Source of the DNA: Chlorobiota bacterium
GTDB lineage: Bacteria; Bacteroidota; Chlorobiia; Chlorobiales; Chlorobiaceae
Reading direction: 5' to 3'
Length of the DNA: 64,000 nt
Assembly: GCA_016866305.1 (NCBI GenBank)
Contig: VGMX01000011.1
Location: 1 to 64,000 of the forward strand
The notes below the pieces were generated by a model. The model did not search any database, was not told the DNA's origin, and saw nothing but the letters and a program-made list of their open reading frames with translations. Each line of letters begins with the position of its first letter. The first letter of the stretch is position 1. This document shows, one piece after another, positions 1 through 64,000 of the stretch. Both the position numbers and the translations under genes were made by a program.

Positions 1-62
1 AGTTCGCTTTGCAGCCTGAGGCGGTTCGCCTCGAATGTATCCTGTAAAACCGTCATGCTCAT
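1..62 (-). CDS. Partial gene, probably the DNA methyltransferase of the XamI-like system (N-terminus only)
   Basis: Only about 20 codons lie in the window. They start at an ATG that overlaps the stop codon of the restriction gene by 4 bp (ATGA). The visible residues (MSMTVLQDTFEANRLRLQSE) do not identify a family. The tight overlap with a restriction endonuclease gene suggests the cognate methyltransferase. This is inference from position, since no methyltransferase motif is in view. Confidence 0.45.
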   Translation of the reverse strand, partial: MSMTVLQDTFEANRLRLQSE

Positions 63-1021
63 ATCCCGAAAAGCGCCATGTCGTCGATGCGATGTTCCCA
101 GACCCAGTCGATGCCTTCTGCGGCCTCATATCCAAGATAACCGCTGTCGAAATAACCGCACAGGAAAAGATTGAACCGGACGTTCCGCCCATAGGTGCTG
201 CGAAGCTGGCTCATCTTCATGGCCTCTTCCTTCCTGCGCTTGTTCGTATTGGTGAAGTCCCCGGCAGATTTCGCCTCGAAGAAAACCGGTAAGGCTCCAT
301 TCTTCGACTTCCCCGGCATGATCACGGCATCAACCGGTATGTTCACCCGCTTGAGGCCGCCCTCAAGATCGACCGGCACATTCATGCGAAAGGTAAACGT
401 ACCCGGAGGCATCGAGTCAAAACGTACCGCCTCGCCATTCTGCAACTGCCTGTAACCACGAGCTTCAAGCCATGACTTGATCGCTGCAAGCTGCCGTTTC
501 TCCTGGGCATTACGGATAATCGGATTGGCAACCGCGCCGCAAAGACGGTCGGCGACAATGGTAGCCGCCCGGTGTATTTCATCGTTGTCCGGTTGCGTAT
601 TCCGGCCAAGCCAGACAAAAATATCCGGATCGGCCATCTTGACGATGATAGCGGATATCCGATGAAGATCCTCATCCAGCAATCCGGGATTCATTTTGGA
701 GGGAAGCTTCTTTCTCAGCTCAAGACTTTTCACAAGATTTGAAGAAACACCCGAAAGTCCGATAAGTCGGTCAACGGCAAGCGGAGGGCAGGTGGACATG
801 CGAAGTGTCGGCAGGATGTCCGGATGATCGCGAATGACTGCAGGAGTTACTGCGGTCATGTTGCCGGTGAAATGCAATGCAGACTCCACATCCTTCGTTG
901 TCTGCATTCGTGTCGAGCGGAACGCTTGCGGGGCAAAGGTCATGAACCAGTCGTTGTACATATCGACCGATTTCGCAATGTCGGCTTTCCACCTCGCCGG
1001 TTTATCGAGATTAACCGCCAT
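59..1021 (-). CDS. XamI-family type II restriction endonuclease
   Basis: The 320-residue protein resembles the XamI restriction endonuclease family; XamI itself cuts GTCGAC. The likely PD-(D/E)xK catalytic set is D231 (in NIPVDAVIMP) and E249-A-K251 (in PVFFEAKSAGDF), followed by a basic stretch NTNKRRKEE. The well-conserved C-terminal part (GYFDSGYLGYEAAEGIDWVW) also fits. An AGGG/GGAAGG stretch precedes the ATG. The next gene starts inside its stop codon, so nuclease and presumed methyltransferase would be translationally coupled, nuclease first. The specificity of this protein cannot be read from the sequence. Confidence 0.8.
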   Translation of the reverse strand: MAVNLDKPARWKADIAKSVDMYNDWFMTFAPQAFRSTRMQTTKDVESALHFTGNMTAVTPAVIRDHPDILPTLRMSTCPPLAVDRLIGLSGVSSNLVKSLELRKKLPSKMNPGLLDEDLHRISAIIVKMADPDIFVWLGRNTQPDNDEIHRAATIVADRLCGAVANPIIRNAQEKRQLAAIKSWLEARGYRQLQNGEAVRFDSMPPGTFTFRMNVPVDLEGGLKRVNIPVDAVIMPGKSKNGALPVFFEAKSAGDFTNTNKRRKEEAMKMSQLRSTYGRNVRFNLFLCGYFDSGYLGYEAAEGIDWVWEHRIDDMALFGI

Positions 1022-1153
1022 ACCTTCCCTGCTTTTCAGAACGCGTTACAGAAACCCGGAATCAGGAACTTCTCATACAATACGTTAAAAATATAACATT
1101 GATCGCAGAAAATGGTGCTGGAAGACAGGCAAATGCACCGAGCTTTGTTTTCC

Positions 1154-3718
1154 TTACGAATCCTGTTTTTTCTTCCCCCCAGCTCTCCCCGCAACAACCC
1201 CGCCAGCAACCATCACCACCGCAACGCCGAACGCTGCAAGCGACACATACCTTCCCTTGTCGAAATCGGAGCGGTCGTAGGTGAAGGTGAGTTCGTGCTC
1301 TCCTGCGGGAATTTGCACCCCGCGGATGAGGCCATTCACCTCTTTCGTAAAGGCGGGTCGGCCGTCGAGGATCGCCTGCCAGCGGAGAGGATAGAAAATC
1401 TCGCTTGTCACGAGGAACGCTTCGGATGGAGCGCTGACTTTCAGCGTCATGCTTTCGGCCGTGCGCTGCATTGATTGAATGGTGCCTTCGGCGAAGCGTC
1501 TGCTGCCCTGCCACTCCGCGCCGTCAACGTACACCGAACGGCAGTTACTGCCGTCCTGCAGCACCTGCGTGAACAGGTCGTCGCGGCTGGAGAGGCCGGT
1601 TACCGTGGTGGCGAACCAGGCTCTCGGGCAGTTTGCTTTCAGGCGGTAGACCCATGCGGGAACGTCGCCGGAGACGAGGCGGAGGGTGCCCTGCTTCACC
1701 GGTTCGAGGTCCGGATGCTGCACCTCAGCAGGCGAAACCACGTAGCGGACGTTGAGCATTCGGAGTGCTGCAAGCGAGGAGAGGTTCTCCGTGCGCCGCA
1801 GGAACTCCTCGTAATTCCTGAGTTTTGCCGGGTGGTAGCCGCCGACCGACTCGATGCCGGAGAGGGCGAACTTGTTTTCGCCAAAGAGCGGGCCGACGGG
1901 GTAGATGCGGAACGGGCCTTTCTGTGATGCAAGAAAGCCCGTGACGTCGTCAGACGCAAGCGCGGTTTCGACCTGCTGGCGCTGCACGAGCACGGGCGGG
2001 CGGAGCGAGGCTTCCGGGGGGCTGACAATTTTCGCGTTGAGAAGCAGCAGGTCGCCGATGGCGAGCACAACGATCACCGAGGCCAGCTTCGAGCCGGAGA
2101 GGAACTTCCTCATGCCGGGCCATGCGAGGCCCGCAACGAGCGCCGCAAACAGGCCGGACATCACCACACTGTCCCGGATGCCTTCCCACCGAACCTTGTT
2201 CACCATGAAGGCCAGATCGAAGTTCTCCACCGGCGGAGGGGGAAAGATCGAGCGGAAAAAGCCCTCGAACCACTCGCCGCCGAGCAGGATGAGCACTATC
2301 GAAAGGGCGGAGACAACGGCAAGCACCTTCAGCGGAATCCGGAGCGACTTTTCGGGCGCGTCGAGCAGCCAGTGCAGGCCGAAACCGGCAAGCAGCGAGA
2401 GGTTGAGTTCTGCGACGATCAGCACCATCGAAGGAACCCTGAACCGGCTGAAGAGCGGGGCGAAGTTGTAGAAAAGGTCGAACACCGGGCTGAAGAAGCT
2501 GCCGAAGGAGATCAGCAGCGCAAGCAGCGTGCTGCCGCCGAGAAAGAGCACGAAGGGGTCGCGACGCCGGGCGATGAATCCCGCAAAAGCAAGCAGCAGC
2601 ACCACGATGCCCGCATAGTGCGGGAAGTCGGTGAAGGGCATGAAACCCCAGTAGGTGACGCCGCCGAACCCGTAGAGACCGGGCACGAGAAAAGTGAGCA
2701 GCTCGACCGGGTGCATCGACCACATGGTGGCGTACTCCATTGCGGCTCCGCCTCCGCCGGCCGCTCCCCTGACCGAATATGCGGCATACTCCGAAGCCGG
2801 AAGGTAGACCGCCGCCGAGATGGCGATGCCGACCACGCAGGCTGTAGCGAAAAAACCGGCTCTCTTCAGGCTCTCTTTCACTGTCCTGTGAGCGGAGAAA
2901 AGCAGCACCAGGGCGAGCAGCCCCATGAGCAGCCAGGTGTACCAGGCGATCTGCACATGCGCGCGCTGGAGCTGAAAGCCGAGCAGGATCGCGAGCATCC
3001 CCGCGTCCCCAAGCAGAGCGCGAGTGCCAAGATCCGGAGCGGGGGTCCCAAGCGAAGCGCGAGTGTCAAGTTCCGGAGCGCGAGTGTCAAGCATGGCGGA
3101 AGTGCCCAAGGCTCCACTGGAGCCGCGACTGTCAAGAGTGCCCTTGGCACCCAAAGCGCCTCTGGCGCTGCGAGTGTTCAAGGCTCCCATGGAGCCGCGA
3201 GTGTCAAACACCCTGAGTGTAGCCCGGAGCACCCACGGCATGTATGCCGCGGTCATAAGCTGGCTGCCGTGGCCGTGCACGAGCATGGCGGTCATATAGG
3301 GGTTCAGCATGAAGGCCGCGCCGCCGAGAAAGGCTGCGGCATGGTGCAGCCGGAAGCTGCGCAGGAGCGCGTAGCCGCCGATCCCGGCGAAACAGAGGTG
3401 CAGGATCTGCGAACCGATGTCGCCGAACGGCAGACGCGAAAAGACGATGTTAGGGTAGTAGAGCCCTCCGAGGTAGCTGAACGCCTCGACGGTAGGCATG
3501 CCTGCAAAGGTCCAGGGCTGCCAGAGGGGATACTGACCCGACGCATCGCGCAGACGGTCGAGCGCGATTGAGGAGGCCAGGGGCACCAGCGAATCGGGCG
3601 CGGAGAGCGTCATCGGCAGGAAGACGAGCTGGTAGTAGAGCGCTAGGGCAAGCAGCAGGTACAGCGCCGCAGCTGCGGTCCAGGGCAGGAAGGGGTTCTT
3701 CACAGGGTCTTTCGTCAT
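1154..3718 (-). CDS. YfhO-like polytopic membrane protein
   Basis: This 854-residue protein has about a dozen hydrophobic segments and a soluble C-terminal domain, as in the bacterial YfhO membrane protein family. Members are often involved in, or near, cell-surface glycosylation. Its start overlaps the flippase stop by 4 bp (3715-3718), making it the last gene of a glycosyltransferase/flippase operon. Residues 171-236, between two membrane segments, are a low-complexity stretch rich in DTRGS, GAL and LGT units encoded by degenerate DNA repeats. That stretch looks like an insertion into the family fold. The final residues are basic (GGKKKQDS). The precise substrate is unknown. Confidence 0.75.
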   Translation of the reverse strand: MTKDPVKNPFLPWTAAAALYLLLALALYYQLVFLPMTLSAPDSLVPLASSIALDRLRDASGQYPLWQPWTFAGMPTVEAFSYLGGLYYPNIVFSRLPFGDIGSQILHLCFAGIGGYALLRSFRLHHAAAFLGGAAFMLNPYMTAMLVHGHGSQLMTAAYMPWVLRATLRVFDTRGSMGALNTRSARGALGAKGTLDSRGSSGALGTSAMLDTRAPELDTRASLGTPAPDLGTRALLGDAGMLAILLGFQLQRAHVQIAWYTWLLMGLLALVLLFSAHRTVKESLKRAGFFATACVVGIAISAAVYLPASEYAAYSVRGAAGGGGAAMEYATMWSMHPVELLTFLVPGLYGFGGVTYWGFMPFTDFPHYAGIVVLLLAFAGFIARRRDPFVLFLGGSTLLALLISFGSFFSPVFDLFYNFAPLFSRFRVPSMVLIVAELNLSLLAGFGLHWLLDAPEKSLRIPLKVLAVVSALSIVLILLGGEWFEGFFRSIFPPPPVENFDLAFMVNKVRWEGIRDSVVMSGLFAALVAGLAWPGMRKFLSGSKLASVIVVLAIGDLLLLNAKIVSPPEASLRPPVLVQRQQVETALASDDVTGFLASQKGPFRIYPVGPLFGENKFALSGIESVGGYHPAKLRNYEEFLRRTENLSSLAALRMLNVRYVVSPAEVQHPDLEPVKQGTLRLVSGDVPAWVYRLKANCPRAWFATTVTGLSSRDDLFTQVLQDGSNCRSVYVDGAEWQGSRRFAEGTIQSMQRTAESMTLKVSAPSEAFLVTSEIFYPLRWQAILDGRPAFTKEVNGLIRGVQIPAGEHELTFTYDRSDFDKGRYVSLAAFGVAVVMVAGGVVAGRAGGKKKQDS
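3011..3208 (-). repeat. Degenerate hairpin-rich repeat array inside the YfhO-like gene
   Basis: In coding orientation the core TTGACACTCGCG recurs with small changes (TTTGACACTCGCGGCTCC, TTGAACACTCGCAGCG, CTTGACAGTCGCGGCTCC, CTTGACACTCGCGCTCC, CTTGGCACTCGCGCTC). Between cores are short inverted repeats such as GGCTCCATGGGAGCC, GGCTCCAGTGGAGCC and GCGCCAGAGGCGC. Unit spacing varies from about 21 to 45 bp but the reading frame stays open across all of it. This looks like an expanded or inserted repetitive element tolerated in a loop of the membrane protein. Confidence 0.75.
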
Positions 3719-5238
3719 GACGGTGTGTTGCGACGATTGGGCATGATGGATAAAATAAGCTCCCGGTCATCGGCTTCCAACCTGAAGAGCACACAGAGAC
3801 CGAGATAGACCCCCATGACAAGCCCTATCCCCGCAAGCACGGTGAGTGCCGACGCAAGCCCGAGCAGCCACGGCTTCGAGAAAAAGAGCGTCAGAGCAGC
3901 GCCCGCCCCTGCCGCGAAGGGCTTCCAGAGCGAGCGCGAAAAGGGGCGGATGCCGAGCGAACGGGCCACCTCGACAAGCCTGAGCAGGGTGAGCAGAATC
4001 ATTGAGCCGAGCGATGCCCCGGCCGCTCCCGTGATTCCGACGTGCGGGATCAGGAGCACCGAGAGTGCCACCTGCACAGCGAGCGCGAGGAGTGCATTGA
4101 GAAAGGTTACCCGCCCGTGGCCCGCCATGGAGAGCACGGTGCCGGCGATGCCGCCGAATGCCTGAACGAATGCCGCGGCGGAAAGCAGCGCAAGCGCGTC
4201 CTTTCCTGCAAGGAATCCGGGCCCGAAGAGCTGCAGCACCGGTTCCGGCAGGAGCATGAGAAAAATCGCGGCGGGCATGACGCAGAGCACCATCCATCGG
4301 GTGACGCTACGATAGAGCCTCCCGGTTTCGTCGGTGCGATCCCCGGCCTGGTATGCGGCAACAATGGGCGCGGCGATGCCGGAAAAAGCCGGAAGGACGG
4401 CCCGAAGGATCCCCGCCGTGCGGGCGGCAGGCTGGTAGAGGCCCGAAAGCGCCGGTCCGCCGAGCATGCCGAGCAGAAGGATGTCGAGCCAGTACGAAAG
4501 CATGCTGAGCAGCGATACGCCGAAGAGGGCGAAAGCGAAAGCGCGCATCCGCGAATCTGCCGGAGCCCGAAGCACTTCGCGGAAACCGGTGCCGGTTTTC
4601 ATGCGGAGCTGCCGCCAGATCCAGAGGCACGAGAGCACCGATGCCGCCGTATAGGGCACGAGAAGCGCCGGACCCGCGCCGTAACCGAGCACAAGAGCGA
4701 GCGTCAGCAGCAGCATGGCGAGCGGCGCGATGATCTGCGTGGCCGCGATTTTCGGCACAAGGTCGCGCTGCGCCTGTATGGCATGACCGGCAACGACCGT
4801 TACGACGTTGAAGGGTACGGCGATGGCGTAGGAGACAATCGCGTAGCGCAACAGGTCGCTTCCACCGCCGCCGGCCGCGAGCGAAGCGCTGCCGCCGCCG
4901 AGCAGCCGGGCGAGCGGCCCTGCAAAGAGTATGGCGGCAAGAGCGACAACGAGACTTGCCGCCGCTGCGCTGCGGATGGCGAAGCCCGCCGCATCGGAGG
5001 GCTTGCGGTTTTCCTTCCGGTAGAGGTTCGCGTAACGCACCACAGCCGCGTCATAGCCGCCGACGCCGACGGTTTCGGCTATCTGCATCAAACCGAACGC
5101 AAGGGCATAGACACCGAGCGCTTCGTGGCCGAGCATGCGGGCAACCAGCAGGTTGAAGGCGAACCGCACGGCCTGGCCGAACAGGAATCCCCCGTAGGAG
5201 ATGCCGGCCTGACCGGCGATGAGTCTGCTGCTGCTCAT
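3715..5238 (-). CDS. Polysaccharide flippase (Wzx/MOP superfamily)
   Basis: The protein has 507 residues with roughly 12-14 hydrophobic segments. It begins with an amphipathic then hydrophobic stretch (LIAGQAGISYGGFLFGQ) typical of O-antigen and polysaccharide flippases of the MOP exporter superfamily. The ATG at 5238 was chosen because it overlaps the upstream stop by 4 bp (ATGA); the longer open frame upstream is a shadow of the glycosyltransferase. It probably flips lipid-linked glycans made by the neighbouring glycosyltransferases across the inner membrane. The exact substrate cannot be told. Confidence 0.85.
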   Translation of the reverse strand: MSSSRLIAGQAGISYGGFLFGQAVRFAFNLLVARMLGHEALGVYALAFGLMQIAETVGVGGYDAAVVRYANLYRKENRKPSDAAGFAIRSAAAASLVVALAAILFAGPLARLLGGGSASLAAGGGGSDLLRYAIVSYAIAVPFNVVTVVAGHAIQAQRDLVPKIAATQIIAPLAMLLLTLALVLGYGAGPALLVPYTAASVLSCLWIWRQLRMKTGTGFREVLRAPADSRMRAFAFALFGVSLLSMLSYWLDILLLGMLGGPALSGLYQPAARTAGILRAVLPAFSGIAAPIVAAYQAGDRTDETGRLYRSVTRWMVLCVMPAAIFLMLLPEPVLQLFGPGFLAGKDALALLSAAAFVQAFGGIAGTVLSMAGHGRVTFLNALLALAVQVALSVLLIPHVGITGAAGASLGSMILLTLLRLVEVARSLGIRPFSRSLWKPFAAGAGAALTLFFSKPWLLGLASALTVLAGIGLVMGVYLGLCVLFRLEADDRELILSIMPNRRNTPS

Positions 5239-6395
5239 AAGGCCGCCCTCCCCGACGCGCCAAGCAGTTCCGCTTCCATACGCAGGGCAAGTTCGTCCCA
5301 GCTGTGCGCCCTGGCGAACGCCTGCCGTTCCGCCTTGCGCCCGTCGCGAAGCGCCTGGGGCACCAGAGCCACGAACTCTCCGGGCGTGGCCGCGATATGG
5401 ATGACCCCGCGGGCGGCGCCAAGCGCGCTGCAGTAGTCGATGGCCAGCACCGGCACGCCTGCCGCGGCATATTCGTAGAGCTTGTTGGGGTGCGATGCCC
5501 GTTTGAGCGGGTCGCGCAGCAGCGGCATGAGCGCGAGGTCGAATCGCTGTACCCATGCGGGCAGTTCGCTGTACTCCACCTTGCCGAACCACCGGACGTT
5601 GGGGAGCGAGAGCAGCTCACGGTTCCTCTGTTCCCACGACCGGTCGTAGGCGGGGCCGAGCAGGGCGATCCGGCAGCGCGGACAGGCAGCAGCCGTCTGG
5701 CGAAGCAATTCCGTATCGACCCAGTCCATCGCGCCGGCGTAGCCGAGCAGCGGGCCGCCTTCGGCAGCAAACGCGGCAAGCGGAGGGGGAACGACGGAAG
5801 CCGGCGAAGCGAAGTGGTCGTATTCGACACCGTTGCCGAGTTCCACACACCGGATACCCGATGGCAGCGGCAAACGAGCCGTAAGTTCCGGGCTGACTGA
5901 AAAAACGAGCCCGCACCGTTCGAGGTAGCGCGAGAGGTAGCCGGGCAGCCACGAAGGAGAGCCGGGAAAGGCGAGATGGTCGTCGTTGGCGTCGTAGAAA
6001 CGCAAAGCGGCGGGCAGGCGAGCCGCCACCCGGCCCCAGTACACGTTGCTGAGCCCGACGATGCGCTCTTGCGCAGCGAAGCCGAGCCTCCGCAGCCAGA
6101 AGCGCAGGATGAGCTCCCCCGCTGCGGCGACCGCGTTGCGGACAGGCGCGATGTCCTGCAGGCGTCCGATGCGGAAAGGCACGGTTTTCAGGAAGGGCAC
6201 GGTAACCACCGTGACGTTGCCGCGCCTGACCGGCAGCCAGTGCGCCGGACGTCCGAACGCATAAGGCTCGATGAAAAGCATGCGCCAGCGCGATGAAAAA
6301 CGCTGCAGCAGCCGCTGCTTGCGGGTGGAGAGGAAGTCCCACTGGACCTCGGAAAACCAGACAAGGTCTGTATGGTCAAGCCGGCCGGAGTTCAT
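5235..6395 (-). CDS. Glycosyltransferase (GT-B fold, group 1-like)
   Basis: The 386-residue protein has a GT-B layout. The N-terminal half contains YDANDDHLAFPG. The C-terminal donor-binding half contains HPNKLYEYAAAGVPVLAID, the usual acidic/glycine-rich sugar-nucleotide motif. It starts 20 bp inside the methyltransferase gene and ends in a 4-bp overlap with the flippase, so it belongs to the surface-polysaccharide operon. Donor and acceptor sugars are unknown. Confidence 0.8.
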   Translation of the reverse strand: MNSGRLDHTDLVWFSEVQWDFLSTRKQRLLQRFSSRWRMLFIEPYAFGRPAHWLPVRRGNVTVVTVPFLKTVPFRIGRLQDIAPVRNAVAAAGELILRFWLRRLGFAAQERIVGLSNVYWGRVAARLPAALRFYDANDDHLAFPGSPSWLPGYLSRYLERCGLVFSVSPELTARLPLPSGIRCVELGNGVEYDHFASPASVVPPPLAAFAAEGGPLLGYAGAMDWVDTELLRQTAAACPRCRIALLGPAYDRSWEQRNRELLSLPNVRWFGKVEYSELPAWVQRFDLALMPLLRDPLKRASHPNKLYEYAAAGVPVLAIDYCSALGAARGVIHIAATPGEFVALVPQALRDGRKAERQAFARAHSWDELALRMEAELLGASGRAAL

Positions 6396-6939
6396 AAATC
6401 AGCACTTTTTCGTAAAACGCCCGCAGGAACGGTTTAAACCCGGTGAGATAAAATGGCCAGTGGCGGATGCGGAACCTGCCGGAACGGATGACACTGAATC
6501 CGGCCCTCGCGAAGAGCGAATCGAGCTCGGAAGGGCTCATTTCATGAAAGTGGTCGGGGCTTTTGAGCATTGCGGGTTTTGCCGCAGGTACCGAAACGAA
6601 GAGCCGGGCATGGGGCCCTGCAAGCGCCTTGCGCACTTCGAGCAACGCGTGCAGGGGGTTGTAGAGGTGTTCGAGCACTTCAAAGGCCGTCACCACGTCG
6701 TAGCTGCCCGAGAGAGTATCGACGTCGAGGTCGCAACCGGTGCTGGCAAACGGACAGCCGAAATGGCGTTCGAGGTCGTCACAGAGCGGGGTGCGGTCGC
6801 CAAGATCGAGAGCTGACGACACCTCAGCGACCGAAGGAGGCGAACCTTCGATGAAACGCATGGTTTTCCGCCACCGGATGCGGTTCGCTTCGTCGGTGCA
6901 GTATCGCCGGTCGATGGTGTTCCTGTACGCTGCCTTCAT
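6376..6939 (-). CDS. Small class I SAM-dependent methyltransferase
   Basis: The protein has 187 residues. It resembles the Methyltransf_11/23 group: a degenerate motif I (SSALDLGDRTPLCDDL), then YDVVTAFEVLEHLYNPLHAL (motif II region with the common EVLEH signature) and a motif III-like strand ARLFVSVPA. The ATG at 6939 overlaps the stop of the GT2 gene by 4 bp and was preferred over a longer upstream extension that lies antisense-like within that gene. Its place among glycosyltransferases suggests methylation of a sugar or glycan intermediate, which is inference. Confidence 0.75.
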   Translation of the reverse strand: MKAAYRNTIDRRYCTDEANRIRWRKTMRFIEGSPPSVAEVSSALDLGDRTPLCDDLERHFGCPFASTGCDLDVDTLSGSYDVVTAFEVLEHLYNPLHALLEVRKALAGPHARLFVSVPAAKPAMLKSPDHFHEMSPSELDSLFARAGFSVIRSGRFRIRHWPFYLTGFKPFLRAFYEKVLIYELRPA

Positions 6940-7781
6940 GATTTTCCTCTGCCCGGTTTTCGCGCAATACGGTACAGCAAAGCTCCCGCCGCCTGGGCAA
7001 CGAGGGCGAACGGATAGAGAACAAAGCCGCTCCATGCCCGGTGCTTTCTCATAAGGTAAAGCATTGCAGCGCTTTTCCGCACGATCTTGCGGGGATACAT
7101 GCCGCTGCCGTACGATGCCGAAACCCGGTGCCACACGCGCGCCGCCGGTTCGTAGATCACGGTAAGGCCGGCTTTCCGAACACGAAGCGAGAGATCGACG
7201 TCCTCGGCGTACATGCCGAACCGTTCGTCGAACCCCCCGAGCCGCTGAAAATCGATGCTCCGCATGGCGATGCAGCAGCCGGTGGCGTAACCGGTCTCCA
7301 TGCGGCGGGCGTAGGCCGGGCCGTGCGGCTCCCGGATGCCGAGGTGCCGCACCAGCCCGATGCCGAGACGAACCTCCCCTCCTGCGTACCATATCCGGTC
7401 GGGATCGTCCATATACAATATTTCAGGCACCGCAATACCGGTTTCGGGGTGGTTGCGCAGAACCGCGGTCAGCGCCGCAACGGCGTCGGGTGCGACGACG
7501 GTATCGTTGTTGAGGAACACCACGTATTCGGGATCGGAGCGCATGGCGCGCCGGAACCCCTCGTTGTTGCCGCCCGCATAACCGAGGTTGCGATCGAGCA
7601 CGAGCAGTTCCACGCCGGGAAAAGCCTTGCACACCGCGTCAGGGGAACCGTCGGCCGAACCGTTGTCCACCACCATCACCCGAATGCCTTGCGCGCGTAC
7701 CGGTTCGAGCGAGCCGAGGCAGCGCAGGAGGTCCTCCCTGCCGTTCCAGTTGAGGACGATGACGACGGTTCCGGCGCTCAT
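6936..7781 (-). CDS. GT2 family glycosyltransferase
   Basis: The 281-residue protein has a clear GT-A family 2 domain: VVIVLNWNGREDLLRCL at the N-terminus, VVDNGSADGSPD, then FLNNDTVV with the DxD-like metal-binding motif. Next come GGFDERFGMYAEDVDLSLR (acceptor/catalytic region) and a hydrophobic C-terminal segment that may contact the membrane. It is closest in style to rhamnosyltransferase-like enzymes. It overlaps the preceding and following genes by 4 bp each. Confidence 0.88.
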   Translation of the reverse strand: MSAGTVVIVLNWNGREDLLRCLGSLEPVRAQGIRVMVVDNGSADGSPDAVCKAFPGVELLVLDRNLGYAGGNNEGFRRAMRSDPEYVVFLNNDTVVAPDAVAALTAVLRNHPETGIAVPEILYMDDPDRIWYAGGEVRLGIGLVRHLGIREPHGPAYARRMETGYATGCCIAMRSIDFQRLGGFDERFGMYAEDVDLSLRVRKAGLTVIYEPAARVWHRVSASYGSGMYPRKIVRKSAAMLYLMRKHRAWSGFVLYPFALVAQAAGALLYRIARKPGRGKS

Positions 7782-8914
7782 GAGCGTGCGACGGAGCTGA
7801 TGAAAGCGGCGGCTTCGCCGGCAAACTGCTCCCAGGTATGGTCACCGGCATACTCCCTGACATGGCCGATCATCGCTCCCCGACGACTGTCGCCAAGAAA
7901 CGCGACGGCGGCGGCGGCAATGGCTTCGGGAGTGGCAGCCCCGGCTATCCACCCCGTTCTGCCCTGCTCCACCTCGTCGGCAAGCCCGCTGGCAGGGGTG
8001 ACGATGACCGGAAGGCCGTATCCGTAGGCAAGCTGCACCACGCCGGACTGCGTTGCCCGACGGTAGGGAAGCACCGCGGCATCGGCGGCGGCGAAGTATC
8101 GGGCGGCATCGGCATCGGTTGCATATCCGGGTCGGAAGTCCACGTTTCGGGCTATGCCGAGCTGCCCCACCAGCTCTCTGTAGCCGGATTCGGGTTCGTA
8201 GAACTGCCCGGCAACCAGCAGACGGGTATCGGGATATAAGGCAAGGATGGAAGGCATTGCGCGAAGCAGCAGGTCGAGCCCCTTGTAGCGGCGAACGTAG
8301 CCAAAAAAAAGCAGCACGGAGGCCTCCTCGGCATAACCGAGAGTGCGGCGGGCTTCGTTTTTTTCAGGCCGCAGGCTGCCGGAGAACGGAGGATAGACCG
8401 GATGGTAGAGCCGGGTGACCGGTCCGGCGTTGCCGGCGGCGGCAAGCGCGCCGGACACTTCGCCGGAAAGCGTGATGAACCCGTCAGCCGATGCGAAGAG
8501 CAGCTTCTGCAGGAGCGGCTCGAACGCGAAGGGTTCGTGGGTGGAGAGATTGTGCAGCAGCACGACGGTTCTGATGCCGGAGAGCTTGCGGAGGACGAAA
8601 AACAGCGGGGCAAGCAGGCCGGTCCAGTAGGCGACAAGCAGCACATCGGGGCATTCGCGCTTCAGATCGCGAAGCAGGGTAAACCATGTCAGCGGATTGT
8701 ATAAAACAATCACAGCACCCCCTCCATTGGCAGCACTCCGGTATTCGGGTACTTCGGGGGAGTGGCTGCCTGAGAGAATCGATGGATAAAGCTTTCTGAA
8801 ACCGAAACGTCGGACGGCGTGCCCTTCAGCCTGCAGCTCGTCGGCAAGGAGGCCGCTGAAGCGGGATATCCCCCCCTTGAGGGGAAAAAAAGGAGAAATG
8901 AAGGCTATACGCAA
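7778..8914 (-). CDS. GT4 family glycosyltransferase
   Basis: The 378-residue protein starts MRIAFISPFFPLKGGISRF, the usual N-terminal strand and glycine loop of GT4 enzymes. In the C-terminal half it has LLFFGYVRRYKGLDLLLRA and PYRRATQSGVVQLAYGYGLP, matching the donor-binding region. It is the first of the glycan genes, 33 bp downstream of the HPr gene, and ends in a 4-bp overlap with the GT2 gene. Confidence 0.87.
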   Translation of the reverse strand: MRIAFISPFFPLKGGISRFSGLLADELQAEGHAVRRFGFRKLYPSILSGSHSPEVPEYRSAANGGGAVIVLYNPLTWFTLLRDLKRECPDVLLVAYWTGLLAPLFFVLRKLSGIRTVVLLHNLSTHEPFAFEPLLQKLLFASADGFITLSGEVSGALAAAGNAGPVTRLYHPVYPPFSGSLRPEKNEARRTLGYAEEASVLLFFGYVRRYKGLDLLLRAMPSILALYPDTRLLVAGQFYEPESGYRELVGQLGIARNVDFRPGYATDADAARYFAAADAAVLPYRRATQSGVVQLAYGYGLPVIVTPASGLADEVEQGRTGWIAGAATPEAIAAAAVAFLGDSRRGAMIGHVREYAGDHTWEQFAGEAAAFISSVARS

Positions 8915-8947
8915 AATGGAAACGGGATAGTGAAAACCTCTGGGGTC

Positions 8948-9214
8948 CTACTGCTCGCCGAACCCCTGCTCAAAAAACTCCACAAGCTGGCGCGAAGCCT
9001 CGTCGGCATCCTCGCCGTCAAGTTTAAGGGTAAGCTTCGTGCCTTTCGGGGCAGCAAGGCTCATGACGCCGATGATGGACTTGGCATTGATTTCCACTCC
9101 CTGCATTTCAATGAAAAAATCCGATTTGAAACGCGAGGCAAGCTTGACGACAGCTGCCGCCGGCCTGGTGTGCAAACCTGCATTGTTTCTTACAATAACT
9201 TCCCGAACAATCAC
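8948..9214 (-). CDS. ptsH: HPr phosphocarrier protein
   Basis: The 88-residue protein shows the HPr active site NNAGLHTRPAA with the phosphorylatable histidine at position 15. The regulatory serine sits at position 46 (AKSIIGVMSL), exactly where HPr kinase acts. The start is GTG (9212-9214). It sits between a short NAGS gene and a glycosyltransferase operon, with no other PTS gene in view. That suggests a regulatory rather than sugar-transport role, as in many bacteria with HPr and HPr kinase but no complete PTS; this is inference. Confidence 0.92.
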   Translation of the reverse strand: MIVREVIVRNNAGLHTRPAAAVVKLASRFKSDFFIEMQGVEINAKSIIGVMSLAAPKGTKLTLKLDGEDADEASRQLVEFFEQGFGEQ

Positions 9215-9249
9215 GGCTTTCGAAAATTGAATGGATTGATGAATACGGT

Positions 9250-9723
9250 TCAGAATCTTTTTACCATGGCGATCTCATCACATGCCATGAGTTTCGGGCA
9301 GTGCGTGCAATCCCGCCAGATTTTCTGGGGAAAATACTCTTTTTTAATTTCAGAATATCCAAGACCCCCGAAAAAACCGGGATTCAGCGTCAGCACAAAA
9401 ACTTCGGTAACCCCTTCCTCCTTCAGGATCTCCTCGGCTTTTTCTACCAGCATGCGTCCGGTGCCCTTTCTTTTGTGCTGCATCAGAACCGCTACGGAAC
9501 GGATTTCCGCAAGTCTTGACGTATAAAAGGCAACCGCACAGCATCCGATGATCTTTCCATCGAGCTCCGCCACGAAAAAGTTGCGGATATTCTCAATCAC
9601 GTTTTCAGCCGACCGTTCGAGCATGATGCCATCCCGTGCATACTCGGCTGTAAGGGCCGCAATGGCCCCGGCATCGGCAAGACGCGCATACCTGACGAAA
9701 ACCCCGGACTCCACTGCGTTCAC
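9250..9723 (-). CDS. Short-form N-acetylglutamate synthase (GNAT family)
   Basis: The 157-residue GNAT protein carries signatures of the stand-alone N-acetylglutamate synthases. [22 protein letters not shown] is the acetyl-CoA binding region, given here in broken form as LAEIRSVAV and [22 protein letters not shown] and the C-terminal [20 protein letters not shown], with its cysteine pair, also fit. These catalyse acetyl-CoA plus glutamate to N-acetylglutamate, the first arginine step. The start is GTG and overlaps the obg stop codon by 4 bp (GTGA). Another amino-acid substrate cannot be excluded. Confidence 0.8.
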
Positions 9724-10736
9724 TCCTCCGCTCTCCTGTCAAGATACTTTTTATCGGAAGCGTGGGATGAAACCCTTACCCACAGCTCGTCTTTCAGCTC
9801 CCTGAGCCCGCTTCCGGTCACGCTCGAGATGGCAAGCATCGTCACATCGTCAAACAGTACAGGCATCCGGAAATCTTCAGGGGCAATATCCATTTTCGTT
9901 ATGATGACGACTCTCGGCTTCAGAAGCAGGGCTTCGTCGAATCGCTTCATTTCATCAAGCAGGGTACAATAGACTGCTCCGATATCCGCGTCGTCGGAAG
10001 CAATGAGCAGCGCAAGCACTTTCGTGCGCTCGATATGGCGCAGAAACTGCAATCCGAGCCCCCGCCCCTCGGCTGCGCCCTCGATAATACCGGGTATATC
10101 GGCCATCACAAACGACTTGTACTCCTCGTACCTCACGATGCCGAGGTTCGGCACCAGCGTGGTGAACGGATAATCGGCTATTTTCGGCTTTGCCGCGCTC
10201 AGTACCGAGATGAGCGTGGATTTTCCCGCATTGGGAAATCCCACAAGGCCCACGTCGGCCATCAGCTTCAGTTCGAACTCCAGCTCAATCTCCTCACCTT
10301 TTCCGGACGGCTCGGCAAATCTTGGAGCCTGACGGGTCGGCGTGGCGAAGTGCTGGTTGCCTCGCCCTCCCCTGCCGCCGGATGCGATGAGCACCTTCTC
10401 GTCATCAACAGTCAGGTCGGCAAGAATCTCGCCGGTTGCCGCGTTGCGCACAACGGTTCCGCAGGGCACATCAATAACGATGTCGGCTCCGTCCTTTCCG
10501 GTTTTCCGGGCCCCCATTCCGTGAGCGCCACGCGCTGCGCTGTAGTGTCGCTTGTACCTGAAATCGAGCAGGGTGGTGAGATGGCTGTTGGTCCTCAGCC
10601 AGACATGACCGCCCCTGCCCCCGTCTCCTCCATCCGGGCCGCCTTTGGGCACGAACTTCTCCCTGCGAAAACTGACACATCCTTTTCCGCCGTCGCCTGC
10701 ATGCACCGATATAACCGCACTGTCAACAAACTTCAC
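9720..10736 (-). CDS. obg: GTPase Obg/CgtA
   Basis: The 338-residue protein begins with the glycine-rich Obg domain ([32 protein letters not shown]). A G domain follows: P-loop [26 protein letters not shown] and TKMD. Obg GTPases act in 50S ribosome maturation and stress control. The C-terminal extension seen in some Obg proteins is short here. It is the first gene of the leftward string ending at 1154. Confidence 0.95.
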
Positions 10737-10778
10737 CCATCCACCTGCCTTTTTGAATACTCAATCTCTTTATGTATC

Positions 10779-10795
10779 GTTAGGAAATTCCTAAC
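10779..10795. promoter_or_regulatory. 17-bp perfect inverted repeat between obg and xseB
   Basis: The arms GTTAGGAA and TTCCTAAC flank a single central A. It lies in the 74-bp divergent gap, 15 bp before the xseB ATG and about 43 bp upstream of the obg start. Its symmetry and position suggest an operator for a dimeric regulator. No regulator can be named. Confidence 0.4.
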
Positions 10796-10810
10796 CAAAC
10801 CATTGCATCA

Positions 10811-11074
10811 ATGGCAAAAACCGCTTCCGAAGGGGAAAACGGGAAAAACCTTTCCATCGAGGAGCTTTTGGCCCGCCTCGAAGAGCTGACCCGAAGCATC
10901 GAGAACCCCGATACCGGCATCGAAAGTTCGATTGCCCTGTATGAAGAGGGCCTCGACATTGCCGGCCGGTGCAGGGAGCGGCTCCGGGAAGCAAGAAAGA
11001 AGATCGAGGTCATCAACCCCGATCTTGCAAAAACATGGCCTGAAAGCGCCCGCACCAAGGATCTTTTCGATTAG
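10811..11074 (+). CDS. xseB: Exodeoxyribonuclease VII small subunit
   Basis: The 87-residue acidic/helical protein contains the XseB core (SIEELLARLEELTRSIENPD, SSIALYEEGLDIAGRC). XseB forms a complex with XseA that degrades single-stranded DNA to oligonucleotides; xseA is not in this window. Length is typical of the family. It is transcribed away from obg and towards gatB, whose end lies 29 bp downstream. Confidence 0.9.
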   Translation: MAKTASEGENGKNLSIEELLARLEELTRSIENPDTGIESSIALYEEGLDIAGRCRERLREARKKIEVINPDLAKTWPESARTKDLFD

Positions 11075-11103
11075 TTCCGCACAAGCCCCCCTGCATTGAC
11101 CTC

Positions 11104-12531
11104 TCAGTTGTCGAGACGGCTTTTGAGCACCTCGTTGACCACCTGTGGATTGGCCTTTCCCTTCATGCGGGCCATGCACTGGCCCACGAAGAAGCCGAAC
11201 AGCTTGGTTTTGCCCTCGCGGTAATCGGCAAGCTGCTTCGGGTTTGCGGCAAAAATCTCGTCTACCGTCGCCTCGATGGCCCCGGCATCGGATACCTGGG
11301 CAAGCCCTTCCTTTTCAACAATCTCTTCAGCCATCGAAGCATCGGTCTGCATCAGCTCGAACACCTGTTTGGCAATGGTGTTGCTGATCGCTCCCTTCGC
11401 GATAAGCTTGATCAGCCCGCCAAGCCGCTCCGGTGAAATCGCAAACTCCGCAATATCGAGATACTTCTCCTTCAGGGTGCGCATCACTTCGCCCATCACC
11501 CAGTTCGACGCGGTTTTTCCGTCTCCGCATGCGACGACGGCCCCTTCGAAATAGTCGGCTACTTCGCGTTCGACGGTCAGCACTCCCGCATCGTAGGCTG
11601 GAATACCGTACTCGCTGACAAAGCGCTCCGCGCGGGCTTCGGGAAACTCGGGAAGCTCCAGCCGCATTCTTTCGAGCATCTCCTGATCAACCAGAACCGG
11701 CACCAGATCGGGATCGGGAAAATAGCGGTAGTCGTGCGCGAACTCCTTGCCGCGCATGGAGCGGGTCTCACCCTTGTCGGCATCCCAGAGCCTCGTTTCC
11801 TGCACGATGGCACCACCGGCCTCGACGATGTCGATGTGACGCTGCATCTCGTATTCGATAGCCTTCTCGACATTCTTGAACGAGTTCATGTTCTTGATCT
11901 CGGTACGGATGCCGTACGCTTCGTCGCCGAACAGCCGTACCGATACATTGGCATCGCAGCGCAGGCTGCCCTCCTCCATATTGCCGTCGGAGATGCCGAG
12001 GTACTTGACGATCTGGCGAAGCTTCTGCAGATAGGCCGACGCCTCCTTCGCGGTACGGATATCGGGATAGCTCACGATCTCGAGCAGCGGCACGCCGCAA
12101 CGGTTCACGTCGATATAGGTGTCCTGGCCGATATCGTGGATCGACTTGCCTGCATCCTCCTCGATGTGGATCCTGATCAGCCGGATATCACGGCGGCCAT
12201 CAACGGTATCGATATGCAACAGCCCTTCGGTGCATATCGGTTCCTCGAACTGCGAGATCTGGTACCCTTTTGGCAGATCCGGATAAAAATAGTTCTTGCG
12301 GGCAAGAATGGAGCTGGGTGCAATCGTGCAGCCTGTTGCCAGACCAAGCTTGACGGCATCCTCGACCACGCGGCGGTTCAGCACCGGAAGCGCTCCGGGA
12401 AGGGCCAGACAGACCGGACAGACATTGCTGTTCGCAGGGTTGCCAAACCGCGTCGAGCATCCGCAGAACGCTTTACTGCTGGTATTGAGCTGACAGTGGA
12501 CTTCGAGGCCCACGACAAGTTCGTACTTCAT
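11104..12531 (-). CDS. gatB: Aspartyl/glutamyl-tRNA amidotransferase subunit B
   Basis: The 475-residue protein has the GatB N-terminal signature ([19 protein letters not shown]) and a zinc-type cysteine set (CGCSTRFG ... CPVCLALPG). PYDE-domain hallmarks such as [19 protein letters not shown] are present, and the C-terminal tail is of YqeY type. With GatA and GatC it converts Glu-tRNA(Gln) or Asp-tRNA(Asn) to the amide form. The start MKYELVVG was chosen from family length. An upstream in-frame ATG at 12579 would add 16 residues and has a possible GAGG site before it. Confidence 0.93.
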
Positions 12532-12628
12532 TGAAACAGTGACTCTTTCGGCACCTCGATGATACTGGAGCTGTGCCATTTAGTTTAAGTAACCTCGATC
12601 CTGCCAACCTGAGCCGGTACGGAGCAGC

Positions 12629-13162
12629 TCAGAGCGGCTTGTAGCTGAACTTCTGCCCTCCGACGGTGGCTTCAGCCATGACACCTGCCTTGGGTATGAC
12701 AAAAATTGCCACCCCGTTGGAATAGTCGGTATTGGTAGCCATACCGGAGGTGACGAGCACGGCGGTTGCCTGGACGTTCAGCTCGAAATTACCTCTCTTG
12801 AAATTATCGAGATCCTCCTTGCCCTTGAAAAACACGATCTCGGCGAACGACTGCCCTCCAAGCTGGGGGCCGACATTCACCTGGGTGATTTTCGACGTGC
12901 CGATCAGCGAATTGAGCTCGTAGACATAGCCGCTGCCGTGCGCGCCGCCAAGCAGGATAAGCCCGCCCTTGTAAACGTCGTAAAACACCGCATAACCATA
13001 CGCGTGCTGGAAAAACCGTTCAAGCTGCGGGGCGTTTTTTCTGAAAAACTCCACCGATTGCCGTCCATTATCCTCAACCCCCGGATCCCATCCGGCAAAG
13101 GCGCCCTGCAGAGCCGTTCCGGCAAGCATAAACACCAGCACAACGATCTTCATCATCTTCAT
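12629..13162 (-). CDS. SYLF/Ysc84-domain secreted protein
   Basis: The 177-residue protein has a signal peptide (hydrophobic residues 5-17, probable cleavage after AFA). A SYLF (DUF500) domain follows, recognisable from YGYAVFYDVYKGGLILLGGA and the glycine-rich strands NVGPQLGGQSFAEIVFFK. SYLF domains bind lipids in eukaryotes; bacterial versions are periplasmic proteins of unknown function. It stands alone between gatB and clpB on the same strand. Confidence 0.8.
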   Translation of the reverse strand: MKMMKIVVLVFMLAGTALQGAFAGWDPGVEDNGRQSVEFFRKNAPQLERFFQHAYGYAVFYDVYKGGLILLGGAHGSGYVYELNSLIGTSKITQVNVGPQLGGQSFAEIVFFKGKEDLDNFKRGNFELNVQATAVLVTSGMATNTDYSNGVAIFVIPKAGVMAEATVGGQKFSYKPL

Positions 13163-13307
13163 CGTACCACTCCGTTTTTTGTTGCGTTAATAAAAACAAA
13201 CCGAACAAAACATGCAATGTCATGCAACCCATAATGTATGAATTTCTGCAGAGAAAAGAGAATAGGGCAAGAGGTGCGCGTCAGGCAGTAATTTTCCTGC
13301 CCGCGGT

Positions 13308-14636
13308 TTACGCTGTTCCGCCTGCTTCGAGCTCGCGCTTGAGCGCTTCGCGCTCGATTTCGAGGCGGCGGATCTCGCGGTTCAGGCGGTCGAGCTCCTC
13401 GGGACTGCTGTCGATCTCGAGCCGCAGGCGCGATGATGCCTCGTCGATGAGATCGATGGCCTTGTCAGGCAGAAAGCGGTCGGAGATGTAGCGGTTCGAA
13501 AGTTCCGCAGCCGCCACGAGAGCCGCGTCCTTGATGCGGACGCCGTGATGGATTTCGTACTTCTCCTTCAGGCCGCGAAGGATGGATACCGTATCCTCCA
13601 CGCTCGGCTGATCGACCAGGACTGTCTGGAAGCGCCGTTCGAGCGCCGCGTCCTTTTCAATGTGCTTGCGGTACTCGTCAAGGGTGGTGGCCCCGATGCA
13701 GCGCAGTTCGCCGCGGGCAAGCGCCGGTTTGAGGATATTGGCTGCGTCCATGGCGCCTTCGGCCGAACCCGCACCAACCAGCAGGTGGATTTCGTCGATG
13801 AAGAGAATCACCTCGCCGTCTGCCGCCTGCACCTCCTTGACCACGGCCTTCAGACGCTCCTCGAACTCGCCGCGGAACTTCGCCCCCGCAACAAGCTGTG
13901 CGATGTCGAGCGCAGCGATCTGCTTGCTCTTGAGGTTCTCGGGCACATCTCCGGCAACGATCCGCTGCGCGATCCCCTCAACGAGTGCGGTCTTGCCGAC
14001 TCCGGGATCGCCGATCAGCACCGGATTGTTCTTGGTGCGGCGGCTGAGGATCTGCAGCACCCGGCGGATTTCGTCGTCGCGACCGATTACCGGATCGAGC
14101 TTTCCCCTTCGCGCCTCGTCATTCAGGTTGCGCGAGTACTTCTTCAGGGAGTTGTAGGTCTCCTCGGCACTCTGGCTTGTCACCCGCTGTGATCCCCTGA
14201 TGGTTGCAAGCACCTTCAGGATCGCGTCGCGGTTCACGCCAGCGTCCCGCAGCATGCCCGAAACCTTCACGCCGGCCTCGCTCATGGCGATGAACAGATG
14301 TTCCGAGCTGATATATTCGTCTTTCAGGTTTTCAGCCTCCCTGAGGGCCACATCGAAAACCTTGCCGAGATTCTGTGAAATATACTGGCCGGTGGCCGAC
14401 GCACCGGTCACCTTCGGAAGCCGATCGATTTCACGGTCGACTGCCGATAGCAGATTGTCCACCGAGGCTTCGAGCTTCTGCGCTATCTGGGCGGCGATGC
14501 TGGTGCGGTCGGAAAGCATCGTGTGAAGCAGATGTTCGGGCTCGATCTGCTGATGCTGCCGGCTTCCGGCAAGCGTGGCCGCGCCCTGCAGGGCCTCCTG
14601 GGCCTTCATGGTAAATTTGTTTGGGTCGAATTGCAT
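13308..14636 (-). CDS. clpB: Short ClpB: N-terminal domain plus first AAA+ module only
   Basis: The protein has 442 residues, about half of a normal ClpB (near 860). It contains the double Clp N-domain (residues 1-150) and AAA+ module 1 with Walker A GDPGVGKT (209-216) and Walker B ILFIDE (277-282). It stops just after the start of the coiled-coil middle domain ([17 protein letters not shown]). No second AAA+ module follows in any frame before 13163, and the gene ends cleanly with TAA. Short annotated ClpB proteins of about this size are known from Chlorobium, so this may be a lineage-specific form and not a truncation. A role in protein disaggregation is uncertain without module 2. Confidence 0.85.
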
Positions 14637-14803
14637 CGTTCTTCAGGGTTTTTCGTTTTCTCAGGCGCCGGAACCCGCCCCTGGAAGGACCGGGCACGGT
14701 ACAAATAATGGCATGGTCACAGGTAACCTGTTACAGTATAACCACCTGAACAGGAAAAAAGTTAACATCTCCACTGCGCCCTGCGGAAAAAAAGCGGCAG
14801 AAT

Positions 14804-14838
14804 AAAAAAAGCCGCCGGCGGCTGGGCCCCCGGCGGCT
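14804..14838 (-). terminator. Rho-independent terminator after the 14872-15171 gene
   Basis: Read on the minus strand, arms AGCCGCCGG and CCGGCGGCT close a GC-rich loop and are followed by seven T. It lies 34 bp past the stop of the small unknown gene and separates it from clpB. Confidence 0.8.
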
Positions 14839-14871
14839 GAAAACACTCCGGCCGCAACCGAATAAAACCGT

Positions 14872-15171
14872 TCAGGCGGCAGGCGGGTTCCCTGCTGGCG
14901 GCTTCGGCAGGTTCTTCATGAACGCATTGGTGACGAGCCGCATGATCTCTCCCCCTGTAACAAGCAGCTCGGCACTCCTCTCCTGGATATGGCGCTGGGT
15001 CGCCACCTGGTCCTTGAAAAAGGCCACGCTTGCGGCATCGTAATTGCCCTCGCTCACATAGTGGTCGATCACCTTTTCTGCTTCCGCGAAAGGCATGTTG
15101 AACACTTTCACGCCGAGTTTCGCCCGCTCTATCGGGTCGAGAATTTTCTGACCGGTATTCTGCTGCTCCAT
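14872..15171 (-). CDS. Small conserved-looking protein of unknown function
   Basis: The 99-residue protein is mostly helical and soluble, with a proline-rich C-terminal tail (LPKPPAGNPPAA). No family is recognised. The start at 15171 (MEQQNTGQKILDPIERAKLG) was preferred; the open frame extends upstream to 15264, but that part overlaps the batB end and looks non-coding. It is the last gene of the MoxR/Bat operon and is followed by a terminator. That is the only functional hint. Confidence 0.6.
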   Translation of the reverse strand: MEQQNTGQKILDPIERAKLGVKVFNMPFAEAEKVIDHYVSEGNYDAASVAFFKDQVATQRHIQERSAELLVTGGEIMRLVTNAFMKNLPKPPAGNPPAA

Positions 15172-15260
15172 GGCATTGATGGTTAACGTCCCTGAAAACT
15201 GTAGCGTAACAACTGGTAATGTATGCAATCTTTCGTCAAGAAACCAGCAGGGAAAAAGGC

Positions 15261-16274
15261 TCAACCCTTGCGGACGTTTCTGCTGACGCGCAAAAACCTC
15301 TCGACAAGCAGCAGCGCCATTGCTCCACCGGGCAGACCGTGATAGAGCGGGGAGCCGCCCGAAGGCACCGGAACGGGACGCGAAGCTTCGACAATGCGCT
15401 CGATACGCTGCGCAACATGATCGTATACGGCATCCCCTCCCGCCGTATCGAAATACAACCCATTCGCCCCGACGGCAAGTTTCTCGAGCGTTGCAGGACT
15501 GAACCGGGTTCTGACGACAGCTCCGGCGGCATCCCTCCTGACCCCGCCCGGATACCGCGGATCCGGGACGAGGGCGTCTGTGCGGCTTCCGGCGCCCAGC
15601 ACAAAAAGCGTGACGCCGGCTCGTTTGAGTTTTTCGGCAGCCGCCGCCAAGCCTCCCTCATGATCTTCACCGTCGCTGAGCAGCACGACAATCCGTTCGG
15701 GTGATGCGGCACCGTCGCCCCCTGCTCTTCGGGGTGCCGCAAATAACCGGAGGGCAAGATCGATCGCCGGAGCGAACGATGTCCCCTTCGTTTCGACGAG
15801 ATCGGGGGAAGACGCGGCAAGCAGGGCATCGAAAACCTCCCGGTCGAGGGTGAGCGGACACTGCACCAGAGGGGAGCCGGCAAACAGCAGCAACGCCAGC
15901 CGTCCGTCACCGATGCGCGCGCCGATAAAGCGTGCGGCATCCTTTGCCCGCTCGAGGCGGTTTGAAGGAACATCAGCGGCAAGCATGCTGCCTGAAACGT
16001 CGAGCATGAACACGACGTCTGCCCCTTTGCGAAAAACCACCCGCTTTCCGCCGCAGAGCTGCGGACCGGTAAGGGCGAAAAGCAGGATGGCGATGGCGGC
16101 AAACTGCAGCATCAGGCAGAAAAACAGGCGGTTCTCTCCCCCCGCAGCGGCGGCGGGCCCCAGCCGTTCTCTGGCCTGCATCTGGCGCATGTAGCCGTAT
16201 CCGAAAAGCACCGCCAGGGGAATCAGCAGAAGCAGATAGCCGGAATTGTCAGGCCAGGCGAAACACATGGGCAC
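15261..16274 (-). CDS. BatB-like membrane protein with von Willebrand factor A domain
   Basis: The 337-residue protein has two N-terminal membrane segments. A VWA domain follows with an intact MIDAS motif (FMLDVSGSMLAAD), RLALLLFAGSPL and VVLLSDGEDHEGG, and a C-terminal membrane segment. This is the BatB arrangement. Start is GTG at 16274 or ATG at 16268. It follows the batA-like gene by 10 bp. Bat proteins were first named for Bacteroides aerotolerance, but their molecular role is unsettled. Confidence 0.82.
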   Translation of the reverse strand: MPMCFAWPDNSGYLLLLIPLAVLFGYGYMRQMQARERLGPAAAAGGENRLFFCLMLQFAAIAILLFALTGPQLCGGKRVVFRKGADVVFMLDVSGSMLAADVPSNRLERAKDAARFIGARIGDGRLALLLFAGSPLVQCPLTLDREVFDALLAASSPDLVETKGTSFAPAIDLALRLFAAPRRAGGDGAASPERIVVLLSDGEDHEGGLAAAAEKLKRAGVTLFVLGAGSRTDALVPDPRYPGGVRRDAAGAVVRTRFSPATLEKLAVGANGLYFDTAGGDAVYDHVAQRIERIVEASRPVPVPSGGSPLYHGLPGGAMALLLVERFLRVSRNVRKG

Positions 16275-16284
16275 GATGATTTTG

Positions 16285-17262
16285 TTAGGGAATCCGCAGC
16301 AGCCTGGTATTCGATACCATTATTTCAAGAAGCAGCAGCACGACAGCCGGCACGAGAAATTGCAGGAACAGCGCGGATTTTCTTCTGGTCACGGGACTTG
16401 AAAGCGGGCTTTTTTCCAGGTGGTCGATGGACCGGAAGGTTCCGGCAAGCGATGCCTTGCCCCCGGAGCGGAAATACCTTCCACCTGTCGATTCAGCCAC
16501 ACGGCGCAGCTCTTCTTCGTGCAGGTCCGAAGGGCCGTCGCTTCCCGATCCTGCTCCGACCGTATAGATCCTGATCCCCTGACGGGCTGCAAGGGAGGCC
16601 GCAGTGAGGGGATCGATTTCTCCTGCATTGGATGCACCGTCGCTGAAGAGGATCACGATTTTCTGTGCCGACTCGGATGCCTTGAGACGGTTGAGGGCGA
16701 CAAGAATCGCCGTACCGACAGCCGTCCCTTCGTCCCGGATCACTTCGGACGTGACGCTCTCGATCAGCGCACTGGCGACACGATGGTCGAGCGTGAGAGG
16801 ACAGAGTGTATACCCTTGCGCCTTGAAGACCACAACACCGATGCGGTCGTTTTCGTGTCCCTCCACGAACTCCCGGGCGACATCCCTGAGTGCATCAAGC
16901 CGGCTGCGTCCGTCCGCATCACGCTGGAGCATCGACTCCGAAATATCGAGCGCAAGCACGATATCGATTCCGCGCGACCGGGCAACAGTCGCTTCCTCCA
17001 CGAAGTACGGACGGGTCATGGCAAGCACGCAGAGTGCCAGCGCACTCCACCGCAGCCAATCCGTCAGATTCCGCTGCACCGGCTGCGCCTCGAACCCATC
17101 GCTGCGCAACCGGTCGATATCGGGAAACATGAGTGCCGCCAACCGGCCTTTTTTCCGGCGAAGATGCAGCAGCAGGATCGCAAGGACAAGCACCGGAAAC
17201 AGCAGCAGCCAGAACGGCTCCTCCATGCCGGGGCGGGGAATATGGGATAGCCAGTCCTGCAT
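16285..17262 (-). CDS. BatA-like membrane protein with von Willebrand factor A domain
   Basis: The 325-residue protein has an N-terminal membrane segment (residues 15-33) followed by a cytosolic linker and a second segment. The VWA domain has MIDAS-type IVLALDISESM, IGVVVFKAQGYTLCPLT and IVILFSDGASNAGE, with a last membrane segment near the C-terminus. In the MIDAS the usual second serine is glutamate (DISES), a variant common in BatA proteins. It sits between the DUF4381-like and BatB-like genes. Confidence 0.82.
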   Translation of the reverse strand: MQDWLSHIPRPGMEEPFWLLLFPVLVLAILLLHLRRKKGRLAALMFPDIDRLRSDGFEAQPVQRNLTDWLRWSALALCVLAMTRPYFVEEATVARSRGIDIVLALDISESMLQRDADGRSRLDALRDVAREFVEGHENDRIGVVVFKAQGYTLCPLTLDHRVASALIESVTSEVIRDEGTAVGTAILVALNRLKASESAQKIVILFSDGASNAGEIDPLTAASLAARQGIRIYTVGAGSGSDGPSDLHEEELRRVAESTGGRYFRSGGKASLAGTFRSIDHLEKSPLSSPVTRRKSALFLQFLVPAVVLLLLEIMVSNTRLLRIP

Positions 17263-17315
17263 AGATCAACAATCAGTTGATGACAATTGCCTGTCGCAAC
17301 GACAGGCGGAAAACA

Positions 17316-18266
17316 TTACAGGGCCCCCTGGTTCCGTCCCGAGCGCACGATTTCCTCGGCCTGACGGATCGAGTTTCGGGACTCCTCGGCGCTGGGACGG
17401 CTGTCTGCGAATTTCACGAGATCGGCCTGCCGCAGCAGGGTCATGATTGCATCGAAGGACGAAACCCCGAGCTTGCGGAGATCCCGCTCGATCTCCTGCG
17501 TCACGGCTTCGAGCGCCCTGATGCGATAGTGCCGCTCGAGATATTCACGCATGACGGCGCTCAGCTCGGCATGGCATTCGGCCGGCGGCATGCCGCCCGA
17601 AAGCCGGCTGCCGAGCCTGCGGAGCTTGCGGCCCGCCACTTGCGCGGGATCGACGGTTTCGGCGAAAAAACGCACTTTGCGCTTGACGAGAAACAGCACC
17701 AGAAGCACCGCTCCTGCCAGACCGAATGCGGCAAAGACAAACGGCATGACCAGGAGAAAAGGAAACACCGGCTGCAGGGGCGGCTTGAGCGGACGCAACC
17801 GCTTCACATCAGGCGACGTGAGGGTCTTCACGAAAACCGCCGCGTCCGGCCGGTACAGCTGCGTACCGGTAACATGACCTTCCTGGTCGCGATACACAAG
17901 CCGGAAAGCCGGCATGCGCTGCTTTCCGGAACCGAAAACCGCGAGATCCAGCACCGTTCGCTCTTCGCCAAGCGCAGGGGATACCCTGGAGGAGAAGTGC
18001 CGGCGTCCGGCAAGCATGAAGGGACTGAGGGCCGCTGAATCGGGCAGTTCAACGTCCGTCAGCATGTCGCTGCCGCGGCGGACACGAATCGTCATGGTAA
18101 CCCGTTCGCCGGCATAGACACTGTCGGGGACCACGGTTACGCTTGCCTGGAGAGAATCAGGCCGGGGGGGCGCCCCAAGGAGAACCGGCGAGCAGGCGAA
18201 CACGGACAGCAGCAGCAACAGCAATGCTGAACCGGCAACTCCCGGATGTTCAGTACTTTCTTTCAC
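17316..18266 (-). CDS. Membrane protein of the MoxR/Bat operon (BatD/DUF4381-like)
   Basis: The 316-residue protein has a signal or anchor segment (residues 13-30) and a periplasmic beta-rich domain (SVYAGERVTMTIRVRRGSD) resembling one BatD repeat. One strong membrane segment follows (about residues 166-195, FPFLLVMPFVFAAFGLAGAV). The cytosolic helical tail contains ECHAELSAVMREYLERHY, as in DUF4381 proteins. The GTG start lies 17 bp inside the DUF58 gene. Its position between the DUF58 and VWA genes supports a structural role in the same complex. Confidence 0.65.
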   Translation of the reverse strand: MKESTEHPGVAGSALLLLLLSVFACSPVLLGAPPRPDSLQASVTVVPDSVYAGERVTMTIRVRRGSDMLTDVELPDSAALSPFMLAGRRHFSSRVSPALGEERTVLDLAVFGSGKQRMPAFRLVYRDQEGHVTGTQLYRPDAAVFVKTLTSPDVKRLRPLKPPLQPVFPFLLVMPFVFAAFGLAGAVLLVLFLVKRKVRFFAETVDPAQVAGRKLRRLGSRLSGGMPPAECHAELSAVMREYLERHYRIRALEAVTQEIERDLRKLGVSSFDAIMTLLRQADLVKFADSRPSAEESRNSIRQAEEIVRSGRNQGAL

Positions 18267-19155
18267 GATACCGGAAAAATGAGTTCAGTTCACTGATGAA
18301 GGAGCGTCCGGTATCGAGACGCACGGTATCGATCTTCATGCGCACAAGCTTTTGACGAAGCTCTTCGGCCTGACGCTGCTGTCTTTCCCCATACCGTGCG
18401 CGTGCTTTGCGGCTTCCGGCATCCAGGGTAATGCGGGCGCCTGTTTCGGGGTCCTCGAGATCGAGCAGGCCGGTTTCGGGAAGTTCACGTTCGAGCGGAT
18501 CACCGATATGCATGAGCACAAAGTCGTGCCGGGCATTGAGCAGCTTCATGCCCCGTTCGTAATCGCAGTCCATCAGATCGCTGAGCAGGAACACGATGGC
18601 CTGCCGTTTCCGGATATGACCAACAAACGACAGGGCCGCCCCGATGTCGGTTTTCCTGCCCCGGGGCTTCATCCGGAACAGCTCGTCGAGTATCATGAGC
18701 ACCTGCTGCCTGCCCTTGCGCGGAGGAATGAAGGTCTCCACCCTGTCGGTAAAGATCACCAGCCCCACCTTGTCGTTGTTCAGGATGGCACTGAAGGCCA
18801 GCACGGCGCTCACCTCCGCAGCAAGATCCCGCTTGCTTTTCGGGCCGCTGCCGAACAGCATGGATGCCGAGGCATCGACAAGCAGCAGCATGCTGCGCTC
18901 CCGTTCTTCGCTGAAAAGCTTGACGTAAAGCTCATGCTTGCGGGCCGAGGTGTTCCAGTCGATGGTGCGGACATCGTCGCCGTACTGGTACTCGCGCACG
19001 CTCTGGAATTCGATACCCCTGCCCTTGAACGAGGAGTGGTACTCGCCGCTGAAAAGTTCCGAAGCCAGACGTCTCGAACGGATCTCGATCCTCCGGATAG
19101 CATCAGGAATCTCCTTCGGACCCTTCATCCCCTCTTGCGGTGTCAGCATCATCAC
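18250..19155 (-). CDS. DUF58 domain protein (MoxR-associated)
   Basis: The 301-residue protein contains the DUF58 signature FKGRGIEFQSVREYQYGDD followed by RTIDWNTSARKHELYVK. A VWA-like fold follows with LLVDASASMLFGS and KVGLVIFTDRVETFIPPRKG. DUF58 proteins nearly always accompany MoxR ATPases, as here (moxR 36 bp upstream). They are thought to be the substrate or adaptor of the ATPase. Start is GTG-ATG-ATG. Confidence 0.9.
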   Translation of the reverse strand: MMMLTPQEGMKGPKEIPDAIRRIEIRSRRLASELFSGEYHSSFKGRGIEFQSVREYQYGDDVRTIDWNTSARKHELYVKLFSEERERSMLLLVDASASMLFGSGPKSKRDLAAEVSAVLAFSAILNNDKVGLVIFTDRVETFIPPRKGRQQVLMILDELFRMKPRGRKTDIGAALSFVGHIRKRQAIVFLLSDLMDCDYERGMKLLNARHDFVLMHIGDPLERELPETGLLDLEDPETGARITLDAGSRKARARYGERQQRQAEELRQKLVRMKIDTVRLDTGRSFISELNSFFRYRERKY

Positions 19156-19190
19156 TCTTATCCTTGCATGGTTGGCAGCAATGCATACGC

Positions 19191-20189
19191 TTACGGCACC
19201 TGCACGTGCTGGAGAATCTCCCGGATGAAATCGTCGGTCCTGACGTTTTCGGCTTCGGCCTCGTAGCCGGGAATGATCCGATGGCGCAGGGTCTCGTATG
19301 CCACGGACTTCACGTCCTCGGGGGTTATATAGGCCCTGTGCTGCAGGAATGCATGGGCCTTCGCGGCAAGCAGCAGGAAAATCGAGGCTCTCGGGGAAGC
19401 ACCGTATTCGATCATGGATTCGAGCGATGCAAGCCCGTAACCGGCAGGCTTTCGGGTGGCGAACACCAGATCGACGATATAGCGCTGCACCCGGGGATCG
19501 ACGTAGATCCGGTCGATCAGCCTCCGGGCCGCGGCGATGTCGCCGGCCCGGACCACGGCCCGGACTTCCGGCATGTCGCCTGAGGCGGCCGCATGCTGCA
19601 TGATTTCGAGTTCTTCGTCATACGAGGGATAATCCACCATGACTTTCATCATGAAGCGGTCAACCTGCGCCTCGGGCAGCAGGTAGGTGCCTTCGTGCTC
19701 GATGGGGTTCTGGGTAGCCAGCACCATGAACGGCTGGGGAAGCGGAAAGGTGCTGCTGCCGATGGTGACCTGCTTTTCCTGCATGGCTTCAAGCAGCGCC
19801 GACTGCACCTTTGCTGGTGAGCGGTTGATCTCGTCGGCAAGAATCACGTTGGCGAACACCGGCCCCTGACGGGGGTGGAACTCCATATCCTTCGGATTGT
19901 AGACCATGGTGCCCACAAGATCGGCAGGGAGCATGTCGGGAGTGAACTGGATGCGCTGGAACCGGAGGTCCATGGCTGCGGCGAAGGTTCGTACAATCAG
20001 GGTTTTGGCAAGGCCCGGCACGCCTTCGAGAAGAATGTGCCCCCCGGCAAGCAGGGCGATGAACACCCGCCGGATCACCTCCTTCTGCCCGATGATGCGG
20101 GAAGCGATCTGCTCCTCCGCACGGTCGAGAAACGCCGATGCCGCGGCTATTTCCCGACCCAGTTCCTCAAGCCCCGCTGCATGCTGCAT
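19191..20189 (-). CDS. MoxR-family AAA+ ATPase
   Basis: The 332-residue protein has the MoxR subgroup AAA+ core: Walker A EGVPGLAKTL, FTPDMLPADLVGT, Walker B VILADEINRSPAK, sensor I VLATQNPIEHEGTY and the arginine-finger region LPEAQVDRFMMKV. These ATPases act as chaperones that mature complexes, often with VWA-domain partners, which are encoded immediately downstream. It is the first gene of the operon. Confidence 0.95.
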   Translation of the reverse strand: MQHAAGLEELGREIAAASAFLDRAEEQIASRIIGQKEVIRRVFIALLAGGHILLEGVPGLAKTLIVRTFAAAMDLRFQRIQFTPDMLPADLVGTMVYNPKDMEFHPRQGPVFANVILADEINRSPAKVQSALLEAMQEKQVTIGSSTFPLPQPFMVLATQNPIEHEGTYLLPEAQVDRFMMKVMVDYPSYDEELEIMQHAAASGDMPEVRAVVRAGDIAAARRLIDRIYVDPRVQRYIVDLVFATRKPAGYGLASLESMIEYGASPRASIFLLLAAKAHAFLQHRAYITPEDVKSVAYETLRHRIIPGYEAEAENVRTDDFIREILQHVQVP

Positions 20190-20248
20190 AGGTCTTCCAT
20201 CCGTTTGTGGTTTTCAAAAAACCGCCGGAAACGTTCCGGTTCGGACCG

Positions 20249-20476
20249 TTACGGCTTTCTGTACAGCTTCCTGAACCCGAGAACCAGCAACGCGATGCCT
20301 GCAAACAGGGCAGGCCAGGTATAGAAGTCGGGAATGTAGAATCCGCTGTTCAGAATGCCGACATCGGGAGCCAGGAGCAGAATGAGATCCGCGCCGAGAA
20401 GAATCATGAGCACCCCCGCAAAGCTCACCTTGACCGCCGGTTTGCTATTGTTTACCGGTTTGTTAGCTTTTGCCAT
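20249..20476 (-). CDS. Small two-helix membrane protein, unknown function
   Basis: The 75-residue protein has two predicted membrane helices (about 19-38 and 53-68) and a basic C-terminus (RKLYRKP). No family is recognised. Its ATG lies only 21 bp from the divergent tsaD start, so the promoters of the two genes must overlap each other or the coding regions. It is followed on the same strand by moxR after 59 bp. Confidence 0.6.
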
Positions 20477-20497
20477 ACCTTCAGAGAAAATGATACC

Positions 20498-21544
20498 ATG
20501 AATATTTTAGGAATTGAAACCAGCTGCGACGAAACCTCGGCTGCGGTGCTGCTTGACGGAAAGGTGGGCTCAAACGTTATCAGCTCACAGCTCTGCCACA
20601 CCGGTTTCGGCGGAGTTGTGCCGGAACTCGCCTCAAGAGAACATGAGCGCATGATCGTCTCCATTGTCGAGCGTGCAGTAACTGAAGCCAATATAACGAA
20701 AAATGAGCTCGATTGCATAGCTGCCACCGCAGGACCCGGACTCATCGGCGCCGTTATGGTAGGGCTCTGTTTCGCCGAGGGAATGGCCTTCGCGCTTGGC
20801 ATTCCGTTCGTACCGGTGAACCATATCGAGGCCCACATGTTTTCTGCGTTCATTCCCGAATCGCCGGATCACCAAACGCCGGAAGGTCCGTTCATGGCAC
20901 TGACCGTCTCGGGAGGCCATACGCTGCTCTCGCTCGTGCAGGAGGATCTGTCGTATGAAGTGATCGGCAGAACGCTTGACGACGCGGCAGGTGAAGCCTT
21001 CGACAAAACCGGCAAGATGCTTGGCCTCGCCTATCCTGCAGGACCGGTGATCGACCGGCTCGCCGCCTCGGGAGATCCCGGTTTTCACGATTTCCCGAAA
21101 GCACTGACCTCGCAATCGCAAACCAGCAGAAACTACCGGAACAATTTCGATTTCAGTTTTTCCGGCCTGAAAACCTCGGTACTGACCTGGTTGCGGAAAC
21201 ACCCGCCGGAGTTCATCGAGGCCCGCCTGCCCGACATCGCGGCATCCATACAGCATGCCATTGTCAGCGTTCTTGTCGAAAAAACCATCTCGGCAGCGCA
21301 GCACTACCGGGTGAAGGCTGTTTCCGTCGCGGGAGGTGTCAGCGCCAACTCTGCCCTGAGAAGCGCCATGCAGGATGCCTGCCTGCGGCACGGCATGGAA
21401 CTGTACATCCCGGGAACGGTCTACTCGACCGACAATGCCGCAATGATTGCTTCGCTTGCCGCTCTTATGCATGCCAAAGGCGCTGCAGCAAAAAACCGTT
21501 ACGACGTAGCTCCGTTTGCAAGTTTTGGCGCACGGCGCCCCTAA
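20498..21544 (+). CDS. tsaD: tRNA N6-adenosine threonylcarbamoyltransferase TsaD
   Basis: The 348-residue protein has the family hallmarks: [15 protein letters not shown], the metal-binding HxxxH motif in [41 protein letters not shown] and [12 protein letters not shown]. TsaD transfers threonylcarbamoyl to A37 of tRNAs reading ANN codons, with TsaB and TsaE (not in this window). The ATG at 20498 gives the usual N-terminus MNILGIETS; a longer open frame upstream is non-coding. Confidence 0.96.
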
Positions 21545-21647
21545 GGCATCATTGAAATAGTCAGGTTAATACCGTACATTAGAATTCACTTTACAGCAAA
21601 GCGTATCGAACAATCAAGACGCCTTTTTCATCATCATACACTCTATC

Positions 21648-22004
21648 ATGCACGATTTCATCTTCTCAATGCTGCTCTTCGCTCCTCCCGCAGGAGGCCA
21701 GAATCCCAATCCCTTCATTCAGCTTGTCCCGCTCGTCCTGATCTTCGTTGTCTTCTACTTTTTCATGATACGTCCCCAGCAGAAAAAACAGAAGGAACGG
21801 GAGACCGTACTCGAAAGTTTAAAAAGGGGCGACAGGGTCGTTACCATAGGCGGCATGCACGGCACGGTTGCCGGCATCGATACGGAAAAGAAAACCGTTC
21901 TTCTGCAGGTCGGCGACAACCTGAAAATCAAGTTCGACCGCACGGCAATAGCCAATGTCGAAAAACAGGAATCCGGCGACAAACTTACCACTACGAAGGA
22001 ATAA
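21648..22004 (+). CDS. yajC: Preprotein translocase subunit YajC
   Basis: The 118-residue protein has one membrane helix (FIQLVPLVLIFVVFYFFMI), then the YajC signature RPQQKKQKER and LKRGDRVVTIGGMHGTV. YajC accompanies SecDF at the Sec translocon. The N-terminus is rich in Pro and Gly (APPAGGQNPNP). It ends 9 bp before carA. Confidence 0.93.
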   Translation: MHDFIFSMLLFAPPAGGQNPNPFIQLVPLVLIFVVFYFFMIRPQQKKQKERETVLESLKRGDRVVTIGGMHGTVAGIDTEKKTVLLQVGDNLKIKFDRTAIANVEKQESGDKLTTTKE

Positions 22005-22013
22005 CAAAAAAGC

Positions 22014-23123
22014 ATGCAAGAGACACTGGCACTACTGGTTCTGGAAAACGGCTCCGTTTACAGGGGAACGGCATTCGGGCACATCGGGGAAGCAGCCGGA
22101 GAAGTGGTCTTCAACACCTCGCACACCGGCTACCAGGAAATTCTCACCGACCCATCCTATGCGGGTCAGATGGTGGTAATGACCTATCCGCTTATCGGCA
22201 ATTACGGCGTCACACCAAACGACAACGAATCGTCGAAAGTGTGGGCGTCGGCCTTCATCGTCCGGGAAGCATCGCATATCCACAGCAATTTCGAGGCCTC
22301 AGGAAGCCTTGACGCTTACCTGAAGCAGGCGAAGGTGATGGGACTTGCCGGCATCGACACCCGGAAACTTGTTCGCGAAATCAGGGAAAAGGGCGCGATG
22401 AGGGGAGTCATCTCCACGCTTGACCTCAATGCCGAAAACCTGAAGCAGAAGGCGCTCGGCATACCGGAAATGACCGGACAGGATCTGGTAAAAACCGTTA
22501 CTGCAACCAGAAGCTACCGGCTCGACAAACAGGACGCCCGCTACCATGTGGCCGCTTTTGATTACGGCATCAAGAACAACATCCTGCGCATCCTGCAGAA
22601 CTGCGGATGCCGTGTGACGGTGCTGAATGCCGCAACACCGTTTGAAGAGGTGCTGAAACTGAACCCCGACGGAGTCTTTCTGTCGAACGGCCCCGGCGAC
22701 CCTTCCGCAGTAGGCTACGCCATCGATACCATCAGGGCGATTGCCGAATACAACCGCACCACCAGGCCCCTGCCGGTATTCGGCATCTGCCTGGGACACC
22801 AGCTGCTTTCGCTGGCGTTCGGAGCGGAAACCTACAAGCTGAAATTCGGCCATCACGGCAGCAATCATCCGGTAAAAAATCTTGAGAACAGGAGAATCGA
22901 GATCACCTCGCAGAACCACGGTTTCGCGGTGAAGATGGACTCGCTGCCCGAAGATATCGAAATGACACACCTCAATCTCTACGACCAGACCGTCGAGGGA
23001 ATCAGGCATCGCTCATTGCCGTGCTTCTCGGTGCAATACCATCCTGAAGCCGCACCGGGCCCGCACGATTCTCACTACCTTTTCGACCGGTTCACCGAGA
23101 TGATGGACAAGGCGAAAAACTGA
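22014..23123 (+). CDS. carA: Carbamoyl-phosphate synthase small subunit
   Basis: The 369-residue protein has the N-terminal CarA domain ([20 protein letters not shown]) and a class I glutamine amidotransferase domain. The nucleophile C259 sits in FGICLGHQ and the catalytic His-Glu in VQYHPEA. It supplies ammonia from glutamine to CarB for carbamoyl phosphate (arginine and pyrimidine synthesis). The carB gene is not adjacent. Confidence 0.96.
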
Positions 23124-23166
23124 TTGCAGGCTCTCTCTTTAACCATACTAACCCTTTTCCGAAGAG

Positions 23167-24306
23167 ATGAAAAAAAGACTGTTCACACCGGGACCCACCC
23201 CCGTGCCTGAAAATGTCATGCTTCGCATGGCGGCGCCCATCATCCATCACAGGAACCCCGAGTTCATGGAAATCCTTACCCGTGTGCACGAGGATCTCAG
23301 GTATCTCTTCAGAACAACCCAGCCGGTCGTGGTGCTGAGCTGCTCAGGCACCGGCGGCATGGAAGCGGCTGTTTCAAGCCTCTTCAAATCAGGGGAAAAG
23401 GTCATCACCGTCAACGCCGGCAAATTCGGTGAACGCTGGGGACAGCTGGCGCGGGTTTTCACCGGCAACTGCATCGAGGAAAAGGTGCAGTGGGGCACGG
23501 CAATCCAGCCCGAGCGCATGGCGGAACTGCTCGCGCAGCACCCCGATACCCGTGGCGTCTGCCTTACCCACTCCGAAACCTCCACCGGTACGGCTGCCGA
23601 CATCAAGGCCCTGTGTGCATTGATCCGGGAAAAATCGGATGCGCTCATTCTCGTTGACGGCATTACCGCCATCGGCGCCCACGAATTCCATTTCGACGAC
23701 TGGGGTGCGGATATCTGCATCACCGGCTCGCAGAAAGGGCTCATGATGCCTCCGGGACTTGCCCTGGTGGCAATTTCGGAAAGAGCGCAGGATGTCATCA
23801 ACACCCACACCCATACCCAGCAGTTTTACCTGAGCCTGAAAAAAGCCCTGAAATCGCATGCAGCCGAAGACACCCCGTTCACTCCGGCAGTCTCTCTGGT
23901 TATCGGACTGGACGAAGCGCTGCAGATGGTCAAGGCGGAAGGCATCGAAAACATCTGGAAACGCCATGAGCGCCTCGCAGCTGCCTGCCGCGAGGGATGC
24001 AGCGCACTCGGCATGAAGCTCTTCAGCAACTCCCCATCATTTGCCGTGACCCCGGTCTGGCTTCCCGAAGGGGTGGACTGGTCGGCATTCAACAAGGCGC
24101 TGAAACAGAAAAACGGAATCACGGTCGCGGCCGGTCAGGATGAATACAAGGGTAAAATCTTCCGCATCTCCCACCTCGGCTTCTATGATGAACTCGACAT
24201 GCTGACGGTTATCGGCGGCCTGGAACGAGCCCTCAAAGACATCAACTTCGATTTCGAAGTCGGAGCGGGTGTCAGTGCCGTGCAGAAAGCGTTCCTCGGA
24301 AACTGA
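23167..24306 (+). CDS. Class V aminotransferase (alanine/serine-glyoxylate-pyruvate type)
   Basis: The 379-residue PLP enzyme begins FTPGPTPVPENV, the common N-terminus of alanine-glyoxylate/serine-pyruvate aminotransferases. It has SCSGTGGMEAAV (phosphate cradle), VDGITAIGAHEF (PLP-binding Asp) and the Schiff-base lysine in TGSQKGLMMPPG. In autotrophs such enzymes can serve serine/glycine metabolism or act in place of SerC; the precise substrates are not determinable. A terminator follows. Confidence 0.85.
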   Translation: MKKRLFTPGPTPVPENVMLRMAAPIIHHRNPEFMEILTRVHEDLRYLFRTTQPVVVLSCSGTGGMEAAVSSLFKSGEKVITVNAGKFGERWGQLARVFTGNCIEEKVQWGTAIQPERMAELLAQHPDTRGVCLTHSETSTGTAADIKALCALIREKSDALILVDGITAIGAHEFHFDDWGADICITGSQKGLMMPPGLALVAISERAQDVINTHTHTQQFYLSLKKALKSHAAEDTPFTPAVSLVIGLDEALQMVKAEGIENIWKRHERLAAACREGCSALGMKLFSNSPSFAVTPVWLPEGVDWSAFNKALKQKNGITVAAGQDEYKGKIFRISHLGFYDELDMLTVIGGLERALKDINFDFEVGAGVSAVQKAFLGN

Positions 24307-24332
24307 CCGGCAAGAAAAGCGGCAACTTCACG

Positions 24333-24375
24333 AAAGCCGCCGGGCAACCCTGCCTGGCGGCTTTTCCTTTTTTCT
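24333..24375 (+). terminator. Rho-independent terminator after the class V aminotransferase
   Basis: Arms AAAGCCGCCGGGCA and TGCCTGGCGGCTTT (one G-T mismatch) enclose ACCC and are followed by a T-rich tract. It starts 27 bp after the stop codon. Confidence 0.85.
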
Positions 24376-24419
24376 TCTTTGCGTTTCCTGCTCTATCTTG
24401 CAAAAAAAGGATCTCCTGC

Positions 24420-25085
24420 ATGACAATGCCATACTCCATCCTGCTGCTTTTCACCGCGGCATTTTCCCTTTCGGGAGAACTCATGCACTACCGCACGATG
24501 CAGGAGGCGAACGGACATTTCAGAAAAGGCGATTATTTCCGGGCGGAACAACGTTACCGCAATGCCATCGTTTCCGCTTCGAAAGATGGGGAAAGGGTGA
24601 CCGCACGCTTCAATCTCGCCGTCAGCCTTGCCATGCAGCGAAAGTATCGTGAAGCCATCGGGCTGTACCGCACTGTCGCCATGAAGCCGGGTGAAAAAAA
24701 AATGCGGAATCTCTGTCGATACAACGAAGCCACCTGTCTTGCCCGCCTCGCCATGGCCGAAACCGGAACGGATCCGAAAAGAGAACTGCTTGAACAGGCA
24801 CTCGAAGGGTATGCTGCCGTGCTGTTCGAAGAACCCGACGAGACCGATGCACGCATCAACTACGAAATCGTCTACCGCATGCTTCAGAAGCTGAAAACCC
24901 CGCCGTCCCGACACCCGGAGGACGGGAGTGAAAAAAGCGGCAACGGTACGGCATCGAATGCAGGCATGAAAACTGCGGAACGGATTCTTGAAAATGCCCA
25001 GTTGCAGGAAAACAGCCTGCTGCGCCGGCTTCCCCGTGCAAGCGGAGAGGAAAGGGCTTCCTCCAAAAACCGCAAGGACTGGTGA
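24420..25085 (+). CDS. BatC-like tetratricopeptide protein
   Basis: The 221-residue protein has an N-terminal hydrophobic segment (PYSILLLFTAAFSLSG). At least two TPR units follow: HFRKGDYFRAEQRYRNAIV and FNLAVSLAMQRKYREAIGLYR, then EALEGYAAVLFEEPDETDAR. The tail is a Ser/Lys-rich low-complexity stretch. This plan matches BatC/BatE proteins of aerotolerance-type operons, here separated from moxR-batAB by 4 kb. Its stop overlaps the radical SAM gene by 4 bp (GTGA), so the two are probably co-translated. Confidence 0.65.
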   Translation: MTMPYSILLLFTAAFSLSGELMHYRTMQEANGHFRKGDYFRAEQRYRNAIVSASKDGERVTARFNLAVSLAMQRKYREAIGLYRTVAMKPGEKKMRNLCRYNEATCLARLAMAETGTDPKRELLEQALEGYAAVLFEEPDETDARINYEIVYRMLQKLKTPPSRHPEDGSEKSGNGTASNAGMKTAERILENAQLQENSLLRRLPRASGEERASSKNRKDW

Positions 25086-26512
25086 AAAGCCGCATGAGTC
25101 GCCAAAAACAGGTACTGCTGGTTTTTCTCCCCTCCGATAGCGGTGTTGACGGAGCCCGATCCCTCTATGCCGAGCCGGAAAAAAGCATGCCGGTGCAGTG
25201 GTTCAACCGGTCGGTCAGGAAACTGATCAAGAAGAGCCAGTTCGCCATACCACCCCTCTCCCTGATGATTCTCAGCTCGATCAGTGTCCCGGGTGTCGAG
25301 CAGCGCATATGCGACATGCGTTTTGAGGATTTTCCGGACGCTGTCCACTGGGATCTCGTGGGCATCAGCGTGCAGACCGGCATGGCAAGAAAGGCGTTCG
25401 AGCTTGCCGACAGGCTCCGCGGGCAAGGAGTGATTGTCATTCTCGGAGGAGCGCACGTCACACTCTTCCCCGATTCCTGCCGCGCGCATGCCGACATTCT
25501 GGTGCATGGTGAAGCCGACGACCTGTGGAAAGAGGTGCTTGAAGATCTGAAAGCAGGCACCCTGAAAACGGACTACAGATCCGACCGGTTCCCTGACCTT
25601 TCCCTTGCCCGGCCGGTCAGTAAAAGCGCTCTGGTCAAGAATCGCTATTTCACAACCAACCTGATACAGACCGGACGCGGCTGTCCCTACAACTGCGATT
25701 TCTGCAACGTTCACGTCCTGAATGGTCACTCGCTCAGAAGAAGAAGCGTCAGTGATATCGTTGACGAGGTCGCCCGGTTCCGGAAGCAGGACAGGCGTAT
25801 TTTCTTTTTTGTCGACGACTCCATCAATGCCGATCCCGCCTATGCCGAAGAGCTGTTCAGGCGTCTTGTCCCCCTGCAAGTCAGCTGGTTCGGACAGGCC
25901 ACCACGACGCTCGGCCAGCAGCCCCGGCTGCTCGAGGTTTTTGCCCGCTCCGGATGCCGGGCGCTGCTTGTCGGCATCGAGAGCATCGAACCGGAAAGCC
26001 GCAATGCGCACCGCAAAACCCAGAGCCGGGTGACCGAACTCGCCGCAGCGATAAAAAACATCCGCAGTGCCGGCATCAGCCTTTACGGCAGCTTCATCTA
26101 CGGTCTCGACGGGGATACGCTTGAAACGCCGGCGGCAATCCTCGACTTCGTCAGGGAAACCGGACTCGATGTTCCGGGCATCAACATCCTCCGGCCGACT
26201 CCAGGCACCAGGGTTTTCGAGCGGCTCAGACAGGAGGGTCGCCTGCTCTTCGACTCCGAAGACAGCACAGCTTTCCGCTACACCTTCGGCCAGGAGATGC
26301 TCTACCGGCCGAAGAACATCCCGCTCGACGCTTTCGTGGAAAGCTACGCCGAGTTGACCGGAAGACTTTTCACCACCGCGCAATCCGTCCGGAGAGGCCT
26401 CGGTGCGCCAAGTGCAAAAACCGCCGTACTCTTCTTCAACCTCTTCTACACCCACCTCTACGGGCTCTCGCGCAACGACCTCCGCAAACAGCTCCTGTGC
26501 CGGTCAGCGTAA
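25082..26512 (+). CDS. Radical SAM protein with B12-binding-like N-terminal domain
   Basis: The 476-residue protein has a cobalamin-binding-like Rossmann domain (VIVILGGAHVTLFPDSC, GEADDLW). A radical SAM core follows with the [4Fe-4S] motif CPYNCDFC (in TGRGCPYNCDFCNVHVL) and FVDDSINADPAYAEELF. Green sulfur bacteria use this class for chlorophyll-side-chain methylation and ring closure (BchE, BchQ, BchR), among other jobs; this protein cannot be assigned to one of them. Start is GTG at 25082, coupled to the TPR gene, or ATG at 25094. Function unknown. Confidence 0.8.
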   Translation: MKSRMSRQKQVLLVFLPSDSGVDGARSLYAEPEKSMPVQWFNRSVRKLIKKSQFAIPPLSLMILSSISVPGVEQRICDMRFEDFPDAVHWDLVGISVQTGMARKAFELADRLRGQGVIVILGGAHVTLFPDSCRAHADILVHGEADDLWKEVLEDLKAGTLKTDYRSDRFPDLSLARPVSKSALVKNRYFTTNLIQTGRGCPYNCDFCNVHVLNGHSLRRRSVSDIVDEVARFRKQDRRIFFFVDDSINADPAYAEELFRRLVPLQVSWFGQATTTLGQQPRLLEVFARSGCRALLVGIESIEPESRNAHRKTQSRVTELAAAIKNIRSAGISLYGSFIYGLDGDTLETPAAILDFVRETGLDVPGINILRPTPGTRVFERLRQEGRLLFDSEDSTAFRYTFGQEMLYRPKNIPLDAFVESYAELTGRLFTTAQSVRRGLGAPSAKTAVLFFNLFYTHLYGLSRNDLRKQLLCRSA

Positions 26513-26616
26513 AAAATGATTTTGCCTTACGGCAAATAATTCCTAAAATTATACCCGCTACGAAATTCAGTACCTGTCACAACCATCATTAACCACCTCT
26601 TTAACTGGAGAACACC

Positions 26617-27048
26617 ATGAAACGCTTTCTGCCTGTTTTCGCTGTAGGCATGCTCTGCCTTGGCGCCTGCAACCTTGAGAAACCGCCGGCCAAGCTCGAA
26701 TTCCCTGAATCCAAGGAAGAAGCTGCGGCTCCTGCCGAAACCGCGGCTCCGGCAGAAGCTCCCGCCGCGGAAGCCCCTGCCGATCCGAAACTTGCCGCAG
26801 GCAAAACCGTTTACGAAACCAAAGGGTGCAACGGGTGCCACGATGCCGGCATGATGGGCGCTCCGAAACCCGGTGACAAGGCCGCATGGAAAGACCGCAT
26901 TGCCCAGGGTGTTGATGTCATGACGAAGAAATCCATCGATGGATTCACCGGCAAAGGCGGCATGATGCCGGCTAAAGGCGGCAACGCGGACCTTACCGAT
27001 GAAGAGGTGGCCAACGCAGTAGCTTATCTGGCTGAAATTTCCAAATAA
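26617..27048 (+). CDS. Lipid-anchored c-555-like cytochrome c
   Basis: The 143-residue precursor has a lipoprotein signal ending in LCLGAC (Cys18). A flexible Ala/Pro/Glu linker (about residues 35-56) leads to a monohaem domain with haem motif CNGCH (C71, C74, H75). The methionine ligand lies in GGMMPAKGGN. The haem domain is closely similar to the soluble cytochrome encoded 220 bp downstream. The anchor and linker suggest a membrane-tethered electron shuttle towards the reaction centre or a quinol oxidase. That role is inference. Confidence 0.88.
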   Translation: MKRFLPVFAVGMLCLGACNLEKPPAKLEFPESKEEAAAPAETAAPAEAPAAEAPADPKLAAGKTVYETKGCNGCHDAGMMGAPKPGDKAAWKDRIAQGVDVMTKKSIDGFTGKGGMMPAKGGNADLTDEEVANAVAYLAEISK

Positions 27049-27082
27049 GCTGCCTCAATCGCGGTTTCGGATATCGCGAGCA

Positions 27083-27121
27083 AAAGCGGAACACCCCGGT
27101 CAGGAGTGTTCCGCTTTTTTG
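27083..27121 (+). terminator. Rho-independent terminator after the lipid-anchored cytochrome
   Basis: Arms AAGCGGAACAC and GTGTTCCGCTT enclose CCCGGTCAGGA and run into six T. It separates the two cytochrome genes, so each probably has its own transcript. Confidence 0.9.
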
Positions 27122-27271
27122 CGCTACTCTATGGCTATATAGGCATAAAATATTCGCCGGCGGTTTGGAAGGCCGGATTTTTAATGCTAAAATATCCAGC
27201 TTGAGATTTTTTGCATAACCGGCACACAACCAATCATCAACAATCTTTTAATTCTTGCAAGGGAGGACTCT

Positions 27272-27595
27272 ATGTCTCGTTTCGTATCCGCTGCTTTTTG
27301 CGCCCTGTTTGTTATGTCTTTCAGCCTTACCGATGCTCACGCCGCGACAGGAAAAGCAATCCATGACGCCAACTGCGCTTCATGCCATGGCGCAGGCATC
27401 ATGGGCGCTCCGAAAACCGGCGACAAGGCCGGATGGGCTCCCCGTATCGCCCAGGGCATGACTGTGCTGGTCGACAAATCCATCAAAGGATACCAGGGCA
27501 AGAAAGGCATGATGCCTGCCAAGGGTGGAAACACCAAACTCACCAACGCCGACGTCAAACTCGCCGTCGAGTACATGGTCAGCGTAAGCAAATAA
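27272..27595 (+). CDS. Cytochrome c-555 (soluble, periplasmic)
   Basis: The 107-residue precursor has a signal peptide cleaved near AHA. The mature monohaem cytochrome has haem motif CASCH (C35, C38, H39) and methionine ligand region KGMMPAKGGNTKLT. It closely resembles Chlorobium cytochrome c-555, which carries electrons in sulfide/thiosulfate oxidation and to the photosynthetic reaction centre. A strong Shine-Dalgarno (GGGAGG) precedes the ATG, fitting an abundant protein. Terminators flank the gene. Confidence 0.92.
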   Translation: MSRFVSAAFCALFVMSFSLTDAHAATGKAIHDANCASCHGAGIMGAPKTGDKAGWAPRIAQGMTVLVDKSIKGYQGKKGMMPAKGGNTKLTNADVKLAVEYMVSVSK

Positions 27596-27617
27596 GCGCT
27601 TGCAGATTTTTTTCAGC

Positions 27618-27650
27618 AAAAGGCGGGTGTACAGCCCGCCTTTTCTGTTT
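27618..27650 (+). terminator. Rho-independent terminator after cytochrome c-555
   Basis: Arms AAAGGCGGG and CCCGCCTTT enclose TGTACAG and are followed by a T-rich tract. The hairpin starts 22 bp after the stop codon. Confidence 0.88.
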
Positions 27651-27796
27651 CTGACGCACCCAGAATCCTCTCGGTGAAATCCCGACACGCATACGATATC
27701 TTTTCACCTGCCCTTGTTTTCCGCATCAGGCTCCTCCAGAACAACCTTTTCGTATATTGACCTGCACAACGTTCACAAACGGGAAAAGGAGCACCG

Positions 27797-28057
27797 ATGG
27801 ATATGCAATCAGGCGAGATGCTGGGATTCGCGGCAGGAGTGATTACCACGCTCGCTCTCCTGCCGCAGGCGCTGAAGATCATCACGACGCGACAGACGCG
27901 CGACATCAGCCTGCTCTGGGCACTGAGCATGAACGTCGGACTGCTGCTCTGGCTTCTCTACGGCCTTCAGAAAAACGATTCTCCCATGATAGCCGCCAAC
28001 AGCATATCGCTTGTCCTGCTCCTCGTCATTCTCCTTTTCAAACTCCGCTACCGGTAA
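27797..28057 (+). CDS. SemiSWEET/PQ-loop family transporter
   Basis: The 86-residue protein has three membrane helices and the PQ-loop signature TTLALLPQALKIITTRQTRD, followed by SLLWALSMNVGLLLWLLYG. That is the bacterial SemiSWEET plan, in which two subunits make one sugar pore. AAGGAG precedes the start. Substrate in this phototroph is unknown. Confidence 0.88.
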   Translation: MDMQSGEMLGFAAGVITTLALLPQALKIITTRQTRDISLLWALSMNVGLLLWLLYGLQKNDSPMIAANSISLVLLLVILLFKLRYR

Positions 28058-28140
28058 GGGAAACCAATGGCTCCTGATGGAAAAACCCGTGAAAAAACGT
28101 ACATATCCTTACCGTCAACCATAACCATTCTGATGGACCG

Positions 28141-28944
28141 ATGCATACACTCCATACCGGTTTTATCGGCACCGGACGAATCGCCCGGGCACTGATCGCC
28201 GGACTTGCGGCAAAAGAGGACATGCGGCTGTACGGTTACGATACGCTTCCGGCAGCTATCGAAAGCATCACGGAAGCCTATCCCGTCGAGGCATGCCGCT
28301 CCATCGAAGAACTTTCCGGAAAGGCCGGGGTGATCATCCTTTCGGTGAAGCCCTACCAGATAGAGGATGTACTCGGCGAACTCAAACCTTTTCTTACCGA
28401 ACGTCATCTTCTTGTCAGCGTGGCAGCAGGCATTTCATCTGAATTCATCCGGCATCACACCGGCGAGGAGATAAAGGTCATCCGGGTGATGCCCAACACT
28501 CCGGCATTTGCCGGTGAAGGGATGACCGCTCTGTGCAGGGGGGAAGGAGCGACAAGACAGGACCTCGAGCTTGCCGACGGGCTCTTCCGCGCTATCGGAA
28601 GAACCGTGGTACTCGGCGACGAACGGCTCATGGATGCGGCCACCGCCCTCTCCGGCAGTGGCCCGGCTTACATGTTTGACATCATCGCATCACTGGCCGA
28701 TGGAGGGGAACTGCAGGGACTCTCCCGCAAGGACGCCCTGCTCCTTGCAGCACAAACCATGTACGGTGCGGCGAAAATGGTCCTCTCCGGCAGCAAAAGC
28801 CCGGAGGAGCTTGTCAGCGAGGTAACCACTCCCGGCGGCACGACCGAGGCGGGGCTGAAGGTGATGCATGAGCGGAACATCCGGCAGATTCTTGTCGATA
28901 CGGTGTCGGCAGCTGCCGCCCGTTCGCGTGAACTGATGAAATAA
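28141..28944 (+). CDS. proC: Pyrroline-5-carboxylate reductase
   Basis: The 267-residue protein opens with the NAD(P)-binding motif GFIGTGRIARALIAG. It has the family signature at the C-terminal side: LSGSGPAYMFDIIASLADGG and LVSEVTTPGGTTEAGL. It reduces pyrroline-5-carboxylate to proline, the last step of proline synthesis. Length matches the family. Confidence 0.96.
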   Translation: MHTLHTGFIGTGRIARALIAGLAAKEDMRLYGYDTLPAAIESITEAYPVEACRSIEELSGKAGVIILSVKPYQIEDVLGELKPFLTERHLLVSVAAGISSEFIRHHTGEEIKVIRVMPNTPAFAGEGMTALCRGEGATRQDLELADGLFRAIGRTVVLGDERLMDAATALSGSGPAYMFDIIASLADGGELQGLSRKDALLLAAQTMYGAAKMVLSGSKSPEELVSEVTTPGGTTEAGLKVMHERNIRQILVDTVSAAAARSRELMK

Positions 28945-28965
28945 GATAACCGCTGAAGGGCCCTT

Positions 28966-30354
28966 ATGCGGAAAACCGTTTTCCGACACGCTCAGGGCAT
29001 CATGATCCTGATTGTTGCCGTTCTGTCCTGTGTTGCAGGCACGGGCGGCAATGGCGCCCCCAAGGAAGGGAACACGCCGTTCCTCCGCACATCGCTCTCC
29101 GGCAACACCCCATTGACCGGGGAGGAGGTGCTGCTGACCTATACGCTTTATTTCACGGGGGACGCGCCCCAGGTTTCCGATGTTTCCGGTCCTGCCATGG
29201 GTGGCTTATGGCATGAGGAGATCGACCCCGGCCGGTATGTCCAGAGCCGACCGGTGACCATTGACGGCATCGTTTACCGGAGCGCGGTCATCCGGCAGTT
29301 CAGGCTTGCAGCCCTTCAGAGCGGACGTATCGTGATCGAGGGGTATCGGCTGCAGTGCATCGTTCCGGGCCCATCATCCGCATCCGCAGGCCGCACGATT
29401 CTCCTTGAAGCCCCGTCCGTCATCATGCAGGCCAGACCGCTTCCTGCGCCTGTTCCGGAAGGATTCAGCGGAGCAATCGGCACCTTTTCCCTGAACGTGA
29501 CCGCAGACCGGACAACCGCCAGGGCCGGTGAGCCGGTAACCGTGACCTCCACGATAAACGGACGGGGAAACCTTTCAACCCTCGAAATGCCTGAACTTGC
29601 AGTTCCTCCCGCCATGCACCGGAGACCTGCTGTCATCTCGGCACGCATCGGAAGCGGCAAAACCGTTTCATCAGGCTCCATCGTTTCAGAGGTGATCCTG
29701 TATCCGCAGATCGCGGGGAAAACAACCATTCCTCCGGTACGGTTCACCTTTTTTGATCCCGAACATGCCCGCTACCTGACGATCTCTTCACAACCGGTAA
29801 CCATAACGGTGCCCGGAACGGAAAATGCCGGGACAGCGGTTGCGCCGTCTGCGGAAACAGGCGAACCGTCCGCAGAAAACAGGAACATTCCGGTATCGCT
29901 GCCCATGGCAGGCACAGCGGTTGCCGTGGTTCTTGCCCTCATAGCGCTCTTCATGCTCGGCAGGAAAAGAACCGGAAAACTCCCGAAGCGGAGAGGTGAA
30001 AACAGTCCGATACCCGCCGCTAACAGCTCTGAAACTCCGGAAACAGCGCGGGCTGCACTCTATGCTGTCATAAAACAGAAGGGGGTCATGAAGCCGGAGA
30101 GCCTGACAAGAGAGCAGCTTCGCCGTGAAATGTTCAGGAACAACATCCCGGAAACGACCTGCGAAGAGATCGAAAAGCTTTTCGAGTCGATAGATCGTCT
30201 GCTCTACAGCCCTTCCGGGGCATCGGAAAAGGAGATCGACCGGGTCAGAACAGAAACCGGCACCCTGATCGGAAAACTGCTCCAGCCTCAGGGGATATCC
30301 CGGAAACCGTTCACCCGCCGGCAAGCGAGCGCCAGGGAAAAAGGGAGCAGGTAA
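28966..30354 (+). CDS. BatD-like oxygen-tolerance protein
   Basis: The 462-residue protein has a signal peptide and beta-sandwich repeats typical of BatD (NTPLTGEEVLLTYTLYFTGD, then TTARAGEPVTVTSTINGRGN). One membrane helix follows near residues 305-323 (VAVVLALIALFMLGRK), then a cytosolic tail of about 130 residues. It starts 21 bp after proC. Its partners moxR, batA and batB lie 9-14 kb away on the other strand. The 3' end overlaps the convergent moeA remnant by 44 bp. Confidence 0.8.
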   Translation: MRKTVFRHAQGIMILIVAVLSCVAGTGGNGAPKEGNTPFLRTSLSGNTPLTGEEVLLTYTLYFTGDAPQVSDVSGPAMGGLWHEEIDPGRYVQSRPVTIDGIVYRSAVIRQFRLAALQSGRIVIEGYRLQCIVPGPSSASAGRTILLEAPSVIMQARPLPAPVPEGFSGAIGTFSLNVTADRTTARAGEPVTVTSTINGRGNLSTLEMPELAVPPAMHRRPAVISARIGSGKTVSSGSIVSEVILYPQIAGKTTIPPVRFTFFDPEHARYLTISSQPVTITVPGTENAGTAVAPSAETGEPSAENRNIPVSLPMAGTAVAVVLALIALFMLGRKRTGKLPKRRGENSPIPAANSSETPETARAALYAVIKQKGVMKPESLTREQLRREMFRNNIPETTCEEIEKLFESIDRLLYSPSGASEKEIDRVRTETGTLIGKLLQPQGISRKPFTRRQASAREKGSR

Positions 30355-31469
30355 CCGGCGTGCCTGCCGGAAGAGCTTCCGGAGAGGGTGGCGCTTCAAT
30401 GATACCGTTCGATCCGGCAAGTGCGGTCATCATATGCGACTCGGTTTTCGGGCTGACCCTGCAGAAAAGCTCTCCCCGATCCGAACGGATGAAACCCGCA
30501 AGAAAACGGTGCCGGCTTCTGTCGGCCGGAAACGGTTCATCGAGCCGGGTGACAACCTTTTCCGGAACCTCCCTGCCCTGTTGCAGGCAGAGAGCGGGAA
30601 CCACGTATTCGGAGAAGCAGATCATGGCTGAAACCGGGTTTTCCGGGCTTCTGGGCGACGGTCCAGAACCGCGGTTCCACACCGGCTTCACAGAGCAGAT
30701 CCTGAACATAGTCGTATTCGCCGGTTGAAATGCCCCCTGCCGTCAAGAGCATTCTTCAGCACCCTGCGCAGCGCATCCCGGTCATCAGGAGAGTGCAGGA
30801 GCGCTGCGGGTTCGACGCCCCATGCGCGGGAAAGGGACTCCATCATGCTGCGGTTGCTGTTGTATATTTCCGCCGCCCCTTCAAGAGGCTCACCGGGAAG
30901 CCGCCGTTCGCTGCCGACCGTCACCAGCGCAAGGGAGGGCAAACCGCCGACCAGCGCTCCGGCAATACCAAAGGCCGCAAGCACGGCGATCTCCCCGGCG
31001 CAAGCACGGTGCCTGCGGAAAGAAGCCGTGATCCCTCTTTGACCTCTTCTCCTGCGTAGCGGATATTGGCCCCTTTTTTCGGTACGGAATAGATATCCAC
31101 CTGGCGGGTATTGAAACCGCTGGTCTGTTCGAAGGGAATAACCGTATCGGCGCCTTCCGGCAGGGGAGCTCCGGTCATGATCGGCGCACATGTTCCCGGC
31201 ATAACGGTCTCTTGCGGAACGGCACCGGCCGCCACTTCCGTGATGACCTGCAATCTGGCAGGAGCGTCCGCAGATGCCGTCGCCACGTCATCCCGACGCA
31301 GGGCAAAGCCGTCCATGGCGGCGTTGGTGAAGCGGGGCATGGCGAACGGCGCGGCAACATCTCCGGCAAGCACACGGCCCTGCAGGCGGGAAAGCTCCAG
31401 GCACCCGGCTGGCAGTGGAGTGACCGTGTCCCTGATGATTCTGCGGGCTTCCTCAACGGTAATCATCAT
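30311..31469 (-). pseudogene. moeA: Broken moeA (molybdopterin molybdotransferase)
   Basis: The N-terminal frame reads as MoeA (EARRIIRDTVTPLPAG, MPRFTNAAMDGFALRRDD, PIMTGAPLPEGADTVIPFEQ) but the gene changes frame three times. First, a base is missing in the C-run 30993-30996, where GTVLAPG should continue as EIAVLAAFGIAGA. Second, near 30740-30749 the frame jumps from RRVLKNALDG to LLTAGGISTGEYDYV, as if the DNA between two copies of CTCTTGACGG was lost. Third, near 30636-30647 PGKP joins NPVSAMICF, losing the segment normally between two CCCGGAAA-like copies. All three fit deletions. The start overlaps the moaC-mog stop by 4 bp. Either a true pseudogene or sequence error. Confidence 0.85.
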
Positions 31470-32407
31470 GGGTGGCCCTCCCCTTTAAGCATTGCAAAGG
31501 CATGGAACACAGCGGGCACCAGCACTTCGAGCGCGTCACAGGCAGCTCCCGGGCTTCCGGGAAGACAGACCAGCAGCGAGTTCCCGATCGTACCGGCAGC
31601 AAGCCTGGAGAGCATGGCGGTTCTGGTTTTTCCCTGACCCCAGCTGAAGAGCGCCTGCTCGATGCCCTGCAGCCGCCGGGTAAACTTCGGCTGGAGTGCC
31701 TCGACCGTCACATCCCTTGGCCCGAGGCCGGTACCTCCCGATGTAACGATCAGTTCCACGCCTCCGGCAACCCACTCGTCTACGGCGGCTTCGATCTCCT
31801 CCTTCCGGTCGGCGACAACCCTCAGTTCTTCGACAGGACAGCCTGCCGCCTCGAGACCTTCGCGCAGCAGCATGCCGGAACGGTCCTGCCCCTTTCCCGA
31901 AGCGATGGAGTCGGAAAGCACGAGAATCGAGGTTCTCGGTCTGTACTCCGTTGAATGCTGCCGCTTGCCTCCGGTTTTCACATCAAGCCGTATGGAGCCG
32001 ATCTCCATTGCGGTATCGACAGCCTTGCACATGTCGTAAATCGTCAATGCAGCAACCGAAACCGCCGTGAGAGCCTCCATCTCCACTCCGGTGGCTTCCC
32101 TGGTCTTTGCCGTTGCCGATATGGCGATCCGGTCGTCGAGAACGGTAAAGGAAATATCTACCCATGAAAGGTTGAGCTGATGACAGAGCGGTATGAGGTG
32201 GGCGGCCTGTTTTGCCGCCTGGATACCGGCAAGCTTTGCCGCTGTGAGTACATTGCCTTTGGGCAGGGCATGCGCTGCAAGCAGGCGGAGGGTTTCCGGA
32301 TTCATGGCTATGACTCCGGAAGCCGTCGCGCTCCGTACGGTTCCGGGTTTCGCCGAGACATCGACCATGGCGATATCGCCCCGTTCGTCGAGATGGGTAA
32401 AGTCCAT
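31466..32407 (-). CDS. Fused molybdenum cofactor protein MoaC-MoaB/Mog
   Basis: Residues 1-155 are MoaC (cyclic pyranopterin monophosphate synthase; IPLCHQLNLSWVDI, EMEALTAVSVAALTIYDM). Residues 158-313 are a MoaB/Mog molybdopterin adenylyltransferase domain (ILVLSDSIASGKGQD, VTSGGTGLGPRDVT, LPGSPGA). The fusion would carry out an early and a late step of molybdenum cofactor synthesis. Its stop overlaps the moeA ATG. It is intact, unlike moeA. Confidence 0.92.
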   Translation of the reverse strand: MDFTHLDERGDIAMVDVSAKPGTVRSATASGVIAMNPETLRLLAAHALPKGNVLTAAKLAGIQAAKQAAHLIPLCHQLNLSWVDISFTVLDDRIAISATAKTREATGVEMEALTAVSVAALTIYDMCKAVDTAMEIGSIRLDVKTGGKRQHSTEYRPRTSILVLSDSIASGKGQDRSGMLLREGLEAAGCPVEELRVVADRKEEIEAAVDEWVAGGVELIVTSGGTGLGPRDVTVEALQPKFTRRLQGIEQALFSWGQGKTRTAMLSRLAAGTIGNSLLVCLPGSPGAACDALEVLVPAVFHAFAMLKGEGHP

Positions 32408-32434
32408 AAGGAGGTACTGTAAGGGTTGTCTGTT

Positions 32435-33265
32435 TCAGGCCGTCAGTCCGGAAAGCTGCAGCGCGAGTTCAGGATGATCGGTAATGATGCCGTCAGCGCC
32501 CATGCATTTTACGGCAAGCATATCGTCAATGCGGTTCACCGTCCAGGGAATCACAAGGACACCCCGGTCGTGCAGGCTGTCCGCCAGCTCGATGCTCAGA
32601 AGGGAATAATACGGATTCACATAGGCAGGAACAAAACCGGGTTCCCACGGAAAGGGTTCGAAATGCCGGCGGTTTTCGACGAGAAGACCGAAACACAGAC
32701 CAGGAGCACGTTTCCAGACCTCCAGAAGAATCCTGCGGTCGAACGACTGCACCCGGATCCTTGAGGCAAGAGCTGACAGTTCAGGCATGCCGGTCAGCAG
32801 CGCGGCATACTCGTCCGGTGGCGGATGCAGCAGGTTATCCCCGGCCGGCCACGATTTCAGTTCGAGATTGAAGGTCATTTCACCCGGCAGGCCTGCCTTC
32901 TGCATGTAGGCGTCAACCTCCCGGAAAACCCTGGAAAGCAGGGGTTTCGGCGAACCTGTCGCCTGCTGGAGAGGAAAAGCGGGATCGGGAAGACCGCAAC
33001 TGAAACGGACAATCTCTTCATACGGCATGCGGTAAAGCCTGTAGCGGTCATGGTGCCCCGGGGGAAGCGGTGATCCATCCGGAGCACAACACAACGGTGC
33101 ACTGAGCCACGGATCGTGAGAGACGACCAGGCGGTGATCTCCGGAAACAAGAACATCGAACTCGACGACCCTCACCCCCAGGTCGGCGGCCCTGCAGAAA
33201 GCCTCAACGGTGTTTTCCGGAAAGAAGGCCCTTGCCCCCCGATGCGCCTGAATTTCAAACGGCAT
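32435..33265 (-). CDS. Glycerophosphodiester phosphodiesterase
   Basis: The 276-residue protein has the GDPD signature at the N-terminus (IQAHRGARAFFPENTVEAF with HRG and ENT catalytic residues), EFDVLVSGDHRLVVSHDP and the C-terminal GADGIITDHPE. It hydrolyses glycerophosphodiesters to glycerol-3-phosphate and an alcohol. No secretion signal is visible, so it is probably cytosolic. Confidence 0.9.
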   Translation of the reverse strand: MPFEIQAHRGARAFFPENTVEAFCRAADLGVRVVEFDVLVSGDHRLVVSHDPWLSAPLCCAPDGSPLPPGHHDRYRLYRMPYEEIVRFSCGLPDPAFPLQQATGSPKPLLSRVFREVDAYMQKAGLPGEMTFNLELKSWPAGDNLLHPPPDEYAALLTGMPELSALASRIRVQSFDRRILLEVWKRAPGLCFGLLVENRRHFEPFPWEPGFVPAYVNPYYSLLSIELADSLHDRGVLVIPWTVNRIDDMLAVKCMGADGIITDHPELALQLSGLTA

Positions 33266-33360
33266 GCGATGACACTCCGATGTTTCCGATCACCCCGATA
33301 CTGCCGCTCAGAAAAAACTCAGACAATATGTTCCGGCTTGCATGAAAACAAAGCGGCAGT

Positions 33361-33669
33361 TCATGAACTGCGCTTTCCCGGAGAGAACCTGGCGGGTTTG
33401 GACGGCGGTTTTCCTGATGATTTTCTTTTCTGGACTTTGTTGCCTCGCGAAGCTTTGGGCGAGACCGGTGCAAGAAGCGTGTTGTAGCCGAGAGGATCGG
33501 ATGTTTTTTTGTTCCGGCTCTTGTTGAACCTGTTTTTGCGATACTTTTTCTCCAGGTCGGCGTAAGGACTTGGCGGATCGGGTGAGGTATTGGGGTTATT
33601 AAAGTTCGGCTCGTCGATCACCTCATCAACATCATCCAAAACCACGTCGGGATGAACTGTTTTATGCAA
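33361..33669 (-). CDS. Possible small Lys/Pro-rich protein, unknown
   Basis: The 102-codon open frame has an acidic start (VVLDDVDEVIDEPN) and a strongly basic Ser/Lys/Pro-rich C-terminal half (KKYRKNRFNKSRNKK, RKSSGKPPSKPARFSPG). The start would be TTG and no clear Shine-Dalgarno is seen. No family is recognised. The uneven charge suggests a nucleic-acid-binding or disordered protein if it is real, but it may be chance. Confidence 0.35.
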   Translation of the reverse strand: MHKTVHPDVVLDDVDEVIDEPNFNNPNTSPDPPSPYADLEKKYRKNRFNKSRNKKTSDPLGYNTLLAPVSPKASRGNKVQKRKSSGKPPSKPARFSPGKRSS

Positions 33670-34012
33670 AATAATTCAATTTATGTTCAAAAAACCGTGA
33701 GTTTGCAATTGTTACAACTCAGGATCGTTTCGATGGGGACTCTAATTTAAAACTTTAACGATAAAAAACAAGCTGCTTGATACGGACACACAAACCCACC
33801 ACATGGGGATTCCGGATGGAGCAGGACGAAAACGTTACCGGAAACAGGACGAACCATGCGTATTTAGCGTTGGTTGTTGTTCCGAGAAGTGTTAAATTTT
33901 AAGGATTTGATCCATTAAAAAATCCAGGGAACCTCTCTGTGCGGGACAGAACGAACGCTACAGCCGGAAAAGCACAGGCAGGAAAGGAACCCTCAAAAAA
34001 ACGGAGCCCGTT
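33670..34012. other. Intergenic stretch, no gene seen
   Basis: About 340 bp, AT-rich compared with its surroundings. The longest plus-strand open frame of note (from the ATG at 33814) has only about 30 codons and no ribosome site. It presumably holds promoters for the divergent units on either side, but no convincing -35/-10 pair stands out. Confidence 0.5.
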
Positions 34013-34183
34013 ATGGACATTCGCCGCTGGATACTTGCTTTTATTCTTCCTCCTGCAGCCGTCATGAACAAAGAGGCGGGAACAATCATGCTTACCGGTA
34101 TTCTCACCCTTCTCGGCTGGATTCCCGGAGTTGCCGCAGCAGTCATCATGCTGGTTCAGGAAAAGCTGCAGGCAAAAGCATAA
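34013..34183 (+). CDS. Pmp3/YqaE-family small membrane protein
   Basis: The 56-residue protein has two membrane helices separated by a short loop. It carries the family signature: ILAFILPPAAVMNKEAG, then LTLLGWIPGVAAAVIML. GGAG stands 6 bp before the ATG. Members of the proteolipid Pmp3/YqaE (UPF0057) family influence membrane potential and are often stress-induced. It lies alone upstream of mobBA on the same strand (90 bp gap). Confidence 0.85.
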   Translation: MDIRRWILAFILPPAAVMNKEAGTIMLTGILTLLGWIPGVAAAVIMLVQEKLQAKA

Positions 34184-34273
34184 CGGCGGAACTGCCGTTT
34201 CCCTGCATGCAGGGGAACCCGCAACTCCTTGCTGTTGCCATGCCGGACGGCATGGCAACAGATCAACATACCG

Positions 34274-35395
34274 ATGCTTTTTCATCCCTATGAAATAGCC
34301 GTATGCGGTTTTTCCGGCTCCGGAAAAACAACGCTTGTTTCGGCCATAATCAGCCGTCTTTCCCGCCGGTTCAGGGTCGGCTGCTACAAGCACGGATGCC
34401 ACCGGTTCGATATCGACCGTGAAGGCAAGGACTCCCATACCCTGAAAAAAGCCGGTGCGGCAACCGTGATGATTTCGGACCCTGAAAAAAAAGCGGTCAT
34501 CTCAGGAACCGGAAACCGGCAGATTTCCGAGCGAATGGTATTTCTGGACTGCGACATGCTGCTGGTCGAAGGACTCAAGGAACTGCCACTGCCGAAGCTG
34601 CTGATGCTTGACCGGGAAAGAAAAATTCTCGACCTGCTTGATGCAGGCTCCATACCGCAACCTGTCGCATTGGTCTCGACGTGCCAGGAAACCGGTCCGA
34701 TCGAGAGCCGGTACAACCTTCCCGTATTCCACCGCGACGACATCGACACCATCACCGCCTTCATTGAGTCGTTTCTTGCGGAAAAAGTCTCGCAAACACC
34801 CCTTTCAGGGCTGATTCTTGCAGGAGGCAGAAGCCGGAGAATGGGTACCGACAAGGCCCTGCTTTCCTATCATGACAAAAACCAGATCCTGCATACGGCG
34901 ACACTCCTCAAAAAGCACTGCCGGGAGGTTTTCCTCTCCTGCCGCAGCGATCAGGAAGCGCTTTACACATCCTTCGGTATTCCGGTCATTACCGACCGTT
35001 ACCTTGAAACCGGCCCGGCCGGGGGGTTGCTGTCGGCACAGCATCACCACCCGCAAACCGCCTGGATTGCCGTAGCCTGCGACATGCCGTTTCTCGATGC
35101 GGCCCTCTTTGCAAGGCTTGTTGAAAACCGTATGCCGCTTCGTTTTGCCACGGCATTCAGGAATGCCGGAACCGGTAAGCTCGAGCCGCTCTGCGCATGT
35201 TATGAACCGAAGTCGAGAGCGGAACTGCTGACCTCCCTTGCAGAGGGTAACGGTTCACTGCAGGCATTTCTTGCCTGTTCCCGGATCGGAGAGATAACAA
35301 TCCGGGACGGCAAACCGGTCAGCAGCGTCAACGACCCTGAAACCATGCAGCAGGCAATGCTTGCGTGCTCATCGGGCAACCCGGAGCCGTTATGA
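34274..35395 (+). CDS. Fused MobB-MobA molybdenum cofactor guanylyltransferase
   Basis: The 373-residue protein begins with MobB: P-loop GFSGSGKTT (residues 12-20), YKHGCHRFDIDREGKDS, and VEGLKELPLPK. From about residue 175 it continues as MobA: LILAGGRSRRMGTDKALL, ETGPAGGLLSAQ, VACDMPFLDA. MobA attaches GMP to molybdopterin and MobB assists. The start at 34274 fits the MobB fold; an in-frame ATG at 34229 would add 15 residues. It ends in a 4-bp overlap with the usp gene. Confidence 0.9.
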   Translation: MLFHPYEIAVCGFSGSGKTTLVSAIISRLSRRFRVGCYKHGCHRFDIDREGKDSHTLKKAGAATVMISDPEKKAVISGTGNRQISERMVFLDCDMLLVEGLKELPLPKLLMLDRERKILDLLDAGSIPQPVALVSTCQETGPIESRYNLPVFHRDDIDTITAFIESFLAEKVSQTPLSGLILAGGRSRRMGTDKALLSYHDKNQILHTATLLKKHCREVFLSCRSDQEALYTSFGIPVITDRYLETGPAGGLLSAQHHHPQTAWIAVACDMPFLDAALFARLVENRMPLRFATAFRNAGTGKLEPLCACYEPKSRAELLTSLAEGNGSLQAFLACSRIGEITIRDGKPVSSVNDPETMQQAMLACSSGNPEPL

Positions 35396-35901
35396 ACCTG
35401 CTTGCAGCCATTGATTTTTCGGAAATCACCGGTCCGGTCATCAACCACACCCGCAATCTGGCTTCGGCATTGCGGGCGAAAGTTGTGCTGCTGCATGTCA
35501 TCGCACCTGCAACACCGGTGCTCGACACGGAAACCGGCATTGACCCCATCGTCCCGGTTGCCGACCATGCAGGCAGCCCTGAAGGCGCGCTCCCCGAAAG
35601 CCGGGCTCAAGAACAGCTGCAAAAACTCTCGGCAATCCTGGATGCAGCAGGTCTCGATGTCTCGGCGCATATCGCGCATAACAATGAGGTAAACGCCATC
35701 ATCGATGCTGCCGAGCGATTCGGATCGGACATGATCGTTCTCGGCTCACACGGGCATGGCGCACTCTATCATCTGCTTGTCGGAAGTGTATCGGAAGGTG
35801 TTGTCCGAAAGGCGTCATGCCCGGTCGTCATCGTGCCCGCAAGAAGGAAACCGCAAGCCGTACCGTATGGAGCAGAAGGAACGCCAGCCCGGCAAGTATG
35901 A
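35392..35901 (+). CDS. Universal stress protein (single UspA domain)
   Basis: The 169-residue protein has the Usp fold: NLLAAIDFSEITGPVI at the N-terminus and the ATP-binding loop IVLGSHGHGALYHLLVGSVSEGVV followed by CPVVIVP. The ATG overlaps the mobBA stop by 4 bp. Its 3' end runs 74 bp into the convergent znuB gene, an unusually long tail-to-tail overlap. Confidence 0.88.
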   Translation: MNLLAAIDFSEITGPVINHTRNLASALRAKVVLLHVIAPATPVLDTETGIDPIVPVADHAGSPEGALPESRAQEQLQKLSAILDAAGLDVSAHIAHNNEVNAIIDAAERFGSDMIVLGSHGHGALYHLLVGSVSEGVVRKASCPVVIVPARRKPQAVPYGAEGTPARQV

Positions 35902-36649
35902 TGATGGTGGCGCCGGATGCAAGATCGAGCTGCCAGGAAAGCCAGAGGCCCGCAAGACTGAACAGGGCGGAAATCCCTGAAGCGATGAGCATCATGGCCC
36001 CAAGACTTCGACTGAACACCCTTGCGATCGAGGCGGGTATGGTCAGAAGCGCAATGACCAGCACGATACCGACAACCCTGACAAGAATAACCACGGTAAG
36101 CGCGATGAGGCAGAGCAGAAGGAGATAGAACAAGGTGGTACGCACTCCCGAAACCTCTGCATACTCCTCATCGAATGAAAGCGCCAGAAACTCCTTGCTG
36201 AACATCCAGGTCGTCGCGCCGATTATGAGATCGAGCAAGGCAATCAACCAGAGATCGGATTCCGGAACCGTCAGAATATTGCCGAACAGATAACTGAACA
36301 GATTGGGGGCATAGCCCGGCGTCAAACCTATGAGGATAACGCCTGACGCCATACCGACAGCCCAGAAGGCCCCGATGGCGGTATCTTCGGCAACCCTGGC
36401 CTTCCTGCTGAGCAGACCGATGGCTATGGCGGCACCGAGACTGAACGGAATAATCCCCAGAAGCGGATTGATGCCGAGATAGTAGCCGAGCCCTATGCCT
36501 CCGAATGCCGTATGCGCTATTCCTCCACTGATAAATCCTATTTTTTTCACCACCACGTAACTTCCGATGATGCCGCACGCGATACTGGCAAGCAGTGAAG
36601 CAAGCACGGCATTGCGCAAAAACCCGAAAGCGAAAAGTTCTTCCGGCAT
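35828..36649 (-). CDS. znuB: Zinc ABC transporter permease
   Basis: The 273-residue protein of the ABC-3 metal permease family has about eight helices. Its signature is AHTAFGGIGLGYYLG, followed by YLFGNILTV. Its ATG is 4 bp after the znuC stop. With ZnuA and ZnuC it forms a metal importer, judged to be zinc-specific from the linked Fur-family gene. Manganese or iron remain possible. Confidence 0.87.
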   Translation of the reverse strand: MPEELFAFGFLRNAVLASLLASIACGIIGSYVVVKKIGFISGGIAHTAFGGIGLGYYLGINPLLGIIPFSLGAAIAIGLLSRKARVAEDTAIGAFWAVGMASGVILIGLTPGYAPNLFSYLFGNILTVPESDLWLIALLDLIIGATTWMFSKEFLALSFDEEYAEVSGVRTTLFYLLLLCLIALTVVILVRVVGIVLVIALLTIPASIARVFSRSLGAMMLIASGISALFSLAGLWLSWQLDLASGATIIILAGLAFLLLHTVRLAVSFLRAR

Positions 36650-36653
36650 GGCA

Positions 36654-37418
36654 TCAGGGTTGATTGGTGACGTCCGCCTTGCCTGCCGCATGGTGAACCA
36701 GCAGATCGACCGGATATGGATAGGCCTGTTCGATACCGGCACCGCCGGAAGCGGCCGACGGCGGCTCACGATGCACCATGCTGCAGTTCAGGCAGAACAC
36801 CCGGCTGACAAAACGGCTGACGGTGCCGGTATCGTGCGTGACCAGCAGAATGGTCATGCTTGTTTTGAGCTGGTCGAGCAGGTCATAGATCGTGGTTTTC
36901 ATTCCGGGGTCCACACTGGCCGTCGGCTCATCGAGCAGAAGCAACTCGGGATTGCCGGCAAGAGCACGAGCAATGAGTGCGCGCTGAAACTCTCCGCCTG
37001 AAAGCGCGCCGATCCTCCGGCTGCCGAGCGCATCGAGACCCACGGTCTCCAGGGCTTCATCCGCAGCCTCCCTGTCTTGCCGGTTATAATGCTGAAACGG
37101 GGTTTTCAGGGCGATCCGCCCCATCAGCACCGCATCACGGACACTGAGAGGAAAATCGCGGTCGAAAAACAGCCGCTGGGGCACATACCCGATCCTTGCC
37201 ACAGTATGACCCGGCTCAGCGCCGAATACCCGTATGCTTCCGCCCGATGGTTTCTGGAGACCGAGAATCACCCTGAGCAGGGTGGTTTTGCCGCCGCCGT
37301 TCGGGCCGACAATCGCGATGAACTCACCCTCCCGGACGGAAAAGGAAAGATCGTGCAGGATACGCACTCCTCCAAGCTCGACACTGAGCCTTTCGCAGCA
37401 AAGAATCTCCCTTGTCAT
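36654..37418 (-). CDS. znuC: Zinc ABC transporter ATP-binding protein
   Basis: The 254-residue ABC ATPase has Walker A VGPNGGGKTTLL, Q-loop region IGYVPQRLFFD, signature LSGGEFQRALIARAL and Walker B LLLLDEPTASVD. The YVPQ pattern is common in Mn/Zn ABC transporters. The start overlaps the znuA stop by 4 bp. The C-terminal 35 residues, after VFCLNCSMVHRE, look variable. Confidence 0.9.
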   Translation of the reverse strand: MTREILCCERLSVELGGVRILHDLSFSVREGEFIAIVGPNGGGKTTLLRVILGLQKPSGGSIRVFGAEPGHTVARIGYVPQRLFFDRDFPLSVRDAVLMGRIALKTPFQHYNRQDREAADEALETVGLDALGSRRIGALSGGEFQRALIARALAGNPELLLLDEPTASVDPGMKTTIYDLLDQLKTSMTILLVTHDTGTVSRFVSRVFCLNCSMVHREPPSAASGGAGIEQAYPYPVDLLVHHAAGKADVTNQP

Positions 37419-38320
37419 TGCATCGCCTGTAAAAACGCTGTTGTAGCCTTCCGGAAGTTTTCCTGATAATCACGGGCAAGCGGATCCACCGTGATGGTGA
37501 CGCCACCGATGTCCCGGGCAATTGATTCTGCCTGCACCTTACTGAACTGCGGGGAAACGAAGACCACCCGGATGCCTCCGGTTCTCGCTATCTCGATCAC
37601 TCGCTGCAACTGACGGGGTGTCAGCGTTTTGCCCTCCTCCTCAGCGGCGATCTGCTCGAGACCGAAAGCCGCGGCATAGTACCCCCATGCCGGGTGAAAC
37701 ACCAGGAAACGGCGATTCTTCAGCGGAGAGAGCCTCTGCGCTGTTTCACGGTGCAGCGCCTGCAATTCGCCGACAAGTTCCGCAGTATTGGCGGCATATT
37801 CCTCCGCATGCGGAGGATCGGCTTCCTTCAAGGCGCGCTCGATATTCCGCGCTATCCTGATGCCGTTTTCCGGGGAAAGCCAGAAATGAGGATCATTCCG
37901 TCCGTGGCGATGATCCGGACCAACTTCGTCGTGGCCATGCGCTTCCTCCTGTCGGGCAGCAGGCAAGAGCTTCACATGCTCCGAAGCATCGCAGATCCGC
38001 AGCCCGGGATTGAGCGACAGAAAACGGGGCATCCAGTCCAGTTCAAATTCAACGCCCGAACCCGCCTTGACGAACAGCGTGGCGACGGACAGGGCGGTCA
38101 TCTGCCGGGGGGTAGGCTCGTAGCTGTGCGGATTGCCTCCAGGGGGTACCATGACCGATACCGAAACGTGATCGCCACCGATACGTTCGGCAAAATACGC
38201 AAGAGGCTCGATCGAGGTGACGATGCTGATCCGTTTGCTTTCGGAAGGCTTGCTGCTGCAGCCCTGCTGACACAGCAGGATCAGCGTCATAACAATCGTG
38301 CAAAGTGTTCGACAGATCAT
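37415..38320 (-). CDS. znuA: Zinc-binding lipoprotein of the ABC importer
   Basis: The 301-residue protein has a lipoprotein signal (LCQQGC). Cluster A-I metal-binding elements are present: GGNPHSYEPTPRQM, a His-rich loop (AHGHDEVGPDHRHGRNDPH), NDPHFWLSPENG and FHPAWGYYAAAFGL. The His-rich loop favours zinc. The ATG at 38320 overlaps the zur stop by 4 bp; the longer open frame upstream is a shadow of zur. Confidence 0.9.
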   Translation of the reverse strand: MICRTLCTIVMTLILLCQQGCSSKPSESKRISIVTSIEPLAYFAERIGGDHVSVSVMVPPGGNPHSYEPTPRQMTALSVATLFVKAGSGVEFELDWMPRFLSLNPGLRICDASEHVKLLPAARQEEAHGHDEVGPDHRHGRNDPHFWLSPENGIRIARNIERALKEADPPHAEEYAANTAELVGELQALHRETAQRLSPLKNRRFLVFHPAWGYYAAAFGLEQIAAEEEGKTLTPRQLQRVIEIARTGGIRVVFVSPQFSKVQAESIARDIGGVTITVDPLARDYQENFRKATTAFLQAMQ

Positions 38321-38751
38321 GTTCTCACTCCTTCTTCCGATTCTCCAAGACAGGACGGACAGATGCCTTCGAAATGGGTGACGTGAGAAAGCAGCCGGTA
38401 CCCTCCGATCATCATCCCTTCGTGGTAATGGCATCCGTCGATCGTTCCGGCTTTTCCGCAGGAAACGCAGACAATATGGTGGTGATGCAGGATGCCTGGG
38501 GTGCGGCACAACGCATAGAGCCGCTCCCGGCCGGGTCCGGGCAGACGGAACAACACTCCGCATCCGGCAAGCGAATCGAGGTTGCGATACACCCCGGGAA
38601 GACCGCAGCGACTGAAAAGCATGCACAGCCGGCTGTGCACCTCGCGGGGGGTTAGCGGTTGCCGGCTTTCCGCAAACAGGCAGACAATAGTCCTGCGGCG
38701 CGGAGTAAGCTTGAGACCGGCCCTGCTGATAGCATCGAGTAGTTCCTGCAT
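38317..38751 (-). CDS. zur: Fur-family regulator, probably Zur
   Basis: The 144-residue protein has a winged-helix N-terminal half (LKLTPRRRTIVCLFAESRQPLT, LPGVYRNLDSLAGCGVL). Its C-terminal half carries HHHHIVCVSCGKAGTID and the second structural zinc pair CPSC. It heads an operon with znuA, znuC and znuB, all overlapping or 4 bp apart, so a zinc-uptake repressor is the natural reading. The operator is probably the palindrome at 38757-38777. Confidence 0.87.
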   Translation of the reverse strand: MQELLDAISRAGLKLTPRRRTIVCLFAESRQPLTPREVHSRLCMLFSRCGLPGVYRNLDSLAGCGVLFRLPGPGRERLYALCRTPGILHHHHIVCVSCGKAGTIDGCHYHEGMMIGGYRLLSHVTHFEGICPSCLGESEEGVRT

Positions 38752-38756
38752 ATCAT

Positions 38757-38777
38757 AAACAGAAATAATTTCTGTTT
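38757..38777. promoter_or_regulatory. Perfect 21-bp palindrome before zur (candidate Zur box)
   Basis: Arms AAACAGAAAT and ATTTCTGTTT flank one central A. It ends 6 bp before the zur ATG, covering the place of a ribosome site. Fur-family operators are AT-rich palindromes of this size, so this is likely the autoregulatory operator for zur-znuACB. Its closeness to the ATG means the transcript has a very short leader, or the operator lies downstream of the start site. Confidence 0.65.
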
Positions 38778-38861
38778 AAAGATAACAAAAAAAAGCGTTG
38801 CCCCATCGTCAGGAGTGTAACTGCTTCCGGCCCTGTCACGCTCCTCACTCCGGAAACCCTG

Positions 38862-40550
38862 TTATGGCAGCCGGTTCAGGGCGCTGACAATCGCTTTGAT
38901 CGATGCGAGACTGATGTTGGAATCGATACCGGCGCCAAAGGATACCCTGCCGTCACGGCAGGCAACCCGGATATAGGCAATGGCAAGCGCTCCTGCGCTG
39001 TGCCCTATGGCATGTTCGGCATAATCCTCAATGCTGAAATCAAGCCCGCTGACCTCGGTGAAACCTTTGACGAAAGCATCGACCGGGCCGTTTCCCTTGG
39101 CATCGACAGCAAATTCCCGCTCTTTCATCTGCACTGTGCAGGTGATGATGGTTGCCTCCTCGTCATTGCGGTCGGGTTCTTCGTCGTCCCAGCTGATATG
39201 GCACTTTTTCAGTACGAAAGGCTCCCTGAGCCTTACGTACTCCTCATGGAACAGATTGTGAATGCGTTCCGGGGAAAGCTCTTCTCCGGTCCTGTCGGCA
39301 ACGGCCTGTACCGCTTCAGCAAAATCGGGCTGCATCCATTTGGGAATCTGGATACCGTAATCCTGCTCCAGTACGTAGGCAACGCCACCCTTGCCGGACT
39401 GGCTGTTGATGCGAACAATGGCTTCGTAGTTGCAGCCGACATCCTGCGGATCGATGGGCAGATAAGGAACATCCCATATGCCGTCCACCGCTCCATGATG
39501 CGCTTTCATGCCTTTGCTGATGGCATCCTGATGCGAACCGGAAAACGCGGTGTAGACCAGATCGCCTGCATAGGGATGACGGGCATGGACGTCCATTCTG
39601 GTGCACCTGTGGTAAACCTCGCGGATTTTCGGAAGGTCTGAAAAATCAAGCTCGGGATCGACCCCCTGGGTGAAAAGGTTCAGCGCCATGGTAACGATAT
39701 CCATGTTTCCGCAGCGTTCGCCGTTGCCGAAAAGGGCTCCTTCGACACGATCAGCTCCGGCCATGACGGCAAACTCGGCCGTCGCCACGGCAGTACCCCG
39801 GTCGTTATGCGCATGGACGCTGATCAGCACGGCATCACGGTTCCTGATGTTCCGGCAGAACCATTCAATCCGGTCGGCATAGATGTTCGGCCTCGACATC
39901 TCGACCGTCGAAGGCAGATTGAGAATGATCCTGTCGCCGGAGGATGCTCCCCAGGCATCCATGACGGCATGGCAGACATCGAGAGCATAGTCAAGCTCCG
40001 TGCCGGTAAAACTTTCAGGACTGTACTCGAAACGGATTCCGGGATTGCCACACTCCTCTTTCAGCCTTCGGACAAGTTTTGTGCCTTCTGCGGCAATGGA
40101 CCTGATCTCATTCTTGTTCTTGCGAAAAACAACATCCCGCTGCTGGCGTGATGTTGAATTGTACAGGTGCACGATAACACGGCCGGCACCGCGCACGGCA
40201 TCGAAGGTTTTCCTGATCAGGTGCTCCCTCGCCTGGGTCAGCACCTGAATGGTGACATCCTCCGGGATGAGATGCTGTTCGATGAGCCTGCGCACAAAAG
40301 CGAACTCCGTGGCCGACGCCGAGGGAAAACCTACCTCGATTTCCTTGAACCCTATGGAGACCAGGAGCTGGAACATGGAAACCTTCTCATCGACACTCAT
40401 CGGCACCGGCAATGCCTGATTGCCGTCCCTCAGATCGACACTGCACCATATGGGAGCCTTGGTGATGGTTTTGTCAGGCCATGTCCGGCCTTGAATATCC
40501 ACTGGGGGGTATGCGATGTACTTCCGGTAGTTCATCCCTTTCTTTTTCAT
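38862..40550 (-). CDS. leuA: 2-isopropylmalate synthase (LeuA type 2)
   Basis: The 562-residue enzyme carries the HMGL-like catalytic domain: WCSVDLRDGNQAL, the metal-binding HAHNDRGTAVATAE and GNGERCGNMD. The C-terminal LeuA dimer/allosteric domain follows. The length and the opening YIAYPPVDIQGRTWPDKTIT mark the long type 2 form. It condenses 2-ketoisovalerate with acetyl-CoA, the committed step of leucine synthesis. A leader peptide and attenuator lie upstream (40591-40741). ATG at 40550; AGAGGA precedes it by about 10 bp. Confidence 0.95.
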   Translation of the reverse strand: MKKKGMNYRKYIAYPPVDIQGRTWPDKTITKAPIWCSVDLRDGNQALPVPMSVDEKVSMFQLLVSIGFKEIEVGFPSASATEFAFVRRLIEQHLIPEDVTIQVLTQAREHLIRKTFDAVRGAGRVIVHLYNSTSRQQRDVVFRKNKNEIRSIAAEGTKLVRRLKEECGNPGIRFEYSPESFTGTELDYALDVCHAVMDAWGASSGDRIILNLPSTVEMSRPNIYADRIEWFCRNIRNRDAVLISVHAHNDRGTAVATAEFAVMAGADRVEGALFGNGERCGNMDIVTMALNLFTQGVDPELDFSDLPKIREVYHRCTRMDVHARHPYAGDLVYTAFSGSHQDAISKGMKAHHGAVDGIWDVPYLPIDPQDVGCNYEAIVRINSQSGKGGVAYVLEQDYGIQIPKWMQPDFAEAVQAVADRTGEELSPERIHNLFHEEYVRLREPFVLKKCHISWDDEEPDRNDEEATIITCTVQMKEREFAVDAKGNGPVDAFVKGFTEVSGLDFSIEDYAEHAIGHSAGALAIAYIRVACRDGRVSFGAGIDSNISLASIKAIVSALNRLP

Positions 40551-40590
40551 TGCTGCTGATCCTCTTTTTGTCTTGTTGTCACATGAAACG

Positions 40591-40624
40591 AAAAAAGCCG
40601 CCAGCCCTGAAGGGCGGCGGCTTT
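40591..40624 (-). terminator. Attenuator terminator in the leuA leader
   Basis: On the minus strand, arms AAAGCCGCC-GCCC and GGGC-T-GGCGGCTTT enclose TTCA and are followed by a T-run. It lies between the leader peptide stop (40655) and the leuA ATG (40550), so it would stop transcription before leuA unless an alternative structure forms. Confidence 0.85.
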
Positions 40625-40654
40625 ACAAATGGTTCTTTTCCTCCGGAAAACGAA

Positions 40655-40741
40655 CTAAAACGCACCTCCTCCAGGAGCCTCCGTGCTCAGGAGTAGTAGG
40701 CTTAGGCCCTCAGGAAGTCTGTTCAGGCTTTTCTGGTGCAT
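40655..40741 (-). CDS. leuL: leu leader peptide (28 residues, leucine run)
   Basis: A short frame, ATG at 40741 to TAG at 40655, encodes 28 residues, 8 of them leucine. The run LSLLLL is encoded CTA AGC CTA CTA CTC CTG, three of the codons being CTA. It lies 31 bp upstream of a strong terminator and then leuA. Alternating CTCC and GGAG blocks (about 40668-40697) allow competing hairpins, as expected for ribosome-mediated attenuation. Ribosome stalling at leucine codons when leucyl-tRNA is scarce would favour read-through into leuA. Too short for routine gene finding; no strong Shine-Dalgarno is seen. Confidence 0.82.
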   Translation of the reverse strand: MHQKSLNRLPEGLSLLLLSTEAPGGGAF

Positions 40742-40788
40742 GGTCGTCCGGCAAAAGACTGCTTTTTGAAAAACGTTTCTTACCTGCA

Positions 40789-40816
40789 AATATAAAAAAC
40801 AATTGCGGCATAGCAA
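40789..40816 (-). promoter_or_regulatory. Probable promoter of the leu leader transcript
   Basis: On the minus strand TTGCTA (-35) and TATATT (-10) are separated by 16 bp. The -10 ends about 47 bp before the leader ATG. Confidence 0.5.
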
Positions 40817-40869
40817 CATCACAACGCGGCAGAATCCCGGAAGGTTCCTGGTCAGGAAAATCCCGGGAT

Positions 40870-41334
40870 TTACCTGACCGGAATAAGCTCCATGACGCTT
40901 CGCCCCCCCCGGTCAAGCAGAACAAGACGCCGGCCGGATATCCTGTAGGAATCGGTAGCACGCATAGCCTGAAGAAACCGCCGCTCCTGCTCCATGATAG
41001 GAGGCAAACAGGCCATACGGGTGGTCCCGAGAGAACTGAACGAAAGCCTGGAAGCATGACGGCTGTAGACCCCGAACAGATTGTTGCATCCCGTTGAGCC
41101 GCTCACACGGCCGCCTCTGGCATGGAGAACAAAATGAACATCCATTTTCTGACCGGGGAAAAACGAGGCCCTCCTGTCGAGAATCTCTACCGCCCGCCAC
41201 GTGGTGTTGAGAAGCTGCGGCCCGGATGGGGGATACCCTCCGTCAGGTCTTGCATACCTTGGGGAGCACCCCGATATCACGAACAGTGCAGAAAGCAGAA
41301 GGACATAGACCGGGGGAAAAAACTGATGTTGCAT
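40870..41334 (-). CDS. META-domain lipoprotein (HslJ-like)
   Basis: The 154-residue protein has a lipoprotein signal (LFVISGC) and a META domain. Hallmarks are LLNTTWRAVEILD, SGSTGCNNLFGVYSRHASRLSF in part (GSTGCNNLFGVY), TTRMACLPPIMEQERRFLQAM and the closing LVLLDRGGRSVMEL. META/HslJ proteins are envelope proteins linked to heat and drug stress. It ends just before the leuA promoter on the same strand. Start at 41334 gives the signal peptide directly. Confidence 0.85.
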   Translation of the reverse strand: MQHQFFPPVYVLLLSALFVISGCSPRYARPDGGYPPSGPQLLNTTWRAVEILDRRASFFPGQKMDVHFVLHARGGRVSGSTGCNNLFGVYSRHASRLSFSSLGTTRMACLPPIMEQERRFLQAMRATDSYRISGRRLVLLDRGGRSVMELIPVR

Positions 41335-41449
41335 GATAACGGAATATTCGGGTTGACGAAAAGGCATAGCTCAAATGCCGCCGTTGTCAAGTTAGTACCG
41401 CAATTATCGCCAGAAAGTTCTCCGCAGCGGCTTTGCCGCTACCCTACCG

Positions 41450-41979
41450 CTACCCTATCCAGTGTCTGTTGATGCTGCGGAGTCCCAGCACGAACAGCAG
41501 CAGGCAATATCCGGCAAGGACCGCGAAATCGAGTGCCGCAGGCAGAAGCTGCTCACCGCCCATAGCATGGTGCAGCAAATCGACTCCGTAGGTCAGGGGA
41601 AAAACAAAGGAGAGCGGTTGCAGCAACTGGGGAAGTGCGCTTACCGGAAAAAAAGGCCGCAGAGAAAAATCATCGGGAAACGGACAAAATTCGAGAGCGT
41701 CTGCACCTCGAACACCTCGGTGGCCAGAATTGCAAGCATCAGACTGAGAAAGGTCGAGGTGATGGCCATGAAGAGAACCGCAGGGATAACCATGTTCCAG
41801 GCCACACCGGAAAGATCGGCAAACCAGAAACCGAGCAGAACCGGCACCGTTGCATTGAACATGCCGAAAACAGCGGCCCCCCGATGTTTTGGCAAGCATG
41901 AGCATCCAGAGCGGGATCGGCGCGAGCAGCAGCCGTTCGAATGCCTTTGCTTTTTCTCGAAGGTGACGGCAACGGCAAG
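41450..41979 (-). pseudogene. ABC-2 type permease remnant (C-terminal part)
   Basis: The remnant shows typical ABC-2 permease sequence (FERLLLAPIPLWMLMLAK, VFGMFNATVPVLLGFW, MAITSTFLSLMLAILATEVF, PVSALPQLLQPLSFVFPLTYG). The frame changes three times: near 41952-41958, at a six-C run 41877-41882 (one extra base) and at a seven-A run 41647-41653 (one missing base). The N-terminal part of the permease is missing: coding sequence of the ATPase runs straight into it near 41980. Degraded gene or sequence error. Confidence 0.75.
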
Positions 41980-42380
41980 CATGGAACGGATCATGCGCGA
42001 GCTTTCAGCATCGATACCGGAGGTCGGCTCGTCGAGAAAGAGCACCGGTGGATCATGCATGATGGCGACAGCGATGACAAGACGTCTCTTCATACCTTTG
42101 GAGTAGCCGGAAAACTTCCTGTCTGCCGCACCGTCAAGACCGAACAGATCGAGCAGTTCTTCAGCGCAGCGATGCCGCCAACCTCGATCCGTCCGGAATC
42201 AGGCCGGGCCAGGCCGGTCAACATGGATATCGTGGTTGTCTTTCCGGCACCGTTCGGCCCGAGAAAACCGAAAAAACCCCCTTCAGCCACATCAAAATCG
42301 ATACCGTCAACGGCACAGAAATTCCCCAACCGCTTTACCAGGCCGTGGGCCCGGATCGCCGCATTGTCTGAAGTTGCCAT
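41980..42380 (-). pseudogene. ABC transporter ATPase remnant
   Basis: It begins as an intact ABC ATPase (MATSDNAAIRAHGLVKRLG, Walker A GPNGAGKTTTISML). Near 42160-42175 it jumps from RIEVGGI straight to EELLDLFGLDGAADRKFSGY in another frame. The roughly 50 residues that normally lie there, including the Q-loop, are gone. The signature region SGYSKGMKRRL and Walker B PVLFLDEPTSGID follow. The sequence then breaks off into permease code near 41980, without the H-loop. The gene cannot make a working ATPase as it stands. Confidence 0.78.
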
Positions 42381-42420
42381 TATCGCTGCAACAGGATTGA
42401 AACAAGCCGCAGAAAACGCA

Positions 42421-42588
42421 TTACGACCTGCAGCGGCACGGTTTCTTTCCGTCCGCATTCCTGTCCGGTGTTTCGCAGGAGTGAGCCTCTTCGTGTCCAT
42501 GACACTCGCGAATCTGCTCAGACGAACACTCTTGCGGGTTTCCTTTCAGCTTCTCAGGTTTTTCACAACCGGTTTTTTCCTGTGTCAT
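42421..42588 (-). CDS. Small cysteine-rich protein beside ArsR regulator
   Basis: The 55-residue protein has six cysteines and several histidines. Its central motif is CSSEQIRECHGHEEAHSC and it ends CRCRS. The pattern C-x-x-EQI-x-x-CHG resembles small metal-related proteins found in other anaerobes; no function is established from the sequence. The start at 42588 was preferred over an upstream in-frame start at 42633. It lies 65 bp after arsR and 40 bp before the ABC ATPase remnant on the same strand, suggesting a metal-responsive unit. Confidence 0.65.
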   Translation of the reverse strand: MTQEKTGCEKPEKLKGNPQECSSEQIRECHGHEEAHSCETPDRNADGKKPCRCRS

Positions 42589-42653
42589 GATACATGTGCT
42601 CCATGGTATGGTTTGATAAGTTCTGGCAGGCAAACGTCCGCCATCCTGGCAGT

Positions 42654-42938
42654 TCAGCCATCTTCATACCGGAAAAACCTCTCGGTATTGTCTTTCAGTC
42701 GGCCAAGCGTTTCCCCGTTGATCCTATAGTGCACGAAATACCCTTTTCTATCAGCAACGACCAGATCGGCATCCCTGAGCACCCTGAGGTGCTGCGACAC
42801 TGCCGCCGGAGTGATACCAAGAGTTTTAGCAAGAGCATTAACGCAGAGAGATCGGTGCTTCAGCAATTCGATCATTTCTACCCGCGTTTCAACCGAAAGC
42901 GCCTTGAACAGTTGTGTCAACTTGCCGGTTTCTGTCAC
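42654..42938 (-). CDS. ArsR/SmtB-family transcriptional regulator
   Basis: The 94-residue winged-helix protein has the ArsR family pattern: LFKALSVETRVEMIELLKHR, recognition helix ITPAAVSQHLRVLRDADLV, wing VADRKGYFVHYRIN. The classical ELCVCDL metal site appears as RSLCVNAL, with one cysteine only, so the inducer is uncertain. Start is GTG. It probably controls the Cys-rich peptide and ABC genes downstream. Confidence 0.85.
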   Translation of the reverse strand: MTETGKLTQLFKALSVETRVEMIELLKHRSLCVNALAKTLGITPAAVSQHLRVLRDADLVVADRKGYFVHYRINGETLGRLKDNTERFFRYEDG

Positions 42939-43029
42939 GTCCCGCCAATTTTAATTAAGTATATGCGCAGATAATATACAAATAAAAACAACCTGTTTTC
43001 GCGGATAAAAAAAGACAATCGTTCATGAT

Positions 43030-43980
43030 TCATCCGTTTTTCAGCGCTGTTTGCGCGGCCATACCGGCAGCTTTCTCCCTGAGCGTGCGGAATTCGGCGC
43101 TCACGGCCTCGATTCTCGATTCCCATACAGGATCGGGGACCATCCGGCCCGCCTCATCAAGAAATGTCAGCAGAGTGGACGAGCAGGCTATGGGGTCGAA
43201 AAGTATCCACTTTGCCGAAATGCCGAGAATCAGTGCAAGCATGAAGAGCGCGAACTTTCCGAAAGCCCATGAATGAGGAAGCACGAGCGCAATGGCGCCG
43301 AAAGGCACCATGAAGACGATTGTCGTAAGGATGACGAAGAGGTAGCTGAGCAGGGTCAGGGCAACCGCGTTTTTCAGCAGGGGTTTCCATGACTGGCAGT
43401 AGATGAGGACACCTGATTTCGCCGCATCGAACACGTTCGGGTTTTTCGTGTGGAAGGTCCAGGCGATAACGGACTCGTCGATATAGGCAAGACTGAAGGT
43501 CACGATGCGCTGTACGACTGATGCCAGTCCTTCAAGCGCAGGAAAGGGCACTGCCTGCATGATGTTGAACAGGGTTCGGTTGAGGGAAACAAGCACACCC
43601 TTGACCAGCTGATCGACCAGGGCGAGCACGCTGACCTCCCTGAAACAGCTCATGACCCGCTCTTTTGCCCAGACCGTCTGTGAGATGCCCTGCGGCAACG
43701 CGCCGTTTTCCACGATTTCGGTGATCAGGGCGATATGGCCGGCCTGCAGCAGGTAGAGGACATACTCCCGTATGAACCTGAAACCGAATCCCCCGCCAAG
43801 CAGCGAGAGAAAAAACAGCACGGCTGCCGCGCCGCCGCCGAAAACAGCACCGATGAGCGCAAGAAAGCCCAGAAAAACCGCCACCACCGCCACCAGCACA
43901 CCGTAAACCATTGCACGGTAAAAAAGATATGCGCTGGTACGCATGACGATGCCTGCCGCCTTGCCAAGTTGAAGTGCCAT
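43030..43980 (-). CDS. Polytopic membrane protein, unknown function
   Basis: The 316-residue protein has about six hydrophobic segments, two near the N-terminus (22-75) and others around 205-265, with a helical C-terminal tail. No characterised family is recognised. It lies 18 bp downstream of mtgA on the same strand, so the two are probably co-transcribed. An envelope role is possible but unproven. Confidence 0.75.
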   Translation of the reverse strand: MALQLGKAAGIVMRTSAYLFYRAMVYGVLVAVVAVFLGFLALIGAVFGGGAAAVLFFLSLLGGGFGFRFIREYVLYLLQAGHIALITEIVENGALPQGISQTVWAKERVMSCFREVSVLALVDQLVKGVLVSLNRTLFNIMQAVPFPALEGLASVVQRIVTFSLAYIDESVIAWTFHTKNPNVFDAAKSGVLIYCQSWKPLLKNAVALTLLSYLFVILTTIVFMVPFGAIALVLPHSWAFGKFALFMLALILGISAKWILFDPIACSSTLLTFLDEAGRMVPDPVWESRIEAVSAEFRTLREKAAGMAAQTALKNG

Positions 43981-43998
43981 GGATTGTGTTTCCTCGTG

Positions 43999-44916
43999 TC
44001 AGGGATTTGATGAACCGGTTTCAGGCGACGGTTCCTGGCTTTCTGCCGGGGTATCGGCACCTCCGTTTCCATCGCCGGATACTGGGTCTTCCGCCTCCGG
44101 AACGGAAACGCTGTCGGATGATCCAGCCTGCTCGATCAGATAGTCCGGAACCCCGACAACGACGGAATCGACTTTCGTGGTATCGGGTGGAGGAGCCATG
44201 ACCTCCTGATAATCGGGCACCACGATACCCCGCTTTCGCATGATGGAGTAAATGTGCCGGGCCCGGCTCCGCACGTAGCGGGAAGGGTTGACCGGCGAAT
44301 ATTCAAGGGGATTGGGCAATACTGCGGCCAGACGTGATGCCTGCTGAGCGGACAGGCCGGCTGCACTGATTCCGAAATAGCGGCGGGAGGCTGCCTCGAT
44401 ACCGAATATGCCGTCCCCCCATTCGACTACGTTCACGTACAGTTCAAGAATCCTGCGTTTCGTGAGACTCTTTTCGATCCTCCAGGTGAGAATCGCCTCC
44501 TTGATTTTCCGGACGGGATTTTTCGACGGTGAAAGAAAGAGATTTTTGGCAAGCTGCTGGCTGATGGTGCTCGCGCCCGATTCGAAGCGCTTTGCCTCGA
44601 TATTTTTTTCGATGGCTTTTTCAATGGCCTCGTAGTCGAACCCCTCATGATGCCAGAACTTGTTATCCTCGGAGATCAGCACGGCCTTGACCAGGTTTGG
44701 AGACACCCTGTCGAGGGGAACCCACTGCTGGCGGATTTTCTTCCCCTCAAGCCCCGCACTTCTCCACTGGGCTTCACGGTACTCCATGAATGCGGTAACC
44801 GAAGGATTTCCCTCCACAAGACGTCCAATATCAGGGTAGACAAGGTAACGGGTGATGTCGGCGACAAGAAGAAGACAGGCAACGACAACGATGTTTCTCA
44901 GAAGCTTCATCTTCAT
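43999..44916 (-). CDS. mtgA: Monofunctional peptidoglycan glycosyltransferase
   Basis: The 305-residue protein has one N-terminal membrane anchor and a GT51 domain: EDNKFWHHEGFDYEAI (catalytic Glu), GASTISQQLAKNLFLS, and KRRILELYVNVVEWGDGIFG. No transpeptidase domain is present. The C-terminal 60 residues are an acidic Pro/Ser/Gly-rich tail ending EPSPETGSSNP, longer than in most MtgA proteins. It polymerises lipid II into glycan strands. Confidence 0.92.
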   Translation of the reverse strand: MKMKLLRNIVVVACLLLVADITRYLVYPDIGRLVEGNPSVTAFMEYREAQWRSAGLEGKKIRQQWVPLDRVSPNLVKAVLISEDNKFWHHEGFDYEAIEKAIEKNIEAKRFESGASTISQQLAKNLFLSPSKNPVRKIKEAILTWRIEKSLTKRRILELYVNVVEWGDGIFGIEAASRRYFGISAAGLSAQQASRLAAVLPNPLEYSPVNPSRYVRSRARHIYSIMRKRGIVVPDYQEVMAPPPDTTKVDSVVVGVPDYLIEQAGSSDSVSVPEAEDPVSGDGNGGADTPAESQEPSPETGSSNP

Positions 44917-45084
44917 GCTCTGGATGGGTTAACCGGTATATGATGAACAAGATACCAAATATCGGAAAGATGATGGCCGGATGGGATAAAATTATCCTGC
45001 AAAGGGAAAAAACTTTACCTTTCACAGAATCCGGTACCATGCCGGATTCATGACATCCTGATACGAAAACAAGGAAACACGATC

Positions 45085-45507
45085 ATGAAACGGTTACTGC
45101 TTGTACTGACAGTACTGCTGGTCTGCCACCCTGAAGCTGAAAGCGCAACAACGGTTCCCGATGGAAAAGCGATCTTCGAGAGAAATTGCAGCGTCTGCCA
45201 TTCGATCAATCCTCCATCGAAAAGCGCTCCTCCAATCATACCGATCGCATCGGTATACCACCGCCAATTCCCGTCGAAAGCCGCCGGTGTCAGCCACATG
45301 GCGGCGTTCATGAAAGCGCCCTCGAAAGCATCTTCGAAGGTGGACCCTGAAGCCATCACTCGCTTCGGACTCATGCCCCCCATGGTGCTCAGCGATGCGG
45401 AACTGAAAGCCGTAGCGGCATGGGTATGGGACATGTACAATCCGAATGCAGGAGCGGGCAGGGGCAGGGGCAAGGGAACCGGACAGGGCGGAGGCAACTG
45501 CCAGTAG
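45085..45507 (+). CDS. Monohaem cytochrome c with glycine-rich tail
   Basis: The 140-residue precursor has a signal peptide and a cytochrome c domain with haem motif CSVCH and probable methionine ligand in RFGLMPPMVLSD. After the last helix (VAAWVWDMYNP) comes an odd tail of Gly and Arg (GAGRGRGKGTGQGGG) ending NCQ. Its role is unknown; sulfide oxidation or reaction-centre electron supply are possible. It is divergent from mtgA. Confidence 0.82.
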   Translation: MKRLLLVLTVLLVCHPEAESATTVPDGKAIFERNCSVCHSINPPSKSAPPIIPIASVYHRQFPSKAAGVSHMAAFMKAPSKASSKVDPEAITRFGLMPPMVLSDAELKAVAAWVWDMYNPNAGAGRGRGKGTGQGGGNCQ

Positions 45508-45550
45508 GACGCCGAAGGAAGGAGACACCCCGGCTTCGCTCCGGACATTG

Positions 45551-45590
45551 ACAAAAAAACCGCCTCACCAGAGTAGTCTGATGAGGCGGT
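45551..45590 (-). terminator. Terminator after tRNA-Arg
   Basis: On the minus strand, arms ACCGCCTCA and TGAGGCGGT are followed by seven T. It sits 44 bp after the tRNA 3' end. The plus-strand side may also serve the convergent cytochrome gene. Confidence 0.8.
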
Positions 45591-45633
45591 CTGCTTTCGT
45601 TGTGCCCGGCAAGTTGCCGAGGAAAGCTGCGGG

Positions 45634-45706
45634 TACCCTTGGGCAGACTCGAACTGCCGACCCACAGTTTAGGAAACTGTTGCTCTATCCACTGAGCTAC
45701 AAGGGT
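45634..45706 (-). tRNA. tRNA-Arg (anticodon CCT)
   Basis: A full cloverleaf folds on the minus strand: acceptor arms ACCCTTG and CAAGGGT with discriminator A, D-arm GCTC/GAGC, anticodon arm ACAGT-TTCCTAA-ACTGT and T-arm GGCAG-TTCGAGT-CTGCC. The anticodon CCT reads AGG. The 3' CCA is not encoded. Confidence 0.97.
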
Positions 45707-45756
45707 ATGCGTTAGAATGTAGCGCTTTTCATACAAACATGCAACCCGCCGCAGCC

Positions 45757-47646
45757 TCAGCTCCTCCCGAACATCCGGTCGAGCTGATCGAGCATGAGCT
45801 TGATAATGACCGGCCTGCCGTGCGGACAGTAATAGGGCGCCCTCGTTGCGAACAGATTGTCGATCAGTGAACGCATCTCTTCAAGGCTGAGCTTCTGTCC
45901 GGCCATGATGGCGTTTCGGCATGAGTAGGATTTCGCCAGATTGTCACGTTTTTCAAGCTTCAGTTTCGAAGCGTTCTCCTGGTAACCCGCAATCATATCC
46001 TGCAGGATGGTGACTTCCGTACCGGATCGGACATCCTGCGGAATCCCTTCGATCATGACGGTCCTCGACCCGAAATCACGGAAGTTGAAACCAAGTCGGT
46101 AAAGGTCGTCACGGATTTCCTCGAACACCTCGTACTCCCAATGGCGAAGTTCGACCTTCTGGGGAAAGAGCAGCTGCTGCGAATTGGGCACATTCTGGTT
46201 CATGACGTCGAGAGCGCGCTCATAAAGCACCCGTTCATGGGCGACATGCTGGTCGATGATCATCATGCCGTTCTTGATCTGGCAGATAATGTACTTGTTG
46301 TGCAACTGCCAGATTTTCGGTTCAGCTCCTTCAGGAGGGGCACTGCTGTCTTCATCATGGGAACGGGACTGCAGCACGGTCGTCAGGACTTCATCGCCTG
46401 CCGGCTTCACATCCTGCTTCCGCCATCGCTCTTCCGGCCCGGAAAAGGGAAATATCTCCTCCTGACGGGGAGTTTCGTCATTCCTGCGCAATCCGTCCGA
46501 AAGGGAATGTTCCCGATAACCGGCATAAAGCTCCTGTGTTGTCGCAGTTCTCCCGGGCCGTTCATGGTACATGAGCCTGCGGTGGAGCGCTTCATCCTCG
46601 GGATCGACACGGGCATCAGGCTGTGCCGGAATCCCGGCGAGTGCGGCATCAGGTGAAAAATCGTGCAGCTGGACAGCCCGTTTGATAACCGGATAGAACA
46701 TGTTGCGCACGCTTCGCTCATCCTCGAACTTCACTTCAAGTTTTGCCGGGTGCACATTGACATCGACACGTGACGGCTCGATACCGAGAAACAGCATGGC
46801 GAAGGGCGTCTGGCGATCTTCAAGCAGTTCCCCGTATGCCTGCTGAAGGGCCTGGGAAAGCATACGGTTCTGGACAATCCTCCGGTTGATATAGAACAGC
46901 TGATCGGATTTCTGGCGTTTCATCATGCCGGGCCTGCCGATGAATCCGTGAATGGAGAGATAGTCGTTCTCCTCGGTTATGGAAATCAGCCCGTCGGAAA
47001 AATCGCTGCCGTAAAAGTAGTCCAGCCGTTCGCGGATATCCGGATTTCTGAAATAAAAAAGCTCCTCGTCGTCACTGTACATGCGCCATTCGATATCGCC
47101 GTAGGCAAGCGTCAGCGAACGCACGGCTTCGAATATGTGACGGAATTCCGTTGCATTGGATTTCAGGAACTTCCTTCGGGCAGGAACGTTGTAAAAAAGA
47201 TTCCTGACGCTGACAGAAGTCCCCACTTCTCCCGATACTCCCGCCTCCTCGACAAGCGATCCTCCCTCATAGCGGAACTTCAGGGCAAGAGAATCTGCGG
47301 CCTGTCTGGTTTTCAGCTCAAAATGTGATACCGACGAGATGCTGGCAAGCGCTTCACCCCTGAAACCGAGGCTTGTAAGGGTATCGAGATCATCAAACCC
47401 CGAAATCTTGCTTGTCGCAAAACGCTCGACACACAACAGGGCATCCTCGCGGCTCATGCCTGAGCCGTTGTCGATGACCCTGATCAGCTCCTTGCCGGCA
47501 TCCTTGATCATGACGGTTATTCTGGATGCTCCTGCATCGATTGCATTTTCAAGGAGCTCCTTGATGACCGAAGCCGGGCGCTGGACAACCTCTCCTGCTG
47601 ATATCTTGTTGGCAACCGTGTCCGGTAACCTTGAAATTTTTGCCAT
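45757..47646 (-). CDS. mutL: DNA mismatch repair protein MutL
   Basis: The 629-residue protein has the GHKL ATPase domain: ELLENAIDAGAS, IRVIDNGSGMSREDA, TSLGFRGEALASI. The C-terminal dimer domain contains DQHVAHERVLYE, which fits the endonuclease motif with Val in place of the usual Ala, plus the zinc-site CPHGRP. It is therefore probably a nicking MutL. The linker (about 340-440) is variable. It lies 65 bp downstream of cinA on the same strand. Confidence 0.95.
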   Translation of the reverse strand: MAKISRLPDTVANKISAGEVVQRPASVIKELLENAIDAGASRITVMIKDAGKELIRVIDNGSGMSREDALLCVERFATSKISGFDDLDTLTSLGFRGEALASISSVSHFELKTRQAADSLALKFRYEGGSLVEEAGVSGEVGTSVSVRNLFYNVPARRKFLKSNATEFRHIFEAVRSLTLAYGDIEWRMYSDDEELFYFRNPDIRERLDYFYGSDFSDGLISITEENDYLSIHGFIGRPGMMKRQKSDQLFYINRRIVQNRMLSQALQQAYGELLEDRQTPFAMLFLGIEPSRVDVNVHPAKLEVKFEDERSVRNMFYPVIKRAVQLHDFSPDAALAGIPAQPDARVDPEDEALHRRLMYHERPGRTATTQELYAGYREHSLSDGLRRNDETPRQEEIFPFSGPEERWRKQDVKPAGDEVLTTVLQSRSHDEDSSAPPEGAEPKIWQLHNKYIICQIKNGMMIIDQHVAHERVLYERALDVMNQNVPNSQQLLFPQKVELRHWEYEVFEEIRDDLYRLGFNFRDFGSRTVMIEGIPQDVRSGTEVTILQDMIAGYQENASKLKLEKRDNLAKSYSCRNAIMAGQKLSLEEMRSLIDNLFATRAPYYCPHGRPVIIKLMLDQLDRMFGRS

Positions 47647-47711
47647 TACAACCCTTTAAGAACGTTAATCCGTACTGGTTTCCATCGTTCGTCAACGACG
47701 GACTCGATGCA

Positions 47712-48992
47712 TCAGGCCGGACGGCCGGAGCCGTCTTCCTGAAGGGATTTCCATACCTCCCGGAGGGCAGCTTCCGCGAAACGCAGCTTGTTCTGCAATC
47801 GAGTGCCGTACATACGGTATGTTCCGGCTTTTGCCCTCTCTCCATCCGTCACTTTTCTTGCGATACCGATACAGACCGTACCAACGGGTTTCTTTTCGGA
47901 ACCGCCGGAAGGCCCTGCTATGCCGGTTGTGGAAACCGCAATATCGGCCCCGCTTGCCAGGAGGCAGCCACGGGCCATCTCTTCGGCAACAGGCTCGCTC
48001 ACAGCACCGTACTGCTCGATCATTGCCGGAGAAACACCAAGCAGCCGCATTTTGGACTCGTTGCTGTAGGTAACTACTCCCTGGAGAAAATATGCCGAAG
48101 AACCGGGAACATCGGTCAGGCGGCTGGCAATGAGCCCGCCGGTGCATGATTCAGCGACAGCGATACGCATGCTGCTCCCTGCAAGCATTCGGCCCACCGT
48201 CTCCTCGAGTGTGGCGTCCCCGGTCGCATAGACAAAGTGCCCGGCTTTGAGGAGAATCGCATCGACCACAGCGCGGTTCTCATGCCGTACGGCTTCCGAT
48301 TCGCATCCAGTGGTCGTCACCACAAGATCCACCCCGGCAGTATGGGGAAGGTAGGCAAGCTTCGTTCCGCCGGGAAGGGCGTCTTCAACTTCAACAATGA
48401 GCCCGGCAAGCATGGTTTCGCCGATCCCCACCGTTTTGACCGGTGTATGCAGAAGAACCGCTGAACTCCGTGCGGAAAAAAAAGGGATCACGGTTTTGAG
48501 CATCATCATCTCCATTTCAGCAGGCACCCCCGGCATCAGTACCAGATACCTCTGCTGAGAACGCTCACCGCAAGGCACAATCATGCCTGACGCCGTTCCT
48601 ATGGTATTGGGAACAAGCACGGAGCCTTCAATGATCATCGCCTGCTCACGGAGCGTTTCCGGAAGAGGACGGCCTCTCCCGGAAAACCATGCAACGAGTA
48701 GGCGATAAGCCTCATCGCTCTCTACAAGAAGCTTGCCGAAAAGCTCGGCAGCGGCTTTTTTCGTCCTGTCATCGCGCGTAGGGCCGAGACCTCCTGTCGC
48801 CAAAACGATATCAGCCCTTGAAAGCGATTCTGAAAACACACCGGCAATGGCGCCCTCTTCGTCGGCACAGGTGACGATCCTTGCAACCGGCACCCCGATC
48901 CCTCCAAGAGCGGAAGCGATGAATGCCGCATTGGTATTGACCTTGCCGCCCTTGAGCAGTTCGTCGCCAATTGATATGATTTCAGCAATCAT
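47712..48992 (-). CDS. cinA: CinA-like protein (nicotinamide-nucleotide amidase fusion)
   Basis: The 426-residue protein has an N-terminal MoaB-like domain ([33 protein letters not shown]). The C-terminal CinA domain has [20 protein letters not shown] and [18 protein letters not shown]. Such proteins hydrolyse ADP-ribose and/or deamidate NMN in pyridine nucleotide recycling. It is 8 bp downstream of thrA, so the genes are likely in one transcript. Confidence 0.92.
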
Positions 48993-49000
48993 GGCAAGCG

Positions 49001-51475
49001 CTAAACCAGATAACTTGCTATACGCAGAATATCGGCAAACACACCGCCGGCGGTCACCTCGCCGCCGGCGCCAGGCCCCTTGACCACCAGAGGAGTCGTG
49101 AGATACCTGTCGGTAGTAAAGACCACCAGATTCTCGGTGCCGTTCAGTCCGGCCACAGGGCTCTCAAGGGGAACTCGCTTCAATCCCACTTTCGCCTTGC
49201 CATCCTTGAGTTCGCCGGTATAAGCGATGCTCATGCCCTCGCTGGCGGCACTGTCTATCTCGGCGGCATACCAGTCATCAATGCCCGACAGGCGATCAAG
49301 GAATTCAACCGGTGTCATCTCTCCCCGGCACGAATCGGGAACCAGGCTCTGACACTCCACATCGGCATACTCCAGCCTATAGCCAAGCTCCCTGCCAAGA
49401 ATGAGCAACTTTCTGGCAAAATCAGCCCCCGAAAGGTCATCCCGCGGATCCGGCTCAGTGTATCCTGCCTCTTTGGCTTTCCTGACAATCTCGCTGAACC
49501 GCCCTCCCTTGCGCAGTTCGTTGAAGATGAAGCTCAGGGTACCCGACAGCACCCCTTCGATACAGACGATCTTGTCGCCGCTGTTCTTCAGATCGTTGAG
49601 CGTGCTGATGATCGGCAACCCCGCGCCGACGTTGGTTTCGTAAAGGAATTTCGCATTGCTGGAGCGTTGGGCGTCCATGATCCTGCGGTAGAGGTCCCAC
49701 GGACCGGCCATGCCCAGCTTGTTGGCCGTGACGATGGAGATGTCGGCCTGGAGCAGCTCCGGGTATTTTTCAGCAACCTGCCTGCTTGCTGTACAGTCAA
49801 CCACAATGGTATTGTGCATATTCTCTTCCTTGATCATCCTGATGTACTCATGAATACGAGCACTTCCGGAAAAAGGGGATTTTTCATGCATTGCATGTAC
49901 AGCCTCATGCCAGCGATCCAGATCGATCCCGCCGCTATCGATCACGATACCCCTCGTATTAGCCAATCCACATACCGCCACATCGAGGCTCAGCTCCTTT
50001 TGCAGGGTCGAACGGTGTTCCCGGATCTGGTTGATGAGGCTTTTGGCAATCGTGCCGGTACCGGCGATAAAGACATGCACCTTGCGCATCGAGAGGAAAA
50101 ACGATTCATGGATGCAATTGAGTGCCTTGTCCTCGTCACCGCTACCGATAACGAATGAAATGTTCATCTCGTTGGCTCCCTGCGCAACGGCGATCACGTT
50201 GATGCCATTCTTGCCGAGCGTCTCGAAAAGCTGCGCCGAGACACCCGGATGACCGGACATCTTGGTGCCAACCACGGCAACCATAGCGAGGTTGCGGCGA
50301 ATGCTGACCGGATCGATCCTGCGCTCCTCGATTTCACGGACAAACTCCTCTTCAAGTGCTTTTTTGGCCATCGTCGTCTGTGCGGGCATAATGGCAACAC
50401 TGATGGATTGCTCCGAAGATGCCTGGGAAATGAAAATAATGTTGATGCTGTGCCGGGCAAGACAGGTAAACAGGCGGGATGCGGTTCCGGGCACACCGGC
50501 CATGCCGCTTCCCGAAAGGCTGAGCAGCACCACGTGGTTAATCGAAGTCAGGCCGGTGACCGTTCCCGTTCTTCCTTCCTGCAGGACGGATTGATTGCCT
50601 ATTTTTGTGCCGGAACTGTCCGGGTTGAATGAATTTTTTATCAGCAGAGGAATGCCTGCCTTCATAACCGGCTGCACGGCGAGTGGATGAAGCACTTTGG
50701 CGCCTGCATGGGAAAGCTCCAGTGCTTCCTCATAGCTGATCTCGGGGATGACCCGCGCATCAGGCACCCTCTTCGGGTCGGCGCTGTAGAAGCCGTCAAC
50801 ATCGGTCCATATCCATACCTCCCCGGCATGCAGGGCAGCACCGAGAATCGTAGCGGTAAAATCGGAACCGCCCCGGCCAAGGTTGGTCACGCTTCCATCC
50901 GGAGCGGCGGCGATAAAACCGGTGACAACGGGCAGTGAATCGAACCTGGTGAACCGCTCGCGAATCCTTTTGCCGGTAGCCAGACGGTCGACTTTGGCGT
51001 AGCAATGGTGCTCATCAGTCACAATCAGGCTGCGCGCATCGACACATTCTGAAGGTGTTCCCGAAACATGCAGATAGCGACTCACGATCCTGCAGGAAAG
51101 CCGCTCACCGTAACTCAGCACAAGGGCAAGGCTTTTATCTGAAAGCTCCCTTAAGAGAAACACTCCGTGCAACACATCCGTCAATTCGGAAAGCAACTCC
51201 TGAAACCAGGGTTCTTCTGCTGATGCTGCTTCACGGAACAGTTCACGAACGATAACGCCGTGCAAGGCGGCTATCCCGTCAAGTTTTTCCCGGTACTCCG
51301 CATCGCCTTTCCCAGCCAATACCGCAGTCTCGGCAAGCATATCGGTTACCTTCCCTATCGCCGAAACCACGACGACAAGCGAAGTCCGGCTCGACTCCTT
51401 TCGGATGATGCCGGCCACATTGCCGATTTTTGTCGCCGATGCAATCGACGAACCTCCGAACTTGAATATCTTCAT
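49001..51475 (-). CDS. thrA: Bifunctional aspartokinase/homoserine dehydrogenase
   Basis: The 824-residue protein begins with the aspartokinase signature [16 protein letters not shown]. It has [16 protein letters not shown] and two ACT regulatory segments (about 310-460). Homoserine dehydrogenase follows: [16 protein letters not shown] and [17 protein letters not shown]. It performs the first and third steps of the aspartate-to-homoserine pathway; thrB and thrC follow 3 kb away on the opposite strand, past atpAG. The ACT domains imply feedback control by threonine. Confidence 0.95.
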
Positions 51476-51529
51476 GCTGACGTTAACACTTCACTTGAAA
51501 AATGACAGGCCCTCATATCGAACTTATGA

Positions 51530-51558
51530 AATAAACATCATTTCCCTGAAGCGGTCAA
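51530..51558 (-). promoter_or_regulatory. Probable promoter of thrA-cinA-mutL
   Basis: On the minus strand TTGACC (-35) and TTTATT (-10) are separated by 17 bp and stand about 55 bp before the thrA ATG, just after the atpG terminator. Confidence 0.5.
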
Positions 51559-51586
51559 CCCCTTGCCGGAAAAATGCACCATGGGA

Positions 51587-51615
51587 GAAAAAAAAAGCGC
51601 CCGAAGGGGCGCTTT
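51587..51615 (-). terminator. Terminator after atpG
   Basis: On the minus strand, arms AAAGCGCCC and GGGCGCTTT with loop CTTC run into a stretch of T. It lies 26 bp past the atpG stop. Confidence 0.92.
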
Positions 51616-51640
51616 CCAGGAAACGTTCAGACAAAGCCGG

Positions 51641-52516
51641 TCAGTTCTTCAGGGCGTCAGCACCGGCAACAATCTCGCTCAGCTCCTTGGTAATGGCTGC
51701 CTGGCGGGCGCGGTTGTAACTGATATTGAGCGTCCGGAGCAGTTCCTTGGCGTTTTCAGTCGCGGAGTCCATGGCCGTCATTCGTGCTGCCTGCTCGGCG
51801 GCATTGGATTCAAGCATCATCCTCCAGACCTGGGTATTGAGATGCTTGGGCACCAGTTCGTCGATGATAACCGATGGCGAAGGCTCGTAGATGTAGTCGC
51901 TGCTGCTCTCCTTTCCGGCGGTTTCCGCTGTGATGGGTAGCAGGTCCTCGGCTTTCAGGACGGGAGCAAGCACACTCTTGAACTCGTTGTATACCACGAC
52001 CACCCGGTCCACTTCGCCTTTCAGGTACATTGCCGATGCTGTTTCGGCAATCTCCTTGGCTACGCTGAAATCGAGATTCTGGAAAACTGCGGGGTACCCC
52101 TTGACGATGCTGAATCCCCGTTTGCGGAAAAAGTCAAACCCCCTGGTTCCCGCACAGATCAGACTCACCCCGCCGTTCTTGTGCTGGGCAGCATAGTCCT
52201 CGGTAACAACCTTCTGGGCAAGCTTGATGATATTGGTATTGAAGGCTCCGCAAAGGCCCCTGTCGGCTGTAATGAGAACAACCAGTACTTTTTTAACCTC
52301 CGGACGGTTTGACAGCAGAGGGTTGAGCGACGTATCCACTTTTGCTGAAAGAGATGCAAGCATCTCCTTCAGCTTTGCGGCATAGGGCCGGGCCATGATA
52401 GCCCTGTCCTGCGCCCTGCGCAGCTTTGCTGCTGCAACCATTTTCATGGCCTTGGTGACCTGCTGCGTGGATTTCACCCCCTTGATCCGTACACGTATAT
52501 CCTTTAATGTCGGCAT
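51641..52516 (-). CDS. atpG: ATP synthase F1 subunit gamma
   Basis: The 291-residue protein has the gamma N-terminal helix ([22 protein letters not shown]) and the C-terminal signature ([33 protein letters not shown]). GDRGLCG-type sequence appears as [12 protein letters not shown]. It forms the rotating shaft of F1. Only atpA precedes it here; the remaining subunits must lie elsewhere. Confidence 0.97.
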
Positions 52517-52555
52517 GTATTAGGGTCTGTTAATAAATTAGATGCTTACTGTGCT

Positions 52556-54136
52556 TCAGGCCTGTACCTTCTGGTTGAAGGAGCTGACGAACTTCTCGGC
52601 AGCCTCTTTCAGCTGTTTTGCCGTATCGGCTTCAAGCAAACCTTTTTCGGCAATGGTTTTCAGGACTTCAGGCTGCTTGTGCTCCAGCATGGCGAGGAAC
52701 TCCTCTTCGAAGCGGCGGATATTGGCCACATCGACCGCGTCAAGAAGACCCTGTGTGCCGAGAAAGATGATGGCCACCTGCTTTTCAACCGGCATCGGGA
52801 TATACTGACCCTGCTTGAGGATTTCAACCAGCCTTGCGCCCCTGTCGAGCTGGGCTTTGGTGGTCTTGTCGAGATCCGAACCGAACTTCGAGAATGCTTC
52901 AAGCTCTCGGAACTGCGCAAGATCGAGACGGAGCGTACCGGCGACTTTTTTCATCGCCTTGATCTGTGCTGCGCCGCCCACGCGGGATACCGAGATACCG
53001 ACGTTGATAGCAGGCCTCTGACCGGAGTTGAAGAGGTTCGACTCGAGGAAGATCTGACCGTCGGTGATGGAAATCACGTTGGTCGGAATATATGCCGAAA
53101 CGTCGCCGGCCTGCGTTTCGATAACCGGCAGAGCTGTCAGGCTTCCGCCACCCTTGACCAGCGGCTTCAGGGCCTCGGGAAGATCGTTCATCTTGCGGGC
53201 GACTTCGATGTCGTCGGTGATTTTCGCAGCTCTTTCAAGCAGGCGGGAGTGCAGATAGAACACGTCGCCGGGATATGCCTCGCGTCCCGGGGGACGGCGG
53301 AGCAGCAGGGAAAGCTGGCGGTAGGCAACCGCCTGTTTCGACAGATCGTCGTATACAACCAGTGCGTGGCGGCCGGTATCGCGGAAATACTCGCCGAGAG
53401 CCGCGCCGGCGAACGGAGCGATGAACTGCAGCGGAGCCGGATCGGAAGCGGTTGCGGAGATGACGGTCGTGTACTCCATTGCACCGTACTTCTCAAGGGT
53501 ATTGACAACCTGTGCGACCGTGGAACCTTTCAGGCCGACGGCGACATAGATGCAGTAAACCCCTTTGCCTTTCTGGTTGATGATGGTATCGAGAGCCACA
53601 GCGGTTTTTCCGGTCTGGCGGTCGCCAATGATCAGTTCACGCTGGCCGCGGCCGATCGGAATCATGGAGTCGATGGATTTAAGACCGGTCTGGAGAGGTT
53701 CATGTACCGATTTACGGAAGATGACACCGGGAGCCCTGCGTTCGAGAGGAACCCTGAGTTCCGTTTCAATCGGGCCTTTGCCGTCAATAGACTCGCCGAG
53801 CGGGTTGACAACCCTTCCGAGCATGGCCTCACCGACCGGCACGGAAGCGAGAATACCTGTTCTTTTGACCGTATCACCCTCTTTTATCGTGTTTGATTCA
53901 CCGAACAATACAGCGCCGACGTTGTCCTCCTCAAGGTTCAGAGCCATACCCATCACCTTGTTGGGAAACTCGAGAAGCTCACCTGCTGCAACCTGCGATA
54001 AACCGTACACACGAGCAATACCGTCACCAACCTGCAGCACTGTTCCCACATCATAGACTTCCGCCTCGGACTCAAAACCGGCAAGCTGCTTGCGAAGTAT
54101 GGATGAAACCTCATCAGGCCTGACTGTTGTAGACAT
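52556..54136 (-). CDS. atpA: ATP synthase F1 subunit alpha
   Basis: The 526-residue protein has the N-terminal beta barrel ([20 protein letters not shown]), the nucleotide-binding P-loop [10 protein letters not shown] and the alpha/beta signature region [17 protein letters not shown]. It is the non-catalytic alpha subunit. It starts an atpA-atpG pair that ends in a terminator. The 250-bp AT-rich gap upstream (54137-54386) separates it from divergent thrB and must hold both promoters; none is clear-cut. Confidence 0.97.
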
Positions 54137-54386
54137 ATCTTATTCGCTTGGTTATTTGTTTGTAAGAAAAGAGAAAGATTCTGCTTACCTTCTTTTGAAA
54201 TCTGACTCGGTCTTTTACCATTCAAAAAATAAAAGCCAAATTTAATGAAAAGCTTTTAGTTATTCAAATTCTGTGCATAATTTGATAACCGTGCTTTTCC
54301 GGCTTCCGGCAATCCTGCCCTGTTCAGATACAATACGAATTACAACGGACATAACCAGACAAGGAAGAAGTTATACAGTGCACGGT

Positions 54387-55346
54387 ATGAAAACGGTCAA
54401 GGGATTCGCTTCCGCTACGGTCGGCAATGTTGCCTGCGGTTTTGACGTACTGGGATTTGCCATTACCGAACCCGGTGATGAAGTGACCCTTACCCTGCTC
54501 GATGAAAAACATGAAGCGTGTCCCGTATCGCTCGTCGGCATTACCGGAGACGGCGGGGCGCTGCCTCTCGATCCCAAAAAAAACACATCGAGCTTTGTCG
54601 TACTGAAATTTCTCGAATATATCCGCACGCACAAAGGCATCGATTTCTCCGGCCATATCGCACTCGAACTGAAAAAGAACCTTCCGCTCAGCAGCGGCAT
54701 GGGCAGCAGCGCGGCAAGCGCTGCTGCAGCCCTTGTAGCGACAAACGAGCTGCTCGGTCAACCATGCACGAAAATGGAGCTGGTGCATTTCGCCATCGAA
54801 GGCGAACGGGTTGCCTGCGGTTCGGCCCACGCCGATAACGCCGCTCCGGCAATACTCGGCAATTTCGTGCTGATCCGAAGCTATACGCCGCTCGATCTCA
54901 TAACCATTCCTCCGCCCAAAGACCTCTACTGCACGCTGGTTCACCCGCATACCGAGCTGCGCACCTCATTTGCCCGATCGGTACTGCCGAGAGCAATTCC
55001 CCTGAAAACCGCCATTCAGCAGTGGGGAAACGTCGGGGCACTGATCGCCGGACTGCTCACGTCGGACTACGACCTCATCGGCCGATCTCTTGTGGATGTG
55101 GTTGCCGAACCCAAGCGGGCGCCCCTCATTCCCGGTTTTTCCAACGTCAAGCAGGCCGCACTCGATGCCGGTGCGCTGGGGTGCAGCATCGCCGGATCAG
55201 GCCCATCCCTGTTCGCGTTCTCCGCATCTGAAAAAACCGCAAGAGAGGCAGGAAACGCCATGCAGCACGCCTTCAGCGCCAAAGCAAGCCTCTGCTCCGA
55301 CATGTGGGTTTCACCGATCTGCAACGAAGGCGCAAAGATATTGTAA
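54387..55346 (+). CDS. thrB: Homoserine kinase
   Basis: The 319-residue GHMP kinase starts KGFASATVGNVACGFDVLGFA. It has the ATP-binding loop LPLSSGMGSSAASAAAALVA and the C-terminal GCSIAGSGPSLFAF. The ATG at 54387 matches the family N-terminus; the longer upstream open frame lies in the AT-rich gap. It feeds O-phosphohomoserine to thrC, 19 bp downstream. Confidence 0.95.
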   Translation: MKTVKGFASATVGNVACGFDVLGFAITEPGDEVTLTLLDEKHEACPVSLVGITGDGGALPLDPKKNTSSFVVLKFLEYIRTHKGIDFSGHIALELKKNLPLSSGMGSSAASAAAALVATNELLGQPCTKMELVHFAIEGERVACGSAHADNAAPAILGNFVLIRSYTPLDLITIPPPKDLYCTLVHPHTELRTSFARSVLPRAIPLKTAIQQWGNVGALIAGLLTSDYDLIGRSLVDVVAEPKRAPLIPGFSNVKQAALDAGALGCSIAGSGPSLFAFSASEKTAREAGNAMQHAFSAKASLCSDMWVSPICNEGAKIL

Positions 55347-55365
55347 AAACGTTCCGGAAGCATTT

Positions 55366-56682
55366 ATGATCTATTTCAGCACAAACAAGACCTCCGTACC
55401 CGTATCCATAAAAAAAGCCACGCTCGAAGGTCTTGCTCCCGACGGGGGCCTGTATGTCCCTTCGGAAATCCCCTGTTTTTCCGCACCGGAAATAGCCCTG
55501 CTCGAGGAAGGAAATTTCAGCAGTGTGGCATTCGCCATTGCGAAAAAATTCATCTGCGGCGAAATTCCTCCCGATCAGCTCAGTGACATGATCGACAGCT
55601 GCTTTCCGTTCGACACGCCGCTCGTCAGGCTCGAAGAGGGAACCTTTATCGAGGAACTGTTCTCGGGGCCTACGCTCGCGTTCAAGGATTATGGCGCACG
55701 GTTCCTGGCCCGCCTGGCGGGATACTTCGCATCCGAGGACAACAGACTCATCACCGTGCTGGTAGCAACCTCGGGCGACACCGGCAGCGCCGTTGCCTAC
55801 GGGTTTCAGGGTATACCCAATACGAGGGTCGTGCTGCTCTATCCTTCAGGGAAAGTCAGCCGCCTGCAGGAGCAGCAGCTCACAACGGCGGGGGGCAATG
55901 TGCATGCACTTGAAGTACAGGGCGATTTCGATGATTGCCAGCGCCTTGTCAAGCAGGCGTTTGTCGATCCCGATCTGAAAGATCGGCTTACCCTGACCTC
56001 GGCCAACTCCATCAACATCTCGCGGCTCATTCCCCAGTCTTTTTATTATGCATGGGCTTCGCTCCACCTGAAAGCCGAGTATGGCCTGGATCGTCCGGTC
56101 TTTTCCGTGCCGAGTGGCAACTACGGCAACCTGACCGCCGGGGTGCTCGCCCGGATGATGGGCTTTCCGATAGGACATTTCGTCGCCGCCTCGAACGCCA
56201 ATGACAGCGTCACCCGATACCTTGACGATGGACGGTATGAACCGCGACCTACCGTGACGACACTCTCGACGGCCATGGATGTGGGAAATCCGAGCAACTT
56301 CGCCCGGCTCAAGCATTTCTATGCCAATGACCACCGCGCAATGGGAACCGACATCACCGGTATTTCGGTTTCCGACGAAGCCACCGGAAAAACCATCCGC
56401 GATCTCTTCCGGCGTTACGGCTATATCGCCGATCCGCATACCGCGGTCGGGTTCCACGCGCTCGAAGAGTATCGGAAAACAACCGGAAATACCGCACCGG
56501 GAATCGTGCTTTCCACTGCCCATCCGGCGAAGTTCCTCGAAGTGATAGAACCCGTACTGGAACGCAAGATCGATATTCCGGAACGCCTTGCCGTCGTGCT
56601 TGAAAAACAGAAACAGGCCACCCTGATCGGCACCGAATACAGCGAACTTTCCGGCTTTCTCAAGAACCTCGACCGGCTGTAA
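55366..56682 (+). CDS. thrC: Threonine synthase
   Basis: The 438-residue PLP enzyme has the N-terminal threonine synthase pattern (GLAPDGGLYVPSEIP) and the PLP lysine in GPTLAFKDYGARF. ATSGDTGSAVAYGFQG and VPSGNYGNLTAGVLA form the phosphate and substrate loops. It converts O-phosphohomoserine to threonine. The operon with thrB is compact. Confidence 0.96.
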   Translation: MIYFSTNKTSVPVSIKKATLEGLAPDGGLYVPSEIPCFSAPEIALLEEGNFSSVAFAIAKKFICGEIPPDQLSDMIDSCFPFDTPLVRLEEGTFIEELFSGPTLAFKDYGARFLARLAGYFASEDNRLITVLVATSGDTGSAVAYGFQGIPNTRVVLLYPSGKVSRLQEQQLTTAGGNVHALEVQGDFDDCQRLVKQAFVDPDLKDRLTLTSANSINISRLIPQSFYYAWASLHLKAEYGLDRPVFSVPSGNYGNLTAGVLARMMGFPIGHFVAASNANDSVTRYLDDGRYEPRPTVTTLSTAMDVGNPSNFARLKHFYANDHRAMGTDITGISVSDEATGKTIRDLFRRYGYIADPHTAVGFHALEEYRKTTGNTAPGIVLSTAHPAKFLEVIEPVLERKIDIPERLAVVLEKQKQATLIGTEYSELSGFLKNLDRL

Positions 56683-56698
56683 AAAGGAGAGCATCAGC

Positions 56699-57415
56699 AT
56701 GAACCTGCGCACACTGCTGTTTTTTCTCATTCTCATGCCGGTCATGTTCATCGGCATACTGATTGCGCTCGTTATCAGCATTTTCGAGCACACCGGAGAT
56801 ACCTTCTCCCGCATGGCTGCGTGGTGGGGAAGATTCAGCGCCCGGCTTTTCGGCATTTCCATCGTGGTGGAGGGCTCGGACAACTACCGCTCGGAATGCA
56901 ATTACCTGGTTATCAGCAACCATGCGGGCATGGCCGACATCCCCTTGCTGCTCGGGGCCATGAAACTGAACCTGCGCTTCGTAGCCAAGGAGGAACTTGC
57001 AAAAATTCCGGTTTTCGGATGGGCGCTCAAGCGCTCAGGGTATGTCATGATCAAACGGGGACAGAACCGTGAAGCATTGAAAAGCCTGCTTGCCGCCGCA
57101 GATGTGCTCAGGAGCGGACGTTCGGTGCATATATTTCCGGAAGGAACCCGCTCGGAAACGGGAAAACTGCTGCCCTTCAAACGGGGCGCCTTTCTGGTGG
57201 CCCAGAAAGGCGGGGTTCCGCTGCTGCCGGTTACCATCATCGGCAGCAACCTGATAACCCCGAAAAAAAGTCTGCAAATCAATAAAGGCAATGTAAGGAT
57301 CGTCGTCGGCACCCCTCTCGAACCATCCGGGTTCGAAAATGTCGAAGCGCTTATGGAGGCTGCACACCGGGAAATCGAACACAACCTCCGGCGTTACGCA
57401 TCCACTCAGAACTGA
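56699..57415 (+). CDS. plsC: 1-acyl-sn-glycerol-3-phosphate acyltransferase
   Basis: The 238-residue protein has an N-terminal membrane helix and the acyltransferase motif HX4D (SNHAGMADIPLLLGA), with FPEGTRSETGKLLPFKRGAF as motif III. It makes phosphatidic acid from lysophosphatidic acid. It follows thrC by 16 bp. Its end overlaps the convergent ribH by 10 bp. Confidence 0.92.
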   Translation: MNLRTLLFFLILMPVMFIGILIALVISIFEHTGDTFSRMAAWWGRFSARLFGISIVVEGSDNYRSECNYLVISNHAGMADIPLLLGAMKLNLRFVAKEELAKIPVFGWALKRSGYVMIKRGQNREALKSLLAAADVLRSGRSVHIFPEGTRSETGKLLPFKRGAFLVAQKGGVPLLPVTIIGSNLITPKKSLQINKGNVRIVVGTPLEPSGFENVEALMEAAHREIEHNLRRYASTQN

Positions 57416-57873
57416 CGGTAGAGGTTCACCATCTCCATTGCCGTCATGGCGGCGTCAAACCCCTTGTTCCCGGCTTTCGTGCCGGCCCGTTCAATGGCCT
57501 GTTCGAGATTCTCCGTGGTCAGCACGCCGAAAGAGACCGGAACCATGGTATCAAGTGAAACCTGGGCAATCCCTTTGGCTGCCTCTGCAGCGATAACATC
57601 GAAATGCGGTGTGGAACCCCTGATGATGACCCCGAGAGCGATCACCGCATCGGCACTGCCGCTCATGGCAACTTTTTTTGAGACCATGGGAAGCTCGAAT
57701 GCTCCGGGACAGCGGTAAACGGTCACATTCTCAGCGGTTCCCCCGTGCCGGAGAATGCAGTCGAGCGCCCCTTCAACCAGCTTTTGCCCGATGAAATCGT
57801 TAAAACGCGAAACCACGAGCGCGAAACGGGTATCCTTTGCGCTGAGGGAACCTTCAATCTGTTTTACCTGCAT
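57406..57873 (-). CDS. ribH: 6,7-dimethyl-8-ribityllumazine synthase
   Basis: The 155-residue protein shows VVSRFNDFIGQKLVEGAL, CPGAFELPMVSKKV, ALGVIIRGSTPHFDVI with catalytic His, and PVSFGVLTTENLEQAIERAG. It catalyses the penultimate step of riboflavin synthesis. The ATG at 57873 fits the family length; it lies 20 bp after gmhA. Confidence 0.96.
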   Translation of the reverse strand: MQVKQIEGSLSAKDTRFALVVSRFNDFIGQKLVEGALDCILRHGGTAENVTVYRCPGAFELPMVSKKVAMSGSADAVIALGVIIRGSTPHFDVIAAEAAKGIAQVSLDTMVPVSFGVLTTENLEQAIERAGTKAGNKGFDAAMTAMEMVNLYRQF

Positions 57874-57893
57874 GGCGATAGTGTTTAAAAGCG

Positions 57894-58541
57894 TTACTTC
57901 TTGCACGACGACCGTCCGTATCCGAGCAGCCGTTCGACAAGATCGATAATGACATGACCTATGGCAATATGACACTCCTGCACCCTGTCAGCCGACCCTG
58001 AGTGCGGCACCACAACCGACAGGTCCGCCGCATCTTTTATCATGCCCCCTTCCCCGCCAAGCAGGGCAAGGGTTTTCATGCCGTGTTCACGCGCATACTG
58101 CAACACGTTGAGCACGCTCCTGCTGTTGCCGCTTGTCGAAAAACCGAAAACCACGTCCCCATCGCACCCATAAGCCTCGGCAAGACGGGTGAATACCGCG
58201 TCATAGCCAAGATCGTTCGCGCCGGCAGTCAGTGCGGTGGTATCTGCATTGAGTGCAATAGCCGGCAGTGCGGGGCGGCTGACGCTGCTGCGATAACGGA
58301 TGGTCAGTTCGGTAGCCAGATGCTGTGCATCGGCAGCGCTTCCACCGTTGCCGCACAGCAACAGCTTCCCGCCCTCCTCGAATGTCGATGCAATGAGGCG
58401 GGCCATGGCGACGATAACCGCGCTGTTCTGCCGGGCAACGTTCTCCTTGAGCCGTGCGCTGTAGAGCATGGCATCGAGCACCACCTCCTCATACGGCGTT
58501 CGATCCATCAGTCCCGCCGGACATCTGCATTTGCCGATCAT
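57894..58541 (-). CDS. gmhA: Phosphoheptose isomerase-like SIS-domain protein
   Basis: The 215-residue protein has the GmhA-type SIS domain: [39 protein letters not shown] and [16 protein letters not shown]. GmhA converts sedoheptulose-7-phosphate to glycero-manno-heptose-7-phosphate for LPS core. The N-terminus [16 protein letters not shown] is a little unusual, and a start further in is possible. A DiaA-like role cannot be excluded. Confidence 0.85.
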
Positions 58542-58710
58542 AACAAACAGGTTAACACATGAACAAGCACAAATAACTTTTAATATACAGAAAAAACAAA
58601 CGATGCCCTACTTGGGCGCAACGGCTCAACCCCCGCGCCGGAAAAGGAAAAACGGAACTTTTACCCGGCATTCATTTTTAAGAATTGAAACTCCCGTCAG
58701 GAGGCAACCC

Positions 58711-59565
58711 TTGTCTGAAAACACTGCCGTCATGAACAACATCCTTGTGCCAACCGATTTTTCCGCCCATGCACAGGCGGCTTTTGAGACAGCAGTATCA
58801 ATTGCGCGCAGAACCGGCGCCCTCGTGCACCTGTACCATGTCATGGACATTCCCGATATCCCGGGAATGCGCGAAATCATGGCAAGGCGGAACCCCGCGG
58901 GAAGTGAAGCCTCCGAGACTGCTGACAGCGCCCTCCATCAGCTTGTCAGAAGCGAAACATATCGGGATATCGGAGCTTCATGCTCCATCGATTACGGAAC
59001 CCCCTGGAAAGCCATCACCGGCAAGGCTGAGGGTGATGGATTCGATCTTGTCGTCATCGGCAGTCACGGGATGAAGAGACTCGAAAAAATCGTTTTCGGA
59101 TCGACGACAGAGCAGGTGATACGGCATTCCATCTGCCCTGTACTGACCGTGCAAGACACGCTCTGCTGTTTTTCGCCGGCCAGTATCGTGCTCGGCGCGG
59201 AAAGATCCCGGGAAAACACGTGCTGCATCGATGCCGCCAGATCGTTTGCCTCGCACTACAATGCCACAATGCACCTTGTGAAGGTTTCGACACCGGATCA
59301 TTTTATAAACACCCGGCAGGCAAGGATGGAGATGGAATTCCTTGCACGGGAAAACGGCATCGGAGAATATTCCGTCAACTGCTATAACGACGAAAGCATG
59401 CAAGAGGGGCTGCTGCATTTTGCCGAAGACATCGGCGCCGACCTGCTCTGTATGACGACACGCGTGACATCCGAGCTTGCACGCCTTTACAGGACAACCA
59501 TGGGACGGAACACCACCACTGAGGTGGCAATACCGATTCTGACGTGCCGGGTTCCTGAAGCATGA
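58711..59565 (+). CDS. Tandem universal stress protein (two Usp domains)
   Basis: The protein has 284 residues. Usp domain 1 (NNILVPTDFSAHAQAAFETA; ATP loop VVIGSHGMKRLEKIVFGSTTEQVI) is clear. Domain 2 (from about residue 165) is diverged and lacks a full GxGxxG(S/T) loop (ARLYRTTMGRNTTTEVA). A start at TTG 58711 was chosen because AGGAGG stands 6 bp before it; the ATG at 58732, seven codons later, has no such site. It follows the divergent gmhA by about 170 bp. Confidence 0.85.
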   Translation: MSENTAVMNNILVPTDFSAHAQAAFETAVSIARRTGALVHLYHVMDIPDIPGMREIMARRNPAGSEASETADSALHQLVRSETYRDIGASCSIDYGTPWKAITGKAEGDGFDLVVIGSHGMKRLEKIVFGSTTEQVIRHSICPVLTVQDTLCCFSPASIVLGAERSRENTCCIDAARSFASHYNATMHLVKVSTPDHFINTRQARMEMEFLARENGIGEYSVNCYNDESMQEGLLHFAEDIGADLLCMTTRVTSELARLYRTTMGRNTTTEVAIPILTCRVPEA

Positions 59566-59575
59566 CCAGGACAGA

Positions 59576-60404
59576 CTACCGTTCCGGCTCACTGCTGCGG
59601 AGGCCAGCTCCGCAGTAGCGGCAGTAACGGGCATCATCCTCATGCGCGGCGTCAGGACAGCGCGCACACCGTTTTTTTGCCCCCGCCTGCCATGCATCGA
59701 TGACATCTCCGCCGAAACGATGCCGGTAGGCACGGCGATGATGCTATAACCCACGATCATCAGAAGCGCTGCAAGCGCCCTGCCAACAACTGTCTGCGGG
59801 GATATATCTCCGTAACCCACGGTTGTTACGGTAACGATAGCCCGGTAAATTGCCTCGGGAATGCTGTGAAATCCGTTTTCAGGACCTTCGATCATGTACA
59901 TGAGTGAGCCCACAATGCTGACCATGACCAGCACGAAAAACAGAAATACCATGATTTTCCTGCCGGAGGCCCTGATGGATGCAGTCACAAAATCGGCTTC
60001 CCTCACGAAGGTCATGAGCTTGAGCAGCCTGAAAATCCTGAGCACCCGAAAAAAACGCACGGCAAGAAAATAGTGCGCTCCCGGAATGAACACGACGAAG
60101 TAGGTGGGGAGAATGGAGAGCAGATCGACGACGCCGAAAAAATGCGGGCATACTGCATGCGCACCGGCGCGACAAATAACCTCATGAGATATTCAGCGGT
60201 GAACAGGAGCGTAAAACACCACTCGATGAATGCCAGCTCACTCCCGTAAGATTGATGGAGCGGTGCGACGCTGTCAAGCATGACAACGATCACGCTCAGC
60301 GAAATTGCTCCGATCAGGGCAAGGTCGAACAGCTTGGAGGGAATGGTGTTGCTGTCGAAAATGATGTGCCGGGAAACCTCTTTAAACGTTCTTTTTGCCG
60401 CCAT
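59576..60404 (-). pseudogene. Frameshifted voltage-gated-type potassium channel
   Basis: The conceptual protein of about 276 residues is a six-helix Kv-like channel. S1-S3 are in frame from 60404, the S4 basic repeat is RFFRVLRIFRLLKL, and the selectivity filter is TVTTVGYGD. A C-terminal zinc ribbon (RCARCPDAAHEDDARYC, then RYCGAGL) ends at TAG 59576-59578. Two single-base losses break it, one at a six-A run (60137-60142) and one near 59694-59712. Both fall where an extra base would restore the domain order, so sequence error is as likely as decay. Confidence 0.8.
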
Positions 60405-60510
60405 GAAACCTGTAAATGGTTGGGTGTGCCTGAGCGGACAAGCAATCCGTTTCCTGTAACATAACAAATTGTACCTGACAATGAACCCGGCCGGGCGAAA
60501 AGCTGCAGAA

Positions 60511-60551
60511 ACAGAAAAACTCCGCCAGACGAGTAGCATCTGGCGGAGTTT
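60511..60551 (-). terminator. Terminator after hemE
   Basis: On the minus strand, arms AAACTCCGCCAGA and TCTGGCGGAGTTT enclose TGCTACTCG and continue into TTCTGTTTC. It begins 24 bp past the hemE stop and isolates it from the potassium channel locus. Confidence 0.85.
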
Positions 60552-60575
60552 GAGAGAGGTGAAAAACCATCGAAA

Positions 60576-61631
60576 TCAGTGGTACCTGGCGCTCTCTTCC
60601 TTGACAAATTCAACAAGCAGTTTCAGGTTTGCCGGATCGACATCAGGCAGAATCCCGTGGCCGAGGTTGAACACATGGCCTGAAGATGCGGTATGCTGAC
60701 CGAACTGCTTCAGGATTTTCGCGGCTTCGGACTTGATCTTTTCCGGGGTTCCGTACAGAACCGTCGGGTCCATGTTGCCCTGGAGGGCGACACGGTCGTT
60801 GAGCTCCCTGCGCGCTTTGGCAATATCGATTCCCCAGCCAAGCCCCATGGCGTCACAACCGGTGTCGGCAATGTCGGAAAGAATGGTATTGCAGTCTTTC
60901 GAGAATACGATAACCGGCACATCAGGATATTTTGCCTTCACCGCCTGGACGTTCTCCCTGATGTAGGGAAGGGCGAACTCGCGGTAATCGTCTTCAGAAA
61001 GCGCGCTTGCCCAGGAATCGAAAATCTGGATCGCATCGGCACCTGCCTCGACCTGCTTGAGCAGATAGGCACTGATGGTTTCCGTGATCTTTCTGAGCAG
61101 CTGATGGGCCATCTGCGGCTCCCGATACATCATCTTCTTCGCGAACGCATAGTTTTTGGAGCCACCGCCTTCAACCGCGTAGGTAAAGAGCGTCCATGCT
61201 GCACCGGAGAATCCGATAAGCGGCACACGGTTGTCGAGTTCCTTCTTGGTAAGACGCAGGGCATCCATAACGTAACCGAGCTTTTCATCGATATCGGGGA
61301 CAATGAGCCTGTCGATATCGGCCTGGCTGCGGATAACCGGCGTAAGCTTGATACCTTTCGTCTCGATGATCTCGACGTTCATCCCCATGGCTTCGTTGAT
61401 CACCAGAATGTCGGAAAAAATGATCGCTGCATCGACACCCATCAGATCAACGGGCTGGATGGTTACTTCGGCAGCCAGTTCAGGCGTTTTGCAGAGGGTT
61501 AAAAAGTCAGTTTTTTCTCTGACTGCCCGATACTCCGGCAGATAGCGACCGGCCTGCCTCATCACCCAGATAGGCGTCCGGGAACACGGCTGACGCTTCA
61601 ATGCCCGGAGAAAAAGATCATTTTTGAGCAT
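60576..61631 (-). CDS. hemE: Uroporphyrinogen decarboxylase
   Basis: The 351-residue protein has the family N-terminus TPIWVMRQAGRYLPEYR and the second signature GFSGAAWTLFTYAVEG, plus the C-terminal GHVFNLGHGILPDVDP. It decarboxylates uroporphyrinogen III to coproporphyrinogen III. That intermediate leads to haem and, in this group, to bacteriochlorophyll. The ATG at 61631 gives the usual length; an in-frame ATG 3 codons upstream is possible. Confidence 0.96.
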   Translation of the reverse strand: MLKNDLFLRALKRQPCSRTPIWVMRQAGRYLPEYRAVREKTDFLTLCKTPELAAEVTIQPVDLMGVDAAIIFSDILVINEAMGMNVEIIETKGIKLTPVIRSQADIDRLIVPDIDEKLGYVMDALRLTKKELDNRVPLIGFSGAAWTLFTYAVEGGGSKNYAFAKKMMYREPQMAHQLLRKITETISAYLLKQVEAGADAIQIFDSWASALSEDDYREFALPYIRENVQAVKAKYPDVPVIVFSKDCNTILSDIADTGCDAMGLGWGIDIAKARRELNDRVALQGNMDPTVLYGTPEKIKSEAAKILKQFGQHTASSGHVFNLGHGILPDVDPANLKLLVEFVKEESARYH

Positions 61632-61795
61632 GCAATGCAATAATTTGAGAAGTTAAGAAAACAGCAATCCGCTGCAGCAACCGGCTTCAGGCGGTTTTGT
61701 AAAAGTGCAAAGCTACATTTTTTTAGCCTTATTTGAAAACTATTCCGGAATGGCCGGATGCATGTTCCGGGAGATCCGCAGGAAAAATCCGCTTC

Positions 61796-62644
61796 TCAGC
61801 TAACGATATGGCGTTTGATGCCAAGCTGTTTTTCGGTGTACCCGAGAGCAAGCCCGACCATTTCCGAGAGGTGGAAAACCGGAATCGAGCTGTGGACGTT
61901 GGCTTGCTTGAGAGCTTTCGCCTGGTAACCGTCAAGCACCGTATGGCAGAGCGGGCAGGGCGTGACGATAAAATCGGCCTTGATGTCGATGGCTTCCTGA
62001 AGCGCTTCTGCCGCCACGTTCAGGGACTCCTCCTCCGCAACCAGAAGCGTATGGAAGCCGCAGCAGCGGTTCTTGTGCTCATAGGGCAAGGTGGTGCCGC
62101 CGAGGGCCTCGATCAGCATGTCCAGCGAACTCGGCTCAAGCGGATCATCCTTGCCGAGCACTGTCGAAGGACGGAGAATATGGCACCCGTAAAACGGGGC
62201 GATCCTGTAGTTTTTCAGCGGCACCTTGACTTTCGCCCTGATCGCCTCGAACCCTACATCATCGGCGAGCACCCAGAGAAGATGGCGGACGTTCGATGTC
62301 CCCTTGTACTCAAGGCCTTCCTTTTTCAACAGATCGTTTACTTCCTTGCGCAGCTCCGGAGATTCATCGAGCTTTTTCTTTGCCGTCCGTATGGTCATCA
62401 GGCAGGTGTTGCACGATACGATCAGGTCGAGACCAAGCTTCTCGGCCAGCGCGATGTTGCGGCCGTTGACCAGCGCGAAATGCCTGGGGCTTACGTAATC
62501 AAGATTGCTTCCGCCGCAGCAGGTGCTTTCATGAAGTTTGACCATCTCGATACCGAGGTCCTTCTGCCACAGGTCGATGGAACGGTCTACCTCTTTCGTC
62601 ATGGACTCGTTGATACAGCTCAGGTAATAGGCATACCTTTTCAT
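61796..62644 (-). CDS. CCG-domain subunit of succinate dehydrogenase/fumarate reductase (SdhE/HdrB-like)
   Basis: The 282-residue protein has two CCG cysteine motifs, STCCGGSNLDY (N-terminal) and NRCCGFHTLLV (C-terminal), with further cysteines (VSCNTCLMTI, TPCPLCHTVL) that can hold iron-sulfur clusters. It is related to heterodisulfide reductase subunit B and to the SdhE subunit of unusual succinate:quinone reductases. It lies 17 bp after sdhB. In place of the usual membrane anchor subunits it probably links the enzyme to quinone. Start at 62644 (MKRYAYYLSC) fits the domain. Confidence 0.88.
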   Translation of the reverse strand: MKRYAYYLSCINESMTKEVDRSIDLWQKDLGIEMVKLHESTCCGGSNLDYVSPRHFALVNGRNIALAEKLGLDLIVSCNTCLMTIRTAKKKLDESPELRKEVNDLLKKEGLEYKGTSNVRHLLWVLADDVGFEAIRAKVKVPLKNYRIAPFYGCHILRPSTVLGKDDPLEPSSLDMLIEALGGTTLPYEHKNRCCGFHTLLVAEEESLNVAAEALQEAIDIKADFIVTPCPLCHTVLDGYQAKALKQANVHSSIPVFHLSEMVGLALGYTEKQLGIKRHIVS

Positions 62645-62661
62645 ACTGCGATTCTCCACGG

Positions 62662-63696
62662 TTATTTTTTATGAGACTTCTGTTCCGCCTTGACGTGCTC
62701 CGTCATCTCCCTGAACATCTCCCTGAATTTCTTGATCCCTTTAATCGGCTTGACGAGTAGCGGAGGAGGAGGCGTCCTGCGCTTCATGATCATCTTCATG
62801 GCCATGGGAAGCAGGTTCTGCAGGGTCCACGCCATACCGTTCGTACGGATCGGCAATGTAGCCTCGACAAGCTTGCCTTTCTTTTCTATGTCCTCCATGA
62901 ACGCTTCGGCATGTTTTGCGCCGCTCGTATCCTTGGCCCCCCTGACCTCGATAGCATCCTCCCGGATTCCGTGTATCGCTTCCATGATGGGAATGTGCTT
63001 CACACAGGTCTCCTGGCAGCGATAGCAGTGCGTGCAGTCCCATACTCCGTGATCCTTGACGAGCTCGCCGAGTCGGGTATCATGAATGGCGTCACGGCTG
63101 TCGACGTTCATCCGGTATGATTTCAGCAATACCGCAGGAGAGACATACTCCTTGTGCGCGCGGAGAATGGTGCATTCCGAAACGCATGAGGCGCAGAGAA
63201 TGCAGTCGGTGGCCTTTTCATATTTCTGGAACTCCTCTTCCGACACAAGAAACTCCTTTTGGCCCATTTCCGGCTCGGGCATACTTGACACGATCCAGTT
63301 CGAATAGTGCTTCATCTTGTCGACAAGGGGATCCATGTCCACAATCAGGTCCTTGATAAGCGGCATGTTGCGAAGCGGCTCGATCTTGATGACCCCCGGC
63401 TCCTTGCACTTCGACAGTTCATCCCACACCTGGGTGGTGCAGGCAAGCTTCGATATGCCGTTGATACGCATGCCGCAAGATCCGCAGATGCCAGCCTGGC
63501 AGAATGCCCGAAAGCTGACGGAGGCATCAACATGCTCCTTGATATAGTTGAGCGAACGGAGAACCGTGATACCTTTTTCAACCTGAATCGTATAGTCGTC
63601 GAAATACGGCTTGCTGTCCACCTGTGGGTTGAAACGATGCACCCTGAGAGTTATCTCCCTTTTTTCTTCAGTATGCAGCTCTGTAGCTCCTGTCAT
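62662..63696 (-). CDS. sdhB: Succinate dehydrogenase/fumarate reductase iron-sulfur subunit
   Basis: The 344-residue protein has a plant-type [2Fe-2S] domain (CQAGICGSCGMRING) followed by two ferredoxin-type cysteine sets (CILCASCVSEC and CTHCYRCQETC). A basic C-terminal extension of about 100 residues is longer than in classical SdhB. It passes electrons between the flavoprotein and the CCG subunit, in the fumarate-to-succinate direction in the reductive TCA cycle. Confidence 0.93.
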   Translation of the reverse strand: MTGATELHTEEKREITLRVHRFNPQVDSKPYFDDYTIQVEKGITVLRSLNYIKEHVDASVSFRAFCQAGICGSCGMRINGISKLACTTQVWDELSKCKEPGVIKIEPLRNMPLIKDLIVDMDPLVDKMKHYSNWIVSSMPEPEMGQKEFLVSEEEFQKYEKATDCILCASCVSECTILRAHKEYVSPAVLLKSYRMNVDSRDAIHDTRLGELVKDHGVWDCTHCYRCQETCVKHIPIMEAIHGIREDAIEVRGAKDTSGAKHAEAFMEDIEKKGKLVEATLPIRTNGMAWTLQNLLPMAMKMIMKRRTPPPPLLVKPIKGIKKFREMFREMTEHVKAEQKSHKK

Positions 63697-63708
63697 ATCC
63701 GGTAGTAG

Positions 63709-64000
63709 TTAATAGGTTCTTTCCTGAAGTTCGTAGCGGCCCATGGTCACCGGCTTTTCGCCAAGCTTCACGCTGCCGCCTTCAAGGGTCGCAAGGGTGT
63801 GCTTGTGCCACTTCCCGTCATCCCTCTGCGGAAAATCCGTGCGTGTATGCGATCCGCGGCTCTCTTCCCTGGCGAGGGCTCCCTCTGCTACGGTTTCAGC
63901 CAGATCGAGCATATTTTTCAGTTCAAGAACCTGCAGAAGGTTGGTGTTGTAAACATCGCCGGTGTCGAATACACGGACGTGCGTGAACCGTTCCTGAAGA
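63709..64000 (-). CDS. sdhA: Succinate dehydrogenase/fumarate reductase flavoprotein, C-terminal part
   Basis: The open frame runs in from the window edge and ends at 63709. Visible residues include FTHVRVFDTGDVYNTNLLQV, ARESR-like AREESRGSHTRTDFPQRDD and the closing GEKPVTMGRYELQERTY. These match the C-terminal domain of SdhA/FrdA. The ESRGSHTRTDFPQRDD segment is the typical conserved end region. The 5' part lies outside the window. Confidence 0.92.
   Translation of the reverse strand, partial: LQERFTHVRVFDTGDVYNTNLLQVLELKNMLDLAETVAEGALAREESRGSHTRTDFPQRDDGKWHKHTLATLEGGSVKLGEKPVTMGRYELQERTY

Follow-up and report, generated by a model that had tools for sequence, protein, structure and literature searches.

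Does the short leucine-rich frame that stands, with a hairpin, just ahead of leuA in a Chlorobiota bacterium form a switch for leucine synthesis, or do the parts lie side by side by accident? We analyzed a 64,000-nucleotide stretch of this genome (GenBank assembly GCA_016866305.1, contig VGMX01000011.1, positions 1 to 64,000), called the window here, together with leuA loci from related and distant genomes. We conclude with high confidence that the element is a genuine, well-conserved ribosome-mediated transcription attenuator tuning leuA to charged leucyl-tRNA, and that leuA is very probably switched on only when leucine is scarce. An earlier note, made from the letters of the window, had proposed a leucine attenuator here; the relatives' sequences, which keep a promoter-like site, a terminator, and potential competing structures, support that reading.

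Parts of the element

All parts named in the earlier note (the promoter-like site, a 28-codon frame with a leucine run, and a GC hairpin with a T-run shortly before leuA) are present in place on the minus strand of the window, as listed below.

40789-40816, minus strand: promoter-like site TTGCTA-16-TATATT (TTGCTA at 40816-40811, TATATT at 40794-40789, spacer of 16 nt), upstream of the leader; a TTGCAN-16-TATNTT-like site stands at a similar distance before most relatives' leaders
40655-40741, minus strand: leader peptide frame MHQKSLNRLPEGLSLLLLSTEAPGGGAF*, 28 codons (ATG at 40741, stop codon TAG at 40657-40655), of a design found in 64/67 Chlorobiaceae loci
40713-40718, minus strand: segment 1, protector strand ACTTCC in the leader, which can pair with GGAGGT of the G-box
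40688-40705, minus strand: control codons CTA AGC CTA CTA CTC CTG (Leu run); codons 15 to 17 align across 28 leaders
40657-40672, minus strand: segment 2, the G-box GGAGGAGGTGCGTTTT, 5' strand of the antiterminator, ending in the leader stop codon; its pairing is conserved
40632-40655, minus strand: small hairpin GTTC...GAAC inside the antiterminator, recognized from sequence and fold and retained in most relatives
40610-40624, minus strand: segment 3, AAAGCCGCCGCCCTT, common to the antiterminator (with segment 2) and the terminator (as its 5' arm)
40591-40624, minus strand: intrinsic terminator (segments 3 and 4), with a stem-loop at 40624-40594 and a T-run at 40596-40591
38862-40550, minus strand: leuA, 2-isopropylmalate synthase of the TIGR00970/NF002991 (yeast-type) family, the only such synthase in the genome

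The terminator stem has a predicted energy of about -23 kcal/mol, and its T-run (T6) lies 40 nt from the leuA start at 40550; a generic terminator scan did not list this terminator (40624-40591). The leader frame has no clear Shine-Dalgarno sequence in the window. Seven of its 28 codons are Leu, and CTA, the rarest Leu codon, is enriched in the Leu run: it makes up 3/7 of the leader's Leu codons versus 1.6% of those in the long frames of the window. The earlier note had judged a leucine-rich mini-gene with a terminator before a leucine gene hard to put down to chance, and counts bear this out. Three short ATG frames in the 64-kb window have at least five Leu in six codons, only the leuA leader is followed by a terminator, and the combination occurred in none of 10 Markov-simulated windows.

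The leuA product catalyzes the first committed step on the way to leucine. Only two other members of its superfamily were found in the genome, one a NifV-type homocitrate synthase and the other a CimA-type citramalate synthase; the synthase under the element's control is thus the only one committed to leucine. Judged from the leuA search, a second leuA (leuA_bact type) is absent from this genome and present in many other Chlorobium genomes.

Conservation of the leader

A protein search of genome contigs yielded 80 leuA loci, including 67 from Chlorobiaceae with usable upstream sequence. A leader with a Leu run precedes leuA in 64 of these 67 (L036 and L057 among those with leaders), and it has been lost at three (L029, L035, and L040). 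Codon-level comparison used 28 leaders of equal length, namely, 27 from Chlorobiaceae and, by the analyst's choice, one from FCPU426 (L072). Leu stands at codons 15, 16, and 17 in 27/28, 25/28, and 27/28 of them, respectively, with mixed codons; at codon 17 alone, CTC, CTG, CTT, CTA, and TTG are all used. Within the Leu run, pairwise differences are most frequent at the third codon position (0.463, versus 0.25 at the first and 0.23 at the second). Of the codon differences, a share of 0.364 is synonymous in frame, versus 0.137 and 0.104 in the other two frames (L072 excluded). Because Leu is retained through changing codons, with a synonymous excess in the reading frame, the leader is under coding constraint on leucine. 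The earlier note had offered an alignment of relatives as the way to undo its own reading; in that alignment, the frame and the leucines are kept while the nucleotides change.

Coding constraint bears directly on the plainest alternative, that the hairpin merely terminates the upstream gene and that the leucine-rich frame arose by chance. There is indeed such a gene, a META-like lipoprotein gene on the same strand upstream of the leader (41367-40870). However, the promoter-like site separates that gene from the leader, and the upstream gene varies in most relatives while leader and terminator persist: the lipoprotein gene is upstream in only 21 of the 67 loci with enough upstream sequence for this comparison, a set that includes non-Chlorobi loci. 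With the frame constrained at the codon level and the upstream genes changing, this alternative is largely refuted, and we consider it extremely improbable.

Four leaders (L018, L019, L021, and L062) shift frame after the run and stop earlier, and the G-box is still present in each; the G-box is thus preserved as RNA and not as peptide.

Two of the loci that lack a leader differ in what is left. At L029 (positions 2824-2968), a natural case of leader loss, leader and promoter have been replaced, and a tRNA-Asn gene ends some 35 nt short of the leuA terminator; tRNA-Asn also lies ahead of the intact leaders of L033 and L034. In the symbiont Chlorobium chlorochromatii (L040, positions 2850-2936), the leader is absent and only a terminator remnant remains before leuA.

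RNA structures and proposed mechanism

Structures were assessed on an alignment of 58 leaders (A1). For the antiterminator, the G-box GGGGAGGTGCGTTTT has a possible partner in AAAGCCGCC..CCTC, the terminator's 5' arm; 89.0% of antiterminator cells are paired, compared with 51 to 65% when the partner is slid by 1 to 3 columns. The terminator stem is 96.7% paired. A protector helix joins ACGAAC in the early leader with GTTCGT just past the stop codon and is 82% paired; two-sided changes support it, with 12 cells observed versus 3.9 in shuffles, and none of 500 shuffles does as well. ACCTTC (codons 8 to 10) in the alignment also matches the G-box. In the window, the protector is weak in its ACGAAC/GTTCGT part, but ACTTCC can pair with the G-box; the ACGAAC block of most relatives lies further upstream in the leader than ACTTCC. 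The alternating CTCC/GGAG blocks described in the earlier note are present, and the description needs sharpening, since the key alternation is that of the G-box (40672-40657) with either the early leader or the terminator 5' arm.

Two-sided changes are few in the antiterminator and terminator pairs, as one would expect of a segment 3 that takes part in both helices. Folded as single sequences, the antiterminators have a mean energy of -23.8, versus -20.8 for dinucleotide shuffles of the segment between Leu run and terminator, and a mean fraction of 0.29 of the shuffles reaches the native value. Because shuffles do nearly as well, the evidence for the antiterminator is its conserved pairing and not its energy; folding energy was dropped as support.

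From the observed parts, the coding character of the frame, the conserved competing pairings, and the linkage to leuA, we infer a transcription start site, translation of the leader, ribosome stalling, and a response to leucine. The start of transcription would lie some 40 nt ahead of the leader frame. With ample leucine, a ribosome would pass the Leu codons and reach the stop codon (40657-40655), covering the G-box; segment 3 would then pair with segment 4, and transcription would terminate before leuA. If leucyl-tRNA runs short, the ribosome would instead stall on the Leu run (40705-40688) and cover segment 1, leaving the G-box free to take segment 3, and the resulting antiterminator would allow read-through into leuA. 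In the absence of translation, segment 1 would hold the G-box and the terminator would form by default.

A ribosome placement model (12-nt downstream footprint, 66 loci) was used to follow these states. With the ribosome at the stop codon, the terminator is predicted to stay intact in 66/66 loci. With the ribosome on the Leu run, upstream sequence is predicted to capture the terminator 5' arm ahead of synthesis of the 3' arm, again in 66/66 loci, and mean occupancy of the 5' arm is 79% in this state, against 27% in the comparison. Folds of the untranslated RNA retain the terminator in 65/66 loci. As modeled, ribosome at stop, ribosome on Leu run, and untranslated RNA correspond to the three states known from classical attenuators.

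Comparison with known systems

Attenuators of the leuL type, known from enterobacterial leuABCD (RF00512), combine a leader peptide bearing a Leu run with a protector, an antiterminator, and a terminator. The element described here is alike in all four and in standing before a leucine synthesis gene, but it has no sequence match to that family, and its protector strand is in the early leader, while the stop codon of the leader marks the end of its antiterminator strand. RF00512 (Leu_leader) has no match in the window, even at E values up to 10, and no Rfam family covers the element.

A structured leader ahead of a terminator would also suit an RNA of the riboswitch or T-box type that binds a ligand or tRNA, the frame being incidental, and two leuA relatives from Clostridia (L079 and L080) have T-box-like leaders. 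The element itself matches no Rfam family, T-box RF00230 has no match in the window, and Leu is kept as codons with synonymous variation; we therefore hold this explanation to be highly unlikely. In the two Clostridia, a T-box-looking GGGTGGTACCACG, judged by eye, occupies the place where a leader peptide would stand.

Actinobacterial leuA belongs to the same yeast-type family as the gene in the window. Upstream of it, Seliverstov et al. (2005) describe the LEU element, which has a pseudoknot and no terminator, and whose base stem pairs the Leu codons with the leuA Shine-Dalgarno sequence (PMC1262725). Both elements have a Leu-run leader ahead of leuA, and mutations in the Leu codons of the actinobacterial leader misfit classical attenuation (PMC1262725), so the leader peptide here could be conceived as acting mainly on leuA translation or by some other route, as suggested there. 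The actinobacterial element, as described, is set apart by its lack of a terminator, whereas in Chlorobiaceae a strong terminator with a T-run is conserved 40 nt before leuA, along with an antiterminator whose strand lies at the leader stop codon. This alternative is accordingly very unlikely, and transcription attenuation remains the preferred reading. The leader peptide described for the ilv-leu attenuator of Staphylococcus aureus (PMC5794164) is likewise a leucine leader that controls branched-chain synthesis outside Proteobacteria; it belongs to another phylum, operon, and RNA.

A literature search for leuA attenuation in Chlorobi or for transcription start sites in Chlorobaculum tepidum found nothing useful among the papers covered. 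The earlier note held such attenuation to be little described in Chlorobi, which is uncertain: a 2004 survey by Vitreschak et al. reportedly includes candidate attenuators of branched-chain synthesis from Bacteroidetes/Chlorobi. This phylum may thus already have been covered by a computational prediction, possibly at the same locus of a Chlorobium genome. The logic of that prediction is probably the same as ours, and the survey is not known to us to include an alignment across the family, a covariance model, or members outside the phylum.

Distribution and a second leader class

A covariance model (R1) was built of G-box, antiterminator, and terminator. In this genome, R1 finds one copy (98.8 bits); further copies were considered and rejected, as the remaining matches have E values above 0.3. 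Strong matches (E below 1e-6) occur in 79 of 86 Chlorobiaceae genomes, and about a dozen whose positions were compared with those of leuA all lie just before that gene. The rest of the phylum gives only two marginal matches (E values of 0.007 to 0.009), and within the phylum this type of leuA was found only in Chlorobiaceae (2 of 139 genera).

Leaders of this design also precede leuA in other phyla, namely, in Omnitrophota (L070, L071, L075, and L148), FCPU426 (L072), and Elusimicrobia (L067); of these, L067, L072, and L148 were not among the sequences in R1. The L067 leader, MKQKLTNLNLLLLNLLLQLKTAADGVF*, lies about 580 nt before leuA. The helix between leader start and the sequence after the stop codon is made in these out-of-phylum loci of letters that mostly differ from those in Chlorobi. 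These sequences suggest that leuA and its attenuator may have moved together between phyla. Loci of leuA in SAR324 and Spirochaetaceae have Leu-run leaders and terminators, with no match to R1. At three Omnitrophota loci (L070, L071, and L139), the leader ATG is only about a dozen bases past a -10-like box, and these leaders may be translated from nearly leaderless RNA.

In Omnitrophota and Elusimicrobiota, R1 also matches leaders that have no Leu run and precede other genes. Eight Omnitrophota loci share a recurring leader pattern, MH..C..LFP.WRK, with length differences in multiples of three.

L141 to L147 and L149, about 1440-1630 in each, minus strand in L146: Omnitrophota class-2 leaders, MH..C..LFP.WRK...R.GVF*

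These eight leaders have no Rfam match and precede EamA-like transporters or a protein of 80 to 120 amino acids (names assigned by reading the sequence). In Elusimicrobiota, L134 and L136 have scaffold matches before a methyltransferase gene, followed in L134 by a HisG-like frame (names again by reading), and their leaders are MNRRPININAKHHMSIRLAVWCAVHGRGAF* and MSNTLTNSIKRALVLVSLVLWDKAGRGAF*. The helix joining leader start and post-stop sequence is present in class-2 leaders as well. Their likeness to the leuA element may be partly forced, because an antiterminator strand must resemble the 3' arm of the terminator. We tentatively raise the possibility, which we think somewhat doubtful, of a portable scaffold (pairing of leader start with post-stop sequence, a G-box at the stop codon, and a GCCRCC terminator) that Chlorobiaceae, Omnitrophota, Elusimicrobiota, and FCPU426 share, that has travelled between phyla together with leuA, and that carries varied sensor peptides: a Leu run before leuA and the conserved MH..C..LFP.WRK type before EamA-type transporters and small proteins.

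Significance

To our knowledge, little is known of amino acid regulation in green sulfur bacteria. Family-wide sequence evidence extends to them a mechanism familiar from textbooks, for which Proteobacteria and Actinobacteria offer the best documentation, and it defines an RNA family that is missing from Rfam and reaches several uncultured phyla. For this organism, it provides a testable switch for the only 2-isopropylmalate synthase, and Chlorobium chlorochromatii and two other loci provide natural deletions for comparison.
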